A DNA stretch of 64,000 bases from an uncultured Pelagibacteraceae bacterium (GTDB taxonomy: Bacteria > Pseudomonadota > Alphaproteobacteria > Pelagibacterales > Pelagibacteraceae): assembly GCA_902577075.1 (NCBI GenBank), contig CACGXV010000004.1, forward strand, positions 1 through 64,000, in the 5' to 3' direction. Below, piece by piece: positions 1 to 64,000 of this stretch (position 1 is its first letter; each line of letters starts with the position of its first letter). The notes under the pieces are model-generated. The model did no database searches and was not told the origin of the DNA. It worked only from the letters and a program-made list of their open reading frames with translations. Both the position numbers and the translations under genes were made by a program.

Positions 1-1
1 T

Positions 2-1720
2 GAAGACTATTTAATAAAAATTGAAAATACTATTAAGAAAGCAAATCAAGATAATTTGTTGGAATTGCCGGAAAATTTATCTGGTATAAATGTGGATATT
101 CCTCCTGCTAAATTTAATGGTGACGTATCAACTAATGTTGCGATGGTTTTATCAAAAATTAATAAAAAACCTCCAATTGAACTTGCAGAAATTATTTCAG
201 GATTATTAAAAAAAAATGACAAAAATATAGATCATATTAGTGTTGAAAAACCTGGTTTTATTAATTTAAAATTTAAGAAAGAATTTTGGAGTGCTTTTAT
301 ATTAGATGTTCTTAATAAACCTTCTTATGGAAGTAATTTAAACGGTAAAAAAAATAGTTTTTTAGTTGAGTTTGTTTCAGCAAACCCGACAGGACCACTT
401 CATGTAGGTCATTCAAGAGGTGCAATACTTGGTGACGTTATTTCAAACCTATTATCATTCAATGGTCACAAAGTTACAAAAGAATATTATGTTAATGACT
501 ATGGAAATCAAATTTCTCATTTTACTAAATCAGTTTATTATAGAATAAAGGAAATTACTAATAACGAAATATTTCCAATAGAAGACAAAAATTTATATCC
601 AGGTGCATATCTTATCGATATAGCAAAAAAAATAATTTCAAAAAATAAAGATATAGATTTTAATGACTATGACAAAATATCTGAAAAATTAAAGAAACTT
701 TCGATTGAAGAGTCTTTAAAATTAATAAAAACAAATTTAGAAAATCTTGGAATAAAACATGATAATTTTGCTAGCGAAACCGAGGTTATAAAAAATAAAG
801 AAGTTGACGAAGTAATAAAAAATTTAAAAGCAAAGAAATTTATTTATGAGGGAAAAATTAAAGCACCTGAAGGTGAAAATAACGAAAATTGGGTAGAAAG
901 AGAGCAATTACTGTTTAAATCTACTGAATTTGGAGATGATAAAGACAGGGCCTTACAAAAAGAAGATAAGTCTTGGACATATTTTGCAAGTGATGTTGCA
1001 TATCATAATACTAAACTGAAAAGAAATTTTGATGTTCTTGTTAATATATTAGGAGCAGATCACGCTGGTTATATTAAAAGAATTACTTCTGTCGTCGAAG
1101 CTCTTTCAGGAAAAAAAAATAAGTTAATTTGTAAAGTTAGCCAGTTAGTTAAATTAATAAAAGATAAGAAACCTTTTAAAATGTCTAAGAGAAAAGGTGA
1201 TTATATAACAATTGAAGATTTAATTAATGAAGTTGGGAAAGATGCTACAAGATTTATAATGTTAAGCAGAAGTAGTGATGCTGAAATTGATTTTGATTTT
1301 GATAAAGTAAAAGAAAAATCAAAAGAAAATCCTATTTATTATGTTCAATATGCATATGCTAGAATTTCATCTGTATTCAGAAATACTCAACATGAAATTA
1401 AAAGTGATATTAAAATAACTAATTCTGAATATAAATTTGGCGATCAAGAAATCAAATTATTCAAGAAGATAAGTGAATGGCCAAAATGTGTTGAAGTATC
1501 TACAGAAAAATTAGAACCACATAGAATATCTGTTTACTTATATGAATTAGCTTCAGAGTTTCATTCGTATTGGAATATGGGTAAAGATGACATTTCAAAG
1601 AGATTTATTGAAGAGGATAACTCGATAAAAGAAGAAAAGTTAGTCTTCTTAAAATCCATAGCTAACACTATTAAATCAGGAATGGATATTTTAGGCGTTG
1701 ATACACCTGAAAAAATGTAA
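2..1720 (+). CDS. argS: Arginyl-tRNA synthetase, 5' end truncated by window edge
   Basis: Class I signature 'FVSANPTGPLHVGHSRGAILGDVISN' and 'KMSKRKGDYITIEDLINEVG'. The frame stays open upstream of the listed ORF start to the window edge. Confidence 0.95.
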   Translation, partial: EDYLIKIENTIKKANQDNLLELPENLSGINVDIPPAKFNGDVSTNVAMVLSKINKKPPIELAEIISGLLKKNDKNIDHISVEKPGFINLKFKKEFWSAFILDVLNKPSYGSNLNGKKNSFLVEFVSANPTGPLHVGHSRGAILGDVISNLLSFNGHKVTKEYYVNDYGNQISHFTKSVYYRIKEITNNEIFPIEDKNLYPGAYLIDIAKKIISKNKDIDFNDYDKISEKLKKLSIEESLKLIKTNLENLGIKHDNFASETEVIKNKEVDEVIKNLKAKKFIYEGKIKAPEGENNENWVEREQLLFKSTEFGDDKDRALQKEDKSWTYFASDVAYHNTKLKRNFDVLVNILGADHAGYIKRITSVVEALSGKKNKLICKVSQLVKLIKDKKPFKMSKRKGDYITIEDLINEVGKDATRFIMLSRSSDAEIDFDFDKVKEKSKENPIYYVQYAYARISSVFRNTQHEIKSDIKITNSEYKFGDQEIKLFKKISEWPKCVEVSTEKLEPHRISVYLYELASEFHSYWNMGKDDISKRFIEEDNSIKEEKLVFLKSIANTIKSGMDILGVDTPEKM

Positions 1721-1983
1721 TGATAAAAGAATTAAAATATCTTTTTTATTTAATAATTATTTTCTTCTTCTTTTTTTTTACAGCTAGATATTATTTTTCA
1801 GATGAAAATATTAAAAAATCTTACAGATCTATCTCATTGATTGATGACAAAATAAATCTTATTGAAAAGGATCTGATATTTTTAGAGAGTGATACTGAAA
1901 ACATCATTGAATACGTTGAATTTAAAAAGGACAAAAAAACAAATAAATATTCATTTTGGAAACTTCTTTATAATGATAATTAA
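1720..1983 (+). CDS. Small membrane-anchored protein of unknown function between argS and nagZ
   Basis: 87 aa ORF overlapping the argS stop; N-terminal hydrophobic helix with F6 run. Confidence 0.6.
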   Translation: MIKELKYLFYLIIIFFFFFFTARYYFSDENIKKSYRSISLIDDKINLIEKDLIFLESDTENIIEYVEFKKDKKTNKYSFWKLLYNDN

Positions 1984-2926
1984 AAATCATAGATCATTTA
2001 TATGTGGTGTAAAAGGTAAAGTTTTATCAAAAAAAGAAATTGAATTTTTAAAAAAATATAAGCCATGGGGAATAATTCTTTTTAAAAGAAATATTGGAAG
2101 TATTAAACAAACTATAAATTTAACTAATTCGATTAAAAAAATTTTTAACAATAAAAATTATCCAATAATGGTCGATGAAGAAGGTGGAAGAGTTAGTAGA
2201 TTAAGAAAATTTATTGATAACTCAATTTTTACAGCGGAATATTTTGGCAACTTGTATAAAAAAAATATTAATAAATTTGATATATATTACAGTGTTTATG
2301 TTAAACAAATTGCTTATCTTTTAAGATTATTAGGTATAAATATCAATACAGTACCTGTTTTAGATATAAAAAGAAAAAAATTTCATAAAATTGTTGATGA
2401 TAGATCATTTACAACAGATAAAAAAATTGTATCAAAAATAGGTGATAGATGTATTAAACTTTTTCATTCAAATAGAGTTGCTACAGTGATTAAGCATATT
2501 CCTGGACATGGCTTAGCTAAAGTAGATAGTCATAAAAATCTGCCAAGAATAACTAGAAATGAACAATATTTGATCAAAAACGACTTTTATCCCTTTAAAA
2601 ATAAAAGTTCTTTATTAGCAATGACGGGTCATTTGTTATTTGAAAAAATAGACCCAGAAAATAATGCAACGCATTCAAAAAAAATAAATAAGCTAATAAG
2701 AAATAAAATAAAATTTAAAGGTTTGATAATGACTGATGATATTTCAATGAAAGCAATCAAAGATAAACTTGCAATAAGTGTAAAAAAATCATTTTTAGCA
2801 GGTTGCAACTTAGTATTACATTGTAATGGGAATTTGAGTGAAATGAAAATTGTTGCTCAAAATTCACCTAAAACAAACCAATTTATTATTAAAAAAACAT
2901 CACAATTAACAAGGATTATAGGTTAG
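1973..2926 (+). CDS. nagZ: Beta-N-acetylhexosaminidase (glycoside hydrolase family 3)
   Basis: 'MVDEEGGRVSRL', 'KHIPGHGLAKVDSHKNLP', 'GLIMTDDISMKAI' motifs. Start more likely at 1973 than 1889. Confidence 0.9.
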   Translation: MIIKNHRSFICGVKGKVLSKKEIEFLKKYKPWGIILFKRNIGSIKQTINLTNSIKKIFNNKNYPIMVDEEGGRVSRLRKFIDNSIFTAEYFGNLYKKNINKFDIYYSVYVKQIAYLLRLLGININTVPVLDIKRKKFHKIVDDRSFTTDKKIVSKIGDRCIKLFHSNRVATVIKHIPGHGLAKVDSHKNLPRITRNEQYLIKNDFYPFKNKSSLLAMTGHLLFEKIDPENNATHSKKINKLIRNKIKFKGLIMTDDISMKAIKDKLAISVKKSFLAGCNLVLHCNGNLSEMKIVAQNSPKTNQFIIKKTSQLTRIIG

Positions 2927-2934
2927 AGTATTTT

Positions 2935-3672
2935 ATGCAATCAGATGATTCTTTAGACTTTAATGTAAATTTAAATAATTTTAATGGATCATTAGAAATA
3001 TTACTTGATCTTGCAAAATCTCAAAAAGTTGATTTAGAACAAATATCAATTACAAAATTAGCTGATCAATTTCACCAATATATCACTGAGAAGGAAAACC
3101 TAAATCTCGAAATTGCTTCCGAATATTTATTGATGGCTACTTGGCTTACTTATTTAAAGTCTAAATTACTACTTCCTGAAACAGATGAAGATGAATTTAA
3201 AGCTCTTGAGGTAGCTGAAAAACTTAAATTGCAATTAAAAAAATTAGAGTTGATTAGGCTATTATCTTCACAAATGTTAAACAGAAAAAGATTGGGAAGA
3301 GATATTTTTATGCGTGGCTCTAAAAGCGGCGTTAAGTCTATTTATGACAAAAAAGTTTCTTTAACTTTGTTTGAGTTATTGAAGTCATATTCAGGAATTG
3401 TGATGACAAAAGATTTTCATACTATGAATATTCCCAAACTACCTGTTTTTACAACCGAAGACGCTATTAAAAGAATTAAAGAGTTTTTTGGAAATCTTAA
3501 TGAATGGAAAAATATTTCAGAGTTAGTTCCATCAGGTTTCAAAAATTCTCCTAATTTAAAAAGAACAGGTAAAGCTGGTATATTTGCAGGATCATTAGAA
3601 TTAGTTAAAGAAGGTAATGTATCCTTGAAACAAAAAGAATTATTTGATGATATTTTTATTAAGGAAAATTAA
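2935..3672 (+). CDS. scpA: Segregation and condensation protein A
   Basis: 'FNGSLEILLDLAKSQKVDLEQISITKLADQ', 'EYLLMATWLTYLKSKLLLP'; followed by scpB. Confidence 0.92.
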   Translation: MQSDDSLDFNVNLNNFNGSLEILLDLAKSQKVDLEQISITKLADQFHQYITEKENLNLEIASEYLLMATWLTYLKSKLLLPETDEDEFKALEVAEKLKLQLKKLELIRLLSSQMLNRKRLGRDIFMRGSKSGVKSIYDKKVSLTLFELLKSYSGIVMTKDFHTMNIPKLPVFTTEDAIKRIKEFFGNLNEWKNISELVPSGFKNSPNLKRTGKAGIFAGSLELVKEGNVSLKQKELFDDIFIKEN

Positions 3673-4361
3673 TGAATAAAAAAAAAAAGGATAATATTGT
3701 AAAATTTCCAACAAAACTTACTGAAGTAGAAAGAGAAATTGAGGCTATTATATTTGCTGCTGCAGAACCTTTATCAGTAGAAACGATAGAGTCTAAATTA
3801 TCAAAACCAACTGACATTCAACAATCACTAGAAAATCTAAAAGATTTTTACTCTAAAAGAGGTATTAATCTAATTTGTATTTCAAATAAATGGTCTTTTA
3901 GGACAGCAGTCAATTTATCATCTTTAATGTCAGAACAAAAGACTGTTGAAAAAAAATTATCTAGAGCTGCGATAGAAACTCTTGCAATCATTGTTTATCA
4001 TCAACCTGTTACAAGATCTGAAATTGAGGAAATTAGAGGTGTTGCATTTGGAACAAACACTTTAGAAATTTTAATGGAACTAAATTGGGTTAAACATGAA
4101 GGTAGAAAAAATGTTCCAGGTAAGCCAATACAATATGGGACAACAGACGAATTTCTGAGTCATTTTAATCTACAAAAATTATCAGATCTACCAACTGTCA
4201 ATGAATTAGGTTCAGCAGGTTTAATTGATACTTCAAGTGTTGATGCATCAATTTTTGGAACAGGCAAATTTTTCAAAGAAAAACAAGTAGATAAAAAGGA
4301 AAATATATATTCTGATATTGATGAAATGTTAAGCAGTACACTTAAAACAGACGAAAACTAA
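3672..4361 (+). CDS. scpB: Segregation and condensation protein B
   Basis: 'LSRAAIETLAIIVYHQPVTRSEIEEIRGV'. Confidence 0.92.
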   Translation: MNKKKKDNIVKFPTKLTEVEREIEAIIFAAAEPLSVETIESKLSKPTDIQQSLENLKDFYSKRGINLICISNKWSFRTAVNLSSLMSEQKTVEKKLSRAAIETLAIIVYHQPVTRSEIEEIRGVAFGTNTLEILMELNWVKHEGRKNVPGKPIQYGTTDEFLSHFNLQKLSDLPTVNELGSAGLIDTSSVDASIFGTGKFFKEKQVDKKENIYSDIDEMLSSTLKTDEN

Positions 4362-4404
4362 AAATTCACTTTTAAATAATCAATAATAAGGTTATAAGCA
4401 ATTT

Positions 4405-4602
4405 ATGAGTATAGGTTTTTGGCAAATTGCAATTGTAGTGATCTTAGTTGTTCTACTATTTGGTAGAGGCAAAATATCCAGCTTGATGGGTGATGTAGCA
4501 AAGGGTATCAAAAGTTTTAAAAAGGGAATGGCTACAGATGTTAATGATGATAGCCAAAATAAAAATATTTCTGATAATCAAGACTCAAATAACAAAGAGT
4601 AA
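4405..4602 (+). CDS. tatA: Twin-arginine translocase TatA
   Basis: '[39 protein letters not shown]'. Confidence 0.93.
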
Positions 4603-4605
4603 AAA

Positions 4606-4839
4606 ATGCCATCAATTGGCTGGTTAGAAATCTTAATAATTGTTTCGATTGCAATAATTGTTGTTGGGCCAAAAGATTTTCCTTTTATGCTAAAAAAAAT
4701 TGGTTCATGGATAGGTTCAGCAAAAAGATATATTAGAGATGTCCAAGGACAAGTAAGTGATTTAACAAATGAAACTTTAAGTTCTGATATAGAAGAAAAA
4801 CCTAAATCTGAAAATCAAAAAAAGAATAAAGATGAGTAA
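4606..4839 (+). CDS. tatB: Twin-arginine translocase TatB
   Basis: 'IGWLEILIIVSIAIIVVGPKDFP'; between tatA and tatC. Confidence 0.9.
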   Translation: MPSIGWLEILIIVSIAIIVVGPKDFPFMLKKIGSWIGSAKRYIRDVQGQVSDLTNETLSSDIEEKPKSENQKKNKDE

Positions 4840-5602
4840 AGATAAAGAAGGAAGTTTTATAAGTCATTTAACAGAGTTAAGAAAAAGATTAATTAATTCT
4901 TTGATTTTTTTAGCATTACTCTTTGTAATTTGTTATTATTTTTCTGAATACATCTATGGTTTTCTTGTAGAACCATATGCAAATGCAGTAAAAGATGACG
5001 ATGCTAACAGAAGATTAATATTTACTGCTCTTCAAGAAACATTTTTAACATATTTAAAAGTTTCTTTTTTTACAGCATTTTTTGTTACAAGCCCATTTAT
5101 ACTAATTCAAATTTGGAAATTTATTGCTCCTGGTCTTTATAACCATGAAAAGAAAGCCATAATGCCATATCTTGTAGTAACTCCTATTTTATTTTTACTT
5201 GGCGGCATGCTTGTTTATTATTTGATAATGCCACTTGCTATAAAGTTTTTTTTATCTTTCGAAAGTTTAGGTGCAGCTACAAATTTACCAATACAACTGG
5301 AGGCTAAAGTTAACGAATATTTATCATTAGTTATGAAGCTTATCTTTGCATTTGGATTAAGTTTTCAATTACCAGTAGTATTAAGTTTATTGGCCAGAAT
5401 TGGAGTTGTTAACTCAACTTTTCTTAAAGAGAGAAGAAAATATGTGGTTGTTATTATATTTGCAGCAGCTGCAGTACTAACACCTCCTGATCCAATTACT
5501 CAAATAGGTTTGGGAATTCCATTGTTAATTTTATATGAATTATCAATAATATCAGTGGGAATAATTGAAAAAAAATTAGAAGAAAAAAATGCACAATATT
5601 AA
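4832..5602 (+). CDS. tatC: Twin-arginine translocase TatC
   Basis: 'SHLTELRKRLINSL', 'FGLSFQLPVVL', 'AAAVLTPPDPITQ'. Confidence 0.95.
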   Translation: MSKDKEGSFISHLTELRKRLINSLIFLALLFVICYYFSEYIYGFLVEPYANAVKDDDANRRLIFTALQETFLTYLKVSFFTAFFVTSPFILIQIWKFIAPGLYNHEKKAIMPYLVVTPILFLLGGMLVYYLIMPLAIKFFLSFESLGAATNLPIQLEAKVNEYLSLVMKLIFAFGLSFQLPVVLSLLARIGVVNSTFLKERRKYVVVIIFAAAAVLTPPDPITQIGLGIPLLILYELSIISVGIIEKKLEEKNAQY

Positions 5603-6848
5603 AGATATTAGAAAAGACTTTAATAATTTTAAGGAAAAACTTAAAAATCGTAACATCGATACAGATCTTGATAATATTATAAGTCTTGATGAACAGAATA
5701 GAAAGCTTATCCAAGAAAAAGAAACACTTGAAATGGAAAAAAAAACTATTTCAAAATCTAAAGACCAAAAATTATTTGAAAAATCAAAAGAACTTTCTGT
5801 AAAAATTGAAGAAATTAACAAAAGTCAATCAAAACTGCAGAGCAAAATTGATAGCATATTGTCATCAATACCAAACATTCCTTTAATCGATGTTCCAATT
5901 GGTCAGGATGAAAATGCTAATGTAGAGATTGAAAAAAAAGGTGAAATTAAAGAGTTTGATTTTAAACCAAAAACCCACTTCGAATTAGGTGAAAATCTTA
6001 ATATGCTTGATTTTGATTTAGCCACAAAAACCACAGGCTCAAGGTTTGTATTTGTAAAAAAACAATTAGCTCAACTCGAAAGAGCTCTATCAAATTTTAT
6101 GATAGATACTCATACACAAAAAAATGGTTACACAGAAATATCACCTCCATTAATAGCTACCGCTGAGACTATGTATGGAACTGGACAATTACCAAAATTT
6201 GAAAATGATCAATTTGAAATTAAATTAGAGGCAGATGAAGGAAGAAAGTTTTTGATTCCAACTGCAGAAGTTATTTTAACGAATATAGTAAAAAACCAAA
6301 TTATTAATAAGGATGATCTACCAATTAGAGTTGTTGCTTCAACTCCATGTTTTAGAAAAGAAGCAGGTAGTTACGGCAAAGATACAAAAGGTATGATTAG
6401 ACAACATCAGTTTTATAAAGTTGAATTAGTTAGCATAGTTGAAAATGATAAATGTGCCGAGGAGTTAGAGCGTATGTCTAATGCAGCTACTATGATTTTA
6501 GATGAGTTAAAACTTCCATATAGGAAAATCATTTTATGTACTGGTGATATGGGTTTTAGCGCTGAGAAAACGTATGACATTGAGGTTTGGCTCCCTTCTG
6601 AAAATAGATATAGAGAAATTTCTAGTTGTTCCTCTTGTGGATCATTCCAAGCAAGAAGGATGAAAGCAAGATACAAAGATAAAAACAATTCAAAAGAGTT
6701 TTTAGGAACATTAAATGGTAGCGGGTTGGCAGTTGGACGTACAATGATAGCAATAATGGAAAATTATCAAACTCAAGATGGTTCAATTTTAATACCTGAA
6801 GTTCTAAAGCCATATATGCCTAATATAGACAAAATTTCCATCAATTAA
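5589..6848 (+). CDS. serS: Seryl-tRNA synthetase
   Basis: 'GTGQLPKF', 'PCFRKEAGSYGKDTKGMIRQHQFYKVELVSI', 'EISSCSSCGSFQARRM'. Confidence 0.96.
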   Translation: MHNIKDIRKDFNNFKEKLKNRNIDTDLDNIISLDEQNRKLIQEKETLEMEKKTISKSKDQKLFEKSKELSVKIEEINKSQSKLQSKIDSILSSIPNIPLIDVPIGQDENANVEIEKKGEIKEFDFKPKTHFELGENLNMLDFDLATKTTGSRFVFVKKQLAQLERALSNFMIDTHTQKNGYTEISPPLIATAETMYGTGQLPKFENDQFEIKLEADEGRKFLIPTAEVILTNIVKNQIINKDDLPIRVVASTPCFRKEAGSYGKDTKGMIRQHQFYKVELVSIVENDKCAEELERMSNAATMILDELKLPYRKIILCTGDMGFSAEKTYDIEVWLPSENRYREISSCSSCGSFQARRMKARYKDKNNSKEFLGTLNGSGLAVGRTMIAIMENYQTQDGSILIPEVLKPYMPNIDKISIN

Positions 6849-6902
6849 GAGTTGAGTTTGAATATAAGATAAGATAAATAGCCTTAACAAATTATATACG
6901 TT

Positions 6903-7187
6903 ATGGACGCTGGAATTGGACAATTTATACCCTTAATTTTAATTTTTGTAATTTTCTATTTTTTCTTAATCAGACCTCAACAAAAAAAAGTTAAAGATCA
7001 CAAAGCTATGGTGGAAGCTCTAAAAAGAGGTGATAAGGTTATCACATCTGGCGGTATACTTGGTACAGTTGAGAGAATTATAGATAACGAAAAAGTTGAA
7101 GTAAAAATTTCTGATAATGTAAATGTTGAAGTTGTTAGAGCAACTGGCATACAAAGTTTAGTAAGTTCCATCGAACCAAAAAAATAA
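6903..7187 (+). CDS. yajC: Preprotein translocase subunit YajC
   Basis: 'FYFFLIRPQQKKVKDHKAMVEALKRGDKVITSGGI'. Confidence 0.95.
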   Translation: MDAGIGQFIPLILIFVIFYFFLIRPQQKKVKDHKAMVEALKRGDKVITSGGILGTVERIIDNEKVEVKISDNVNVEVVRATGIQSLVSSIEPKK

Positions 7188-7199
7188 TATAACAAAAAA

Positions 7200-8753
7200 G
7201 TGTTATACTTTTCAAAATTACGGATAATATCAGTAATTATTTTTACGATTATTTTTTCATATTTTGCTCTTTCAAATTTTACAAAATTAGATGATAGATT
7301 TTTTTCAAAAAACATAAATTTAGGTTTGGACCTTCAAGGAGGCTCATACTTGTTGCTTGAAATTGACAATCGACCCGTGATTACTCAGAGACTACAGGCA
7401 AAAATTATTGAGTTGAAAAGATATTTTAAGGAAAAAGAAATAAGCTTGAAGAATTTTTCTTTAAATGGAGATACCATTACTTTTGAAGCTCAAGAACAAG
7501 ATCTTGAGCAAGTATCAAAATTACTAAATGATAAGGAAAGTGATATTAACCAATACTACCAGAGTTACAAATCTCACGAATTTGATGTTATTGAAAATAA
7601 TAATTTATTTAATCTTAATTATTCAAGATATGGATTAGTTTTATTAAAAAATGCATCCCTTGATCAAGCAATTGAAATCGTAAGAAGAAGAGTTGATGAA
7701 GTTGGAACTAATGAACCAAATATACTTAAAAGAGGTAATGACCGTATTCTTGTCGAGTTACCAGGATTAGATGATCCCAACAGAATCAAATCATTGTTAG
7801 GAAAGACAGCCAATCTTACATTTCAATTTATTTCACAAAATAGCGAAGAATCTTTTGGAACTGAAAAATTATCATTTGAAGATGATGATAGAGAGGCAAT
7901 TGTAAGCAAAAGAATAATTCTAAGTGGTGATAATTTAGTAGATGCAAAACCTACTATGAATTCACAAACTAATGAAACAGTAGTTTCATTTAGCTTAGAT
8001 AGAGTAGGTGCGAAAAAATTTGGAAAAGCTACCAGCACAGGTGTGGGTAAACAATTAGCAATTATTTTAGATGGCAAAATAATCAGCGCACCAACCGTAA
8101 GAGAACCCATAGTTGGAGGATCTGGTCAAATTTCTGGAAACTTTACATTTCAATCAGCTACTGATCTTGCTTTATTGCTTAGATCGGGTGCTTTGCCAGC
8201 ACCTTTAAATATAATTGAAGAAAGAACTGTTGGTCCTGACTTAGGTCAAGACTCAATTGATGCAGGAATACTATCTTTGATTATTGGTTTCTTGCTAGTT
8301 ATTATATTTATGATTTACAAATATAGAGCATTCGGATTAATTGCCAATTTAGCCTTAATTACAAACCTATTTTTATTAATTGGAATTCTTACATTATTCG
8401 AGGCAACTTTGACTTTGCCTGGTATCGCGGGAATAATTTTAACTGTAGGTATGGCTGTAGATGCAAATGTTTTAATTTTCGAGCGTATAAAAGAAGAAAC
8501 TAAAAGTGAAAAAAATCCTATTATTGCATTTGATGCTGGTTATACAAAGTCAAGAACAACAATCTTAGACGCCAACATCACAACGTTAATTGCTGCCTTT
8601 ATATTATTTTTTATGGGCTCAGGTCCTGTAAAAGGTTTCTCAGTAACATTGGGAGTTGGAATATTGACAACTTTATTCTCTGTATATTTTATAGCTAGAT
8701 TACTAACCTCTTTATACGTGGTTAAAAATAAAGAAAAGGAGCAGTTATTATAA
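7200..8753 (+). CDS. secD: Protein translocase subunit SecD
   Basis: 'LGLDLQGGSYLLLEID', 'GMAVDANVLIFERIKEE'; GTG start. Confidence 0.96.
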   Translation: MLYFSKLRIISVIIFTIIFSYFALSNFTKLDDRFFSKNINLGLDLQGGSYLLLEIDNRPVITQRLQAKIIELKRYFKEKEISLKNFSLNGDTITFEAQEQDLEQVSKLLNDKESDINQYYQSYKSHEFDVIENNNLFNLNYSRYGLVLLKNASLDQAIEIVRRRVDEVGTNEPNILKRGNDRILVELPGLDDPNRIKSLLGKTANLTFQFISQNSEESFGTEKLSFEDDDREAIVSKRIILSGDNLVDAKPTMNSQTNETVVSFSLDRVGAKKFGKATSTGVGKQLAIILDGKIISAPTVREPIVGGSGQISGNFTFQSATDLALLLRSGALPAPLNIIEERTVGPDLGQDSIDAGILSLIIGFLLVIIFMIYKYRAFGLIANLALITNLFLLIGILTLFEATLTLPGIAGIILTVGMAVDANVLIFERIKEETKSEKNPIIAFDAGYTKSRTTILDANITTLIAAFILFFMGSGPVKGFSVTLGVGILTTLFSVYFIARLLTSLYVVKNKEKEQLL

Positions 8754-9647
8754 ATGAATAATATTTCATTTAACAAATTCTATAGAAAATTTAATATTTT
8801 ATCTCTCATTTTAATAATAACTTCCTTAATATTTCTTATTATTAAAGGTTTGAATTATGGTGTTGACTTTAAAGGAGGAACTTTAATTGAATTAAGAACA
8901 AATGATAAAACTAATAATATTACTATGATCAGAGATAGTTTTAATCAAATGAATTTGGGAGACGTATCAGTTAAAAAATTTGGTAATGAAACAGATTTTA
9001 TAGTTAAATTTGAAAAACAAAATTCAAACGATCCAGAATTTATTAAAAATATTCAAAACAAATTATCCAGCTCTATAGGAGATGTTGATTTTAGAAGAGT
9101 AGAAAACGTTGGACCAAAAGTAAGTTCAGAGCTTCTGAAATCTGGAATTATTGCAATAAGCTTATCTTTAGCTGCGATGTTGTTGTATATTTGGATTAGA
9201 TTTGAGTGGCAATTCAGCTTGGGAGCAATATTAGCAATATTTCATGATGTTATTATAACATTAGGAATATTCTCTATTTTCTCTTTAGAAATTAATTTAT
9301 CAATAGTGGCAGCTGTATTAACTATAGTTGGATATTCAATGAATGACACTGTTGTTATATTTGATAGAGTTAGAGAAAATTTAAGAAAGTATTCAGATAT
9401 TAAAATTTATGAATTAACAAATATTTCTATAAATGAGACTTTATCAAGAACAATAATAACCTCAGTAACTACTCTTCTAGCTTTATTATCTATATATTTA
9501 TTTGGTGGTGAAATTCTTAAAGGTTTTTCTTTAGCAATGATTTTAGGTGTAATATTTGGAACATATTCTTCAATATATATAGCTAATCCAATTTTGGTTG
9601 CACTAAACGTTAGCCAAAGAACAATTGTTAAAGAAGAAAAAGATTAA
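8754..9647 (+). CDS. secF: Protein translocase subunit SecF
   Basis: 'GVDFKGGTLIELR', 'VGYSMNDTVVIFDRVREN'. Confidence 0.96.
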   Translation: MNNISFNKFYRKFNILSLILIITSLIFLIIKGLNYGVDFKGGTLIELRTNDKTNNITMIRDSFNQMNLGDVSVKKFGNETDFIVKFEKQNSNDPEFIKNIQNKLSSSIGDVDFRRVENVGPKVSSELLKSGIIAISLSLAAMLLYIWIRFEWQFSLGAILAIFHDVIITLGIFSIFSLEINLSIVAAVLTIVGYSMNDTVVIFDRVRENLRKYSDIKIYELTNISINETLSRTIITSVTTLLALLSIYLFGGEILKGFSLAMILGVIFGTYSSIYIANPILVALNVSQRTIVKEEKD

Positions 9648-10246
9648 TATAAGTTTTGAGCTACAACCATCGATAATAACATCGGCAATGATAGCAAAGT
9701 ATTCGTTCTAGAAAATAACATTGCAGTTTTTGCTGATTTTGCTTTAACATCTGGCTCAACCGTTACAATACCCAAAGCTTTTTTTTGGTTAGGCCAAATT
9801 ACAAACCAAACATTAAAAGCCATTATTATGCCAAGCCACATACCAATTCCAATTGCTGTAGCTTTACCACCACCTGATCCAATTCCTAGGGCCATAGCTT
9901 GATGAACATATCCATTTATATAAGCCAATATAAGTCCAGATATTACTGTGAATAAAGCTGCCCATCTAAACCAAAATAGTGCTGCTGGTGCAATCACTTT
10001 CCCGATAGCTGGTTTTTGCTCATCTGGAATTTTAGCCATGTTAGGTATTTGTACAAAATTAAAATACCAAAGTAATCCTATCCACATAATAGCTACAATT
10101 ACATGTATGTATCTAAATAACCAACTCCAAAAAACTAAATCAAAATCAAAACCACCATTTCCAAAATATAAACCAAGGAATAGTAAAATTGATAGCGCTA
10201 AAGAAACGTGGATAGTTTTTGATAAAGATTGAAGAATCGAAGTCAT
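9644..10246 (-). CDS. Membrane protein resembling the urate oxidase N-terminal (PuuD-like) membrane domain
   Basis: 'FRYIHVIVAIMWIGLLWYFNFVQIPNM', 'FRWAALFTVISGL', 'FNVWFVIWPNQKKALG'. Confidence 0.6.
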   Translation of the reverse strand: MTSILQSLSKTIHVSLALSILLFLGLYFGNGGFDFDLVFWSWLFRYIHVIVAIMWIGLLWYFNFVQIPNMAKIPDEQKPAIGKVIAPAALFWFRWAALFTVISGLILAYINGYVHQAMALGIGSGGGKATAIGIGMWLGIIMAFNVWFVIWPNQKKALGIVTVEPDVKAKSAKTAMLFSRTNTLLSLPMLLSMVVAQNLY

Positions 10247-10279
10247 ATATTAATATTTTATATCATTTTTAAATATTTT

Positions 10280-13156
10280 TTAAGCTGTTTTTTTAAATTT
10301 ATTATCGAGCAAAGGTTTTAAAAATTTACCTGTATAACTATCTTTAACATTAATAATTTCCTCAGGTTTACCTTCTGCTATAATATTTCCACCTTTCACT
10401 CCACCATCAGGACCCATATCAACAATATAATCAGCTGTTTTTATTACGTCTAAATTGTGTTCAATTACAACAACTGTATTTCCAGTTGCAACAAAAGTAT
10501 GAAGTATTTCTAATAATTTTTTGATGTCATGTTGATGCAATCCTGTAGTCGGTTCGTCCAATATATAAATAGTTCTTCCTGTTGATCTTTTTGATAACTC
10601 TTTTGCTAACTTAATTCTTTGCGCCTCTCCACCAGATAGAGTAGTTGCCTGTTGACCAATTTTTATATAGCCCAATCCAACCTTTTTAAGTGTTAATAAT
10701 TTAGTCTTTATATTTGATATATTCTCAAAGTATTCACAACCTTCATCAACAGTCATATTTAAAACGTCTGCAATGCTTTTATCTTTAAATTTTATCTCTA
10801 ATGTTTCTCTATTGTATCTTGTACCTTTGCATTCATCGCAAGTTATGTATACATCAGGTAAAAAGTGCATCTCGTAAGTTATTACTCCATCTCCCTCACA
10901 GGCTTCACATCGACCTCCTTTGACATTAAACGAAAATCTACCAGGTTTATAACCTCTACTTTTTGCTTCTGGCAAATTAGTAAACCAATCCCTAATCGGT
11001 CCAAAAGCACCGGTGTAAGTTGCAGGATTTGATCTTGGAGTTCTTCCAATTGGTGATTGATCAATATCAATAATTTTGTCTACTAATTCAATTCCTTTAA
11101 AACCTCTAAATGGTTTAGGTATTTTTCTTGATTTATTATTATTTAATGTAAGGTTCAAGGCATTGTAAAGTGTTTGAAGTATTAAAGTAGATTTACCACT
11201 ACCAGATACACCAGTAACACATGTGAAACTTCCTAATGGGATTTTAAGATTCACGTTGTTTAAATTATTTCCACTTGCACCATTAATTTCTAAAAATCTA
11301 CCGTTTTTTGCTAATCTTCTATTACGTGGGATAGGTATATAGCTCTTATTTGATAAGTATCTACCAGTAATACTTTTATCATTATCAAGAATATCTTTGT
11401 ATGAACCTTGTGCAATTACTTCTCCACCTTTATTTCCAGCTTCAGGCCCAAGGTCAATTATATGGTCAGCGTTTTCCATTGTTTCCGTATCATGTTCAAC
11501 CACAATTACTGTATTCCCCAGGTCTCTTAATCTTTTTAATGCATTAATTAACTTTACATTATCTTTTTGGTGCAAACCTATAGAGGGTTCATCAAGAACA
11601 TATAACACACCAGTTAATCCAGATCCTATTTGAGATGCTAATCTAATTCTTTGAGCTTCACCTCCTGACAAAGTTCCAGATTCTCTAGATAATGTTAGGT
11701 AATCAAGTCCAACATTTAACAAAAAGTTTAATCTTTCATTAATTTCTTTAAGTATGTGTTGTGCTATTTTTAATTGCCTTTTATCTAATTTGGTTTCAAG
11801 CGATTTAAACCACTCTTTTGCATCGTAAATTGATTTTTCTGTAACTTCACTAATATTAAGTTCATTAATTTTTACACATAAAGCTTCATCTTTTAATCTG
11901 TGTCCATTACACCTTTCACATTTTGTATCAGATTGATATTGTGAAATTTCTTCTCTTTTCCAATCACTATCAGTTTCTAAAAACCTTCTTTCAAGATTAT
12001 TTACTACTCCCTCAAATGTTTTTTTATGAGAATATTTTTCATATCCATCATCATAAGAAAATTTTATTTCCTCATCGTCTGAGCCAAAAAGAATTACATC
12101 TTTGATTTTTTTTGGTAATTTTGACCATCTATCATTTAATGAAAATCCATAATGTTTTGCTATAGATGCTAAAGTTTGAGCGTAGTATAAAGAAGACGAT
12201 TTTGACCAAGGTTCAATTGCGCCATCTGCAATAGTTTTTTTTTCATCTGGTACTACCAATTTAGGATCTACATTTAATTTTACTCCTATGCCTTCACATT
12301 CTTCGCATGCACCATAAGGACTGTTAAAAGAAAATAGTCTAGGCTCAATCTCTTCAATGGTAAAACCACTTTCTGGACATGCAAATTTCGTTGAAAAAAT
12401 TAAATTTTCAATTTTTCTAAATTTTTTTGGAAGCGTTTCATCCTCATACTCTACAAACATAAGACCATTAGCTAAATTTACAGCTGTTTCTACACTCTCT
12501 GCTAATCTATTACCTAATGATGCATTTAGAACTATCCTATCGACTAAGACAGAGATATCATGTTTAAGTTTTTTATTTAATTCTGGAACCTCATCAATAT
12601 CGTATAATTTATTATCTACTTTAATTTTTCTAAATCCTCTTTTTTTATAACCAAGTATATCTTTTCGATATTCTCCTTTTCTTCCTCTAACAACCGGGGC
12701 ATATAAGTAAATTGTAGATTTTTTAGGAAGAGTTTTTATTTTGTCTACTATTTGACTAATTGTTTGTGAAGTAATTGGCAAACCTGTAAAAGGTGAGTAG
12801 GGTATGCCTGCTCTTGCATAAAGCACTCTCATATAGTCATAAATTTCTGTGACTGTAGCTACAGTAGATCTTGGATTTTTAGAAGTATTTTTTTGCTCAA
12901 TAGAGATAGCTGGACTTAAACCTTCAATTAAATCTACGTTTGGTTTTTTCATTTTATCTAGAAATTGTCTTGCGTATGCAGACAAACTTTCAACATATCT
13001 TCGTTGACCTTCTGCGTAGACTGTATCGAATGCTAATGACGATTTCCCAGACCCAGATAGTCCTGTAATCACGACAAATTTTTCTTTTGGAATCTCGAGA
13101 GTAATATTCTTCAAATTGTGCTCTTTTGCACCCTTAATAACTATCTTTTTAAGCAT
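10280..13156 (-). CDS. uvrA: Excinuclease ABC subunit A
   Basis: '[35 protein letters not shown]', two ABC signatures 'LSGGEAQRI', zinc-finger CxxC motifs. Confidence 0.97.
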
Positions 13157-13236
13157 AATTTTTGTTGCTTTAATTTAATAAAATTAATATTCAAGTTAAT
13201 AAGTGTTATAATAAACATTCTAAATATTAAAATATT

Positions 13237-13686
13237 ATGGCTGGTAGTTTAAATAAAGTATTATTAATTGGTCGTTTAGGCGCAGATCCAGAAGTTAAAC
13301 AAATGGTTAATGGCAAAAGTGTAGCCAGACTAAGTTTAGCAACAAGTCAATCCTGGAAAGATAAAAACACAGGGGAAAAAAAAGAGAAAACTGAATGGCA
13401 TAGAATCGTTGTTTTTAACGAAGGTTTAGTAAATGTTGTTCAACAGTATTTAAAAAAAGGAGCACAAGTGTACGTTGAGGGGCAACTTTCCACAAGAAAA
13501 TGGAAAGATGAGCAAAGTGGACAAGATAAGTATTCAACTGAAATCCTCATACAAGGTTACAACTCATCTTTAACAATGTTAGGAGGTGGTAATCAAAATA
13601 ATATTGGATCACAAGATAACAAAAATAATTTTGATGACAGTCCAGCTCCTAATCAAAATGATTTAGATGATGATATTCCATTTTAA
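13237..13686 (+). CDS. ssb: Single-stranded DNA-binding protein
   Basis: '[16 protein letters not shown]', 'TEWHRIVVF', acidic C-terminal 'DDDIPF'. Confidence 0.96.
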
Positions 13687-13691
13687 TTAGT

Positions 13692-16274
13692 ATGGAAAAA
13701 AACGAAATCTCAAAAGTAAATAATAATATTAAACCAATCTCTCTGTACGATGAGATGAGCTCATCTTACCTCTCTTACGCAATGAGTGTAATAGTTAGCA
13801 GGGCATTACCCGATATAAGAGATGGTTTAAAGCCAGTTCATAGAAGAATTATATATGCAATGCACAAAGGTGGTTTTGACTGGTCTAAACAATTTAGAAA
13901 GTCAGCAAGAATTGTTGGAGATGTTATAGGTAAATATCATCCACATGGAGACCAAGCTGTTTACGATGCTTTAGTTAGAATGGTTCAAGAGTTTTCAATG
14001 AGCGTTCCATTAGTAGATGGGCAAGGAAACTTCGGCTCAATTGATGGAGATCCACCAGCAGCCATGAGATATACAGAGACAAAATTAGCAAAAGTTTCTC
14101 AGTTTTTAATTGATGATATTGAAAAAAATACTGTTTCATTCAAAAGTAATTATGACGAAACCGAGCAAGAACCAACAGTTTTGCCTGCACAATATCCAAA
14201 TCTTTTAGTAAATGGTGCAGGAGGAATTGCAGTTGGGATGGCAACAAGTATACCACCACATAATTTAGGAGAAGTTGTTGATGCAACGCTAGCATTAATC
14301 AAAAACAAAGACATTAAAATAAATGAATTAATGAAACATGTACCAGGGCCAGATTTTCCAACAGGAGGTGTAATAATTGGTAAAGATATTATTAAACAAG
14401 GATACAAAACAGGAAGAGGCTCATTTAAAATACGAGGAGAAATATCTGTTGAAAATTTGAAAAATGGTAAAGACAGGCTAGTTATTTCATCGATCCCATA
14501 TCAAATTAATAAAGCAAATTTAAATGAGAGAATTGCAGAATTAGTAAGAGATAAAAAAATAGAGGGCATAAGTGATATTAGAGATGAGTCAAATAGCGAA
14601 GGTATAAGAGTATCTATTGATCTAAGAAGAAATGTTGAACCAGAGACAGTAAAAAGACAACTTTACAAATACACTTCAATAGAGTCTTCATTTGGTTTTA
14701 ATTCTTTAGCAATAGTAGATCAAAAACCAAAAACATGTACTCTTAAAGATTTTTTAGAAAACTTTTTAAAATTTAGAGAAGATGTAGTTATAAAAAGAAC
14801 TAAATTTGATCTTCAAAAAGCAGAAGAAAGAGTTCATATTTTATTAGGATTGTCAGTAAGTGTAGAGAATATTGATAAAGTGATAAAAATAATTAGATCT
14901 TCGAAAAATCCAGAAGAAGCAAAAAATACTCTTTTAAAAACCTCCTGGAAAATAAATAAAGCTTCAAAGCTTATTAAACTTGTTGACACTAAAAACTATA
15001 AAGGAAAATACATTCTTTCAATTAATCAAGTAATTTCAATATTAGAGTTAAGATTACAAAAATTAACTGCTATTGGAATTAATGAAATTGAAGTTGAAAT
15101 AAAAAAATTAGCTCAGGAAATTTCTAATTATAAAAAAATTATAAATTCAAAAAATGAGTTATTGAAGGTAATTAGTAATGATCTTCAAACAATAAAAGAC
15201 AAATTTTCATATCCAAGAAGGACAAAAATTATTGATGCAGTTTTAAATTATGACATAGAGGAAACAATTCAAAAGGAGTCTGTAATAATAACAATAACCT
15301 TACAGGGATATATAAAAAGAGGCGCTTTAAGTGGAGTTAAACAACAAAAAAGAGGCGGAAAAGGGAAGACTGGTATTAAAACAAGAGAAGAAGACTCAGT
15401 AGTTCAAACTTTGTCCGTTGATACTCATACATCTCTCTTATTTTTTTCAACAGAGGGACTAGCTTATAAAGTTAAAGCATGGAAAATTCCTGAAGGATCT
15501 GCTTCCTCAAAAGGAAAATCACTTTTTAATATTTTACCACTGAAAAACCATCAATCTATTAGTTCTATTATGCCTTTCCCAGACGAAGGTATAGATAAAA
15601 AAAATATGCATATAATTTTTGCAACAAGCAAGGGGAAGATAAGAAAAAATAATTTAGATGATTTTACTTCCATAAATGCATCAGGAAAAATTGCAATGAA
15701 ATTAGATTCTGATGACAAAATTATTGGGGTAAAAATATGCACAGACAATCAAGATATTATGCTAAATACAAAATTTGGAAAATGCATAAGGTTTGAGTCA
15801 AAAAAACTAAGAGTATTTAAAGGAAGGTCCTCAAAAGGAATACGAGGCATCAACCTTGCAGAAAAAGATACAATAGTTTCATTATCAATAATAGATAATG
15901 ATGATATTAAAAAAAGTAAAAGCAAAACTAAAGATGAAAAATCTGAGTTTAAAGCAAAAGAAAAATTTATTTTATCAATTACAGAAAATGGTTACGGTAA
16001 AAGAACATCACATTATGACTTTAGAGTTATAAATCGTGGTGGCAAAGGTATAATAGGCATTGTTAACTCACCTAGAAACGGAAACGTCTCATCATCTTTC
16101 CCAGTCTTTGAAGGGGATCAAATTTTAATTTCCACGAATAAAGGAAGAGTTATAAGAACCGCAGTTAAAGAAATAAGAATTGCTGGTAGAAATACCCAAG
16201 GTGTAAGAATCATTAAATTAACAGGCGATGAAAAGGTTGTTTCCGCAATTAAATTAGATGATAATTTGGTTTAA
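13692..16274 (+). CDS. gyrA: DNA gyrase subunit A
   Basis: '[29 protein letters not shown]', '[33 protein letters not shown]'; GyrA-box-like 'QQKRGGKGK'. Confidence 0.96.
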
Positions 16275-16768
16275 TGAAAAATATTGCCATATACCCAGGA
16301 ACATTTGATCCCATTACTAATGGACATATTGACGTAATTAAAAAAGCTTTAAAACTAGCAGATAAGATTATTGTAGGTATTTCTAATGGAAATCAAAAAA
16401 ATTTTTTATTTCCAATAGATGAAAGATATAAAATTGTATCAAGAGCTTTATATAATGATCTAAAGTTTCCAAAAAACAAAATACAAGTTGTGAAATTTAA
16501 CTCTTTAACGACCGAATTATGTAAAAAATATAAATCAAACCTAATATTAAGAGGTTTAAGGGCAGTATCTGATTTTGAATATGAATTTCAGCTTGCTGGA
16601 ATGAATAGAAAATTGAATAATAAAGTTGAAACAGTTTTTCTTATGTCAGATGTTGAAAATCAAATCATTTCCTCTCGTTTTGTTAAAGAAATTGCTATTC
16701 ATAAAGGTGATTTAAGAAAATTTACAACTAAAAGTACAATAAAATCTTTGAAGAAAATCTATGCTTAA
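16274..16768 (+). CDS. coaD: Phosphopantetheine adenylyltransferase
   Basis: 'AIYPGTFDPITNGHIDVI', 'LILRGLRAVSDFEYE', 'ISSRFVKEIA'. Confidence 0.95.
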   Translation: MKNIAIYPGTFDPITNGHIDVIKKALKLADKIIVGISNGNQKNFLFPIDERYKIVSRALYNDLKFPKNKIQVVKFNSLTTELCKKYKSNLILRGLRAVSDFEYEFQLAGMNRKLNNKVETVFLMSDVENQIISSRFVKEIAIHKGDLRKFTTKSTIKSLKKIYA

Positions 16769-17318
16769 AAAAACAATTATTTTAATTGTATCGATTTTAT
16801 TATTAACAACAGCTTTAAAAGCAAAGGAGAATATTATGATACTTAAGTTAAAAGATGGAGATGTAAAAATAAAATTATTTCCAGATGTAGCACCAAACCA
16901 TGTAAAAAGAATAACTGAGTTGGCAGATAGTGGAAAATATGATGGAGTAGTTTTTCATAGAGTAATAGATGGTTTCATGGCTCAAACTGGAGATGTTCAA
17001 TTCGGAAACTCATCATCTGATAATTTTGATTTAAGCAGAGCAGGTATGGGTGGATCTGATTTACCTGACCTTAAAGAAGAATTTAATGATTTGCCACATG
17101 AGAGAGGTACTTTGTCTATGGCGAGATCTTCAAATCCAAATAGTGCAAATAGTCAATTTTTTATTTGCTTTGGTCCAACACCGCACTTAGATAGACAATA
17201 TACTGTATTTGGTAAAGTTTTAGAAGGAATGGAGTTTGTAGATATGATTACAAAAGGAGACGGACCAAATGGATCTGTCTCTAATCCAGATAAAATAATT
17301 AGTTTTAAATCTGAGTAG
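16761..17318 (+). CDS. Peptidyl-prolyl cis-trans isomerase, cyclophilin type
   Basis: 'FHRVIDGFMAQTGD', 'LSMARSSNPNSANSQFFIC', N-terminal signal peptide. Confidence 0.93.
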   Translation: MLKKTIILIVSILLLTTALKAKENIMILKLKDGDVKIKLFPDVAPNHVKRITELADSGKYDGVVFHRVIDGFMAQTGDVQFGNSSSDNFDLSRAGMGGSDLPDLKEEFNDLPHERGTLSMARSSNPNSANSQFFICFGPTPHLDRQYTVFGKVLEGMEFVDMITKGDGPNGSVSNPDKIISFKSE

Positions 17319-17328
17319 ATTTTAATGA

Positions 17329-18447
17329 ATGGAAGACATAAAAAAGAATTTTTCTTTTAGCGTAAAACATCAAAATAAAAATTATCGAGTTGGATTAATT
17401 CAAACACATCGTGGAGAAATAGATACACCCGCTTTTATGCCTGTAGGAACTCAGGCTACTGTAAAAGGTGTTTTTATTGATGATATTATAAAAACTGGTA
17501 GTCAAATTATTCTTTCAAATACATACCACTTAATGATTAGACCCGGTACTGAAAGAATTGAGGTTGTTGGCGGTCTCCACAAATTTATGAATTGTAAACT
17601 TCCAATCTTAACAGATTCAGGAGGCTATCAAGTTATGTCCTTATCTAAATTTAACAAAATCGATAGAGATAAAGGAGCAATTTTTCAATCTCATATAGAC
17701 GGAAAAACTTTCATTTTAAGTCCTGAGGAAAGTATTAAAATTCAAAAAAAACTTAATTCAGATATTGTTATGGTGATGGATGAGTGTCCAAAAAATACCA
17801 AAGATTACAAAAAAATTAAAACCTCTATGGAATTGTCTACAGAATGGGCAAAAAGATCTAAGGATGAATTTGGAAATAATCCGCATAAAGCATTGTTTGG
17901 TATTGTTCAAGGAGGTTTGTTTAATGATCTTAGAATTGAATCTTTAAAAAAATTAATTAACATACAATTTGACGGATACGCAATTGGAGGTTTAGCTGTT
18001 GGAGAAACTCAAAAGGAAATGTTTGATGTTTTAGATGGTATTAAAGACTATTTACCAGAAGATAAACCTAGATATTTAATGGGTGTAGGAACACCATCGG
18101 ATATATTGGGAGCAGTTAAAAGAGGTATTGATATGTTTGATTGTGTTTTGCCAACAAGATCAGGAAGAACAGGATTGGCTTTCACATGGAATGGAAGAAT
18201 TCAAATAAGGAACTCTGAAAATAAATTAGATAATACACCCCTAGATAGTAATGTCACAAAATTTGATTTAAATAAATATTCAAAGAATTATTTAAATCAT
18301 CTTCACAACACCAATGAAATGTTGGCTTCAATGATATTAACGTTAAATAATATTAATTTTTATCAGGAACTAATGTATGAAATCAGGAAAAATATTAAAC
18401 AAGGAACTTTTGAGGAATTTCACGATAAGTACATTAATATTTTGTAA
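17329..18447 (+). CDS. tgt: Queuine tRNA-ribosyltransferase
   Basis: 'TPAFMPVGTQATVKG', 'LTDSGGYQVMSL', 'MGVGTPSDILGAVKRGIDMFDCVLPTRSGR'. The usual C-terminal zinc-binding cysteines are not evident. Confidence 0.93.
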   Translation: MEDIKKNFSFSVKHQNKNYRVGLIQTHRGEIDTPAFMPVGTQATVKGVFIDDIIKTGSQIILSNTYHLMIRPGTERIEVVGGLHKFMNCKLPILTDSGGYQVMSLSKFNKIDRDKGAIFQSHIDGKTFILSPEESIKIQKKLNSDIVMVMDECPKNTKDYKKIKTSMELSTEWAKRSKDEFGNNPHKALFGIVQGGLFNDLRIESLKKLINIQFDGYAIGGLAVGETQKEMFDVLDGIKDYLPEDKPRYLMGVGTPSDILGAVKRGIDMFDCVLPTRSGRTGLAFTWNGRIQIRNSENKLDNTPLDSNVTKFDLNKYSKNYLNHLHNTNEMLASMILTLNNINFYQELMYEIRKNIKQGTFEEFHDKYINIL

Positions 18448-18496
18448 ATTTTTACCATTGCCAAATAAAAAAAAATCAATATAAGAATTTCGTGTT

Positions 18497-18572
<76 letters not shown>

Positions 18573-18576
18573 TATT

Positions 18577-19398
18577 TTATGAAATTGGTGGGTATTCCAA
18601 TATAACCTTATTCATCCATGTATTTATTTGTTCAATTCTTCTATCATTAGATGGATGAGTACTCATGAATTCAGGTGGCTCTTTTCCTTTATTCGCCTTT
18701 TTCATACGTTCCCATATTTTTGGAGTTTCTCTTATGTCATATCCTGATAGTGATGAAAAAATTAAACCAAGGTAATCTGCTTCACTTTCTTGTTTTCTAG
18801 TAAATGGATTCATTATTCCAATTTGAGATAGCAATCCCACAGTATTCATACCAGTAGTTCTGTTAACTTGTGATAATTTTCCACCAGTTGCTATATCTAT
18901 TATACCAGTTGTAGTATTTAGCAAAACCGTTCTACTTGCTCTTTCAACAGAATGTTTTGCTACTGCATGAGCAATTTCATGTCCCATTACAGCGGCAAGA
19001 CCATCATCATTTTTTGTAATATCTAACATTCCTGTATAAACTGCAATTTTACCACCAGGCATACACCAAGCATTCTTTATTTTTTTATTATCAATTAAAA
19101 TATATTCCCAAGAAAAATTGACTGTTGGATCATCCATATTATTTTTATAAAAATATTCAGAAATAGAGTTTTCGATTTTGGAACCAATTTGAATAATTTT
19201 GTCTAAACTGTCTTTATCATCACTTAATTTTGCTTTTTTTTTAACTTGTTCATACAACTGAGCGGCTTGAGCATTTAGCTTTGATTCTGGAATTAACTTT
19301 AATTGTTTTCTTTCAGTTATTGGTGCTGAAGTGCAAGCATGCAAACCTGCAGAAAGACAGCCACATCCCATCAAATATATAAAATTTCTTCTATTCAC
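18577..19398 (-). CDS. M48-family metalloprotease lipoprotein with twin-arginine-like signal
   Basis: 'AAVMGHEIAHAVAKHSVERAS' HExxH motif, 'KQESEADYLGL', N-terminus 'MNRRNFIYLMGCGCLSAGLHAC'. Confidence 0.85.
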   Translation of the reverse strand: MNRRNFIYLMGCGCLSAGLHACTSAPITERKQLKLIPESKLNAQAAQLYEQVKKKAKLSDDKDSLDKIIQIGSKIENSISEYFYKNNMDDPTVNFSWEYILIDNKKIKNAWCMPGGKIAVYTGMLDITKNDDGLAAVMGHEIAHAVAKHSVERASRTVLLNTTTGIIDIATGGKLSQVNRTTGMNTVGLLSQIGIMNPFTRKQESEADYLGLIFSSLSGYDIRETPKIWERMKKANKGKEPPEFMSTHPSNDRRIEQINTWMNKVILEYPPIS

Positions 19399-19445
19399 TT
19401 TTCTTATTATTTATATTACATGTATTTTATAATCAATTAATAGAT

Positions 19446-20069
19446 ATGTCTAAATTTAAAAGAAAAAAAATTTCCTTTATTGCAAGATTAAGAAATTATT
19501 TCATTACCGGTATAGTAGTTTTAGTTCCTATTGGAATTACTCTTTATCTTACAACTTTTTTTATTTCTATATCTTCGAAACTAATTCCTCAAGGCATAAA
19601 CCCAAATAGCTATCTACCATATGCGATTCCTGGTTTAGAAATTCTTCTATCAGTAATATTTATTACTCTTGTTGGTGGTTTATCCCTTTCATTTATTGGT
19701 AAAAAATTTCTACAGTTGTTTAATGATCTTTTAAAAAAAATTCCAATACTAAGAACAATATACTCAGCAATTGGACAGATGACAGAAACATTTGCACCAA
19801 AAAAAGGTTCAAAAAAAAGTGTTGTGCTTATTCAATATCCTAGAAAAGGAACTTGGGCTGTGGGTTTTGCCACCAAAGAAAATAAAGGAGAGATTTCCAA
19901 AAAAACCAATACAGATTTAGTAAATGTTTTTGTTCCAACTACACCAAACCCAACAAGTGGTTTTCTATTAATGTTTCCAAAAAGCGAAATCGTTTATTTG
20001 GATATGACATTTGAAGAAGCTTCTAAATTTATTGTTTCTGCAGGAACCTCAGACTCTAAAACTAAATAG
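19446..20069 (+). CDS. DUF502-family membrane protein
   Basis: 'LRNYFITGIVVLVPIGITLYLT', 'KIPILRTIYSAIGQM', 'VFVPTTPNPTSGFLLMFPKSEIVYLDMTFEEASKFIVSAG'. Confidence 0.85.
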   Translation: MSKFKRKKISFIARLRNYFITGIVVLVPIGITLYLTTFFISISSKLIPQGINPNSYLPYAIPGLEILLSVIFITLVGGLSLSFIGKKFLQLFNDLLKKIPILRTIYSAIGQMTETFAPKKGSKKSVVLIQYPRKGTWAVGFATKENKGEISKKTNTDLVNVFVPTTPNPTSGFLLMFPKSEIVYLDMTFEEASKFIVSAGTSDSKTK

Positions 20070-22104
20070 CATCGTTGATAACTGCGACCTTATCATAAAG
20101 TTTCAACAGCTTATTGTATCTAACTATTTCAATATTATTTTTTTCAATTTTTTTAATATGTGTTTCAGCTAAATCAAATAAATCTTTATGTTGAAGTGGA
20201 TCTGCTAAATTATACTTTTTAAGCCCACTTTGCTTGAAACCTAAAATATCTCCATAACCACGAATTTTTAAATCTTCCTCAGCTATTTTGAAACCATCAT
20301 TTGTATTTTTAAGTATCGTTATTCTTTTACGTGCGTTTTCACTTAAGCCTGCTTTAAATAAAAGAATACATGCAGCTTCTCTTTCACCTCTTCCAACTCT
20401 ACCTCTTAATTGATGTAATTGTGAAAGACCATATTTATTCGAATTTTCAATTACTATGACATTAGCATTTGGAAAATCAATTCCAACTTCAATTACAGTT
20501 GTTGAAACTAAAATATCAATCTTTTTTTCTTTAAATTTTTTTAAAACATCTTCTCTGTCTTCTTTGCACATTGATCCATGAATAATATCTACATTATAAT
20601 TTAAAATTCTGCTTAAATATTTATATTTTTCAATAGCTGATTGATGGTCAATTTTTTGTGATTCTTTAATAAGTGGACATACCCAAAATATTTGATTTTT
20701 TTTAAGTATTTCTTTTTTAATAAATTTAATTACATCATCAATTTTAGTTTCATTTTTACTATAAGTTTTAATTGGTTTTCTATTTTTGGGTTTTGATTTG
20801 ATTAATGAAATATCCATGTCTCCGTATATTGTCATCATCATTGTTCTTGGAATTGGCGTTGCAGACATTACTAAAACATCGCAATTATCACCACCTTTGT
20901 CAGACAATTTTTTTCGTTGATTAACCCCAAATTTGTGTTGTTCATCAATAATGATTAATCCAAGATTATTATAAGTTATTTTATTTTGAAAAAGAGCATG
21001 CGTTCCAATTAAAATATTAATTTTTTTGCAAAGTAGATCATTTAAAATTTTTTTTCTTTGGATATATTCAGTTTTTCCAGTTAGTATTTGTGGTTTACAA
21101 TATTTTTTGAAATTATTTATTATATATTTATAATGTTGGTTTGCTAAAATTTCCGTTGGAGCCATTATGGCAACCTGATAACCTGCTTTCACTGCGTTTA
21201 AAGCGGCAATAACAGAAACTATTGTTTTACCTGAACCTACATCACCTTGCAATAATCTAAACATTTTTTGTTTTGATTTCATATCTTTGTTAATATTTTC
21301 TAATGCTTTTGTTTGATCTTTTGTTAGATTGAATTCCAAATTATTTATTATTTTAATTTGATGTTTTAAATTAAAAACTTTGTTTTTCTTTTTAATTTTT
21401 TTTATTTTGTTTCTGATATCTGAAGAAATTAAAAAATTCGCGAAAATTTCATCATATACAAGTCTTTTAAAGTATTTTGTATCTCTAATTTTTTTTATAT
21501 CTTCTTTATGAATTTTAATAATAGATTCTTTCCAAGACACATGATCAAATGACTTGGATATTTCTTTTGGATACCACTCGGTTAAATCTGGTAAATTTTG
21601 AAAAACATTGTTTATAATTTCATTATATTTTGTTAAAGTTAATCCCTCAGAAAGGCTATATTTACTATCATCTTTAATTACATTTGTGTTATTTAAATTT
21701 TTAAGAGTTGGATTTACAAATTGAAATTTGTTTTTAAAAATAGTTGCTTTTCCGTTTATAATGACATTTTCGTTTAAAGGTAATATTTTTCTAATATATC
21801 CTTCATAACTATTAAAAAAAATACAATCTATTTTTATACCATTTTTTTCACATACAACCCTATTAGGTAGATTTCTAATACGTGGAAAATTATATTTTAT
21901 TGGTTTTACTTTTATATTGTAATTTTTTCCAATTTGTAGGTCTTCTATTTCTGTATCTTCTGCAGTTTCAATTTTTGAAATAGGTAGATGCCACAAGAGA
22001 TCAAATATAGTAAATATTTTTTTTTTGTTGAATGAACTAAGTGTTTTTTTCCCTACACCCTTAATTCTATCTATTGTTGACAATAAATATTCAAAATCAG
22101 CCAT
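20062..22104 (-). CDS. recG: ATP-dependent DNA helicase RecG
   Basis: 'RLLQGDVGSGKTIVS', 'IIIDEQHKFGVNQRKKL', 'MSATPIPRTM', 'QLHQLRGRVGRGE'. Start more likely at MADFEYLL. Confidence 0.94.
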   Translation of the reverse strand: MADFEYLLSTIDRIKGVGKKTLSSFNKKKIFTIFDLLWHLPISKIETAEDTEIEDLQIGKNYNIKVKPIKYNFPRIRNLPNRVVCEKNGIKIDCIFFNSYEGYIRKILPLNENVIINGKATIFKNKFQFVNPTLKNLNNTNVIKDDSKYSLSEGLTLTKYNEIINNVFQNLPDLTEWYPKEISKSFDHVSWKESIIKIHKEDIKKIRDTKYFKRLVYDEIFANFLISSDIRNKIKKIKKKNKVFNLKHQIKIINNLEFNLTKDQTKALENINKDMKSKQKMFRLLQGDVGSGKTIVSVIAALNAVKAGYQVAIMAPTEILANQHYKYIINNFKKYCKPQILTGKTEYIQRKKILNDLLCKKINILIGTHALFQNKITYNNLGLIIIDEQHKFGVNQRKKLSDKGGDNCDVLVMSATPIPRTMMMTIYGDMDISLIKSKPKNRKPIKTYSKNETKIDDVIKFIKKEILKKNQIFWVCPLIKESQKIDHQSAIEKYKYLSRILNYNVDIIHGSMCKEDREDVLKKFKEKKIDILVSTTVIEVGIDFPNANVIVIENSNKYGLSQLHQLRGRVGRGEREAACILLFKAGLSENARKRITILKNTNDGFKIAEEDLKIRGYGDILGFKQSGLKKYNLADPLQHKDLFDLAETHIKKIEKNNIEIVRYNKLLKLYDKVAVINDAI

Positions 22105-22130
22105 TAAATATATATATATGTTTATAAGAA

Positions 22131-22376
22131 ATGAATTCAAACAAACAAAATTTAATTAATAAGATCCTTTATAGATCACAATATAGAGGTACTAAAGAAA
22201 TGGATATTTTTGTTAGTCGTTTCGTTAAATCCATTATTGATTCTTTATCTTTTGATGATTTGAAAGATTTGGATTTGCTGATCAATATGAATGATGAAGA
22301 TATTTTAAAAATTTCAAAAAATGAGTTAAGTTTTAAAAACAACAAAATTTTTAAACTTTTAATTGATTTTAAATAA
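22131..22376 (+). CDS. FAD assembly factor SdhE-like (DUF339) protein
   Basis: 81 aa; 'NKILYRSQYRGTKEMDIFVSRFVKS' matches the RGxxE SdhE pattern. Confidence 0.75.
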   Translation: MNSNKQNLINKILYRSQYRGTKEMDIFVSRFVKSIIDSLSFDDLKDLDLLINMNDEDILKISKNELSFKNNKIFKLLIDFK

Positions 22377-22377
22377 G

Positions 22378-22467
22378 TGGCGGAGAGACTGGGATTCGAA
22401 CCCAGGAAAGAGTTGCCCCTTTGTCGGTTTTCAAGACCGATGCTTTCAACCGCTCAGCCATCTCTCC
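22378..22467 (-). tRNA. tRNA-Ser (anticodon TGA), long variable arm, CCA encoded
   Basis: Reverse complement GGAGAGATGGCTGAGCGGTTGAAAG..CGGTCTTGAAAACCG..GGGTTCGAATCCCAGTCTCTCCGCCA. Confidence 0.95.
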
Positions 22468-22551
22468 GTGAGCAAGGTTTTATTATTATTAATATATATT
22501 TCAACAATAAAATGTCTTAAGTAGTAAGTCAAAATATTCAAATAATTATAA

Positions 22552-23433
22552 ATGGACAAAAAAAATTTTAATAAAGGAGTTTTGTTAACATCCTTAGGTT
22601 CATTTTGGTGGGGTTTTTTTGGTGTAATATATTTTAAATATATATCATTTGCAGGTCATATTGAGGTTTTAATTCATAGAAGTGTCTGGACTACTTTAGT
22701 TTTACTAATCACTATTTCATTATATTCAAAATGGGATATTTTTAAAAAAATATTTATCGATAAAAAAAAATTATTTATTCTTTTTATTTCTGGATTTTTA
22801 ATTTTTGTAAATTGGGGTGTTTGGATTTATGCAGTTAGCAAAGATAAAATAATTGATGCTAGTTTTGGTTATTTTATAATGCCGATTATAAGCGTTTTTT
22901 TAGGAAATTTCTTTTTTAAAGAACGAATTACAAAAAAAGGGAAAATTGCTATTCTATTAGTAATTATTTCTGTAGGGTATCTGTTAATAACTGATTTTAC
23001 ATCAATTCCGTGGGTAGGATTAATTGTTGCATTGAGTTGGAGTTTTTATAATTTATTTAGAAAAAAAATTAATGTTGAAACAGATGTAGGACTATTTATA
23101 GAAAGTCTTTATATACTTCCATTTGTATTAATTGCATTTTATTTTATAACTATAAATGGTTATAATGACTTTAGCTTATCTAAACCATCACTAATGCCAT
23201 TACTTATGTTGGCGGGGCCAATGACAGTGATTCCTCTTTTTTTATATGTAAGAGGTGTTGAGTTAGCAGGTTTAGGACCTGCTGGAATGATATTTTATAT
23301 CACTCCTACTTTTCAATTTTTACTTGGTTTTTTTATTTATAATGAGGATTTTAATATAAATCAGTTAGTCAGTTTTATTTTAATATGGATTGCTGTATTT
23401 ATATATTTGAAGGATATTTATGAAAAAAATTAA
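22552..23433 (+). CDS. EamA/RarD-type transporter
   Basis: 'SLGSFWWGFFGVIYFKYI', 'HRSVWTTLVLL', 'SKDKIIDASFGYFIMPIISVFLG'. Confidence 0.85.
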   Translation: MDKKNFNKGVLLTSLGSFWWGFFGVIYFKYISFAGHIEVLIHRSVWTTLVLLITISLYSKWDIFKKIFIDKKKLFILFISGFLIFVNWGVWIYAVSKDKIIDASFGYFIMPIISVFLGNFFFKERITKKGKIAILLVIISVGYLLITDFTSIPWVGLIVALSWSFYNLFRKKINVETDVGLFIESLYILPFVLIAFYFITINGYNDFSLSKPSLMPLLMLAGPMTVIPLFLYVRGVELAGLGPAGMIFYITPTFQFLLGFFIYNEDFNINQLVSFILIWIAVFIYLKDIYEKN

Positions 23434-24418
23434 TGTTTATATTTTTTTTCTGTTTTTTGTAATTAACTTTAATGTTTACGCTAATGATATTGAATTTAAT
23501 GATTGGAAGAAGAAATTTAAAATATTAGCTTTAGAAAATGGTGTTTCATTAAAAACAATAGAAAACACAATCAATAATTCTATTTTTTTAAAAGATGTAA
23601 TTAAATATGACAGATATCAACCTGAATTTTACGAAGACACAAAAACTTATATCTCTAAGCGAACAGGCAATAAGAAAATAATTTCAGGCTCTAAGCTATA
23701 TAATGCGAATAGTAAAATAATTGATGATATTTCTAATGAATTTTCTGTTGATAGGAATTTATTATTATCATTGATGGGGATTGAAACAAACTTTGGTAAT
23801 TACTTGGGTAAAATGGATATAATTTCCTCACTTGCTACTTTAAGTTTTGATAAGAGAAGAAGTGAATTTTTTACATCAGAATTAATTACTCTTTTAATAT
23901 TATTTGATAAGGGGGTAATTAATCAAAATAACTATTTAGGATCTTGGGCTGGAGCTTATGGTAACTTTCAATTCATGCCATCAACAATTAAAAATTATGC
24001 AATAGATTATGATAATGACAAGTCGATTAACTTAAAAAATATTAAAGATTCTTTTGCATCAGCAGCAAATTATTTAAATCAACTAGGATGGGATAATAAT
24101 TCTCCATGTTTTTATAAAGTTGAGCTTATTAAAGAAACCCCACATAATTACTTAAATACATCTGCAAAAAATATAAAACATAAAAAGGATATTTCTTATT
24201 TGAAAAAATATATAAAAAATAGTGAGTTTCTAAACAAACACTACAATTTAAAAGCAGCTATTGTTACCCCAGACTTTGATATTATTCCTGATGCAAAAAT
24301 ACTACAACCAGCATATATTGTTTTTGACAATTATGAATTAATATTAAAGTGGAACAGATCTTTAAGATTTGCCTTAGCTGTTTGCACATTAAAAAATAAG
24401 TTTAAAAATGCAATTTAA
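23420..24418 (+). CDS. Lytic murein transglycosylase (MltB-like)
   Basis: 'LMGIETNFGNYLGKMDIISSLATLSFDKRRSEFF', 'GSWAGAYGNFQFMPST'. Confidence 0.9.
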   Translation: MKKINVYIFFLFFVINFNVYANDIEFNDWKKKFKILALENGVSLKTIENTINNSIFLKDVIKYDRYQPEFYEDTKTYISKRTGNKKIISGSKLYNANSKIIDDISNEFSVDRNLLLSLMGIETNFGNYLGKMDIISSLATLSFDKRRSEFFTSELITLLILFDKGVINQNNYLGSWAGAYGNFQFMPSTIKNYAIDYDNDKSINLKNIKDSFASAANYLNQLGWDNNSPCFYKVELIKETPHNYLNTSAKNIKHKKDISYLKKYIKNSEFLNKHYNLKAAIVTPDFDIIPDAKILQPAYIVFDNYELILKWNRSLRFALAVCTLKNKFKNAI

Positions 24419-25235
24419 GTATTTATTTTATTTAGTATTTATCTCTCTTTTTGCTTGTGAGCATCATTCTTCAAATATAAATATTAAAAATAAACCTGAA
24501 AATAGCAATCAAGAAACTAAGATCTATAAATCTAAAGATGTCAAAAAAAAATTGGATAAAGACAAAATTGTAAATATTGTTTATTCTAATAAAGGTTTTG
24601 CCCTAATCTATGATGAAAATAAAAACCTATTTCTTGATAATAAATTAGATAATTCCTCAGTAAAAATTTTAAGCCCAAATTTACCAAACGACACTCCAGT
24701 AAGAATAACAAATATATTAAATGGAAAATCATTACTTACAGTTGTTGAGAACAAAATTAAATTACCAGTATTTTATAATTCAGTAATTACAGACAGGATT
24801 GTAAATGATTTGTCAATAAATCCAAAAGAACCTTATGTTTATATTGAAACAATTAACTCAAATAATTTATACGTTGCAAATGATGTTAAAACATTTGATG
24901 AGGAAAAAGTTGTTGCAAACAAAGCACCAGTAGATGATGTTATGGTTCAAAGCATAAGTTTAGAAACTGATATCAAAGAGACCCAAACTAAAAATACAGT
25001 TACTAATTTTAATTACATAATTAAATTTGCTGATTTTTATTTTGAGGACTCAGCAATTATGTTAAAAAATAGGTTATTTGAAGAACATAATATCAACGAT
25101 ATTTTAATCAAAAAGATGTCACAAAACCGTTATAGAGTTTATAAAGGACCTTATAATGATTTTGAAAAATTAAAGAAAGGATTTCTAAATATTGAGAAAA
25201 TAAATTTTGATAGTATAGAAATAATAAAATTATGA
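24408..25235 (+). CDS. RlpA-like lipoprotein with SPOR-like C-terminus; DPBB domain appears degenerate
   Basis: Lipobox 'FISLFAC'; 'LPNDTPVRITNILNGKSLLTVVENK' resembles DPBB 'LPLGTxVRVTNLxNGRSVxVRVNDRGP'; SPOR-like 'YIIKFADFYFEDSAIMLKNRL..NRYRVYKGPY'. Confidence 0.65.
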   Translation: MQFKYLFYLVFISLFACEHHSSNINIKNKPENSNQETKIYKSKDVKKKLDKDKIVNIVYSNKGFALIYDENKNLFLDNKLDNSSVKILSPNLPNDTPVRITNILNGKSLLTVVENKIKLPVFYNSVITDRIVNDLSINPKEPYVYIETINSNNLYVANDVKTFDEEKVVANKAPVDDVMVQSISLETDIKETQTKNTVTNFNYIIKFADFYFEDSAIMLKNRLFEEHNINDILIKKMSQNRYRVYKGPYNDFEKLKKGFLNIEKINFDSIEIIKL

Positions 25236-26389
25236 AGTTAAAAAATTTAATATTTATTATGATGTTTTTTTTGTCATTTTTCATAAAACCTGCCTTAGCT
25301 GTTTTTGAGGTCAATGCTAGAACTGCGATTGTGCAAGATTATTTGTCTGGAGAAATTTTATATGAAAAAGATCCTGATCGTCAAATATTTCCAGCATCTA
25401 TGACAAAAATAATGACAACTATTATTGCATTCGACCTACTTAAAAGTGGCGAATTATCTTTAGAAGATAAATTTTTGGTATCTGAAAATGCATGGCGATT
25501 ATCTCAAGCTGGTTATTCTTCAATGTTTATAATGGTAGGTGACCAAATTACAGTCGAAAACTTGTTAAGAGGTATTATTGTTTCATCAGGCAATGATGCT
25601 TGTATAGCACTTGCTGAAGGTATTGCTGGTACAGAGGAAGAATTTGCAATTATGATGACTGAAAAAGCTAAAGAAATTGGCATGGATAATACAAATTTTT
25701 CTAACTCTTCAGGTATTAACGCTCCAGATAATTTATCAACTGTGAGAGACATATTAATTATGTCTAACTATTTAATAAAAAATTACCCTAATTATTATGA
25801 TTATTATAAGGAAACTGAATTTACATGGGATAGAACAGGTGGAGACCCAATCAAACAAGGTAATAGGAATCCACTTCTTTATAAAAATATAGGTGTAGAC
25901 GGAATAAAAACTGGATATCTTGCCTATGAAAAATACTCTTTGGCATCAACTATTAAAAGAAATGAAAGAAGAATAATAGCCGTAGGAAGCGGTTTTAAAT
26001 CGAAAAATTCGAGATCAAAAGAGTCACTTAAATTGCTGACGTATGGACTAACTAATTTTGACACTATTAATATTGCTAAAAAAGATGAAATATTTGATCA
26101 GTTAGAAGTTTGGCAAGGGAAGAAAAAAACAGTTAAGTCTTATATAAGTGAAGACGTATATAAGACAATTCCAAAAGCAAAAAAAAAATATTTAAAAGTT
26201 TCTGTTGAATATCAAGGTCCACTAAAAGCTCCAATATTAAAAAATGAAATAATAGGTAAAGTTAAAATTTCCTATAAAGATAAACAAATAGGAGAATACG
26301 ATTTATTAGCATTAGAAGATGTAAAAAAACAAAATATCTTTTCTAGGTTTATTTCCTCAATAAATTTCCTTATCTGGGGTGATGTCTAA
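25232..26389 (+). CDS. D-alanyl-D-alanine carboxypeptidase
   Basis: 'PASMTKIMTTI' SxxK, 'SSGNDACIALAE' SxN, 'VDGIKTGYL' KTG. Confidence 0.93.
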   Translation: MKLKNLIFIMMFFLSFFIKPALAVFEVNARTAIVQDYLSGEILYEKDPDRQIFPASMTKIMTTIIAFDLLKSGELSLEDKFLVSENAWRLSQAGYSSMFIMVGDQITVENLLRGIIVSSGNDACIALAEGIAGTEEEFAIMMTEKAKEIGMDNTNFSNSSGINAPDNLSTVRDILIMSNYLIKNYPNYYDYYKETEFTWDRTGGDPIKQGNRNPLLYKNIGVDGIKTGYLAYEKYSLASTIKRNERRIIAVGSGFKSKNSRSKESLKLLTYGLTNFDTINIAKKDEIFDQLEVWQGKKKTVKSYISEDVYKTIPKAKKKYLKVSVEYQGPLKAPILKNEIIGKVKISYKDKQIGEYDLLALEDVKKQNIFSRFISSINFLIWGDV

Positions 26390-27002
26390 AAATCTTGTAA
26401 TAGTTTTTGAAGGTATAGAGACATCTGGCAAATCTACTAGTTTAAAAAATGCTATTAAATATTTAAAAAAAAACAAAATTAAATACATTACTTTTCGGGA
26501 ACCAGGTGGCACTAAATTTTCTGAAAAATTAAGATCATTAATGTTAAATAAAAAATCAAACTTAAATATCAAAACTGATTTATTTCTGCTTATGGCTTCT
26601 AGATCAGAAAATATAGATAAAATTTTAAAAAAAAATTTTAAAAATAAAGTTGTACTAATTGATCGGTTTGTAGACTCCACATTAGCGTATCAGCACTATG
26701 GCATGGGATTAGATAAAGATTTAATTTTAAAAATGAATAATTTTTTATTAGGCAATTTAAAACCAAAATTCACTTTTTTAAGTGTTGTAAACAAAAAGAA
26801 TATGCTAAAGAGACTAACATCTAGAAAAAATAACAACAAATATGACACTTTTAAATTCAATTTTTATAATAAAGTTCAAAAAGGATTTTTAAAAATAGCA
26901 AATAAAAACAAATCAAAATACTTAATATTAGATAGTAACAAAGACAATTTAAAAATTATTGAAAATAAAATAATTAATGTATTAAAGAAAATTTTAAAAT
27001 AA
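26379..27002 (+). CDS. tmk: Thymidylate kinase
   Basis: 'VFEGIETSGKSTSLKN', 'FREPGGTKFSEKLR', 'VLIDRFVDSTLAYQ'. Confidence 0.93.
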   Translation: MMSKNLVIVFEGIETSGKSTSLKNAIKYLKKNKIKYITFREPGGTKFSEKLRSLMLNKKSNLNIKTDLFLLMASRSENIDKILKKNFKNKVVLIDRFVDSTLAYQHYGMGLDKDLILKMNNFLLGNLKPKFTFLSVVNKKNMLKRLTSRKNNNKYDTFKFNFYNKVQKGFLKIANKNKSKYLILDSNKDNLKIIENKIINVLKKILK

Positions 27003-27923
27003 ATGAGTGAAACAAGTAAACTTATTGGTCATATAACTCTATTTAGAAATTTAATATATCTTGATCAAATACAAAAATTCCCAAATAAGATTTTAATAAA
27101 TGGTCCCAAAGGTATAGGTAAAAAAATTTTAATAAATCACTTTTTAAATTATTTTTATTCAAAAAAATATGACAATTCTTATGATTTAAAAAAAAATGAA
27201 TTTAAATTAAACAATAATCTATCAAAGCTTATATCTACCAATACACATCCCAATATTTTCAAAATAAAAAAAAAGGTGGATAAAAAAATAATTGATGTTG
27301 ACCAAATTAGAGAGATGATTCAACTTACTAATCAAACTTCTTTTAATAGTGATAGAAGATTTATAATAATTGAAGATATAAACTCATTGGGTATAAACTC
27401 AGCTAACGCTCTTCTAAAGTCTTTAGAAGAACCTAAAAATAATACATATTATATTTTAATCAATAACTCTGAATTTAAAGTTTTAGAAACAATTAAATCA
27501 AGATGTTTAGAATTTAAATCAAATTTGGTTAATTCAGAAGTGATAGAAATTGTGAATCATTATTTTAATAGAAATATATATAACGATATTAACTTAGACT
27601 TTATTAACAATTATAATTCTCCATCATTTTTAATATCATTGGTAAATTTTCTAGAAACTAAGGATTTATCTATAAAAGAGTGTAATATTGAAGATTTACT
27701 GACCTATATAATCAAAAATAAATTGTATACATCTGATGAATTTATTAAAGAATACTTGAATTTATTTATTGAACTTTTTTTCTACAAAAATATAAATAAT
27801 TCCAAGAATATTTCATTCAAGATCAAAAAGTATTTTTATCTAAAATTTTCTTTTGTTAAAAAATATAATTTAGATTTTGAATCATATTTTTTAGAATTTA
27901 ATGATAAATTATTAAGTGAATAA
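27003..27923 (+). CDS. holB: DNA polymerase III subunit delta'
   Basis: 'KILINGPKGIGKKIL', 'NALLKSLEEPKNNTYYILINN', 'TIKSRC'. Confidence 0.85.
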   Translation: MSETSKLIGHITLFRNLIYLDQIQKFPNKILINGPKGIGKKILINHFLNYFYSKKYDNSYDLKKNEFKLNNNLSKLISTNTHPNIFKIKKKVDKKIIDVDQIREMIQLTNQTSFNSDRRFIIIEDINSLGINSANALLKSLEEPKNNTYYILINNSEFKVLETIKSRCLEFKSNLVNSEVIEIVNHYFNRNIYNDINLDFINNYNSPSFLISLVNFLETKDLSIKECNIEDLLTYIIKNKLYTSDEFIKEYLNLFIELFFYKNINNSKNISFKIKKYFYLKFSFVKKYNLDFESYFLEFNDKLLSE

Positions 27924-29454
27924 AAATTACTACATTACAACACCAATATATTATCCGTCTGCTAGGCCGCACATGGGTCATGCATATTCAAGTATTATCG
28001 CAGATTTTTTTGCAAGATTAAAAAGAATACAAGGTTTTAATGTTTATTTTTTAACTGGAACAGATGAGCATGGACAGAAAATACAACGAGCGGCTGAAGA
28101 AAAAAAAATGGATCCATTGTTATTCTGTGATGAAATAAGTAAAACTTTTAGAGATTTATCTATCACATTAAACCTGTCAAATAACGATTTTATAAGAACT
28201 ACAGAATCTAGACATGCTAAATCTGTTGTAAATCTTTGGAATATTTTAGAAAAAAAGGGTGAAATCTACCTATCAAAGTACTCAGGCTGGTATTCTGTCT
28301 CAGATGAAGCGTTTTACACAGAAAATGAAATTGAAGATTTGGATGGTGAAAAAAAAGCAATCACTTCAGGATCTAAGGTAGAGTGGGTGGAGGAAGAGTC
28401 TTATTTTTTTAGATTATCTAGTTGGCAAAATAAATTACTTGAATTTTATGATAAGAATCCAGACTTTATTCTACCTGAGACAAGAAAAAATGAAGTTGTT
28501 AGTTTTGTTAAATCAGGATTAAAAGATTTATCTGTAAGTAGAAAGTCTTTCAATTGGGGAATAAAAGTTCCTTCTAATAATGACCATGTTATTTATGTTT
28601 GGTTGGATGCTTTGACAAATTATCTTAGTGCATTAAATTATCCAAATGAAAGTGATAATTTGTATAAATCTTTTTGGCCTGCAGATCTCCATTTAATAGG
28701 GAAAGATATATTAAGATTCCATGCAATTTACTGGCCAGCTTTTTTGTTAGCTGCTGATATAAATCCACCAAAAAGAGTATTTGGTCACGGATGGATACTA
28801 TCTGGTGATGAAAAAATGTCAAAATCTAAAGGTAATATTTTAGACCCTCTTGAAATTATAGATACTTATGGTCTAGATCCTTTAAGATATTATTTAATTA
28901 AAGAAGTTTCTTTCGGAAACGATGGGAATATTTCACAAGAAAAATTAGAGTCTTGTATAAATAGTGATCTAGCTAACAATTATGGAAATCTGTGCCAAAG
29001 AGTTTTGGCTTTTTGTGATAAAAATTCTAATTTTGAAGTTCCTGAAAGTAATATCTTTAATGAAGACGATAAATTGATCTTAGATCAATACTCTAAACAT
29101 TATGAAAGTTTAATAAAATATTCTGATAATCAGGATATAAATTTATATATAAATTTTATTGTTGAACAGTTATTTGCAGCAAATAAATATTTTAATGATC
29201 AGGAACCTTGGAAAAAAAAGAATGATAAATTAAGGATGAATACTATTATTTATGTTGCATTGGAGCTCATAAGAAAAGTCACTATATTGCTATATCCAAT
29301 AATTCCAAGCTCTTCTCTAAAAGTTTTAGAAGTATTTGGTATAAAGGAAGATAAAATTGATTTTGAGACAATTAGGAATAATAATTATTTAAGTAAGGGT
29401 CTTAAATTAAGTAAATTAGATATATTATTCAGAAAGATAGAAAAAAATGATTGA
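27916..29454 (+). CDS. metG: Methionyl-tRNA synthetase
   Basis: 'TPIYYPSARPHMGHAYSSIIADFFAR', 'FGHGWILSGDEKMSKSKGNILDP'. Confidence 0.96.
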   Translation: MNKNYYITTPIYYPSARPHMGHAYSSIIADFFARLKRIQGFNVYFLTGTDEHGQKIQRAAEEKKMDPLLFCDEISKTFRDLSITLNLSNNDFIRTTESRHAKSVVNLWNILEKKGEIYLSKYSGWYSVSDEAFYTENEIEDLDGEKKAITSGSKVEWVEEESYFFRLSSWQNKLLEFYDKNPDFILPETRKNEVVSFVKSGLKDLSVSRKSFNWGIKVPSNNDHVIYVWLDALTNYLSALNYPNESDNLYKSFWPADLHLIGKDILRFHAIYWPAFLLAADINPPKRVFGHGWILSGDEKMSKSKGNILDPLEIIDTYGLDPLRYYLIKEVSFGNDGNISQEKLESCINSDLANNYGNLCQRVLAFCDKNSNFEVPESNIFNEDDKLILDQYSKHYESLIKYSDNQDINLYINFIVEQLFAANKYFNDQEPWKKKNDKLRMNTIIYVALELIRKVTILLYPIIPSSSLKVLEVFGIKEDKIDFETIRNNNYLSKGLKLSKLDILFRKIEKND

Positions 29455-30208
29455 TTCACATTGTCACTTAGATCATGAACCTTTAGTTCAAAATATTGAG
29501 GATATTTTGGCAAAATGCAAAAAGGAGGGTATTCAAAAGGTATTAACAATATCAACAACATTAAATGGGTTTCCTAAAATTTTAGAGATTATAGACAAAG
29601 ATGAAATGATATATGGAACTTTTGGTATACATCCCCATGAAACTAACAATGATCAAGTATCAAAAGATGAAATAATTAAAAAAATTAACACTAATAATAA
29701 AATAATTGGAGTAGGCGAGTCAGGTTTAGATTTTTATTATAATAATAGTGACAAAGATAAGCAAATAGCAAGTTTTAAAAATCATATAGATGCAGCACTA
29801 GAATTAAATATACCTTTAATTGTTCATTCTAGAAATGCTGAAGCAGAAACATACGAAATATTAAAAAATTCTAATAAGAATTTAAAAATTCTAATGCATT
29901 GTTTTACGGGATCCCTATCTTTTGCATTGAAATTAATGGAACTAAACTCCTACTTTTCAGCTAGTGGTATTATTACATTCAAAAATAGCACAGATCTTCA
30001 AAATACTTTTAAAGAATTACCATTAGAAAGATTGCTAATTGAAACTGACAGTCCTTTTTTAGCTCCTGAACCAATGAGAGGTAAGAAAAATGAACCATCT
30101 TTTGTGCGTTACACATTAAAGAAATTATCAGAATTGAAAAATGTTGATATGGGAGAGCTAGATAAAATTACAACTGAAAATTTTAATAGATTATTCTTTA
30201 ATAAATGA
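29447..30208 (+). CDS. TatD-family deoxyribonuclease
   Basis: 'MIDSHCHLDHE', 'GVGESGLDFYY', 'PLIVHSRNA', 'LLIETDSPFLAPEP'. Confidence 0.93.
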   Translation: MIDSHCHLDHEPLVQNIEDILAKCKKEGIQKVLTISTTLNGFPKILEIIDKDEMIYGTFGIHPHETNNDQVSKDEIIKKINTNNKIIGVGESGLDFYYNNSDKDKQIASFKNHIDAALELNIPLIVHSRNAEAETYEILKNSNKNLKILMHCFTGSLSFALKLMELNSYFSASGIITFKNSTDLQNTFKELPLERLLIETDSPFLAPEPMRGKKNEPSFVRYTLKKLSELKNVDMGELDKITTENFNRLFFNK

Positions 30209-30978
30209 GCATAAAATTTACCATATTGGGGTGTGGAAGCTCTTTAGGTATACCCCGAATTGATGGATACTATGGAAGTTGTGATCCTAAAAATAAAAAA
30301 AATATTCGAACAAGATGTTCAGCTCTTATAAGTTCTAAAAACTTGAATATTCTTATTGATACATCTCCAGATTTAAAATCTCAATTGTTAAAAAATAAAG
30401 TAAAAAATATTGACACAGTTTTTTACACTCATTCTCATGCTGATCAAACTCATGGAATTAATGAGTTGAGAGTTTTCTCTTTAAAAAATAGAAAAAAAAT
30501 ACCTATTTATGCAGATGTAATTACAAAGAAAAATCTTAAAAATACTTTTGGTTATTGTTTTAAAGATTATAGAAATTATCCATCCATACTTGATGCTAAA
30601 ACATTAAAGAAAAAGCATTTACTGAAAGATTTAAAAACACAAATTATTATTAAATCTTTAAAGGTCCATCATGGGTCAATAAAAAGTATTTGTTATATAA
30701 TTAATGGAAAATGTGCTTATGCACCAGATGTTAATATGATTGATAGCAAAGATTTAAAATATCTTAAAAATTTAAAATATCTTATTGTAGATTGTTTAAG
30801 ATATAAATTTCATCCAACTCATTTTAATTTAGATGATGTTTTGAAATTAATTTTAAAAATTAAGCCAAAGAATACAATCCTAACAAATTTAAGTAATGAA
30901 ATTGACTATAATGAGATAAAAAAATTGTTACCTAAAAATGTAACACCTGCTCATGATGGACTAACATTATCAATTTAA
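30205..30978 (+). CDS. MBL-fold metallo-hydrolase (PhnP-like)
   Basis: 'LGCGSSLGIPRI', 'YTHSHADQTHGINELR', 'VDCLRYKFHPTHFNLDD'. Confidence 0.85.
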   Translation: MSIKFTILGCGSSLGIPRIDGYYGSCDPKNKKNIRTRCSALISSKNLNILIDTSPDLKSQLLKNKVKNIDTVFYTHSHADQTHGINELRVFSLKNRKKIPIYADVITKKNLKNTFGYCFKDYRNYPSILDAKTLKKKHLLKDLKTQIIIKSLKVHHGSIKSICYIINGKCAYAPDVNMIDSKDLKYLKNLKYLIVDCLRYKFHPTHFNLDDVLKLILKIKPKNTILTNLSNEIDYNEIKKLLPKNVTPAHDGLTLSI

Positions 30979-31518
30979 CAAATTTTCAATTTTTTTTGTA
31001 ATTTTCTTTGATGTTGGACTTGTTAAAGATGCGTAAGTATCTTCTATTTTACCTTCTTTATTAATTAATATCTTATAAAAATTCCATTTAGGTATTGCTG
31101 ATTTTCCATAGTTTGCTTTGGCCCATTTATAGATTTCATGCGCATTATCACCTTTAACATCAGTTATTTCTGTGAGTGGAAAGTTAATGTTAAAATTTAC
31201 TTCGCAAAATTCTTTAACATCATTATTATTAGTTTTTTCCTGATTAAAAGAATTTGATGGTATACCAAGCACAATTAAGCCTCTGTCTCTATATTTCTCC
31301 CATAGTTCTTGCATATCATTATATTGTTTTGTAAATCCACAATAACTTGCAGTATTTACTATCAAAACAGGTTTTCCTTCGAATGCTTTTAAATCCATTT
31401 GCTTGCCGGTAATGCTGTTTATTTTAAAATCATAAAAGATTTTTTCATACTCAGCATGAGAGGAATTTTTAAAAAAAATCATAATTATAGTAAGTCCAAA
31501 TATTAGCAGTTGTTTCAT
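30970..31518 (-). CDS. Glutathione peroxidase family protein
   Basis: 'VLIVNTASYCGFTKQYNDMQELWEKY', 'VLGIPSNSFNQEKTNN', 'PKWNFYKILINKEG'. Confidence 0.9.
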   Translation of the reverse strand: MKQLLIFGLTIIMIFFKNSSHAEYEKIFYDFKINSITGKQMDLKAFEGKPVLIVNTASYCGFTKQYNDMQELWEKYRDRGLIVLGIPSNSFNQEKTNNNDVKEFCEVNFNINFPLTEITDVKGDNAHEIYKWAKANYGKSAIPKWNFYKILINKEGKIEDTYASLTSPTSKKITKKIENLLN

Positions 31519-31526
31519 ATTTTAAA

Positions 31527-32699
31527 TTATCTATTTGGTGTAAGTAGTATTAAAAAGTATCCAAATAAAGTGGATAATAATGACCCAGTCAAAACTCCAA
31601 TCTTTACACCATCCATATACTGCAAATTATCTGCAAATGCTAAATTTCCAACAAATAAACTCATTGTAAAACCAATTCCAGTTAAAACTCCTACACCATA
31701 AAAATTATACCAACTTGTATTACTTGGCATTTGGGCAACTTTTAATTTAATTGATACATAAGAAAAAACAAAAACACCCAATTGTTTTCCAACAAATAAT
31801 CCCAAAACTATACCCAAAGGAACTTTATCTAGTAACGACGAAAAGGATAAACCTTCTAAAGATACCCCTGCATTTGCAAAAGCAAATATTGGCATTATTC
31901 CAAATGCAACATATGGATTTATTGCATGCTCCACTTTTATTAGAAGTGAGAAATCTTTATCTTTTTTTCTGTGAGGTATTGTCATTGCTAGTAGCACACC
32001 AGCAATTGTTGCATGAATTCCTGAATTATGTGTAAAATCCCATAAGAAAATTCCAACTATCAAATAGGGTAGAAATTTTTTTATATTAAATTTATTTATT
32101 ACTAATAAAACTATAAATGCTAACAGCATCAAAGATAAATATTTAATGCTTAAATCACCAGAGTAAAACAAAGCTATTATAACTATAGCTCCTAAATCAT
32201 CTATAATTGCTAAAGCTGTTAAAAATACTTTCAGAGAAAGAGGCACTCTACTTCCCAATAATGATAATACACCTAAAGAGAACGCAATATCTGTGGCAGA
32301 CGGTATTGCCCATCCCTTTAAAGTTTCTCCATCTCCTAAATTTATAAACACATATATTAATGCAGGAATAACCATTCCACCAATCGCAGCAATTATTGGA
32401 AGCAGAGCTTGTTTTATATTTGATAATTCCCCTTGCAAAAATTCCCTTTTTATTTCAAGTGTTACAAAAAAGAAGAAAATAGCCATTAGTGCATCATTTA
32501 TCCAATGCAAAACTGAGAGCTTAAGACCAAAATTATTTATTCCAATAAACAAGTATTTTTCTAATGTTGAGAAGTATAAACTTGATAATTCTGAATTACT
32601 TATAATTAAAGCGATTACAGCTGCAAATAGAAGAACTATTCCACTAGCAGCCTCAAGTTTAAAAAATGATATAAAACTTTTTGTAATTTTTTGAATCAT
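31527..32699 (-). CDS. nhaA: Na+/H+ antiporter NhaA
   Basis: 'WINDALMAIFFFFVTLEIKREFLQGEL', 'PSATDIAFSLGVLSLLG', 'ALAIIDDLGAIVIIALFY'. Confidence 0.95.
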   Translation of the reverse strand: MIQKITKSFISFFKLEAASGIVLLFAAVIALIISNSELSSLYFSTLEKYLFIGINNFGLKLSVLHWINDALMAIFFFFVTLEIKREFLQGELSNIKQALLPIIAAIGGMVIPALIYVFINLGDGETLKGWAIPSATDIAFSLGVLSLLGSRVPLSLKVFLTALAIIDDLGAIVIIALFYSGDLSIKYLSLMLLAFIVLLVINKFNIKKFLPYLIVGIFLWDFTHNSGIHATIAGVLLAMTIPHRKKDKDFSLLIKVEHAINPYVAFGIMPIFAFANAGVSLEGLSFSSLLDKVPLGIVLGLFVGKQLGVFVFSYVSIKLKVAQMPSNTSWYNFYGVGVLTGIGFTMSLFVGNLAFADNLQYMDGVKIGVLTGSLLSTLFGYFLILLTPNR

Positions 32700-32701
32700 A
32701 T

Positions 32702-33220
32702 TCAGTTAATAAAATCTTTAAAAAATAATTTTAAATCTAACACAGTTTCGTAAAAGCTATCAAATAGAGGAATTATACCTGGAAAAAAATTAGACAAATT
32801 ATACTTAAATGTCTCTAATAATAATATTAGACTTAATAAAGATATAATTAATATAATTAAATAAATAAATATCATCTTTATTTGACTTGATTTCTTATCA
32901 TTTACTTTATTATTTTTAGTTTTTACTTTTAAATCTTCAATTTTCTTCTCTGATATGTTTTCTTTAATCTTATCTAAAGTAACATTATTTTCATTATTTT
33001 CATTTACTCTATTGTCTTTTTCATCAAATTGAGAAAGTTTAATATCAAATTTACTGTTGTTATCTCCAGATATTTTTTTGTTATTGTTATCAATATTTAG
33101 ACTTAGTTTATGATGCCATATATGTCCACAAGAGCTACATTTAAGAGTTCTCCCGCTTCTAGGTATTAATTTTTGATCTAGGTTGAAATTTTTATTACAA
33201 TTAGGACATTCTATGATCAT
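32702..33220 (-). CDS. Zinc-ribbon (MJ0042-type) transmembrane protein
   Basis: 'IIECPNCNKNFNLDQKLIPRSGRTLKCSSCGHIWHHKL' and one TM helix. The start at 33343 in the ORF track would overlap tRNA-Pro. Confidence 0.75.
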   Translation of the reverse strand: MIIECPNCNKNFNLDQKLIPRSGRTLKCSSCGHIWHHKLSLNIDNNNKKISGDNNSKFDIKLSQFDEKDNRVNENNENNVTLDKIKENISEKKIEDLKVKTKNNKVNDKKSSQIKMIFIYLIILIISLLSLILLLETFKYNLSNFFPGIIPLFDSFYETVLDLKLFFKDFIN

Positions 33221-33315
33221 ATGATCTCTTATAGCATTAAATATCAAATATATTAGAAATTTGTAACTAATATAACCTTTGAATTTTGTTTTATCTGCTG
33301 TATTAGTACTGCAAT

Positions 33316-33392
<77 letters not shown>

Positions 33393-33397
33393 ATTTT

Positions 33398-33679
33398 ATG
33401 AAAAAAGCTAAAATCTACAAACCATCAAAAACTGCAATGCAATCAGGTATAAAGAAATTTGATAAATGGATTATTGAATTTATAACTGATGACCCTGTAA
33501 CAAATCCTTTAATGGGATGGGAGAGTTCCACCGATACTTACTCTGAAGTAAAATTAGAATTTAAGACAAAAGTTCTTGCAGTAGATTATGCTAAAAAAAA
33601 TAATATAAGTTTTGAAGTTATTGAGCCAAAAAATAGAAAAATAACAAAAAAATCTTACGCAGATAATTTCACAAAATAA
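33398..33679 (+). CDS. NADH dehydrogenase ubiquinone Fe-S protein 4 (NDUFS4)-like protein
   Basis: 'AKIYKPSKTAMQSG', 'FITDDPVTNPLMGWESSTDTYSEVKLEFKTKVLAVDYAKKN'. Confidence 0.9.
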   Translation: MKKAKIYKPSKTAMQSGIKKFDKWIIEFITDDPVTNPLMGWESSTDTYSEVKLEFKTKVLAVDYAKKNNISFEVIEPKNRKITKKSYADNFTK

Positions 33680-34674
33680 TGTTTAGATTCTTTACAATAA
33701 AAAAATGGTATCTATGGTCCTGGATTGGATCAATGGTAATCTTATCCTCGTTGTGGGTACAAGTAAAAATTGATGTAAAAATTAATGAATGGTTTGGTGA
33801 ATTTTATGACATGATACAAAAAGCCTTAGGAGCACCTAACGCAATTACCATTGAAGAATATTGGGAAAGCTTATTCTCTTTTATTACATTAGCTGCAATG
33901 TATGTTGGTGTAGCTGTTATTGTTAGCTATTTTACATCACATTACTTATTTAGATGGAGAACAGCTATGGTTGAATATTATCATAGTGTGTATGAAAAAG
34001 GCCGTAAGATTGAGGGAGCTTCACAAAGAGTACAGGAAGACACTATAAAATTTTCAAGAATAATGGAATCTTTAGGTACAAGTTTTATTGAAGCAATTAT
34101 GATCCTAGTTGAGTTTATGCCAATCCTATTCGGTTTAAGTATAGGTATACCAATTTTCTTTTTTGGGAACTGGGAATATGGTTTAATTGTTGGAGCTCTT
34201 ATTTGGTCTATTGGAGGTACAATTTTTTTAATCATATTAGGTTTAATCTTAAGGTTAGTTGGAGTTGAGTATGATCTTCAAAAAAAGGAAGCTGCTTACA
34301 GAAAAATTTTGGTAATTGCTGAGGATGACGGTACAGTAAGACCAAAATCAATTGAGGAACTTTTTCACGATGTTAGAAATATTCATTTTTTGAGTTACAT
34401 AAGGTATCTTTATTTTAATATCGGAAGAATAGCTTATTTACAGGCAAACGTTTTATCTGCTTATGTTTTTCTTGCCCCTGCGATAGTTGCAGGAGCTGTA
34501 ACTTTAGGAGTAATGCAACAAATTATTAGAGCTTTTGGAAGAGTTGAAGGCTCAATGCAATATATTTTAAAGGCATGGCCAACGATTATTGAATTAGCCA
34601 GTGTATACAAAAGATTAAGAGAATTTGAGCACAAATTAGAATTAAAAGAAAAAAAACAAATTATTGAAACGTGA
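33679..34674 (+). CDS. SbmA/BacA-like family transporter
   Basis: 'YLFRWRTAMVEYYHSVYEKGRKIEGASQRVQEDTIKFSRIMESLG', hydrophobic multi-TM protein. Confidence 0.85.
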   Translation: MFRFFTIKKWYLWSWIGSMVILSSLWVQVKIDVKINEWFGEFYDMIQKALGAPNAITIEEYWESLFSFITLAAMYVGVAVIVSYFTSHYLFRWRTAMVEYYHSVYEKGRKIEGASQRVQEDTIKFSRIMESLGTSFIEAIMILVEFMPILFGLSIGIPIFFFGNWEYGLIVGALIWSIGGTIFLIILGLILRLVGVEYDLQKKEAAYRKILVIAEDDGTVRPKSIEELFHDVRNIHFLSYIRYLYFNIGRIAYLQANVLSAYVFLAPAIVAGAVTLGVMQQIIRAFGRVEGSMQYILKAWPTIIELASVYKRLREFEHKLELKEKKQIIET

Positions 34675-34680
34675 TGTTGC

Positions 34681-35625
34681 ATGAAATTATCAAATGAACT
34701 ACTCGCAAAGCTTATCGATATTACATCTAATTCTGCTATAGCTTGTTACCCTTATATTGGGAAAAACGAAAAAATTTTAGCCGATAAAGCGGCTACAGAT
34801 GTAATGAGAAATTCTCTTAATAAATTAGATATCAAAGGCGAGGTTGTAATAGGTGAAGGTGAGCTTGATAAAGCACCAATGCTTTACATAGGAGAAAAAC
34901 TTGGTAGTGGAAAAGGACCAATGTTAGATATTGCTGTTGATCCAGTTGAGGGTACAAATTTTGTTGCAAAAAATCTACCAGGAGCAATGACAGTTTTGGC
35001 TGTTGCTAATAAAGGAGATCTATTTAGCGCACCTGAAACGTATATGGAAAAAATTGCATTTGGAAAAGATTTGCCTAAAAATATAATGGATCTTGATAAT
35101 ACTGTTGAAAAAAATCTAAAAAATTTTGCTGAAGCATCAAATAAATATTTAGACGAGATAACAGTATGTTTACTTAAAAGGGATCGTCATATTAAAATCA
35201 TAAATGAATTAAAAAAATTAAAGGTAAATATAAAGTTTATTACTGACGGTGATGTGACAGGTGCATTACTAGTTTCTGATAAAAAATATAAAGTAGATAT
35301 ATTTATGGGTGTCGGTGGAGGCCCCGAGGGAGTTATAGCTGCTGCTGCATTAAAATCATTAAAATGTAATTTTAAAGGTAGATTTATCTTTAAATCCAAC
35401 ACTGATATTCTGAGAGCTAAGAAAATGGGAATAAAAGATTTAAATAAAAAATATGAAATAAATGAAATTATCAGAGGAGATAGTATTTTTTGTGCAACCG
35501 GTATAACTTCTGGTGATTTGATGGGCGGTATAACTAAAGAAACAGATAAATATTTTACTGAGACAATTTTTACTCATGATAAATCTATTTTAGAGCTTGT
35601 AAAAAAAGAGGTGTCGATTACTTGA
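34681..35625 (+). CDS. glpX: Class II fructose-bisphosphatase
   Basis: 'KAATDVMRNSLNKLDIKGEVVIGEGELDKAPMLYIGE', 'DIAVDPVEGT', 'GGGPEGVIAAAALK'. Confidence 0.94.
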   Translation: MKLSNELLAKLIDITSNSAIACYPYIGKNEKILADKAATDVMRNSLNKLDIKGEVVIGEGELDKAPMLYIGEKLGSGKGPMLDIAVDPVEGTNFVAKNLPGAMTVLAVANKGDLFSAPETYMEKIAFGKDLPKNIMDLDNTVEKNLKNFAEASNKYLDEITVCLLKRDRHIKIINELKKLKVNIKFITDGDVTGALLVSDKKYKVDIFMGVGGGPEGVIAAAALKSLKCNFKGRFIFKSNTDILRAKKMGIKDLNKKYEINEIIRGDSIFCATGITSGDLMGGITKETDKYFTETIFTHDKSILELVKKEVSIT

Positions 35626-35660
35626 TTATTTGAAAAATTTACAATAAAAGATCCATCTCT

Positions 35661-35735
35661 GGTCCCTTCGTCTATCGGTTAGGACACATGGTTTTCATCC
35701 ATGAAAGAGGGGTTCGATTCCCCTAGGGACCGCCA
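35661..35735 (+). tRNA. tRNA-Glu (anticodon TTC)
   Basis: GGTCCCT/AGGGACC acceptor, CATGGTTTTCATCCATG anticodon arm, GGTTCGATTCC T-loop, GCCA end. Confidence 0.95.
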
Positions 35736-35737
35736 CT

Positions 35738-36190
35738 TTATTTATTTCTTCGCGCAGGTGCATTAATTTTTTCTCTCAAAGATGAAAATATGTCATAAAT
35801 TTTGTTATCATTTTGAAATTTTTTCTTGGTTATTTTTTCAGCAATTTTTATATCATTCATATCATTAAGACTTAAAATTTTTTTATTAGAAACAACTCCC
35901 ATTAAGTTAAATTCTAATAAAATTATATTATTTTTAGATATTTTCTTTTTTCCGAGTTTAATTAATGATTGATTAGTTTTTATTCTCTCAATATAGAACC
36001 AAGAATTGTCAAATTTACTTGTAGAAGATGGAGGACCTAATAGCTTTCTGATATCATTCTTATTAGTTTTATTTAATATAATTTTATCGTACTTTGCATC
36101 TATAAATCTAGATCCGTGTGAATTAGAAACTTTATTTAATGTACAATTAAGTGTAAACAAAAATAGAAATAAAAATATAAAATTTTTCAT
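35738..36190 (-). CDS. BamE/SmpA-like outer membrane assembly lipoprotein
   Basis: Lipobox 'LFTLNC', 'INKTNKNDIRKLLGPPSST...WFYIE'-type BamE pattern. Confidence 0.75.
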   Translation of the reverse strand: MKNFIFLFLFLFTLNCTLNKVSNSHGSRFIDAKYDKIILNKTNKNDIRKLLGPPSSTSKFDNSWFYIERIKTNQSLIKLGKKKISKNNIILLEFNLMGVVSNKKILSLNDMNDIKIAEKITKKKFQNDNKIYDIFSSLREKINAPARRNK

Positions 36191-36664
36191 ATGAATATTG
36201 AATATCTTAATATCTATAATAATTTAATAAAATTAACTAGGAATAAAAATCTTTACTTAAATCTTAAAAATAATGATACTTTTTCAGATAGATTGATAAT
36301 ACTCCTATTTCATTTTGGTTTTTTTTTGAAAAATTACAAAATTGAACTAAGCAAAAAAGACTCACAAGATTTATTTGATTTCTTCATTAGACAAATAGAA
36401 CTTTCGATTAGAGAAATTGGATATGGGGACGTCTCTATAAATAAAAAAATGAAAGAATATGTTAATCTTTTTTTTGCTATTTTAGACAAAATTGAAAAAT
36501 GGGATAGTTTTGAAACTAACGAAAAGAAAAAAATAATAGGTGATTTGATAAACATTAATGATGATAATGATTTATTTATTGACTATTTTGAAAAATATAA
36601 GGTTTTTTTGTCAAAAAACTCTTTAAAAATCTTTACAAAAGATATATTAGAACTTAAATTTTAA
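36191..36664 (+). CDS. Ubiquinol-cytochrome c chaperone (CBP3-like) family protein
   Basis: '[38 protein letters not shown]'. Confidence 0.7.
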
Positions 36665-36666
36665 AT

Positions 36667-36846
36667 ATGGCTGTACCTAAACGTAAAACAACTAAATCTA
36701 GAGCGGGGAAAAGACGCTCGCATTTAAAAATATCTTCTAAAAATATTATTGAAGATAAAAAGTCCGGAGAGTATAGATTGTCTCATCATTTGGACTTAAA
36801 AACAGGCTATTACAAAGGAAGACAAGTTTTAGATCCAAAAGAATAA
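36667..36846 (+). CDS. rpmF: 50S ribosomal protein L32 (59 aa, below the ORF-track cutoff)
   Basis: Manual translation [59 protein letters not shown]. Confidence 0.95.
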
Positions 36847-36851
36847 TTTTT

Positions 36852-37859
36852 ATGAATAAACCAATTACTATTGCCATTGATGCAATGGGTGGTGATAATT
36901 CTCCCAATAAAGTAATTGAGGGTATTTCTATACACTCCAAAAGTTCTACAGATATTTACTATAAAATTTTTGGAAATGAAAAGTTGATTAAACCTTTAAT
37001 AAAAAAATGTAATTTGGATGAAAGATATTTCAATTTAATTCACACTGATAAAGAAATTCAAGGTGATGATACAGCTTTATCTGCTGCTAAAAAGGGGAAA
37101 GATACAAGTATGTGGCTTGCAATTGAGTCTCTTAAATTAGATAAAGCCGATGCTATTGTTTCTGCTGGAAATACAGGAGCACTATTTTTAATATCAAAGT
37201 TAAATTTAAAAATGATTGAAAACATCGATAAGCCAGCCCTGTCAGCATTATGGCCTAGCAAAAAAGGGATGAATGTTGTTTTAGATTTAGGTGCAAATAT
37301 AGACTGTAGTTCTAAAAATTTATTAGATTTTTCTATAATGGGTGCAGCATTACTCAAAGCTTTATTTGAAAATATAAAACCAGCTGTTGCATTATTAAAT
37401 ATTGGATCTGAAGAGGCAAAAGGTAATGCAATGATTAAAGATTCATATCAGCTTTTAAATGAAAAAAAATACTCTCTATTTGATTTTAAAGGATATATAG
37501 AAGGAAATAATATTATGGATGGAGATGTAAATGTAATTGTAGCAGACGGATTTACAGGAAATATAGCTCTCAAAACTGCAGAAGGAACATCTAATTTTAT
37601 AATAGGTGAATTAAAAAAAGCTCTTACAAGTAATATAATTGGTAAATTTTCTTCTTTATTAAATTATGGCAATTTAAAAAATTTCAAAAATAAACTAGAT
37701 CCACGACTGTACAATGGAGCAATTTTATTGGGTCTTGATAAACCTGTAATAAAAAGTCATGGATCTACTGATGCATTAGGTTTTGCAAATTCACTTAAAG
37801 TATGTGAGAAAACAATTAGAGGTAATTTAATCAATCAAATAAAACAAAATATTAAATAA
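36852..37859 (+). CDS. plsX: Phosphate acyltransferase PlsX
   Basis: 'IAIDAMGGDNSPNKVIEG', 'VSAGNTGALF', 'VVLDLGANIDCS', 'IVADGFTGNIALKTAEG'. Confidence 0.95.
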   Translation: MNKPITIAIDAMGGDNSPNKVIEGISIHSKSSTDIYYKIFGNEKLIKPLIKKCNLDERYFNLIHTDKEIQGDDTALSAAKKGKDTSMWLAIESLKLDKADAIVSAGNTGALFLISKLNLKMIENIDKPALSALWPSKKGMNVVLDLGANIDCSSKNLLDFSIMGAALLKALFENIKPAVALLNIGSEEAKGNAMIKDSYQLLNEKKYSLFDFKGYIEGNNIMDGDVNVIVADGFTGNIALKTAEGTSNFIIGELKKALTSNIIGKFSSLLNYGNLKNFKNKLDPRLYNGAILLGLDKPVIKSHGSTDALGFANSLKVCEKTIRGNLINQIKQNIK

Positions 37860-38153
37860 GTGAGAATTAATTTAACCAAAAAAAATATAATTAACTCAAT
37901 TTATATGCAAATTGGTTTTTCCAAAAAGATAAGTGAAACTTTATTAGAAGATATTTTGCAAATTATATTAAAAAATATTGAAGAGCACAAAAAAGTTAAA
38001 ATTGCAAAATTTGGCACTTTTTCACTAAGAAGAAAAAAACAACGTTTTGGAAGAAACCCAAAAACTAAAGAAATTAAAATTATTTCAGAAAGAAACGTAA
38101 TTCTTTTTAAACCATCAAGAGAGCTAAAAGAATACATCAATAAAAATGAATAA
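37860..38153 (+). CDS. ihfA: Integration host factor / HU-family DNA-binding protein
   Basis: 'VKIAKFGTFSLRRKKQRFGRNPKTKEIKIISERNVILFKPSREL'; GTG start. Confidence 0.88.
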   Translation: MRINLTKKNIINSIYMQIGFSKKISETLLEDILQIILKNIEEHKKVKIAKFGTFSLRRKKQRFGRNPKTKEIKIISERNVILFKPSRELKEYINKNE

Positions 38154-38517
38154 TTTTAAAACTGATAGTAAATATAAAAGTATTGGTGAGGTAGCTCAAA
38201 TACTGGATCTTGTAAACAAAAAGAAAGGGACTTTATCAACACATACCATTCGTTTTTGGGAAAAACAATTTAAACAAATTAAGCCTAAAATTTTTGTAGG
38301 TAAAAGAAGATATTATGATGAAAATACAATAAACACTCTTAAAAAAATCAAATTTTTACTAAAAGATAAAGGTATGACGTTAAATGGAGTAAAAAAAGTT
38401 CTTAATTCGGAACTTTCAGATATTGACGAATTAAACAATACCTCTATAAAGCAAAAAAATATTATAAAAATAAAAATTAAAAAAATTAAAAATTTAGTAG
38501 AAAGCTTAAAAAAATAA
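38146..38517 (+). CDS. MerR-family transcriptional regulator
   Basis: 'SIGEVAQILDL..KGTLSTHTIRFWEKQFKQIKPKIFVGKRRYYDENTINTL'. Confidence 0.88.
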   Translation: MNNFKTDSKYKSIGEVAQILDLVNKKKGTLSTHTIRFWEKQFKQIKPKIFVGKRRYYDENTINTLKKIKFLLKDKGMTLNGVKKVLNSELSDIDELNNTSIKQKNIIKIKIKKIKNLVESLKK

Positions 38518-38708
38518 TGGCAAAAAAAACGCACATTAAAGTTAGATTAGTTCCTGAAGAAAAACCTGATAGTCCATTTTTTTACTATGTAAAAAAACCT
38601 GCTGGAGGTGAAAAAGCTAAAGTTAAATTAAAGGCTAAAAAATATAATCCCGCAACACGTAAACATGAAATTTTTGTTGAAAAAAAATTACCACCACACA
38701 GCAAATAA
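38517..38708 (+). CDS. rpmG: 50S ribosomal protein L33
   Basis: 'KTHIKVRLVPEEKPDSPFFYYVKKPAGGE..KYNPATRKHEIFVEKKL'. Confidence 0.88.
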   Translation: MAKKTHIKVRLVPEEKPDSPFFYYVKKPAGGEKAKVKLKAKKYNPATRKHEIFVEKKLPPHSK

Positions 38709-38713
38709 AATAT

Positions 38714-39001
38714 TTATTTTTTAAAATTCCTTCTTTCAAAATCTATGTAAGCACCTATCATATTCTTCCAAATTCTATTAGTTATTTTAGGATCTATTTT
38801 ATTTCTAATCGATTTTTTTTTAATATTTTTTAGAATTATTCGAATCCTTTTTTGATCTACAATTTGATTTTTTTTTTCCTTTAATGCTAAAACTTTTTTA
38901 ACTAATGAAGTTCTTTTTTTAATAATTTTAATTAATGAGTTATCTAATTTATCCAAATCTTTTCTTATTTTATTGAGTTTTGCTTTGTTTAATGGCGACA
39001 T
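38714..39001 (-). CDS. Chorismate mutase (AroQ-type)
   Basis: 'LNKIRKDLDKLDNSLIKIIKKRTSLVKKVLALK'. Confidence 0.8.
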   Translation of the reverse strand: MSPLNKAKLNKIRKDLDKLDNSLIKIIKKRTSLVKKVLALKEKKNQIVDQKRIRIILKNIKKKSIRNKIDPKITNRIWKNMIGAYIDFERRNFKK

Positions 39002-39044
39002 TTATATAATTGGAATATATAAAAATTATTATATTTATCCGAAT

Positions 39045-40076
39045 ATGTATAGTGAAAATAGTAAAGTTAATAGCCAAATATCTTTCTGGCTAATCTTAAT
39101 GTTTTGGATAATTGCAATAATGATTGTCGTTGGAGGGTTAACTAGACTAACCGATTCAGGCTTATCTATTACTCAATGGCAGTTATTTTCTGGTTTCCTC
39201 CCACCATTAAATAATGCTGACTGGGAAATGTATTTTAATTTATATAAAGAAATACCAGAATTTAAACTCCAGAACTACGATATGACTATGAAAGAATTCA
39301 AAATAATTTTTTGGTGGGAATGGGCTCATAGATTTTTAGGAAGATTAATTGGTATTGGTTATTTAATCCCGTTAATATATTTTAGTTTTAAAATTAAATT
39401 TGAAAAATTAGTAGGACTTTACTTTATTTTCTTATTAATTTGTTTCCAGGGCTTCATCGGATGGTATATGGTAAGCAGTGGCCTTGTTGATAGAGTCGAT
39501 GTAAGTCATTTTAGACTTTCTGTTCATTTACTTATAGCATTTATAATTTTATCAATGATATTTTGGAATTATTTAAAAATAAAATTTAATGGTATCCAAA
39601 AAAAAAATATTAATGCAATTTTACCCTTAATCTTCACTATTTTAATTTTTATTCAAATTATAATTGGAGCTTTTGTTTCAGGCATGGATGCTGGTAAAAT
39701 ATATAATTCGTGGCCGATGATGGGAAATTCATTTTTTCCAGATGATAATAAAATAGCTAATTTATTTAAGCTATCAGCATTTAGTGATCCATCATTAGTT
39801 CAATTTATTCATAGAAATTTAGCATACTTAATTGGAATTTTTTATATTTATATTTTTATAAAAATTTACAAAAATAAATTATATGATCTTTACAAGCCAA
39901 TAAATTTACTTGGATTTTTAATACTTCTTCAAATAGTATTAGGAATTTATACCTTGCTTTATGGTGCACAAATACTAATTGCATCTATGCACCAAATTAG
40001 TTCAATTTTTTTGGTTAGCTCTTGTATTTATTTTTTATTTTTAAATACTAAATCTAACTTACAGCCTTCAAGCTAG
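39045..40076 (+). CDS. ctaA: Heme A synthase (COX15/CtaA)
   Basis: 'GGLTRLTDSGLSITQWQLFSGFLPPL', 'WEWAHRFLGRLIG', 'FIHRNLAYLIG'. Start likely MYSENSKV. Confidence 0.92.
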   Translation: MYSENSKVNSQISFWLILMFWIIAIMIVVGGLTRLTDSGLSITQWQLFSGFLPPLNNADWEMYFNLYKEIPEFKLQNYDMTMKEFKIIFWWEWAHRFLGRLIGIGYLIPLIYFSFKIKFEKLVGLYFIFLLICFQGFIGWYMVSSGLVDRVDVSHFRLSVHLLIAFIILSMIFWNYLKIKFNGIQKKNINAILPLIFTILIFIQIIIGAFVSGMDAGKIYNSWPMMGNSFFPDDNKIANLFKLSAFSDPSLVQFIHRNLAYLIGIFYIYIFIKIYKNKLYDLYKPINLLGFLILLQIVLGIYTLLYGAQILIASMHQISSIFLVSSCIYFLFLNTKSNLQPSS

Positions 40077-41379
40077 GTTTTCCTGATGCACCCAAAGCTT
40101 GATCTAAATCCGCTATAATATCATCAGGATGTTCTATACCAATTGATAATCTTACGTATCCTGGTGTAACACCAGCGGCTAATAACTCTTCTTCTGTTAA
40201 TTGACTATGTGTAGTTGTAGCAGGATGAATTGCTAAACTTCGTGCATCTCCAATATTTGCTACATGGTAAAACATTTTTAAAGACTCAATAAATTTTTTA
40301 CCTGCTTCTACACCCCCTTTGACTTCAATTCCTACCAAAGCACCATTTCCACCTTTAAGGTATTTCTTAGATCTGGCTGCAATTTCACCTTCATGAAGAG
40401 TTGGATATATTACTCTTTCAACATTTTTATGCTTTTGTAAAAATGCAACTGCCTTTTCAGCATTTGAGCAATGTTGTTTCATTCTCAAAGGTGCAGTTTC
40501 TAGGCCTTGAATTATTCCCCAAGCGTTATCAGGCGCTAAAGGAGCACCTAAATCTCTTAAAAGGCAAACTCTAGCTCTTACAGCGAAAGAAACGTTTGCA
40601 CCAGTCAATTGTGGCACTACTTCTCCCCATTTAGCACCACCATAACTCGCATCTGGTTCATTAAATAAAGGTTGTCTTTTTGGATCTTTAGTCCAATCAA
40701 AATTACCTCCATCAATTAAGCAACCACCTATAACTGTACCGTGTCCACCTATAAATTTAGTAAGTGAATGCACAACTACTGCTGCACCATGTTCAATTGG
40801 TTTGCAAATTACGGGTGATGCAGTGTTATCCATTATTAATGGAATGTTATGTTTTCTACCTATGTCTGAGACTTCTTTAATTGGAAAAACTCTAAGATAT
40901 GGATTTGGTAATGTTTCAGCGTAAAAACATCTTGTTTTATCATCAATTAATTTCTCAAAATTACTAGGATCTGATGGATCTGCATATCTACATTCTATAC
41001 CTAATTTTTTAAGAGTATGTGTGAATAAGTTCACGGTTCCTCCGTATAAATCAGTGGAACTAATAAAATTATCACCTGATTGACAAACATTCATGATTGC
41101 AAATGTTGATGCTGCTTGACCTGAGCCAACAGTAACAGCCGCAAGTCCACCCTCTAAAGCTGCAACTCTTTTTTCTAAAACATCATTTGTTGGATTCATA
41201 ATTCGTGTGTATATGTTTCCAAATTCTTTGAGAGCAAATAAATTTGCTGCATGATCTGTATCATTAAATTGATAAGATGTTGTTCTGTAAAGTGGTACTG
41301 CTACAGCTGTAGTAGCTGGGTCACTTCTGTAATCGCCACCATGTAAAGCGATAGTTTCTGGATTTTTATTTTTACTCAT
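40054..41379 (-). CDS. O-acetylhomoserine sulfhydrylase-like PLP enzyme, copy 2
   Basis: 'ETIALHGGDYRSDPATTAVAVPLYRTTSYQF', 'VVHSLTKFIGGHGTVIGG', 'HPATTTHSQL'. Confidence 0.92.
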   Translation of the reverse strand: MSKNKNPETIALHGGDYRSDPATTAVAVPLYRTTSYQFNDTDHAANLFALKEFGNIYTRIMNPTNDVLEKRVAALEGGLAAVTVGSGQAASTFAIMNVCQSGDNFISSTDLYGGTVNLFTHTLKKLGIECRYADPSDPSNFEKLIDDKTRCFYAETLPNPYLRVFPIKEVSDIGRKHNIPLIMDNTASPVICKPIEHGAAVVVHSLTKFIGGHGTVIGGCLIDGGNFDWTKDPKRQPLFNEPDASYGGAKWGEVVPQLTGANVSFAVRARVCLLRDLGAPLAPDNAWGIIQGLETAPLRMKQHCSNAEKAVAFLQKHKNVERVIYPTLHEGEIAARSKKYLKGGNGALVGIEVKGGVEAGKKFIESLKMFYHVANIGDARSLAIHPATTTHSQLTEEELLAAGVTPGYVRLSIGIEHPDDIIADLDQALGASGKPSLKAVS

Positions 41380-41382
41380 TTT

Positions 41383-41459
41383 TCCCCTTCTGTTTAAAAT
41401 AGTATTAAACTTTAATGAAAATATACAATCAAGCTTAAATTTAACTTGATAATAGGGGA
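41383..41459 (-). promoter_or_regulatory. Putative SD-sequestering three-helix element between hydrolase and sulfhydrylase copy 2
   Basis: TCCCCT (41383-41388) versus AGGGGA (41454-41459) is a perfect complement including the SD; inside are hairpins GTTTAA/TTAAAC (41392-41410) and ATCAAG/CTTGAT (41428-41450). Confidence 0.45.
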
Positions 41460-42259
41460 TAATTAGTAGTTATAAACTTTTTTAGGACTGTAAGAACTCT
41501 GTCAGCCTCTTCTAACAACATCATGTGACCACAGTTATCAATTATGTCTACCTGACTGCCATCAATTAAAGCTGCTAACTTTTTTCCTTCTTTAACAGGA
41601 CACATTTTGTCATCAGTTGCTAGGATTGAGAGGGTAGGACATTTAATTTTTTTTGCAGCTTCAAATCCATTTTTGTAGTTGTCACAGGCTCTAAAATCAA
41701 CACCTAAAGTATTCTGTATAGTACGTGATTTTGCTAACATTGTTCCAGTGTTAATATGATACAAACCGGGTACTGGGTGACCTCCAAAATGTCCAGCAGG
41801 ACCGTGAGCCCAGTCCATCATTAAATCTACTGCTTTTGGATCATTGTTTTCTGCCAATGATAATAATTGAGGATTCATTGGAATTGCTCCTGCTCCCCCC
41901 ATTAAACTTAAGGTCTTAATTTTATCAGGGTATCTTGCAGTACATTCTACTGTAACTAAACACCCTTGAGAGTGACCAACTAAAGAGGCTTCTTTATGTC
42001 CAACTGCATCAATTACTGCGGCCACCCAATCTGCCATTTCCTCAATCGACTTCAGACTCTCTCCTCCAGATAGACCGTGACCAGGTAAATCTATTGCTAA
42101 AGCGTTGTATCCATGAAATGCAAAGTATCTGGTTTGAAGAACCCATGTCATATGGGTTAATCCACTACCATGAACAAAAATTATTAAAGGTTTTTTTTTA
42201 TCAAACGGTCTTCCGCCCGTAGAAGCATAAACTTCGTTATTATTTACTTTAAATTTCAT
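41441..42259 (-). CDS. Alpha/beta hydrolase
   Basis: 'IFVHGSGLTHMTW', nucleophile elbow 'LVGHSQGCLVT', 'IIDNCGHMMLLEE'. Confidence 0.9.
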   Translation of the reverse strand: MKFKVNNNEVYASTGGRPFDKKKPLIIFVHGSGLTHMTWVLQTRYFAFHGYNALAIDLPGHGLSGGESLKSIEEMADWVAAVIDAVGHKEASLVGHSQGCLVTVECTARYPDKIKTLSLMGGAGAIPMNPQLLSLAENNDPKAVDLMMDWAHGPAGHFGGHPVPGLYHINTGTMLAKSRTIQNTLGVDFRACDNYKNGFEAAKKIKCPTLSILATDDKMCPVKEGKKLAALIDGSQVDIIDNCGHMMLLEEADRVLTVLKKFITTNYPLLSS

Positions 42260-43587
42260 TGATTAGATACAAGTCTTGGTTTTCTTGCAGCTCTAAAACC
42301 AACCTCGAAATCATTTTTTATATCTTCAATATCTTCAATACCAACAGACAATCTAATCATATCATGTGAAAGTCCAGCAAACTTTAAAGTTGCCTCATCC
42401 ATTTGTGAATGAGTTCCTGATGCAGGATGAATAACTAAAGTTCTTGTGTCTCCAACATTTGCTAGGTGAGATGCTAATTTTACATTATTGATAAATGCAA
42501 CACCAGCTTCTTTTCCACCTTTAATACCAAATGCTATCATTGAACCTCTTCCATTAGGTAAAAGTTTTTTTGCTAATTCATGATCTGGGTGATCGGGAAC
42601 ACTTGGATGTGATACCCATGCTACACTTTCATGATTCATTAAATATTTGACCATTTCTTCTGCGTTATAACAATGTTTTTTCATTCTAACTGATAAAGTC
42701 TCAATTCCTTGTAAAACGTTCCATGCATTTTGAGGGCTCAGACAAGGACCAAAATCTCTCATACCTTCAGCTCTGGCTTTCATTGTAAAAGCCGTTGGAC
42801 CGAATTCTTCAGCAAAAGATAAACCGTGATAACCCTCATATGGTTTTGTCATAGTTGGAAATTTATCATTTTGCATCCAATCAAATTTTCCACCTTCAAC
42901 TAATATTCCTGCCATTGAAGATCCGTGTCCAGCCATCCATTTAGTAAGTGAATGAATAACTATATCAGCACCATGTTCAAATGGTTTGCATAAATAAGGA
43001 GTTTGATAAGTTGCATCAACCATCAATGGTATTCCAGCTTCATGTGCGATTTTAGCAATTTCAGGCATATTCATTATTTCATTTCCTGGATTTCCAACTA
43101 GTTCTCCAAAAATTCCTTTCGTATTTTTTTGAATTGCTTTTTTAAAACCTTCTGTATCTCTTGGCTTAACAAAAGTACATTTTATACCAAATTTAGGTAA
43201 CGTTAATCTAAACAAATTTACTGTACCACCATATAGTTGTGATGATACAACCAAGTGATCACCTGCTTCACATAATGTCATTACAGCTAAAAATATTGCA
43301 CTCATTCCTGAAGATGTAGCTAATGCAGCTGTACCACCTTCAAGTGAAGCAACTCTCTCTTCCAATACTCCAACGGTTGGATTTGAAATTCTGCTATAAA
43401 TATGACCACCTCTTTCTAAATTAAAGAGCGCAGCAGCATGATCAACATCATCAAATAAGTACGATGTAGTTTGATAAATTGGTACTTGTCTTGAGCCAGC
43501 ATTTTTATGTGGCTGATAACCAGCATGCAAACTTAATGTATCGAATTTATAGGTATTTGGTTTTAATTCTTTTTTTTTATCACTCAT
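42256..43587 (-). CDS. O-acetylhomoserine sulfhydrylase-like PLP enzyme, copy 1
   Basis: 'DTLSLHAGYQPHKNAGSRQVPIYQTTSYLF', 'IHSLTKWMAGHGSSMAG', 'HPASGTHSQM'. Confidence 0.93.
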   Translation of the reverse strand: MSDKKKELKPNTYKFDTLSLHAGYQPHKNAGSRQVPIYQTTSYLFDDVDHAAALFNLERGGHIYSRISNPTVGVLEERVASLEGGTAALATSSGMSAIFLAVMTLCEAGDHLVVSSQLYGGTVNLFRLTLPKFGIKCTFVKPRDTEGFKKAIQKNTKGIFGELVGNPGNEIMNMPEIAKIAHEAGIPLMVDATYQTPYLCKPFEHGADIVIHSLTKWMAGHGSSMAGILVEGGKFDWMQNDKFPTMTKPYEGYHGLSFAEEFGPTAFTMKARAEGMRDFGPCLSPQNAWNVLQGIETLSVRMKKHCYNAEEMVKYLMNHESVAWVSHPSVPDHPDHELAKKLLPNGRGSMIAFGIKGGKEAGVAFINNVKLASHLANVGDTRTLVIHPASGTHSQMDEATLKFAGLSHDMIRLSVGIEDIEDIKNDFEVGFRAARKPRLVSNQ

Positions 43588-43672
43588 TTGGCTCCTTTAA
43601 TTATTAGCTTTGAGAATTCCTTTTTAAAGAGGTTATTATTACTAATAAATGCTCATAATTCAATCAACCATT
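43588..43672 (-). promoter_or_regulatory. Candidate cis-regulatory RNA leader (SAM-II/SAM-V-like?) of sulfhydrylase copy 1
   Basis: Minus-strand leader TGGTTGATTGAATTATGAGC...AACCTCTTT...TCTCAAAGCTAATAATTAAAGGAGCCAAATG. It has an AAAGCTAA tract just before the SD AAAGGAG and a CTCTTT tract able to cover the SD. Class assignment from memory only. Confidence 0.35.
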
Positions 43673-43734
43673 AAGTCCTAAAAAAATATAATAAATTGAC
43701 AATATATGTAATTATAAGTATTAATCCCGCATTC

Positions 43735-44193
43735 ATGACAAAATTTGTTAAAAAAGATGAGATAAATAGCGAGTGGTTTGAAATTGACGCCACAGGCGCT
43801 GTAGTTGGTAGACTTGCAACAGTTGTATCAAAAATTATAAGAGGCAAAAATAAAACAAAATATACTCCTCACATGGATCATGGCGATTTTGTTGTTGTTA
43901 AAAATGTAGACCAAATAAAATTTACTGGAAATAAATTTCAAAACAAAAAGTACTATAGACACACTGGTTATCCTGGAGGTATAAAAGAAATAACACCAGA
44001 AAAATTGAGTGAGAAAAAGCCTGGTGAAGTTTTAAAATTAGCTGTAAAAAGAATGCTACCATCTGGTGCTTTGGCAAAAAAACAATTATCAAAACTAAAG
44101 ATTTACTCCGGAGCTGATCATCCTCATGCTGCACAAAATCCAAAAATAATTGAAATCAGCAAACTTAATGAAAAAAATATAGTTAGAAATTAA
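43735..44193 (+). CDS. rplM: 50S ribosomal protein L13
   Basis: 'WFEIDATGAVVGRLATVVSKIIRGKNKTKYTPHMDHGDFVVVKN'. Start likely MTKFVKKDE. Confidence 0.95.
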   Translation: MTKFVKKDEINSEWFEIDATGAVVGRLATVVSKIIRGKNKTKYTPHMDHGDFVVVKNVDQIKFTGNKFQNKKYYRHTGYPGGIKEITPEKLSEKKPGEVLKLAVKRMLPSGALAKKQLSKLKIYSGADHPHAAQNPKIIEISKLNEKNIVRN

Positions 44194-44194
44194 T

Positions 44195-44626
44195 ATGGAA
44201 AACAATCAAACATCATCACCAAAGATAAAACTAGATTTTAAAGATAGCAAGTATGCCACGGGGAGGAGAAAAAAATCAGTTGCTAAAGTTTGGCTAAAAA
44301 AGGGTACTGGTAAATTCTATGTTAACGGAAAATCACTTGATGATTATTTTCCTAGAGCAAACCACAAAATGCAAATTCTAAGACCGTTTGAAATAATAAA
44401 TCAATCTACTGATTACGATGTTAGATCTAAGGTTGTTGGAGGGGGTCAAACTGGTCAAGCTGGTGCGTTAGTACATGGTATTTCAAGAGCTCTACTAAAA
44501 TTTGATGAAACACTAAAACCAACTCTACGTAAGGAAAAACTAACAACCAGAGATTCTAGATCTGTCGAAAGAAAAAAACCAGGTAGAGCAAAAGCAAGAA
44601 GAAGTTTTCAATTCTCTAAAAGATAA
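44195..44626 (+). CDS. rpsI: 30S ribosomal protein S9
   Basis: 'ATGRRKKSVAKVWLKKGTGKFYVNGK', 'RDSRSVERKKPGRAKARRSFQFSKR'. Confidence 0.96.
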   Translation: MENNQTSSPKIKLDFKDSKYATGRRKKSVAKVWLKKGTGKFYVNGKSLDDYFPRANHKMQILRPFEIINQSTDYDVRSKVVGGGQTGQAGALVHGISRALLKFDETLKPTLRKEKLTTRDSRSVERKKPGRAKARRSFQFSKR

Positions 44627-44659
44627 TTTCTTTTTAATTTTCAACTGTTATATTAATTT

Positions 44660-45685
44660 ATGTTTAAGAAAAATATTCTTATTTGTGGAGCAACCGGATA
44701 TATAGGATTACAGTTAACAAAGCTCCTTTGCAAACATAAACACATAAATATAAAATATTTATGTGGTAGTTCATCTGTTGGAAAAAAAATTGATTTTTAT
44801 GATAAGGATTTAAAGAAGTTTAAACTACCAAAGATATCCAAGTTTAACAAAAAATACCTATCAGATGTAGATATTATATTTACAGCACTTCCAAATGGTG
44901 AAGCCCAATCCATATCAAAATATCTAAATAAAAATAATCTCCTCATAGATCTTGCTGCAGATTTTAGACTCAATACCAAAAATGAATATGAAAAATGGTA
45001 TAAAATTAAACATAGCGCCTCAAATCTTATCAAAGATAGTATTTATTCTATTCCTGAGATAAGTGGAAATTTAATAAAAAAATTTAAAATTATATCTTGT
45101 CCCGGGTGTTATCCAACTACGGTATTAATTCCATTAATTCCATTAATAAAAAGAAACCTAATTAACAATAAAACAATTATCATAGATTCTAAATCTGGTT
45201 ATTCAGGAGCTGGAAGAAGTGTACATAAAAAATATAAAAATAAAAACCTATACGAGTCTCTTAGTGCTTATGGATTAGCAAATCATAGACATAATTCTGA
45301 AATTCAACAAGAATTAGATTTAAAAACCGGAAAAAAAAATAAATTTCATTTTACCCCACATCTAACACCAATGTTTAGAGGAATTTTAAGTACTATTTAT
45401 GTTGATGTAAAAAAAGGTGTATCCATAGGAAAAATTCAAAGTGTTTTAATCAATCATTATAAAAGTCATAAGTTTGTGAAAATTTCAAAAAAAAATACAT
45501 TCTTAAGTACTAATGATGTCATAAATACTAATAATTGCCTAATTTCAGTATGTAATAGTAAATATAAAGATAAAATAATAATATTGTCTGCAATAGATAA
45601 TTTGATTAAAGGTGGTGGAGGACAAGCTATACAAAATATGAATTATTACTTTAATTTTAATGAGAGTGATGGCCTAAATGTTTAA
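44660..45685 (+). CDS. argC: N-acetyl-gamma-glutamyl-phosphate reductase
   Basis: 'CGATGYIGLQLTKLL', 'SCPGCYPTTVLIPL', 'SGYSGAGR'. Confidence 0.94.
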   Translation: MFKKNILICGATGYIGLQLTKLLCKHKHINIKYLCGSSSVGKKIDFYDKDLKKFKLPKISKFNKKYLSDVDIIFTALPNGEAQSISKYLNKNNLLIDLAADFRLNTKNEYEKWYKIKHSASNLIKDSIYSIPEISGNLIKKFKIISCPGCYPTTVLIPLIPLIKRNLINNKTIIIDSKSGYSGAGRSVHKKYKNKNLYESLSAYGLANHRHNSEIQQELDLKTGKKNKFHFTPHLTPMFRGILSTIYVDVKKGVSIGKIQSVLINHYKSHKFVKISKKNTFLSTNDVINTNNCLISVCNSKYKDKIIILSAIDNLIKGGGGQAIQNMNYYFNFNESDGLNV

Positions 45686-45893
45686 AAAAATATTAATGAC
45701 CTCATTTTTAATTATTTTATCACATTGTTCATTAAATCATCCAGTTTCGATGTGGAATGTTGAAGATAAAAACACTAATTCAGAAATAACAAAATTAAAT
45801 TTTGAGAATGAGGTCTCATATGATGAGTTTAAAAGAAATATAATTAAATATGGAGAAAACAGTAAATTTCCTAAATTAGATCAACTAAAATGA
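45678..45893 (+). CDS. Small putative lipoprotein
   Basis: 71 aa, signal sequence with 'ILSHC' lipobox; overlaps argC and hom. Confidence 0.6.
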   Translation: MFKKILMTSFLIILSHCSLNHPVSMWNVEDKNTNSEITKLNFENEVSYDEFKRNIIKYGENSKFPKLDQLK

Positions 45894-47179
45894 ATAAAAA
45901 TATAAATATTGCAGTTATTGGTCTTGGCCAAATAGGATCTTACGTTTACAATGAATTAAACACTAAGAAAAAAGATATTGAAATTAAGACTGGGAAGAAA
46001 ATAAAGGTTGTTGGAATATCTGCTAAAAATAAAAATAAAAAAAGAAAATTTAAAATCAATAAAAAAATATTTTATTCTAATCCTTTAGATATTTTAAAAA
46101 TAAAAAATCTTCATATAATAATCGAAGCAATCGGTTTATCAGATGGAATATCAAAGAAAGTTATTGAATACGCTTTAAAAAATAAAATTCATGTTATTAC
46201 ACCAAATAAAGCACTCATATCTAAACATGGTGATAAACTCGGTGAATTAGCTGAAAAAAATAAAGTAAATTTAGAATTTGAAGCATCTGTGGCTGGAGGG
46301 ATACCAATAATTAGAACGATTAAAGAAGGTCTTGCAACAAATAAAATAACAAAAGTTTATGGAATTCTTAACGGCACATGTAATTACATTATGTCCGAAA
46401 TGGAAAAAACAAAAGATAGTTTTGTTACTGTTTTAAAAAAAGCTCAGGACCTTGGTTATGCAGAACCTGGAAATCCTAAATTAGATTTAAATGGATATGA
46501 TGCTTTAGCAAAAATAAAAATACTTTCTTCATTATCATTTAATAAAAAAATTTCAAAATCAAACTGTTTGATGGAAGGTATTGAAAATATAGAATATAAA
46601 GATATTGAAATTGCTAATCAGTTAAACTTTAGAATTAAATTACTTGGTATCACTGAAATTATTAATAATAGTATTTTTGAGAGAGTCCATCCATGTATGG
46701 TTAACAAAGATTCTTATATTGGAAATGTAAGTGGTGTGATGAATGCAGTAATTTTAAATGGATTACCAATAGGAGAGAGTGTTTTACAAGGTGAAGGAGC
46801 AGGGCCTGGACCAACATCATCCGCGATAATGTCTGATTTATTGTCTATTTTAAGAGGAAATATTAAATTTCCTTTTGGAATTACTAGAACAAAAAGAAAA
46901 AAACCAAAAATTTTTAATAAAGATATTTCATTTAATTCACTGTATGTAAGACTTGAAGTTAAAGATAAACCTGGAGTTTTGTCATCTATTACAAAAATTT
47001 TTGCAAACCATAAAATATCAATTCAAAGAATTATCCAGATACCAGATAGTAAAAAAAAAACTGCATCAATTGTAATTATTACTCATGATGCAAATGAACT
47101 TAGTTCTCAAAAATGTATTAAATCTTTTAAATTAAATCAAAACATAATTAAAAATCCAGTATTAATAAGATTATTTTAA
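45890..47179 (+). CDS. hom: Homoserine dehydrogenase
   Basis: 'IAVIGLGQIGSYV', 'TPNKALISKHG', 'EASVAGGIPIIRTIKEGLATNKITKVYGILNGTCNYIMSEM', ACT domain. Confidence 0.95.
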   Translation: MNKNINIAVIGLGQIGSYVYNELNTKKKDIEIKTGKKIKVVGISAKNKNKKRKFKINKKIFYSNPLDILKIKNLHIIIEAIGLSDGISKKVIEYALKNKIHVITPNKALISKHGDKLGELAEKNKVNLEFEASVAGGIPIIRTIKEGLATNKITKVYGILNGTCNYIMSEMEKTKDSFVTVLKKAQDLGYAEPGNPKLDLNGYDALAKIKILSSLSFNKKISKSNCLMEGIENIEYKDIEIANQLNFRIKLLGITEIINNSIFERVHPCMVNKDSYIGNVSGVMNAVILNGLPIGESVLQGEGAGPGPTSSAIMSDLLSILRGNIKFPFGITRTKRKKPKIFNKDISFNSLYVRLEVKDKPGVLSSITKIFANHKISIQRIIQIPDSKKKTASIVIITHDANELSSQKCIKSFKLNQNIIKNPVLIRLF

Positions 47180-48078
47180 TGGAACTTTATATAAAACTTT
47201 TTGAAGTTCTATTTCCAGTTTTTTTTATAGTAGGTATTGGTTATTTTCTTGGTAAAAAAAATCCAAACTTTGATACATCTTTTATAACAACTTACTCAGC
47301 TAATTTCGGAACACCATCTATAGTAATATTTTCTATATCAGCTAGTGGTGTAACTTTTGCAATGTTTTCTGAGTATTTTTTATACGCTCTTATTCTTTTG
47401 ACTTCTTTTTTGATTGTTGGATTAATTTTCCTATTATTAATGAAAAAAGATTATCTTAGAGAATTACCAACATTCTTTTTACCTAATACTGGTAATATGG
47501 GTATTCCAATATGTTTGTTTGCATATGGAAAACTTGGAATGGGAATAGCTGCAGCTATATCATCATTAGTTGTTTTATTGCATTTCACTCTCAATATTTT
47601 TCTTGCTAAAAGAGAATTTGATTTAAACGTAATAGTTAAAAGCCCATCATTTTATGCAATAATTGCAACAATCCTATTTCTATATTACGAAATACCTTTA
47701 CCAATGTTTGTTTTAAATACTGTTATGCTTTTAGCTTATGGAATGATTGTAATGATTTTAATGTCTTTAGGTGTTTCTTTAACGCAAATGAAAGTTTTTT
47801 CATTTAAGGACGCTCTAATTACATCTACTGGAAGAGTTATTATAGGTCCTTTAATAGGCTTTGCTCTGATATCTTTTTTTAATTTATCTGGCTTTGCAGC
47901 AGGTGTTTTATTAATACAATCATCGATGCCTAGTGCAATTCTTTGTTATTTAGTTGCCTCCATGTATTCTCCAAAAGAAATTGTAGATAATATTTCTAGT
48001 ACAATTGTTGTTTCAACTTTGATGTCTTTAATAACAGTCCCAATAACTGTATTCTTTGCTTTAAAATACTTTAATTAA
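47179..48078 (+). CDS. AEC-family transporter
   Basis: 'FPVFFIVGIGYFLGK', 'LPNTGNMGIPICLFAYG', 'QSSMPSAILCYLVASMY'. Confidence 0.85.
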   Translation: MELYIKLFEVLFPVFFIVGIGYFLGKKNPNFDTSFITTYSANFGTPSIVIFSISASGVTFAMFSEYFLYALILLTSFLIVGLIFLLLMKKDYLRELPTFFLPNTGNMGIPICLFAYGKLGMGIAAAISSLVVLLHFTLNIFLAKREFDLNVIVKSPSFYAIIATILFLYYEIPLPMFVLNTVMLLAYGMIVMILMSLGVSLTQMKVFSFKDALITSTGRVIIGPLIGFALISFFNLSGFAAGVLLIQSSMPSAILCYLVASMYSPKEIVDNISSTIVVSTLMSLITVPITVFFALKYFN

Positions 48079-48094
48079 GAGCTATGTTTCTTTC

Positions 48095-48955
48095 ATGAAG
48101 GCTGTGATACTCAATGCATCCGCTTGGATGATTGTTCCTTTTATGGACGCTTTTGCTAAATATTTAAGCTCTTCTATGGATGTTTTTCAAATTACTTGGG
48201 CTAGATATTTTTTTACAGTTGTTTTTTCTCTTTTGATAATGCTTATTTTTGATAGAAAATCTTTAGTTTGGAGTAAAAAACCTTTACTCCAACTGATAAG
48301 AGGGTTGATTTTTGTCTTTTCCACTTATTTATTCTTTTATGCAATTTCTGAAATTTCATTACCAAAAGCACTTACATTAGCATTTGTTGCTCCTATATGT
48401 GTGACTGCAATGTCACCTTTTTTTCTAAATGAAAAAGTAGGTTTAAGAAGATGGACTGCTGTATCTATGGGTTTTATAGGTACCTTAATTGTAATCAGAC
48501 CAGGGTTTATAGAGATTAATTTAGCTACTTTAGCTGCCTTGGGTAATGGTATTTGCTATGGGTTTTACTTAATTATTACTCGAAAATTAAGTTCATCTGA
48601 CAACTCACTTTTGACTTTGTTATTTGCTGGAACAGTGGGGACTATAGTAATGTCTATCTTTATGCCAGGTGTCTGGATACAACCATCTAATAGTCAGTGG
48701 ATTATGATGGCTTTAATTGGCTTTATAGCTGCAATTGCACATCTTTTTATAATCCTATCATTAAAATTAGCAGATGCCTCTAAACTTGCTCCTCTTGGAT
48801 ATACTGAAATTATTACTAATATTTTGCTTAGTTACTATATATTTAATGAATTGCCAGATAATTGGACATATTTGGGGCTTTTTATAATTGTTCTTTGTGG
48901 TTTATATATATCTAGAAGAGAATATTATTTATTTAAACTTTATATAGGTAAGTAA
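48095..48955 (+). CDS. EamA-family (DMT) transporter
   Basis: Two EamA repeats; 'FMDAFAKYLSSSMDVFQITWARYFF', 'APICVTAMSPFFLNEKVGLRRWTAVSMGFIGTLIVIRPG'. Confidence 0.88.
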   Translation: MKAVILNASAWMIVPFMDAFAKYLSSSMDVFQITWARYFFTVVFSLLIMLIFDRKSLVWSKKPLLQLIRGLIFVFSTYLFFYAISEISLPKALTLAFVAPICVTAMSPFFLNEKVGLRRWTAVSMGFIGTLIVIRPGFIEINLATLAALGNGICYGFYLIITRKLSSSDNSLLTLLFAGTVGTIVMSIFMPGVWIQPSNSQWIMMALIGFIAAIAHLFIILSLKLADASKLAPLGYTEIITNILLSYYIFNELPDNWTYLGLFIIVLCGLYISRREYYLFKLYIGK

Positions 48956-49478
48956 TATTTACATATATATTAAACTAATACTTTAATTATTAATTATAAA
49001 GCGCTGTTATTATTAAGTCTTTTGTATTTAATATAATATAAATATAATTAATATATAAATTTGATTTTTATAACAAAGCTATTAGTAATTATTTTTTATA
49101 TTTTAATTCATAATTTAATAAATTTCTAAGAAGATTTAAGTAAATAGGGTAGGGATTTTATCTTACTTATTAGTTAAAATAATAATACCTTAAATTTAAT
49201 AATTCAGATGCTAAAAAAAGTAAGTAAATATGCTAATTTTACAAATTTATAATATTCAAAAATATTTTATTGCGATTATTTTAAATATTAAAATCAGAAT
49301 TTTTGATAGAATAATGAATAATTTTAATTAGCTCTGCAAAAATAGAATATGGCATTTAAAAGGCCAAAGTACCCTCTATTTTAAACATTTTCTGTTTTAT
49401 AGTGCAACTTATAGGTGATATTAAAAAAATATGACTAAATATTGTATTATAAGCAAAAACCGTTGATTTTAAACATTT

Positions 49479-49754
49479 CTAGAGCAAAATACCCTCTGAT
49501 TTGAGTAATTTTCTCTTAGTATTTATCCCACCTTTGCCCGAATAGCCGCCCAATGAACCATCCGACCTGATTACTCTGTGACAAGGTATTTTTGGGGCAT
49601 ATGGGTTCTTTCCTATTGCATTTGCCACAGCTCTTACTGATTTTGGTTTATTTATAGCCTTTGCTACATCAGAGTAAGTCCGAATCTGCCCTTTTGGTAT
49701 TTTTTTAAGATATTTCCAAACTTTTAATTGAAATTTAGTGCCTTTAAGGATCAT
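49479..49754 (-). CDS. MGMT-family / O6-alkylguanine-DNA alkyltransferase-like protein
   Basis: 'FQLKVWKYLKKIPKGQIRTYSDVAKAINKPKSVRAVANAIGKNPYAPKIPCHRVIRSDGSLGGYSGG'-type motif with PCHRV. Start likely MILKGTKF; the N-terminal extension in the ORF track overlaps the RNA candidate. Confidence 0.88.
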   Translation of the reverse strand: MILKGTKFQLKVWKYLKKIPKGQIRTYSDVAKAINKPKSVRAVANAIGKNPYAPKIPCHRVIRSDGSLGGYSGKGGINTKRKLLKSEGILL

Positions 49755-49756
49755 AA

Positions 49757-49960
49757 TAAGAAAAACCCTGTTTCCTTGTACCTTTTCAGGCACAAAGAAC
49801 AGTAGTTTTTGGCACGTCGTTTTATGCGCTACCGCCATGCCTTCCACTCTACTATTTTAGCGCTACTCTGTAGAGCTTTCTGCCCTCTGGGCTTGAACCT
49901 CTCGGTTTTTCCCCAGCTGGTCAGTTAAGAGTTGCCTCTTAATTCATTTTAAACAATATC
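49757..49960 (-). ncRNA. Unidentified structured RNA candidate with terminator-like 3' hairpin
   Basis: GC-rich (57% over 49861-49920, counted) in a very AT-rich genome. Minus-strand hairpins: TTAAGAG-GCAA-CTCTTAA; CTGGG-[AACC-GAGA-GGTT]-CCCAG; CTAC-AGA-GTAG; nested AGTAG/GGCATG/GCG; TTGTGCCT-GAAA-AGGTACAA. Loops are GNRA and G-U wobbles form only on the minus strand. Confidence 0.65.
49761..49802 (-). terminator. Rho-independent terminator-like hairpin ending the RNA candidate
   Basis: Minus strand CTGTT-c-T-TTGTGCCT-GAAA-AGGTACAA-gga-AACAG-GG-TTTTT. Confidence 0.55.
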
Positions 49961-50049
49961 AGATAGAGTAGGTTGTATGTATCACTTTATTGTTGAATTT
50001 TGTGGGTTTTTAACAGGGCAGAATAGTGGGGATAACTTAATCTAAAGCT

Positions 50050-50523
50050 TTAAATAAACCATCTAAAACCCTCATACATCGCAATTCCATAAATTGAATG
50101 ACGTATCAAGAACATAATAGAGGTTTTAACCGGTATGTCTGTATTTATTGCAAATATACCTTGTCCAGTAAAAGGCAAAAATATTAGTAATGGTGCTAAA
50201 GTTGTAAGAGCTCCAAAAATAAAGCCAGTAAAATAGGTCATTTTTAAGCCTATTTGTATAAAGAAAAAATAATATATTACAGCCCAACAAATTGATACGT
50301 AGTAGTGAAAAATCCACCCCAATAAGACCTCATATTTAATAGTTTGCATTTGTGCAATATTTGGATTGTTAAAGGATCCATTTTTAAGCATATAATAGGT
50401 CCACCTACCAACAATTCCCCAGGATGGCTCAGGAACACCTAATAATTTAAGCAAATAACCTAGAATATCTAAAATTATGCAAGAAAATATACCAGCAACA
50501 AGAATGCTCAAAATATCGGTCAA
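50050..50523 (-). CDS. DUF2938-like integral membrane protein
   Basis: 'GIFSCIILDILGYLLKLLGVPEPSWGIVGRWTYYM', 'LGWIFHYYVSICWAVIYYFF', 'RHSIYGIAMYEGFRW'. Confidence 0.55.
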   Translation of the reverse strand: MTDILSILVAGIFSCIILDILGYLLKLLGVPEPSWGIVGRWTYYMLKNGSFNNPNIAQMQTIKYEVLLGWIFHYYVSICWAVIYYFFFIQIGLKMTYFTGFIFGALTTLAPLLIFLPFTGQGIFAINTDIPVKTSIMFLIRHSIYGIAMYEGFRWFI

Positions 50524-50529
50524 TTTACC

Positions 50530-50694
50530 TCAAAACATAAGTAGAAATAACAGAACAAATATGCTTATAAAAAATATCCCAAAAATAACCATTAAAATTC
50601 GATTTTTTGTTTGTTCTTTTAGTTTGGGCCAGTAATTCATAATTAGGAACGTGCCAATAACTACGATTAGACCAATAATTACATATTTAGGCAT
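50530..50694 (-). CDS. 54-aa small membrane protein (below the ORF-track cutoff)
   Basis: Manual translation MPKYVIIGLIVVIGTFLIMNYWPKLKEQTKNRILMVIFGIFFISIFVLLFLLMF*; two TM segments; ends just upstream of 50523. Confidence 0.55.
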   Translation of the reverse strand: MPKYVIIGLIVVIGTFLIMNYWPKLKEQTKNRILMVIFGIFFISIFVLLFLLMF

Positions 50695-50742
50695 TAAAAA
50701 TGTTTTACATTAAATGCTTGACATGTAAAATGAGTTATATTA

Positions 50743-50775
50743 TTACTATTGATAACAATTAATTATCAATAGTAA
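50743..50775. repeat. Perfect 13-bp inverted repeat with 7-bp spacer (tyrosine-recombinase core-site-like)
   Basis: TTACTATTGATAA-CAATTAA-TTATCAATAGTAA read directly; ends 4 bp before the recombinase ATG. Confidence 0.75.
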
Positions 50776-50779
50776 AAAT

Positions 50780-51733
50780 ATGAATGAGCTAACAACAGAC
50801 CTAAAATCGCTTCATGAGGCAACTCTAAATAATCTAAAAAACTCAAAAGCAAATAATACTTTAAGAGCATATAAATCAGACTTTAAAGATTTTAGAGCGT
50901 TTTGTGCTAAGCATGGATTAAGTTCTTTACCATCAGAACCCAAAATAGTTTCTTTATATATTACTCATCTATCTAAAAATTCAAAAATTAGCACATTAAG
51001 AAGAAGATTAGTTTCAATTAGCATGGTCCATAAACTAAAAGGCCACTATCTGGATACAAAACATCCAATCATTGTTGAGAACTTAATGGGAATAAGAAGA
51101 GTAAAAGGAAGCATTCAAAATGGTAAAAAACCTATATTAATCAATCATTTAAAATCTATTATTAATGTAATAGATGAAAAAAAATTTGATGATATTAAAA
51201 AATTTAGAGATAAGTCAATAATCTTAGTCGGCTTTGGAGGAGGATTTAGAAGAACTGAGCTAATCACAATTAATCATGAGGATTTAGAATTTGTGCCGGA
51301 AGGACTAAAAATCACAATAAGAAGGTCAAAAACCGATCAATTGGGTGAAGGGATGATTAAGGGACTACCCTACTTCACCAATGAAACCTATTGCCCAATT
51401 GTTAATCTTAAAAAATGGCTAGAAATTTCTAAAATTAAATCTGGACCAATTTTTAGAAGATTTACTAAAGGATCGTTATTAACTGACAAAAGATTAACAG
51501 ATCAATCGGTAGTTTTATTAATGAAAGAATACTTAAATTTAGCAGGTATAGATAATAAAAATTTTGCAGGCCACAGTTTAAGATCAGGTTTTGCAACTGT
51601 TGCTGCTGAATCTGGTGCAGATGAACGAAGTATTATGGCAATGACAGGTCATAAAACAACACAAATGGTAAGAAGATATATAAAAGAAGCAAATATATTT
51701 AAAAATAATGCACTGAACAATATTAAGATTTAA
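50780..51733 (+). CDS. Tyrosine recombinase / phage-type integrase
   Basis: Catalytic residues in 'GGGFRRTEL' (R), 'RRSKTDQ' (K), 'HSLRSGFATVAA' (H-R), 'TGHKT' (H), 'VRRYI' (Y); SAM-like N-terminal domain. Confidence 0.92.
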   Translation: MNELTTDLKSLHEATLNNLKNSKANNTLRAYKSDFKDFRAFCAKHGLSSLPSEPKIVSLYITHLSKNSKISTLRRRLVSISMVHKLKGHYLDTKHPIIVENLMGIRRVKGSIQNGKKPILINHLKSIINVIDEKKFDDIKKFRDKSIILVGFGGGFRRTELITINHEDLEFVPEGLKITIRRSKTDQLGEGMIKGLPYFTNETYCPIVNLKKWLEISKIKSGPIFRRFTKGSLLTDKRLTDQSVVLLMKEYLNLAGIDNKNFAGHSLRSGFATVAAESGADERSIMAMTGHKTTQMVRRYIKEANIFKNNALNNIKI

Positions 51734-52656
51734 ATCCTTTTCCAATGGTTTGGATAAAAATTAGGATTGCCTGACGGGTTTAGTGTCGATGGAAATACAC
51801 AGATTTTATTTGGATTAGTGTTTAAATAAGCTCCCCACCAATGGAAAGTTGAACCACCAACAATAAAATGCTTCGCGTAAGAAAATAAATTAAAATCATT
51901 AATTACATCATTTCCTTTTACATATACAAAGTTTTTACCTTTAAAGTGTTTTGTAATACTGTCTATATCATTTGACCAAATAAAAAAAGTTGGGTTATTG
52001 ATTTTTTTTTCAAAATATATGATTGATTTTTTAATATAATCTAGAAGATCATTAGTAAAATTTTCAGACTTGACCAGTCTTTCATTTTTAATTATTTCAT
52101 GGGGTTGGTCAGAATATTTGTTTTTTCTAACATGTATAGATACAGAATTTGTATTTTTTAATTGATAAATAGTTTCGTTATCATAATTAATAAATCTCTT
52201 TAAGGGCTTATACATTTTAATTAAATCGTCTTTAAACGAATGAAAATATTTTTCATTTTCAAAGTTTCCTTGAACATAAATTAAATTAGATAGATTGCTA
52301 TTATCTGGAATAATAATAGGTAATGCGGTTTTATTATTGTTTATTTTAATATTTTTTTCAATTATAAATTTTTTTTTGTTTTTAAATTTTTCAAAAAATA
52401 ATTCATATTTTTTTTTAATTCTTTTAAAGGAATTTTCATATGTGCTATTACTATCAGCTAAATTTTGACTAATATTGAATTTATCAAGCATATATTTTTG
52501 GTGACTTCTAAGTTTGTTTTTTTTTTTAGAAAATCCACTTACATTATCTATTTGAAGTTCACAATCTAGTCTTTTGCTCAATGCATATGAATGTGCATAC
52601 ATAAATAATTGATTTCCTAATCCTTCTGCAATTTCAACAACTATTTTTTTGGGCAT
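51730..52656 (-). CDS. Glycosyltransferase family 11 (alpha-1,2-fucosyltransferase-like)
   Basis: 'EGLGNQLFMYAHSYALSKRL', 'SIHVRKNKYSD', 'FIVGGSTFHWWGAYLN'. Confidence 0.85.
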   Translation of the reverse strand: MPKKIVVEIAEGLGNQLFMYAHSYALSKRLDCELQIDNVSGFSKKKNKLRSHQKYMLDKFNISQNLADSNSTYENSFKRIKKKYELFFEKFKNKKKFIIEKNIKINNNKTALPIIIPDNSNLSNLIYVQGNFENEKYFHSFKDDLIKMYKPLKRFINYDNETIYQLKNTNSVSIHVRKNKYSDQPHEIIKNERLVKSENFTNDLLDYIKKSIIYFEKKINNPTFFIWSNDIDSITKHFKGKNFVYVKGNDVINDFNLFSYAKHFIVGGSTFHWWGAYLNTNPNKICVFPSTLNPSGNPNFYPNHWKRI

Positions 52657-53660
52657 TATATTATTTTTGATAATTTATTAATTGATTTGTTATAATCTTT
52701 TTTAATAATAGAAAATGAAAAATGAGACAAAGGTTTCCACTCTTTTATAGCAATAATTTGATTAAAAATGTCATTTTTATTGTTAAATTTAAAATGCATT
52801 AAAGCTAAAGTTTTTTTTTTTAAAAAGGTACCAATATGAGTGATACCACTTTCAGGTGCTATTACATCATCACACATAGATATTGTATGAACTAGTTTGT
52901 CACCTTCAAGATTATTTAAAAATAAAATATTATAATTGTTAATTTTGTTATATTTCCTCTCCTTAAAATCATAACAGTTGAAGTTTTGAAGAAAAAAATT
53001 ATTTTTTTCTAGGTTATCAAGTTCTGATGAAAAAACTATAAATTTCCTTTTTTTTGCTAAAAATTCAATAAAATTTTTGATCTTTTTATTATCCCATAAT
53101 AATTTTTCAGAGAATAAATTATGCTTATAATGAAAATATGTTGCACTTTTTGGAAATTCAAAAAAATCAAATTTATCAAATTTTAAATTTTTATAATTAA
53201 TAACTTGTTTTTTATAGTTAATTAGATTCTCAAGTACCTTATATACGGATAAAATTTTTGAATTATCCCTTCTGTATAATGTTTCTTTACTAAATAAATA
53301 TTTCTTAAAAAACTCTGTGGGTCTATTTCTATCTGAGTCGATACATACAGCGTGAAATTTTATACTTCTAAATATAAAAGGCAAAATGTAATAAAAACTT
53401 TTAGGCGCTAGAATATAAATGTCGCTGATATTATTGAAAATTAAATAATTTAAAATTTTCAATTTTTCTAAAATATTTAAATTATAGTTAAAAATTTTTA
53501 TTTTTAATTCTTTAAAGATAAAATTAAATTTAAAATTGATCTTAGACAAAAATACAATTATATCTCTATCTCTGTGTTTATTAATTATTAAATTAATTGA
53601 ATTTACAGATGTAAAATAATCTCCTACTCTATCGTTTTTCAAAATTAATACTTTTCTCAC
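52656..53660 (-). CDS. Glycosyltransferase family 9 (heptosyltransferase-like)
   Basis: 'MRKVLILKNDRVGDYFTSVNSINLI', 'DDVIAPESGITHIGTFLKKKTLALM'. Confidence 0.7.
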   Translation of the reverse strand: MRKVLILKNDRVGDYFTSVNSINLIINKHRDRDIIVFLSKINFKFNFIFKELKIKIFNYNLNILEKLKILNYLIFNNISDIYILAPKSFYYILPFIFRSIKFHAVCIDSDRNRPTEFFKKYLFSKETLYRRDNSKILSVYKVLENLINYKKQVINYKNLKFDKFDFFEFPKSATYFHYKHNLFSEKLLWDNKKIKNFIEFLAKKRKFIVFSSELDNLEKNNFFLQNFNCYDFKERKYNKINNYNILFLNNLEGDKLVHTISMCDDVIAPESGITHIGTFLKKKTLALMHFKFNNKNDIFNQIIAIKEWKPLSHFSFSIIKKDYNKSINKLSKII

Positions 53661-53667
53661 TTTTATT

Positions 53668-55782
53668 TTATGATTCCCAATAAAAATTTGTTTTCAAACC
53701 CATTGATTTTAAAATTATATATTTTGCTACTAGTTCTGAATTGAAATATTTATGATATTTAGTATTTCCTTTTTTTGCAATTTTTTTTCTTAATTTGTCA
53801 TCTTTTTTAAATTTGTGAATTTTTTCTGTTAGATCTTCTAAATTTTTATAGAAAATCATTTCGTCATTATTAAAAAAATCACCATAACAGGTTTTTTGGT
53901 CTATAAATGTTAATAAACCATTACCCATAAGCTGTGCAATTCTATCACTACTATAGTATTTAATCGGCTTACCTCTACTCAAATTAAGTCCCATTTTTGA
54001 GTTAGATAGTTCCTTTAAAAAACTTTGACCCCATATTGGCTGTTTTCCAAACATGCCATATGTATCAAATTTAATATTCTTACATTTTTTGCGAAGATTT
54101 CTTATAAAAGTTTCTCTTTCATCTATTTTACCAGATCTTAAAACCCCTCTGTGAACTCCGTGACTTATAGCATAAAAAATATCATTTTTAGGTTCATGAT
54201 TAAAATTTTTTAAATTATCTAATGATTTATCGCATGGATTAGGAATAAAAAACGAATTGTTAATTTTGAAATCTAACGATTCTGGATCGGTAGTTGTAAA
54301 AGTAGCATCCATGGATTTGATTTTATCAAGAATTCTTATTTTATTTTTTTGGTAATCAGGACCTTTTCTAGAGAGTGGGTCTAAAAACCATTGTGCAATA
54401 GTAAGATGCTTATATTTTGATTTTGCTTCTAACAGGGTTTCGTTACTTATTTTATCCGCGTGTCCTAATATCAGCAAATCTGGTTTAAAGTTATGAATTG
54501 TTTCAGAGATTAGATTATTTAAGTATTTACTACCAGTAGGATCTTTGAAAGATTTAGAATAATTTATTATATCTCTATCTGACAAACTAATGACATTATG
54601 ACCAAGTCTTATAAGTCCATTATTTAATCGTATACCAGTATTATATTGCAATCTTCCAAAATATCTTTGATTAAAATTCGTAACATGAATTATTTTTAAT
54701 TTTGAATTATTACTTATATTGAACTTTTTAATCTGTAAATTTTCAAGAATATTTGTTCTTACTTTGTCAATTATATTAGAGACAAATTCATGAGTGAGGA
54801 AAAAAGATTTATAGTTTAATATTTGAAATTTTCTTCTAAGTTTTGAATTTTTTATTAATTTTTTAATTTGATTATAAAGAATATTTGCATCCAGCTTGTT
54901 AATAATTATTGGATGTCTTGTAGTTTCTGATAAGCCCCCTTTGTTTGTTATAATTGTTGCGCAGGCTAGACTGCTAGCTTCCAAACTTGATCTACCAAAG
55001 GGCTCTTCCCATCTAGAACAGGCAACAAAAATACTCGTTTTTTTTAATAAATTTAAAACAAATGAATTTTCTTTAAAATTATAAATTTTTAAATTTTTGT
55101 GTAAAAAAAAGAGTTTTTCTCTAGGCTCGTCACCTACCACTACAGATTTCCAATTGGGAAACTCATTAAGAATTTTAATGACAGCTTGACCAAAAATATC
55201 ATAACCTTTTGCAGAATTTAACTTACCAACAAATGAAATTATATTTTCCTTTTTTTTAATATTTATTTTGATTTTTTTTGTTGATTGAAAACATACACCA
55301 AACTTTGATTTGTAATTTTCAGAGTTTATATCTTTGAAAAATTGATTTTGTGTCCAGTTACTATTAAAAAAAATAAATTCACATTCATCCAATAATTTTA
55401 TTCTATCACTCTTTGACCTAGATCCAGAAATAGTCAGGGGGTTGTTATGAAAATAAAGGATAATTTTTGATTTAAGATTATTTTTTATGATATTGACATA
55501 TGAAGGTCTATTATGAATCTCAACAATATCAGGATTATACTTGCTATTAAGTTCAACAAATTTTTCTAAATATTTTTTATTGTTACTAAACAAAATACTT
55601 GAATTGACTTTAATATTTTTAAAATTTCCTGATAAAAATTTTTTTTTATTGGTATTACCAAAAACAACAGTTGATTTTTTAAATTTTGAATATTTTAGTA
55701 AATTAGAAACATGTATTGATACCGCACCTGCATATTTAGGAGAATATTCTTCTTTATAAGGGAGGAGAATTGCAATATTCAT
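53668..55782 (-). CDS. Two-domain glycosyltransferase: GT4-like N-terminus fused to CgeB/YkvP-like C-terminal glycosyltransferase
   Basis: N-half 'GKLNSAKGYDIFGQAVIKIL', 'RWEEPFGRSSLEASSLACATIITNKGGLSE'; C-half 'SKMGLNLSRGKPIKYYSSDRIAQLMGNGLLTFIDQ'. Confidence 0.8.
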   Translation of the reverse strand: MNIAILLPYKEEYSPKYAGAVSIHVSNLLKYSKFKKSTVVFGNTNKKKFLSGNFKNIKVNSSILFSNNKKYLEKFVELNSKYNPDIVEIHNRPSYVNIIKNNLKSKIILYFHNNPLTISGSRSKSDRIKLLDECEFIFFNSNWTQNQFFKDINSENYKSKFGVCFQSTKKIKINIKKKENIISFVGKLNSAKGYDIFGQAVIKILNEFPNWKSVVVGDEPREKLFFLHKNLKIYNFKENSFVLNLLKKTSIFVACSRWEEPFGRSSLEASSLACATIITNKGGLSETTRHPIIINKLDANILYNQIKKLIKNSKLRRKFQILNYKSFFLTHEFVSNIIDKVRTNILENLQIKKFNISNNSKLKIIHVTNFNQRYFGRLQYNTGIRLNNGLIRLGHNVISLSDRDIINYSKSFKDPTGSKYLNNLISETIHNFKPDLLILGHADKISNETLLEAKSKYKHLTIAQWFLDPLSRKGPDYQKNKIRILDKIKSMDATFTTTDPESLDFKINNSFFIPNPCDKSLDNLKNFNHEPKNDIFYAISHGVHRGVLRSGKIDERETFIRNLRKKCKNIKFDTYGMFGKQPIWGQSFLKELSNSKMGLNLSRGKPIKYYSSDRIAQLMGNGLLTFIDQKTCYGDFFNNDEMIFYKNLEDLTEKIHKFKKDDKLRKKIAKKGNTKYHKYFNSELVAKYIILKSMGLKTNFYWES

Positions 55783-56039
55783 TTATTTGTTAAATATCTT
55801 TCTTTTAAATTTTTTCTTAGTTTATAATTTTTTTTTAATTTATACTCTTCTTTCATAGCTTTACTTTTCCTGATATATTTTTTTTTATATATCAAAAACC
55901 ATTTTCTTCCCTTCGTAAATTTGGCTCCTTTCGAACTATTGTGAAGCTCAAGTCTTTTTTTTATATTTTTTGTATAGCCTACATAAGATATACAGCTATT
56001 TAGCTTTTTTGATAATAACAAATATACATAATAGCTCAT
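55779..56039 (-). CDS. GIY-YIG nuclease family protein
   Basis: 'YYVYLLLSKKLNSCISYVGYTKNIKKRLELHNSSKGAKFTKGRKWFLIY'. Confidence 0.88.
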   Translation of the reverse strand: MSYYVYLLLSKKLNSCISYVGYTKNIKKRLELHNSSKGAKFTKGRKWFLIYKKKYIRKSKAMKEEYKLKKNYKLRKNLKERYLTNK

Positions 56040-56081
56040 TATGCTTTATATTTATTAAAATTAATAAAAAAAACAATTTCT

Positions 56082-57044
56082 ATGTTTATACGACATTTAA
56101 AGAAACAAAGTAGATTCAAAAGATTTCTTTTAAAAATTCTTAATATTTATGCATTTGAAAAGGAAACTTTTAAATTGATTAACCCACTCTCTAAAAATAT
56201 TTCTTCAAACTACTATAAGTTAAATGATAAGACCTTTATTCTTTCAAGTGGATATTTAAATTTAAAAAGAAAAATTAAAAAAATAGATATCTACTTTAGA
56301 TACGCGCCAAATAACCAACTTTGGAACTCATCTAAAAGATGGAAAAGAATAATCCAAAATATCAATAAAGAAGATTTAATTTTGACTACATTAAATAGTT
56401 TAAAGAATAGTATATTATTTTTTCTAGAAAATAATAAAATTGATATAACTATTAATTTAATTTCAGACGCATCTAATCCAAAATTTGACTTATTGGTAAA
56501 AAAACTACTCAATAATAGAAATTTTAATATTAATTTTTTTGAAACTAAAAAATCAGGAAATAGAGGTTCCTTCTTAGAATGTTGTGATCAAGCTAAAAAT
56601 GCAGAGGATATAATTTTTTTTATTGAAGATGATTATTTGTTTGAAAAAAAATGTATTGACGAAATGGTCTTTGCGTATTCCAGAATATCTACAATGTTAG
56701 ATAACGATATATTTTTATGTCCAAGTGATTATCCTTTTTATTATGATGCTAATTATCATACATCCCTATTTATAGGTAAAAATTATAGATGGAGAACAGT
56801 TTTTGAAACATTATTAACTTTTATGTTTTCAAAAAAAATTTTAGATAAATATGAGAACAATATTAGATTAATAGGGGAACAAGAAAATCATCCTTTTGAA
56901 AAACCTTTACATTCTGTCTACTTAGAACAACCATGTTTGTCACCAGTAGGAACACTATCGCATCATATCTCAAAAAGTGTCCCATCCGTAAATGAGGATT
57001 GGTTAAAAACTTGGAATGTTAATTTTATAAAATCTGAAAATTAA
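56082..57044 (+). CDS. Putative GT-A fold glycosyltransferase
   Basis: 'GNRGSFLECCDQAKNAEDIIFFIEDDYLFEKKCIDEMV' resembles an acidic nucleotide-sugar/metal motif; located in the glycan cluster. Confidence 0.55.
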   Translation: MFIRHLKKQSRFKRFLLKILNIYAFEKETFKLINPLSKNISSNYYKLNDKTFILSSGYLNLKRKIKKIDIYFRYAPNNQLWNSSKRWKRIIQNINKEDLILTTLNSLKNSILFFLENNKIDITINLISDASNPKFDLLVKKLLNNRNFNINFFETKKSGNRGSFLECCDQAKNAEDIIFFIEDDYLFEKKCIDEMVFAYSRISTMLDNDIFLCPSDYPFYYDANYHTSLFIGKNYRWRTVFETLLTFMFSKKILDKYENNIRLIGEQENHPFEKPLHSVYLEQPCLSPVGTLSHHISKSVPSVNEDWLKTWNVNFIKSEN

Positions 57045-57048
57045 TTTT

Positions 57049-59154
57049 TTATCCAGCAATAACTGCCAACAACAACAATGCTACAATATTTGTTATTTTA
57101 ATCATAGGATTCACCGCAGGTCCAGCTGTGTCTTTATAAGGGTCACCTACAGTGTCACCAGTAACAGCTGCTTTGTGTGCTTCAGAACCTTTTCCACCAA
57201 ATTTTCCATCCTCAATATATTTTTTAGCGTTATCCCATGCTCCACCACCGGCTGTCATAGATACTGCAACAAATAAACCTGTGATAATTACTCCTAAAAG
57301 CATTGCACCAACTGCTGATAAAGCGGCCACTTGTCCACCTATAAAATAAATAATTATATAAAGAACTATAGGAGATAAAACTGGCAACAACGATGGAATT
57401 ATCATTTCTTTAATAGCTGCTTTTGTCAATAGATCGACTAATCTACCGTAATCTGGTTTTGCCTTACGCTTCATTATACCAGGTATTTTCTTGAACTGTC
57501 TTCTAACCTCAATAACCACGGCACCCCCTGCTCTACCAACTGCTTGCATACCCATAGATCCAAATAAATATGGAAGCATTCCACCAATTAATAAACCAAC
57601 AACAACGAATGGGTTAGATAAATCAAATGTAACTATAATTCCTTCTAAATTAGATCCAGCAACTTTGGAAAAATGTTTAATGTCTTCTGTATAAGCAGCA
57701 AATAAAACTAAAGCTCCAAGTCCTGCTGACCCTATTGCATAACCTTTTGTTACCGCTTTTGTAGTATTCCCAACCGCATCTAATGCATCAGTCGTTTTTC
57801 TAACATTTTTTGGAAGATTAGACATTTCTGCAATTCCCCCAGCATTATCAGTAACTGGACCATATGCATCTAAAGCTACAACCATACCAGCAAGAGCCAG
57901 CATTGTGGTGACTGCAATTGCAATCCCATACAAACCTGCAATATGATTAGTCAATAATATTCCACCAACAATAATTAATGCAGGGATAGCTGTTGCTTCC
58001 ATCGAAACTGCCAATCCTTGAATGACATTTGTACCATGACCCGTTGTTGAAGATTGAGCAACACTTTTAACTGGTCTATAGTCTGTGCCTGTATAGTATT
58101 CAGTAATCCATATAATTAATCCTGTGATAACAAGACCTATTATTCCACAAAAATATAAGCTTAAGCCAGTAAATGATTTTTCGTTTACAACGTACTCAGT
58201 AGTGAAACCAATTACATATTTAGTAATAGGATACAAGATAATTAGAGAGCTTATTGCAGTTATAACAAATCCTTTATACATCGCCTTCATAATATTTTTA
58301 TCATTACCGAGTGTTACAAAAAAAGTACCTAAAATTGATGTAAGTATGCATGCGCCACCAATCGCTAAAGGATAAATCATCATACTGAAGTCACCGATAA
58401 AAAATATTGAAGACAGAACCATTGTAGCAACAATTGTTACAGCATAAGTTTCAAACAAATCTGCTGCCATACCTGCGCAGTCTCCAACATTGTCACCAAC
58501 ATTATCAGCAATTACGGCAGGGTTTCTAGGATCATCTTCAGGAATACCTGCTTCTACTTTGCCAACTAAATCGGCACCAACATCTGCACCTTTAGTAAAA
58601 ATTCCTCCACCTAGTCTTGCAAATATAGATATCAGAGAAGCACCAAAACCAAGCGCAACTAAAGCATTAACTATTTCTCTTTCATCTATACCAATCTTTA
58701 CAAGAAAATAATAATAAACTGCAATTGATAACAGAGCTAGTCCAGCGACCAACATTCCAGTTACAGCTCCTGATTTAAAAGCAATTGATAGACCACTTGC
58801 AAGGCTTTTTCTTGAAGCTTCAGCTGTTCTTACATTTGCTTGAACTGAAACAAGCATACCAACATATCCAGCTATTCCTGACAATGCAGCTCCAATTAAG
58901 TAGCCTAGACCTACTAAAGGACTAAATGCAACAGAAATAATAATCAAAACAACAACTCCAACTATTGCAATAGTTTTATATTGTCTGTTTAAATATGCAC
59001 GAGCACCTACTTGAATAGCCGAAGCTATTTCGATCATTTTAGCATTACCAGAACTTGAGTTTAAGATATTTCGACCTGTAAAAAATCCGTAAATGATTGA
59101 TATAATTCCTGCTGCTATAATGTATAAAAGTATTGTTTCTGTTGATGAGTTCAT
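57049..59154 (-). CDS. hppA: Membrane-bound K+-type/H+ pumping pyrophosphatase
   Basis: '[59 protein letters not shown]', '[22 protein letters not shown]'. Confidence 0.96.
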
Positions 59155-59228
59155 TAGTTCCTTTGTTAAATATATTTATGGGGTCAATGTAATACAAAAA
59201 AAATTATAAAACGCAATGTTTAACTTCA

Positions 59229-60191
59229 TTAGAAATTATGGGAATATCCCTCATTATATCTGTGTTTTATAAGGTTTTTATTATGTATAATTTGATTACT
59301 TTTAATTTCATTAGTTAAATCTCCTATTAAAGTCACTTTTTGATTCATTCGTTTAAATAAAGATTTGATATATTTTCTATTTGACTTAGATGAGGTAAAT
59401 AGAATTTGATAATCATCTCCTTTAGAAATAAAACTTATTTTTTTTTTATTAGTTTTGACGAGATAAGATTTAAGTTTTGATGAAATAGGTATCTTTTCAA
59501 CATCCAATCTAAAATATAAATTACTTGTATTAATTAATTTAGATAAATCACCAAATAAACCGTCAGATATATCTATTGATGAATTGGCAAATTTTATTAT
59601 TTTTGAGCTAATTTTTGAAGGTAAATCTGGCATATAATATTTTTGAATAAAATATTTTCTTAGCTTGGTTTTTTTTAAAAATAACTTTTTTTTCAAAATT
59701 AATAAACCCAAATAACTATCACCGAGGTTTCCTGTAACATAAATATCATCTTTATTTTTACATTTATTTCTTCTGACTATTCTTTTTGAATAACCCATAC
59801 TAGTTATTGTGAATGTTGTTTTATTTGATCTTGTTGTATCACCACCTGACAATTTTATTTTATATTTTTTTTGCTCTTGTTTTAAACTTTTATGTATTAG
59901 GTTTAAATTTTTTTTTGAAAAAGATTTTTTATTTCCACTGGCACCAATAAAAATAAACTTTGGTTTTACAGCCTTGCAATACAAATCTGATATTGAAGAT
60001 CTTACTATTTTTTTAATTACTAAATCAGGTTTTTTAAAATCAAGAAAATGAACTCCCTCAACATAAGTATCAGAAGAAACAACAACATTATTTTTTTTAT
60101 CAAAAAAAACATCATCGTTTAAATTTAATGCTGATGGATTATTATAAGTTAATTTTTTGAAATACTTTTGAATTAAAGCAAATTCATTCAT
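59229..60191 (-). CDS. thiL: Thiamine-monophosphate kinase
   Basis: 'VVSSDTYVEGVHFLDF', 'SGGDTTRSNKTTFTITSMG', 'IDISDGLFGDLSKL'. Confidence 0.92.
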   Translation of the reverse strand: MNEFALIQKYFKKLTYNNPSALNLNDDVFFDKKNNVVVSSDTYVEGVHFLDFKKPDLVIKKIVRSSISDLYCKAVKPKFIFIGASGNKKSFSKKNLNLIHKSLKQEQKKYKIKLSGGDTTRSNKTTFTITSMGYSKRIVRRNKCKNKDDIYVTGNLGDSYLGLLILKKKLFLKKTKLRKYFIQKYYMPDLPSKISSKIIKFANSSIDISDGLFGDLSKLINTSNLYFRLDVEKIPISSKLKSYLVKTNKKKISFISKGDDYQILFTSSKSNRKYIKSLFKRMNQKVTLIGDLTNEIKSNQIIHNKNLIKHRYNEGYSHNF

Positions 60192-60588
60192 TGCTAATTC
60201 TAATTTTTTTTGAAATTTTATCTAATAATGCATTTAAGTATTTAGTTTGTGAGTCATCAATAAAAAAATTTGATGCCTTTAAATACTCATTAATAATGAT
60301 TTTGATAGAAGTATTTGGTTTGTATAAAAATTCAAAAATTGCACTTTTGATAATAATTTGAAAAACTTTATCCATATTTTTAATTTTCAAATCCTGATTT
60401 AAATGGTTATCGATCTCTGCATTTATTAATTCTTCTCTCTCTAAAGTGCCGTTGACAATATCTTTAATAAATTTTTTAAACCTGTGTTTTGGAAAACTGA
60501 TATTTTCCTCATTGTTATAAAGTTTTCCATAAAGTTTTTGAATAATTATCACTCTAGGATTTCTTTGTGGAGAAAATTGAATAGTCAT
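60184..60588 (-). CDS. nusB: Transcription antitermination factor NusB
   Basis: 'FEFLYKPNTSIKIIINEYLKASNFF'; NusB-length, between ribH and thiL. Confidence 0.8.
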   Translation of the reverse strand: MTIQFSPQRNPRVIIIQKLYGKLYNNEENISFPKHRFKKFIKDIVNGTLEREELINAEIDNHLNQDLKIKNMDKVFQIIIKSAIFEFLYKPNTSIKIIINEYLKASNFFIDDSQTKYLNALLDKISKKIRISNE

Positions 60589-60591
60589 AAT

Positions 60592-60978
60592 TTATTGAAA
60601 GAGAACTGATAATACTGCTTCTGCTGCTTCAGATCCTTTCTTACCACGTTCTACAGCTTGTTTTTTACTTAAGCATGTGATCACACCGTTTCCAACAGGT
60701 TTCCTTGATGTAATTGATAATGTCATTAATGCGTCCGTTGTAGATTTGGATATAAAATCAAAATGTGGTGTTTGTCCTTTAATCACACATCCTAAAGCTA
60801 TAAATCCATTAAATTTTTTTAAATTCTTGGCGATTGTAACAGGAATTTCAAAAGCGCCTGGTACCCTAATTACATCAATATTACACTTATTTTTTATTTT
60901 ATTTTTTGCACTTTTTAACAAAGAATTCGCAATGCTTTCATAATAACTTGCAACAACTATTAGAATTTTTTTTCTCAT
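60592..60978 (-). CDS. ribH: 6,7-dimethyl-8-ribityllumazine synthase
   Basis: 'VPGAFEIPVTIAKNL', 'GCVIKGQTPHFDFI', 'PVGNGVITCLSKKQA'. Confidence 0.94.
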   Translation of the reverse strand: MRKKILIVVASYYESIANSLLKSAKNKIKNKCNIDVIRVPGAFEIPVTIAKNLKKFNGFIALGCVIKGQTPHFDFISKSTTDALMTLSITSRKPVGNGVITCLSKKQAVERGKKGSEAAEAVLSVLFQ

Positions 60979-62096
60979 TTTATAATTTCCTGTTTTTTTA
61001 TTTTAATTCCATATCCGTCTAATCCTATCACTTTTTTTTTTGATCTAGTAACAAGTATCATATTTTTTATATTTAAAGATTTAATAATTTGGGCTCCAAT
61101 GCCATAATTTTTAATCAATTTATCATGACCTTTTTTGTAGAAAGTTTTACTTTTATACTGTTTGAGTGTTTGTGTTACTGATTTCAAATTAGGATCTCTA
61201 ATAAATACAAGAACACAATTATTGAATTTTTTAAAATAAGTAATTGTTTTATCAAATGAATTTGGCAGTTTTTGGTTAATAAGATAATTTTGAACTACAT
61301 TAGATGATATTACTCTTAATCGAGGTACTACTTCTTTTTTTAAAGTACCTTTGATTAATGCAAAGTTTTCAGACCCATCAAGGATATTTTCAAATACTTT
61401 AATTTTAAATTTTTGTTTTTGAACAATGATTGAAGAGGTTTTTTTTAATTTGATTAATTTCTCTCTCTTTAATCTATAAGCAATTAGATCCTCAATCTTT
61501 CCTATTTTAAGCTTATGTCTTTTTGCAAAATTAAATAATGTTTTGCCAGTAGCCATTTTTCCATCATCTGCCATAATTTCACAAATGACTGCGGAATTAT
61601 TTTTTTTGGCAAGTTTTGATATATCTACTGAAGCTTCTGTGTGTCCCGCTCGTACAAGAACACCCCCGTCTCTTGCTATAACTGGAAATATATGTCCAGG
61701 AGATACTATATCAGTTTTTTTTGCACTTTTATTTGATGCAGCTTTAATTGTTTTCGCTCGATCATAAGCTGATATACCTGTAGTAACACCTTTTTTAGCC
61801 TCTATAGAATATGTGAAAGCAGTTTTGCTTCTAGATTGATTAATTGGTGAAGCTAAAGTTAGCCCGAGTTTTTTAGATTGCCCACTATCCATTGCTAAAC
61901 AGATCAATCCTCTAGCATGTTTTGCCATAAAATTTATGTGTTTAGGGCTGACTGCAGATGTAGAAATTACTAAATCACCTTCATTTTCCATTTCTTCGTG
62001 TTTGCTTTCGTCATCAACAAGAATATACATTCCATTTTTTTTGACAGTCTTGATAATACTTTCTATTGAACTAAAATTACTTTTTTTCATTAACAA
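60975..62096 (-). CDS. ribB: 3,4-dihydroxy-2-butanone-4-phosphate synthase with degenerate GTP cyclohydrolase II-like domain (RibBX-like)
   Basis: RibB 'VDDESKHEEMENEGDLVIS', 'RAGHTEASVDISKLA'; C-terminal domain lacks the Cys-rich zinc motif. Confidence 0.9.
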   Translation of the reverse strand: MLMKKSNFSSIESIIKTVKKNGMYILVDDESKHEEMENEGDLVISTSAVSPKHINFMAKHARGLICLAMDSGQSKKLGLTLASPINQSRSKTAFTYSIEAKKGVTTGISAYDRAKTIKAASNKSAKKTDIVSPGHIFPVIARDGGVLVRAGHTEASVDISKLAKKNNSAVICEIMADDGKMATGKTLFNFAKRHKLKIGKIEDLIAYRLKREKLIKLKKTSSIIVQKQKFKIKVFENILDGSENFALIKGTLKKEVVPRLRVISSNVVQNYLINQKLPNSFDKTITYFKKFNNCVLVFIRDPNLKSVTQTLKQYKSKTFYKKGHDKLIKNYGIGAQIIKSLNIKNMILVTRSKKKVIGLDGYGIKIKKQEIIK

Positions 62097-62670
62097 ACTT
62101 TTTTACATACTTAGACATAATATCTATTTCAACATTTACTAAATCATTTTTCTTTAAATTAATTAAATTTGTCAATTTTAATGTGTGAGGTATAACCCAT
62201 ATTTCAAATGAATTTTTTTTAATTTTTGAAATAGTTAGAGATACTCCATTAATTAGTATAGATGCTTTTTCAACTAATTGTTTTTTAAATAAATTACTAA
62301 TTTTAAAATCTAATATGTGTGACTTATCTACTTTTTTTATACTTTTTAAAGAACAGACTGTATCTACGTGACCTTGGCAGATATGACCTGAAATATTATC
62401 ACCAAATTTTAATGGTTTTTCTAAATTGATTTCATCACCAATTTTAATATTTTTGTATTTTGATTTAGCCAAAGTTTCATTTGATAAATAAAATTCTAAA
62501 ATCTTATTTTTATATGAGATTAAGGTAAGACAAACACCATCACAAGAAATTGAAATGCCTAGATTTTTTTTTGACACTTTTAAAGAAGACCTAATGAATA
62601 AATTGATTCCCTTAGTTCTTTTTTTTATACTGCTTATTTTCCCTTTGTTAAATATAATTCCATTAAACAT
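62077..62670 (-). CDS. ribE: Riboflavin synthase alpha subunit
   Basis: 'MFNGIIFNKGKISSI', 'SCDGVCLTLI', 'ISGHICQGHVDTV', 'INGVSLTISKI'. Confidence 0.93.
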   Translation of the reverse strand: MFNGIIFNKGKISSIKKRTKGINLFIRSSLKVSKKNLGISISCDGVCLTLISYKNKILEFYLSNETLAKSKYKNIKIGDEINLEKPLKFGDNISGHICQGHVDTVCSLKSIKKVDKSHILDFKISNLFKKQLVEKASILINGVSLTISKIKKNSFEIWVIPHTLKLTNLINLKKNDLVNVEIDIMSKYVKKFVNEKK

Positions 62671-62671
62671 T

Positions 62672-63769
62672 TTAATAATAATGAGTAAGTGTATCGTTAC
62701 CTAAATATGTATTTATTTTTTTTTTATTTTTGTAGTTTTTATTAATCATTTTAACTAATGATGATATATTAATTTTATGTCTATTTAAGATTATTTTGTC
62801 GCTTTTAAAAAAATAGAATTCATTTAATAAATTTTCCTTAAGGAAATTAGTCATTAAATCCTTTCCGGACTCTATCAATACCCTATGAAGTCCTAACGTA
62901 TAAATTTTATGAGTAATTTTTTTAAGATTTAAATCTGAGTTATTTTCAGCCTTTTGGAAAATAAGTTTAACGCCTTTATTTTTTAACAATTTAATTTTTG
63001 AGATATTTTTAGAACTATGAAAGATAATCAATTTATTCTTTTTTGAATTTTTAATCACAAAACAATTTACTTTTATTTTTAAATTTTTATCAATTACTAT
63101 TACTCTTGGTGAATATTTTTCTAATCCACTTAATCTACAATTTAGTTTAGGATTATCTGTATTAACAGTTTTGTAAGAGGTCAATATTGCATGATTTTGA
63201 AATCTTAAAATATGCGACACCTTTCTAGAATGCTCGTTTGTTATTGAAGAATTATTTCTTAAAATATTAAAATTTGATGAACTTGCAATTTTTCCTATAA
63301 TATAGGGAGCCTTTTTCAGTCTAATATAATTATATTCTTTATAAAGGTTGTAAACTTTATTTTTTTGAAGACCTGATTTTACTTTTATATTTTTTGATTT
63401 TAATATTTTTTTTGTTTTATTAAAAGTTCGAAAATCTTTATCCTCTATTGAGTAATAAACCTTTTGAATTTTATTTTTAATTATCGCATTTGTACATGGG
63501 GGTGTTTTTCCATGATGAGAACATGGCTCAAGTGTTGAATATAATGTTGTTCCTTTATTAAATCGATTTTTACTTAAAGCAATATTTTCTGCGTGTGGCC
63601 TACCTCCATAATTAGTAGTTGCAAACGATAATATTTTATTTTTTTTTACTATGATGCAACCAACAGATGGATTTGTTCCTGTTAAATATTTATTATTCTC
63701 TGCTAAGTTAATAGCAAAATTCATAATTTTTTTATCTAAGGATTTATAATTATCTTTTTTTAAAGACAT
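62672..63769 (-). CDS. ribD: Bifunctional diaminohydroxyphosphoribosylaminopyrimidine deaminase / reductase
   Basis: '[10 protein letters not shown]', '[17 protein letters not shown]', '[18 protein letters not shown]'. Confidence 0.93.
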
Positions 63770-64000
63770 CTATTCTATCCACAAATTGAACAAAGTCTTT
63801 TTCTTCTCTAAAATTTCTATAAACAGATGCAAAACGAACATATGCTACAGGGTCAAGTTCTTTAAGTCCTTCCATGACCATGGTCCCGATCGTGTTAGAT
63901 GAAATTTCACTTTGACCTAATTCCTCAAGAGATCTGCTTATTTTTGAAATAAATTTTTCAGCTGTTTCTGTATCAATCGGTCTTTTTTTCAAAGCAACAT
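63750..64000 (-). CDS. nrdR: Transcriptional repressor NrdR, N-terminal part outside window
   Basis: ATP-cone segment '[65 protein letters not shown]'; frame open to window edge. Confidence 0.92.

Follow-up and report, generated by a model that had tools for sequence, protein, structure and literature searches.

A full-length IMES-2 RNA in a Pelagibacteraceae genome: a kissing-loop core within a predicted stand-alone gene

What does a GC-rich block at positions 49757-49960 encode in the AT-rich genome of a Pelagibacteraceae bacterium? We addressed this question in a 64,000-nucleotide stretch of DNA, hereafter the window, for which a first-pass annotation made from the sequence alone had described the block as an unidentified, highly structured RNA transcribed from the minus strand. 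Its GC content is indeed 48%, compared with about 27-29% in the surrounding DNA. Folding of the minus strand yielded -71.3 kcal/mol (z = -6.1), with none of 200 shuffled sequences folding as well, whereas the plus strand reached a z score of only -2.2, in agreement with the proposed direction of transcription. A cmscan search of the window against Rfam 15 revealed a single match other than tRNAs, namely to IMES-2 (RF02035), with 161.6 bits (gathering score, 54.7) and an E value of 1.5e-42. Since this match spans the whole model (positions 1-141), the block belongs to a known family. The reading as a discrete, structured minus-strand RNA is thus supported, but the label "unidentified" was wrong, and a confident match to a known Rfam family is what the first-pass annotation had itself named as speaking against its reading. 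The annotation was right that the block is not a tmRNA, RNase P RNA, SRP RNA, 6S RNA, or group I/II intron.

Judged by this match, the block encodes IMES-2 at full length in a member of the Pelagibacteraceae (SAR11) and shares with RF02035 its sequence, the four model helices, the full length, and a marine SAR11 host. The family was already catalogued in Rfam, and no new RNA class is reported here. IMES-2 was reportedly presented in 2009 by Weinberg and colleagues as one of the RNAs "identified in marine environmental sequences." SAR11 bacteria count among the ocean's most abundant bacteria, and although IMES-2 carries a name, we found no function assigned to it. In the giant squid genome paper, it was regarded as likely marine contamination (PMC6962438). 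Structured RNAs located, like the present one, in GC-rich intergenic stretches of an AT-rich SAR11 genome were described in "Ca. Pelagibacter ubique" by Meyer et al. (2009), who presented the rpsB, rpsL, ffh, and methionine-biosynthesis motifs (PMC2704228). These four motifs are likely cis-regulatory and tied to downstream genes, whereas IMES-2 is tied to none; their paper makes no mention of the term IMES (PMC2704228). Relative to the structure line of the RF02035 model, our analysis adds a P3-P4 kissing loop, a P5 hairpin, a predicted promoter, and a tandem box (Table 1).

Table 1. Positions of IMES-2 elements, predicted control elements, and neighboring genes in the window
Feature	Position	Strand	Evidence
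Tandem box: TTATCCCCA (50027-50035) plus degenerate second copy CTATTCTGC (50018-50026)	50018-50035	minus	unsupervised motif search
Predicted promoter: AAGTGATAC (49979-49987) plus TGATATT (49955-49961)	49955-49987	minus	conserved in relatives
IMES-2 RNA core, helices P1-P4	49809-49949	minus	RF02035 match, cmscan
P1: UUAAGAG-GCAA-CUCUUAA, GNRA tetraloop	49925-49942	minus	100% of cells paired; compensatory changes at 4/7 pairs
P2: three stacked segments CUG-CC-(G)CUGGG, internal loop GAAA/CAAG, AACC-GAGA-GGUU	49880-49924	minus	compensatory changes at 13/15 pairs
P3: GCUCUAC(A)...(A)GUAGAGU, large loop with GCGCUA (49858-49863)	49846-49876	minus	compensatory changes at 8/8 pairs
P4: GGCAUG(G)CG...CG(A)CGUGCC, large loop with UAGCGC (49826-49831)	49811-49841	minus	compensatory changes at 5/9 pairs
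P3-P4 kissing loop: GCGCUA (49858-49863) x UAGCGC (49826-49831)	49826-49863	minus	covariation
P5: hairpin of about 20 bp into a U-rich tail, probable intrinsic terminator	49761-49810	minus	folding z; conserved position
O6-methylguanine-DNA methyltransferase (MGMT), DNA-binding domain, 91 aa	49479-49754	minus	PF01035, E 5e-34
Orphan tyrosine recombinase	50780-51733	plus	PF00589

Covariation, which had been suggested as a check, was analyzed in an alignment of 90 copies (82 distinct) obtained from an order-wide search, from the genus of G001, and from a DNA-pattern scan of named genomes. For P1-P4 together with the kissing helix, 93.9% of the cells are paired (81.9% in shuffles), and compensatory changes are found at 33 of the 45 pairs, versus 21.3 in shuffles; the covariation score of 0.398 compares with 0.169 for shuffled and at most 0.096 for slid pairings. 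This alignment was fitted to P1-P4, so the counts for these helices lean towards the structure; a MAFFT alignment of 37 sequences, which was not structure-fitted, gave 94.0% paired cells and compensatory changes at 22 pairs. The consensus P1-P4 secondary structure of RF02035 is kept with covariation, and the folding excess and covariation confirm a functional fold.

Comparison of this fold with the hairpins drawn from the single sequence revealed both agreement and differences. P1 and the CTGGG/CCCAG stem around AACC-GAGA-GGTT, now part of P2, had been placed correctly. The P1 loop is GNRA in every lineage (GCAA or GUAA), and the apical loop of P2 outside genus g2 is GAGA or, in L123, L131, and L148, GCAA. 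A proposed CTAC-AGA-GTAG hairpin (49863-49873) was discarded on covariation, with 66.7% of its cells paired versus 68.9% in shuffles; its CTAC pairs with the GTAG at 49849-49853 in P3. From a nested hairpin drawn at 49801-49853, the outer GGCATG/CGTGCC stem survives as the outer part of P4, whereas AGTAG/CTACT and the inner GCG/CGC fall outside the conserved structure, this GCGC being one half of the P3-P4 loop-loop helix. An inner mismatch of P4 is kept in all sequences of the alignment.

The kissing helix shows compensatory changes at 3 of its 6 pairs in separate lineages, with 95.6% of the cells paired. Its natural variants are GCAC x GUGC in genus g2 (L031 and L084-L087), GUACUA x UAGUAC in L095 and L137, and UCGCU x AGCGA in L123 and L148. 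Eleven cells are changed on both sides, compared with 1.4 in shuffles, and the covariation score is 0.117 versus 0.076; sliding the helix by +1 gave 14 such cells, yet only 27.8% of the cells were then paired. The model used to fit the alignment did not contain this helix, which is also missing from the RF02035 structure line; covariance models do not score pseudoknots. Collectively, the covariation indicates that the P3 and P4 loops form a kissing helix and fits an intramolecular or an intermolecular (P3-P4') contact equally well.

Very strong conservation marks the P4 loop, GGUAGCGC, as might be anticipated if IMES-2 acted in trans as an antisense small RNA and used this loop to pair with mRNAs. 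Such conservation, however, is largely explained by pairing between the P4 and P3 loops, which covary. In addition, an Hfq-dependent antisense sRNA would be expected in a host that has Hfq, and Hfq was found in none of 16 genomes, with the controls positive and the genome under study 89.5% complete. Although the RNA might instead act in a ProQ-like or chaperone-free manner, we consider an antisense role unlikely, and IMES-2 is probably not an Hfq-dependent antisense RNA.

Downstream of the core, and outside the RF02035 model, lies P5. The first-pass annotation had captured the center of this hairpin (49776-49795), which in reality extends considerably further (Table 1). Its folding z score is -6.0 here; two relatives whose P5 sequences are unrelated gave -5.7 and -7.3. 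A hairpin of at least 12 bp that starts at most 8 nt from the core is found in 117 of 118 relatives, with a median of 18 pairs and -22 kcal/mol, and its sequence is wholly different between lineages. Because a U run follows most copies, P5 probably serves as an intrinsic terminator. The tail is weaker in g5, with no clean U run in L028, and a simple terminator scan did not report P5. The IMES-2 RNA is thus predicted to be about 190 nt long and to end near 49756-49762, just short of the MGMT start codon (ATG at 49754), in agreement with an earlier guess of a ~200-nt transcript ending near 49760.

MGMT is the downstream neighbor of IMES-2 and not part of the RNA. The earlier statement that the block has no convincing ORF holds with one qualification: a minus-strand frame with a GTG start at 49847 does cross it, but this frame, the only long one over the block on that strand, is merely an upstream extension of MGMT. 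Gene calling from the first start (49479-49847, minus strand) lengthens MGMT from 91 aa to 122 aa and reads into IMES-2, and this extension is a likely source of misannotation.

Given this arrangement, IMES-2 could be a cis-acting leader of MGMT, i.e., a riboswitch or attenuator with P5 as a conditional terminator. In g1, the RNA lies directly upstream of MGMT and on the same strand in nearly all copies, and the end of P5 just precedes the start codon. A conserved same-strand association with one downstream gene was nevertheless not observed across the relatives. Three gene contexts were found, namely integrase/MGMT in g1, a gene that we named MnmA-like by inspection of its sequence and a membrane gene in g5/g6, and SNase/SRAP in g2. 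A different gene, on the opposite strand, lies downstream in the g5/g6 and g2 contexts, and therefore IMES-2 cannot be its leader there. Moreover, another gene sits between the RNA and MGMT in L145, and many g1 genomes have MGMT without the RNA. The P5 sequence changes wholesale while the core is kept, and thus there is no conserved alternative pairing between them. We therefore regard the leader explanation as extremely improbable. IMES-2 is independent of any one neighboring gene, and its three contexts, together with its clean presence or absence (see below), argue that it acts in trans and does not serve the adjacent MGMT as a leader.

Wherever a relative has enough upstream sequence, GTGAT (GCGATAC or GAGATA in g2) occurs 33-36 nt before the RNA, and a TGATAAT- or TGTTAT-like element usually comes after it. 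We infer that IMES-2 is transcribed from this conserved element, a predicted promoter that fits the sigma-70 consensus poorly and was not reported by a simple promoter scan. Further upstream, an unsupervised search of 60 non-redundant upstream regions from all three gene contexts identified the motif TTATCCAC.taaTTCACA, and the same promoter-proximal element and tandem box accompany IMES-2 in all three of these unrelated contexts. A scan of 1.6 million positions in G015 and G001 gave only 2 tandem-box sites of at least 17.5 bits; the listed site lies upstream of IMES-2 in G001, and the second, of at least 20 bits, would fit the corresponding region of G015 (21.0 bits in the motif search). In the genome samples scanned, the box is apparently confined to the IMES-2 upstream region.

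The tandem box resembles two DnaA boxes placed one helical turn apart. Its identity as a pair of DnaA boxes is tentative: TTATMCACA was neither enriched relative to a reversed control nor clustered, and no such tandem box precedes dnaA in the dnaA upstream regions that we read. The idea of a replication origin, which this repeat had prompted, was rejected, as the g1 and g2 loci occupy no common place in sampled GC skew; the former lies near the cumulative maximum and the latter (303 kb) on the rising arm. In the complete genome G015, the place of the recombinase and IMES-2 is near the cumulative GC-skew maximum.

With respect to its distribution, IMES-2 was found by the order-wide search in 56 of 148 genomes, representing 4 of 10 genera; a search of genus g2 gave matches in 6 of 8 genomes. 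A class sample of 387 genomes yielded only 3 matches, all in Pelagibacteraceae, and all 80 listed named genome loci from the DNA-pattern scan belong to Pelagibacteraceae, Pelagibacterales, or Ca. Pelagibacter. Among the genomes searched, relatives are confined to Pelagibacteraceae, and the distribution is that of marine SAR11.

Within g1, 20 genomes gave no match, and 19 of them have the MGMT gene. In 13 of these 19, the reading frame immediately before MGMT is a small membrane or DUF2938-like one, in most cases preceded by the integrase, and the RNA, promoter, and box are all missing; in several g1 genomes the flanking genes are joined and the hairpin is gone too. Given this joint absence of box, promoter, RNA, and hairpin, the unit comes and goes whole. 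Divergent copies in the 20 genomes were sought with our own model and a laxer search, and the two best weak hits (15.5 and 14.2 bits) fall at a single homologous site, apparently within coding sequence, and so are not homologues. Occupied and empty genomes are interspersed on MGMT trees, so that repeated gain or loss of the unit is probable; IMES-2 is therefore dispensable. Because the MGMT-only trees have poor resolution and trees made jointly with the integrase are in conflict, we claim no direction of gain or loss.

In nearly all g1 copies, an orphan tyrosine recombinase lies upstream of IMES-2 and borders a glycosyltransferase-rich region. An RNA tied to this recombinase or to a mobile element would account for the integrase (PF00589) at the edge of that region and for the clean presence or absence of the RNA at the g1 site. 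However, other genera have the RNA without the integrase, and the integrase also occurs without the RNA. No copy was found in phage records, and a lone IMG/VR pattern hit on a viral contig was dismissed, as it falls inside a tail-sheath-like reading frame. Such a tie is, in our judgment, highly improbable.

The length of IMES-2 and its predicted promoter also invite comparison with 6S RNA (RF00013), likewise a stand-alone RNA of similar length. No 6S RNA was found in 148 Pelagibacterales genomes or, with laxer filters, in 16 genomes, the Caulobacter and E. coli controls being positive; these counts are matches to the 6S model, which a 6S RNA diverged past detection would escape. The genome under study has no match to this model at E <= 10, and the Rfam scan of the window has none. 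Hence, IMES-2 might be a lineage-specific replacement of 6S RNA that acts as a decoy for RNA polymerase. Yet 6S RNA is defined by a single long rod with a large central bubble, whereas IMES-2 comprises five consecutive hairpins and a kissing loop, and many near-complete SAR11 genomes are without both RNAs. For these two reasons, replacement is treated as a rival and not as our main reading, and we deem it very unlikely; by its predicted fold, IMES-2 is not a member of the 6S family.

We propose that IMES-2 constitutes its own small gene, composed of a regulatory box, a promoter, an RNA of about 190 nt, and a terminator hairpin. Transcription would start at the conserved promoter and stop at P5, and the product would act in trans as a compact RNA. 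Our confidence in the identity, architecture, and stand-alone trans-acting nature of IMES-2, taken jointly and leaving any protein partner aside, is high. The stand-alone gene, the rigid tertiary core, the lack of a fixed neighbor, and the failure to find Hfq in 16 genomes are best read together as pointing to a trans-acting, protein-binding RNA. The kissing-loop core and the GNRA loops may present a fixed surface for protein binding, and the RNA could then serve as a regulatory decoy or RNP scaffold under the control of a factor that binds the tandem box, a proposal whose chances we place somewhat below even. It is quite unlikely that IMES-2 is a replication- or starvation-coupled regulator in which DnaA (or another factor) acts at the tandem TTATCCAC/TTCACA box and the core sequesters a global regulator; if true, SAR11 would rely on an RNA control system of its own instead of regulation based on 6S and Hfq.

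The anatomy described here (i.e., a complete RNA, a tertiary contact for which compensatory variants occur in nature, an upstream box of its own, and natural pairs of genomes with and without the unit) opens this family to concrete tests, which concern the protein that binds the box, the protein that binds the RNA, and the differences between related genomes with and without IMES-2. One copy, L124:263-381, was set aside because it may be a chimera of single-cell amplification: it is truncated by a break in the P3 loop and fused to integrase coding sequence, an arrangement that could also reflect decay or rearrangement.

Follow-up and report, generated by a model that had tools for sequence, protein, structure and literature searches.

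The window, that is, the whole stretch of 64,000 nucleotides analysed, comes from a 1.36 Mb genome of the Pelagibacteraceae (SAR11), here labelled G000. SAR11 are the most abundant bacteria of the ocean. A gene for a single Xer-like tyrosine recombinase (xer) is preceded in the window by an inverted repeat that overlaps its promoter (Table 1). The first-pass annotation described a perfect 13-7-13 palindrome ending 4 bp ahead of the recombinase start, and both details hold: the repeat, TTACTATTGATAA-CAATTAA-TTATCAATAGTAA, is exact at 50743-50775 and the ATG is at 50780. It is the longest perfect inverted repeat in the window (arms of at least 10, loop of at most 20). Approximately 0.13 repeats with arms of 13 or more are expected per window (30 Markov simulations), and a single repeat of such length is on its own unremarkable. 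A chance origin is nevertheless excluded, because the palindrome is kept upstream of every intact orthologue, as described below.

Table 1. Features of the xer locus in the window
Feature	Position	Strand	Basis or remark
Single Xer-like tyrosine recombinase, 317 aa	50780-51733	+	Pfam PF00589 and PF02899
Putative dif site, 35 bp as family-aligned	50742-50776	+	Perfect palindrome is 50743-50775
Left arm of putative dif site	50742-50755	+	
7-bp spacer CAATTAA	50756-50762	+	
Right arm of putative dif site	50763-50776	+	
-35 box TTGACA of xer promoter	50718-50723	+	TTGAC kept in family
Candidate -10 element TATTAC	50741-50746	+	17-bp spacing, overlaps left arm; sequence and family profile
Conserved left-flank gene, Ogt/MGMT-like	49479-49847	-	Sequence reading; upstream of xer in 79/80 loci checked
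Right flank, variable glycosyltransferase-like genes	51730-57044		Sequence reading; from end of xer, i.e. at replication terminus

The TTGACA-like -35 box that had been placed near 50716 is present, but lies two nucleotides further downstream. In 156/179 orthologues TTGAC starts 24 bp ahead of the 35-bp site. The -10 element is weak in the window and of the TATATT type in most relatives. With the left arm lying across the -10 region, bound recombinase would probably repress its own gene; autoregulation of this kind, with the bound enzyme blocking RNA polymerase, is likely from the arrangement of the elements, and the operator function also suggested by the first-pass annotation is compatible with the overlap of site and promoter. 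The left flank (EamA, Ogt/MGMT) is conserved and the right flank is variable. Amid the glycosyltransferase genes, an 86-aa ORF (55779-56039) resembles GIY-YIG endonucleases, and similar ORFs lie downstream of xer in 29/80 related loci.

The motif GATAA-N7-TTATC occurs directly upstream of xer in 180 of 181 distinct loci, and in the sole exception the gene is cut by a contig end. Failure of the palindrome to be conserved beside orthologous recombinases had been named in advance as evidence against a recombination site; it is present in all 180 intact orthologues. In the family profile of sites, information content peaks over the inner arms and spacer. The spacer is 7 bp long in all 180 host sites, with the sequence TTAATTG in 115 and TTAATGG in 56. 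The window spacer is the reverse complement of TTAATTG, an orientation found only here (1/180), and the nearest relative listed (L039, protein 96% identical) has the usual one. Since the arms are identical, only the spacer is inverted. Either template switching or an artefact of amplification is enough to produce this flip, which can be real variation or an artefact. A second flipped spacer suggested by a pattern search in G221 was rejected as a chance ATGA on the opposite strand.

The site core was found in 289 of 397 family genomes scanned, exactly once in each of the 289. A search for further copies of the arm, as proposed by the first-pass annotation, gave no other exact copy in the genome of the window, where second copies of arm or full site did not exceed chance, and no second core in any of the related genomes that have it. 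In the complete genome G003 (1,199,990 bp) the site lies at 674,662-674,696, 585 bp from the cumulative GC-skew maximum at 675,249, and the 35-bp consensus is matched elsewhere at no more than 26 positions. In G035, G005, G040 and G078, the skew maximum of a 60-kb stretch lies 1.0-2.3 kb from the site, so that the two are within 0.6-2.3 kb of each other in 5/5 closed genomes tested. The site lies opposite dnaA in 11/11 closed genomes, at 0.418-0.487 of the circle. This position is not merely shared synteny, because three closed genomes (G005, G009 and G022) are without the conserved left-flank genes. Within the window, a change of sign in the skew occurs near the site, but the cumulative skew of the window peaks at 39.7 kb, which counts against the dif reading. 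A search for KOPS among strand-skewed 6-8-mers in one genome revealed a general purine-rich skew and no clear KOPS signal.

The hexad R157 K184 H265 R268 H291 Y300 (RKHRHY) is invariant across the recombinase orthologues compared. An orthologue, usually one, is present in 230/297 family genomes; among good-quality drafts the gene is found in 111/127 (120/149 with other families included), and about a tenth are without it. Its absence from draft genomes is most simply explained by contig breaks. G000 also encodes, at 12778-13353 of contig C9, a further, weakly matching tyrosine recombinase (426-aa frame, 41 bits), which is possibly a prophage or island integrase. Scores with the XerC and XerD models were 58 and 69 bits against cut-offs of 335 and 330, that with the NCBIfam XerS model was 39.5 bits against 267, and the protein is also far under the XerA cut-off. 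With such scores, and with this enzyme as the only PF00589 protein in 8/11 closed genomes, membership of a XerC/XerD pair or identity with XerS was ruled out by sequence. A profile search with the recombinase returned XerD and Cre, the match to Cre being full-length. Structure prediction (mean pLDDT 77, pTM 0.56, poor in the C-terminal part) gives a fold nearest to Cre, then XerA, XerH and XerD, with 16-18% identity to Cre in the fold alignment. FtsK-gamma (PF09397) is present in 12/12 genomes. A sister family of the same order instead has two proteins resembling XerD and XerC, some of whose scores are below the equivalog cut-offs and of which the XerC-like one was taken from a late start.

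Two classes of site can be distinguished, with arms ACTANNGATAA (class A) and TTCCGATAA (class B). Both arms of any site are of the same class, with one exception, a site in which a class-B arm carries a point change. The classes correspond to the two sides of one branch (97/96) in a maximum-likelihood tree of 91 recombinases; this branch recurs in 98% of bootstrap trees and is matched in 0/500 shuffles. The genera g1, g2, g4, g5 and g9 each contain both classes. In G200 and G242 the left flank, including the promoter, is mostly 77-95% identical to that of the window, and identity drops to 64-69% in the bin starting at the site, where the class-B module begins. Site and enzyme are therefore transferred as a unit whose junction falls at or close to the site, and these profiles indicate that site-recombinase modules are swapped between SAR11 lineages.

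Members of the recombinase family are frequent on plasmids (1862 records, best identity 45%). The pattern TTCCGATAA-N7-TTATCGGAA lies 2-38 bp upstream of related recombinases in six phage or plasmid contigs. These IMG/VR contigs (L408, L448, L449, L423, L399 and L413) include GC-rich ones of up to 117 kb. A plasmid recombinase of Protochlamydia has a 16-7-16 palindrome at its start, and similar palindromes are found at recombinase starts in Methylomonas, Aureimonas and Chromobacterium; none was found at the start of the nearest plasmid relatives. There is, on these matches, a wider group of recombinase-plus-palindrome modules beyond SAR11. The SAR11 system would most likely derive from a mobile, Cre-like resolution module that took the place of XerC/XerD.

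Sites of both classes are also carried by pelagiphages. IMG/VR was scanned with a 17-bp core (29 contigs) and then for full-arm class A and B sites. Contigs with class arms on both sides of the core match pelagiphages and those with unrelated arms do not, which provides a built-in control; core matches with the arms of neither class, being without pelagiphage homology, were counted as chance. The full site is present in at least 180 contigs, at least 121 of which have pelagiphage proteins, and in at least 103 of these 121 it lies within 1.5 kb of terL; no recombinase was detected along with these phage sites. The class-B pattern also matches GC-rich contigs without pelagiphage homology, several of which carry a related recombinase of their own. 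Cultured phages carry such sites too. In HTVC100P the site beside terL scores 40 bits against a shuffled maximum of 2.7 (BLAST E 2e-4 in the phage collection), and in Greip, only part of whose genome was read for recombinase genes, 33.6 bits against -0.6. HTVC035P has a class A (28.5 bits) and a class B (23.7 bits) site beside terL, and HTVC106P a class-B site there (27.3 bits against a shuffled maximum of 8.2). The annotations of HTVC100P, HTVC035P and HTVC106P include no integrase, and an Xer profile detected none. No site above background was found in the whole genome of HTVC010P or in the terL region of HTVC028P. Phages of further marine bacteria may have dif-like sites as well: Venkman (MT375522.1), a phage of Methylophilales, has a weak class-A-like match at 4226-4247, and its terminase shares 45% identity with the HTVC106P terminase.

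An A site lies next to a B site in several phages, and phage spacers are mostly unlike those of the host. The differing spacers argue against simple integration for many of these phages; the sites may serve to resolve multimers. No genome has two host-type sites, in a scan that would reveal integrated copies with host-type spacers only. We tentatively propose, at a little short of an even chance, that abundant, integrase-less 'lytic' pelagiphages (HTVC010P-like and HTVC106P types) use the host Xer at arrays of dif mimics, often A plus B, so that one phage could recombine with either host class, integrating at dif or resolving its own multimers.

Taken together, these results make it highly probable that SAR11 has its chromosomal dif site in the palindrome and its sole Xer in the enzyme encoded 4 bp downstream. 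Several features, all of them of sequence, support the reading as a core recombination site: the site is conserved, occurs once per genome and lies at the terminus, its arms coevolve with the recombinase, phages with no detectable recombinase carry copies, and the catalytic residues are in place. The comparison with loxP and dif made by the first-pass annotation was apt, and a single-recombinase dif/Xer module is the more specific answer. The locus has the testable defining features of such a system, namely the catalytic residues, a two-arm site of 28-35 bp, one site per chromosome, location at the terminus and FtsK-gamma; dimer resolution itself is predicted. A homodimer of the recombinase would bind the two inverted arms, and two sites on a dimeric chromosome would synapse at the septum. 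Y300 would then exchange strands at the edges of the 7-bp spacer and so resolve the dimer, probably with activation by FtsK, whose gamma domain is present. The same protein, where left arm and -10 element overlap, would probably also hold xer repressed.

It is unlikely that the palindrome is only an operator, for the recombinase or for another dimeric regulator of xer, with the recombination target elsewhere. Such an operator would account for the overlap with a conserved promoter and for the invariable location upstream of xer, but it leaves unpredicted the terminus position, the conserved spacer and the presence of the same sites beside terL in recombinase-less phages. Nor does it predict that both arms switch with the enzyme class, a behaviour unlike that of the operator of an unrelated regulator, and no other copy that could be the alternative target was found in the genomes searched. 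We give still less weight to a reading in which the enzyme serves a mobile element or hypervariable island as integrase, with the palindrome as its attachment site. Its relatives are mostly on plasmids, variable glycosyltransferase genes begin at the end of xer and modules are exchanged between lineages, all of which would fit an integrase; the gene is, however, near-universal and single-copy, its position at the terminus is fixed, and one site per genome means that no element is bounded by two. The inverted window spacer, set against all others, is the one observation in favour of the site as an invertible or phase-variable promoter switch of the recombinase gene. This we regard as scarcely credible, as no genome searched has a second inverted site and a flip confined to the spacer of a perfect palindrome can arise by the template switching or artefact mentioned above.

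A chromosomal dif site bears on earlier statements about this group. According to Carnoy & Roten (2009), P. ubique is without a dif/Xer system, and SAR11 is cited as an example of genome streamlining discarding it (PMC2731167). No report contradicting this absence was found in the later open-access literature (subscription papers lay outside the search), and nothing on point was found there concerning SAR11 dif, SAR11 chromosome dimers or pelagiphage Xer. If the site is dif, the streamlining example falls, and a Cre-like module of one non-orthologous enzyme has preserved the function. The existence in nature of two specificity classes, exchanged as cassettes, would offer a ready experiment on recombinase-site coevolution. 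Some phages have been reported to be lytic for lack of an integrase (PMC6811365), and these belong to groups with site-carrying members. The site in these groups makes hidden lysogeny, or dependence on the host Xer, testable in the commonest phages of the ocean.

The phages HTVC100P, HTVC035P and HTVC106P resemble IMEX such as CTXphi in being integrase-less elements with dif-like sites. In contrast to these, pelagiphages are tailed dsDNA phages, often with adjacent class A and B sites, and no lysogen was found in the scan for host-type sites. With the XerC/XerD-dif system of most proteobacteria the SAR11 locus shares the inner ends ATAA...TTAT, the terminus position and FtsK-gamma, but it has one recombinase in place of two, and a 7-bp spacer. 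Most dif sites have spacers of 6-8 bp, and that of XerCD dif is 6 bp. Cre/loxP of phage P1 likewise combines a single enzyme with a palindromic site of near-symmetric 13-bp arms, and Cre is the nearest solved fold; the loxP spacer is 8 bp rather than 7, and, unlike Cre/loxP, the SAR11 module is chromosomal, at the terminus, with the site in the promoter of its own enzyme. XerL/dif of the Legionellales is also a single-recombinase system in a group reported to lack dif/Xer, and there a dif mimic lies on a mobile element (PMC9765430), whereas the SAR11 mimics are on tailed dsDNA phages. XerL belongs to another lineage and, as far as is known, to another protein family. XerS/difSL of streptococci and lactococci likewise has one recombinase, a site directly adjoining its gene and a terminus position (PMC5357621); in difSL the arms are imperfect and the central region is 11 bp long, whereas the SAR11 site has a 7-bp spacer and near-perfect arms and lies in a promoter. 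In its predicted working, the SAR11 module is like the single-recombinase systems XerS/difSL, XerH/difH and XerL/dif (PMC5357621, PMC9765430).
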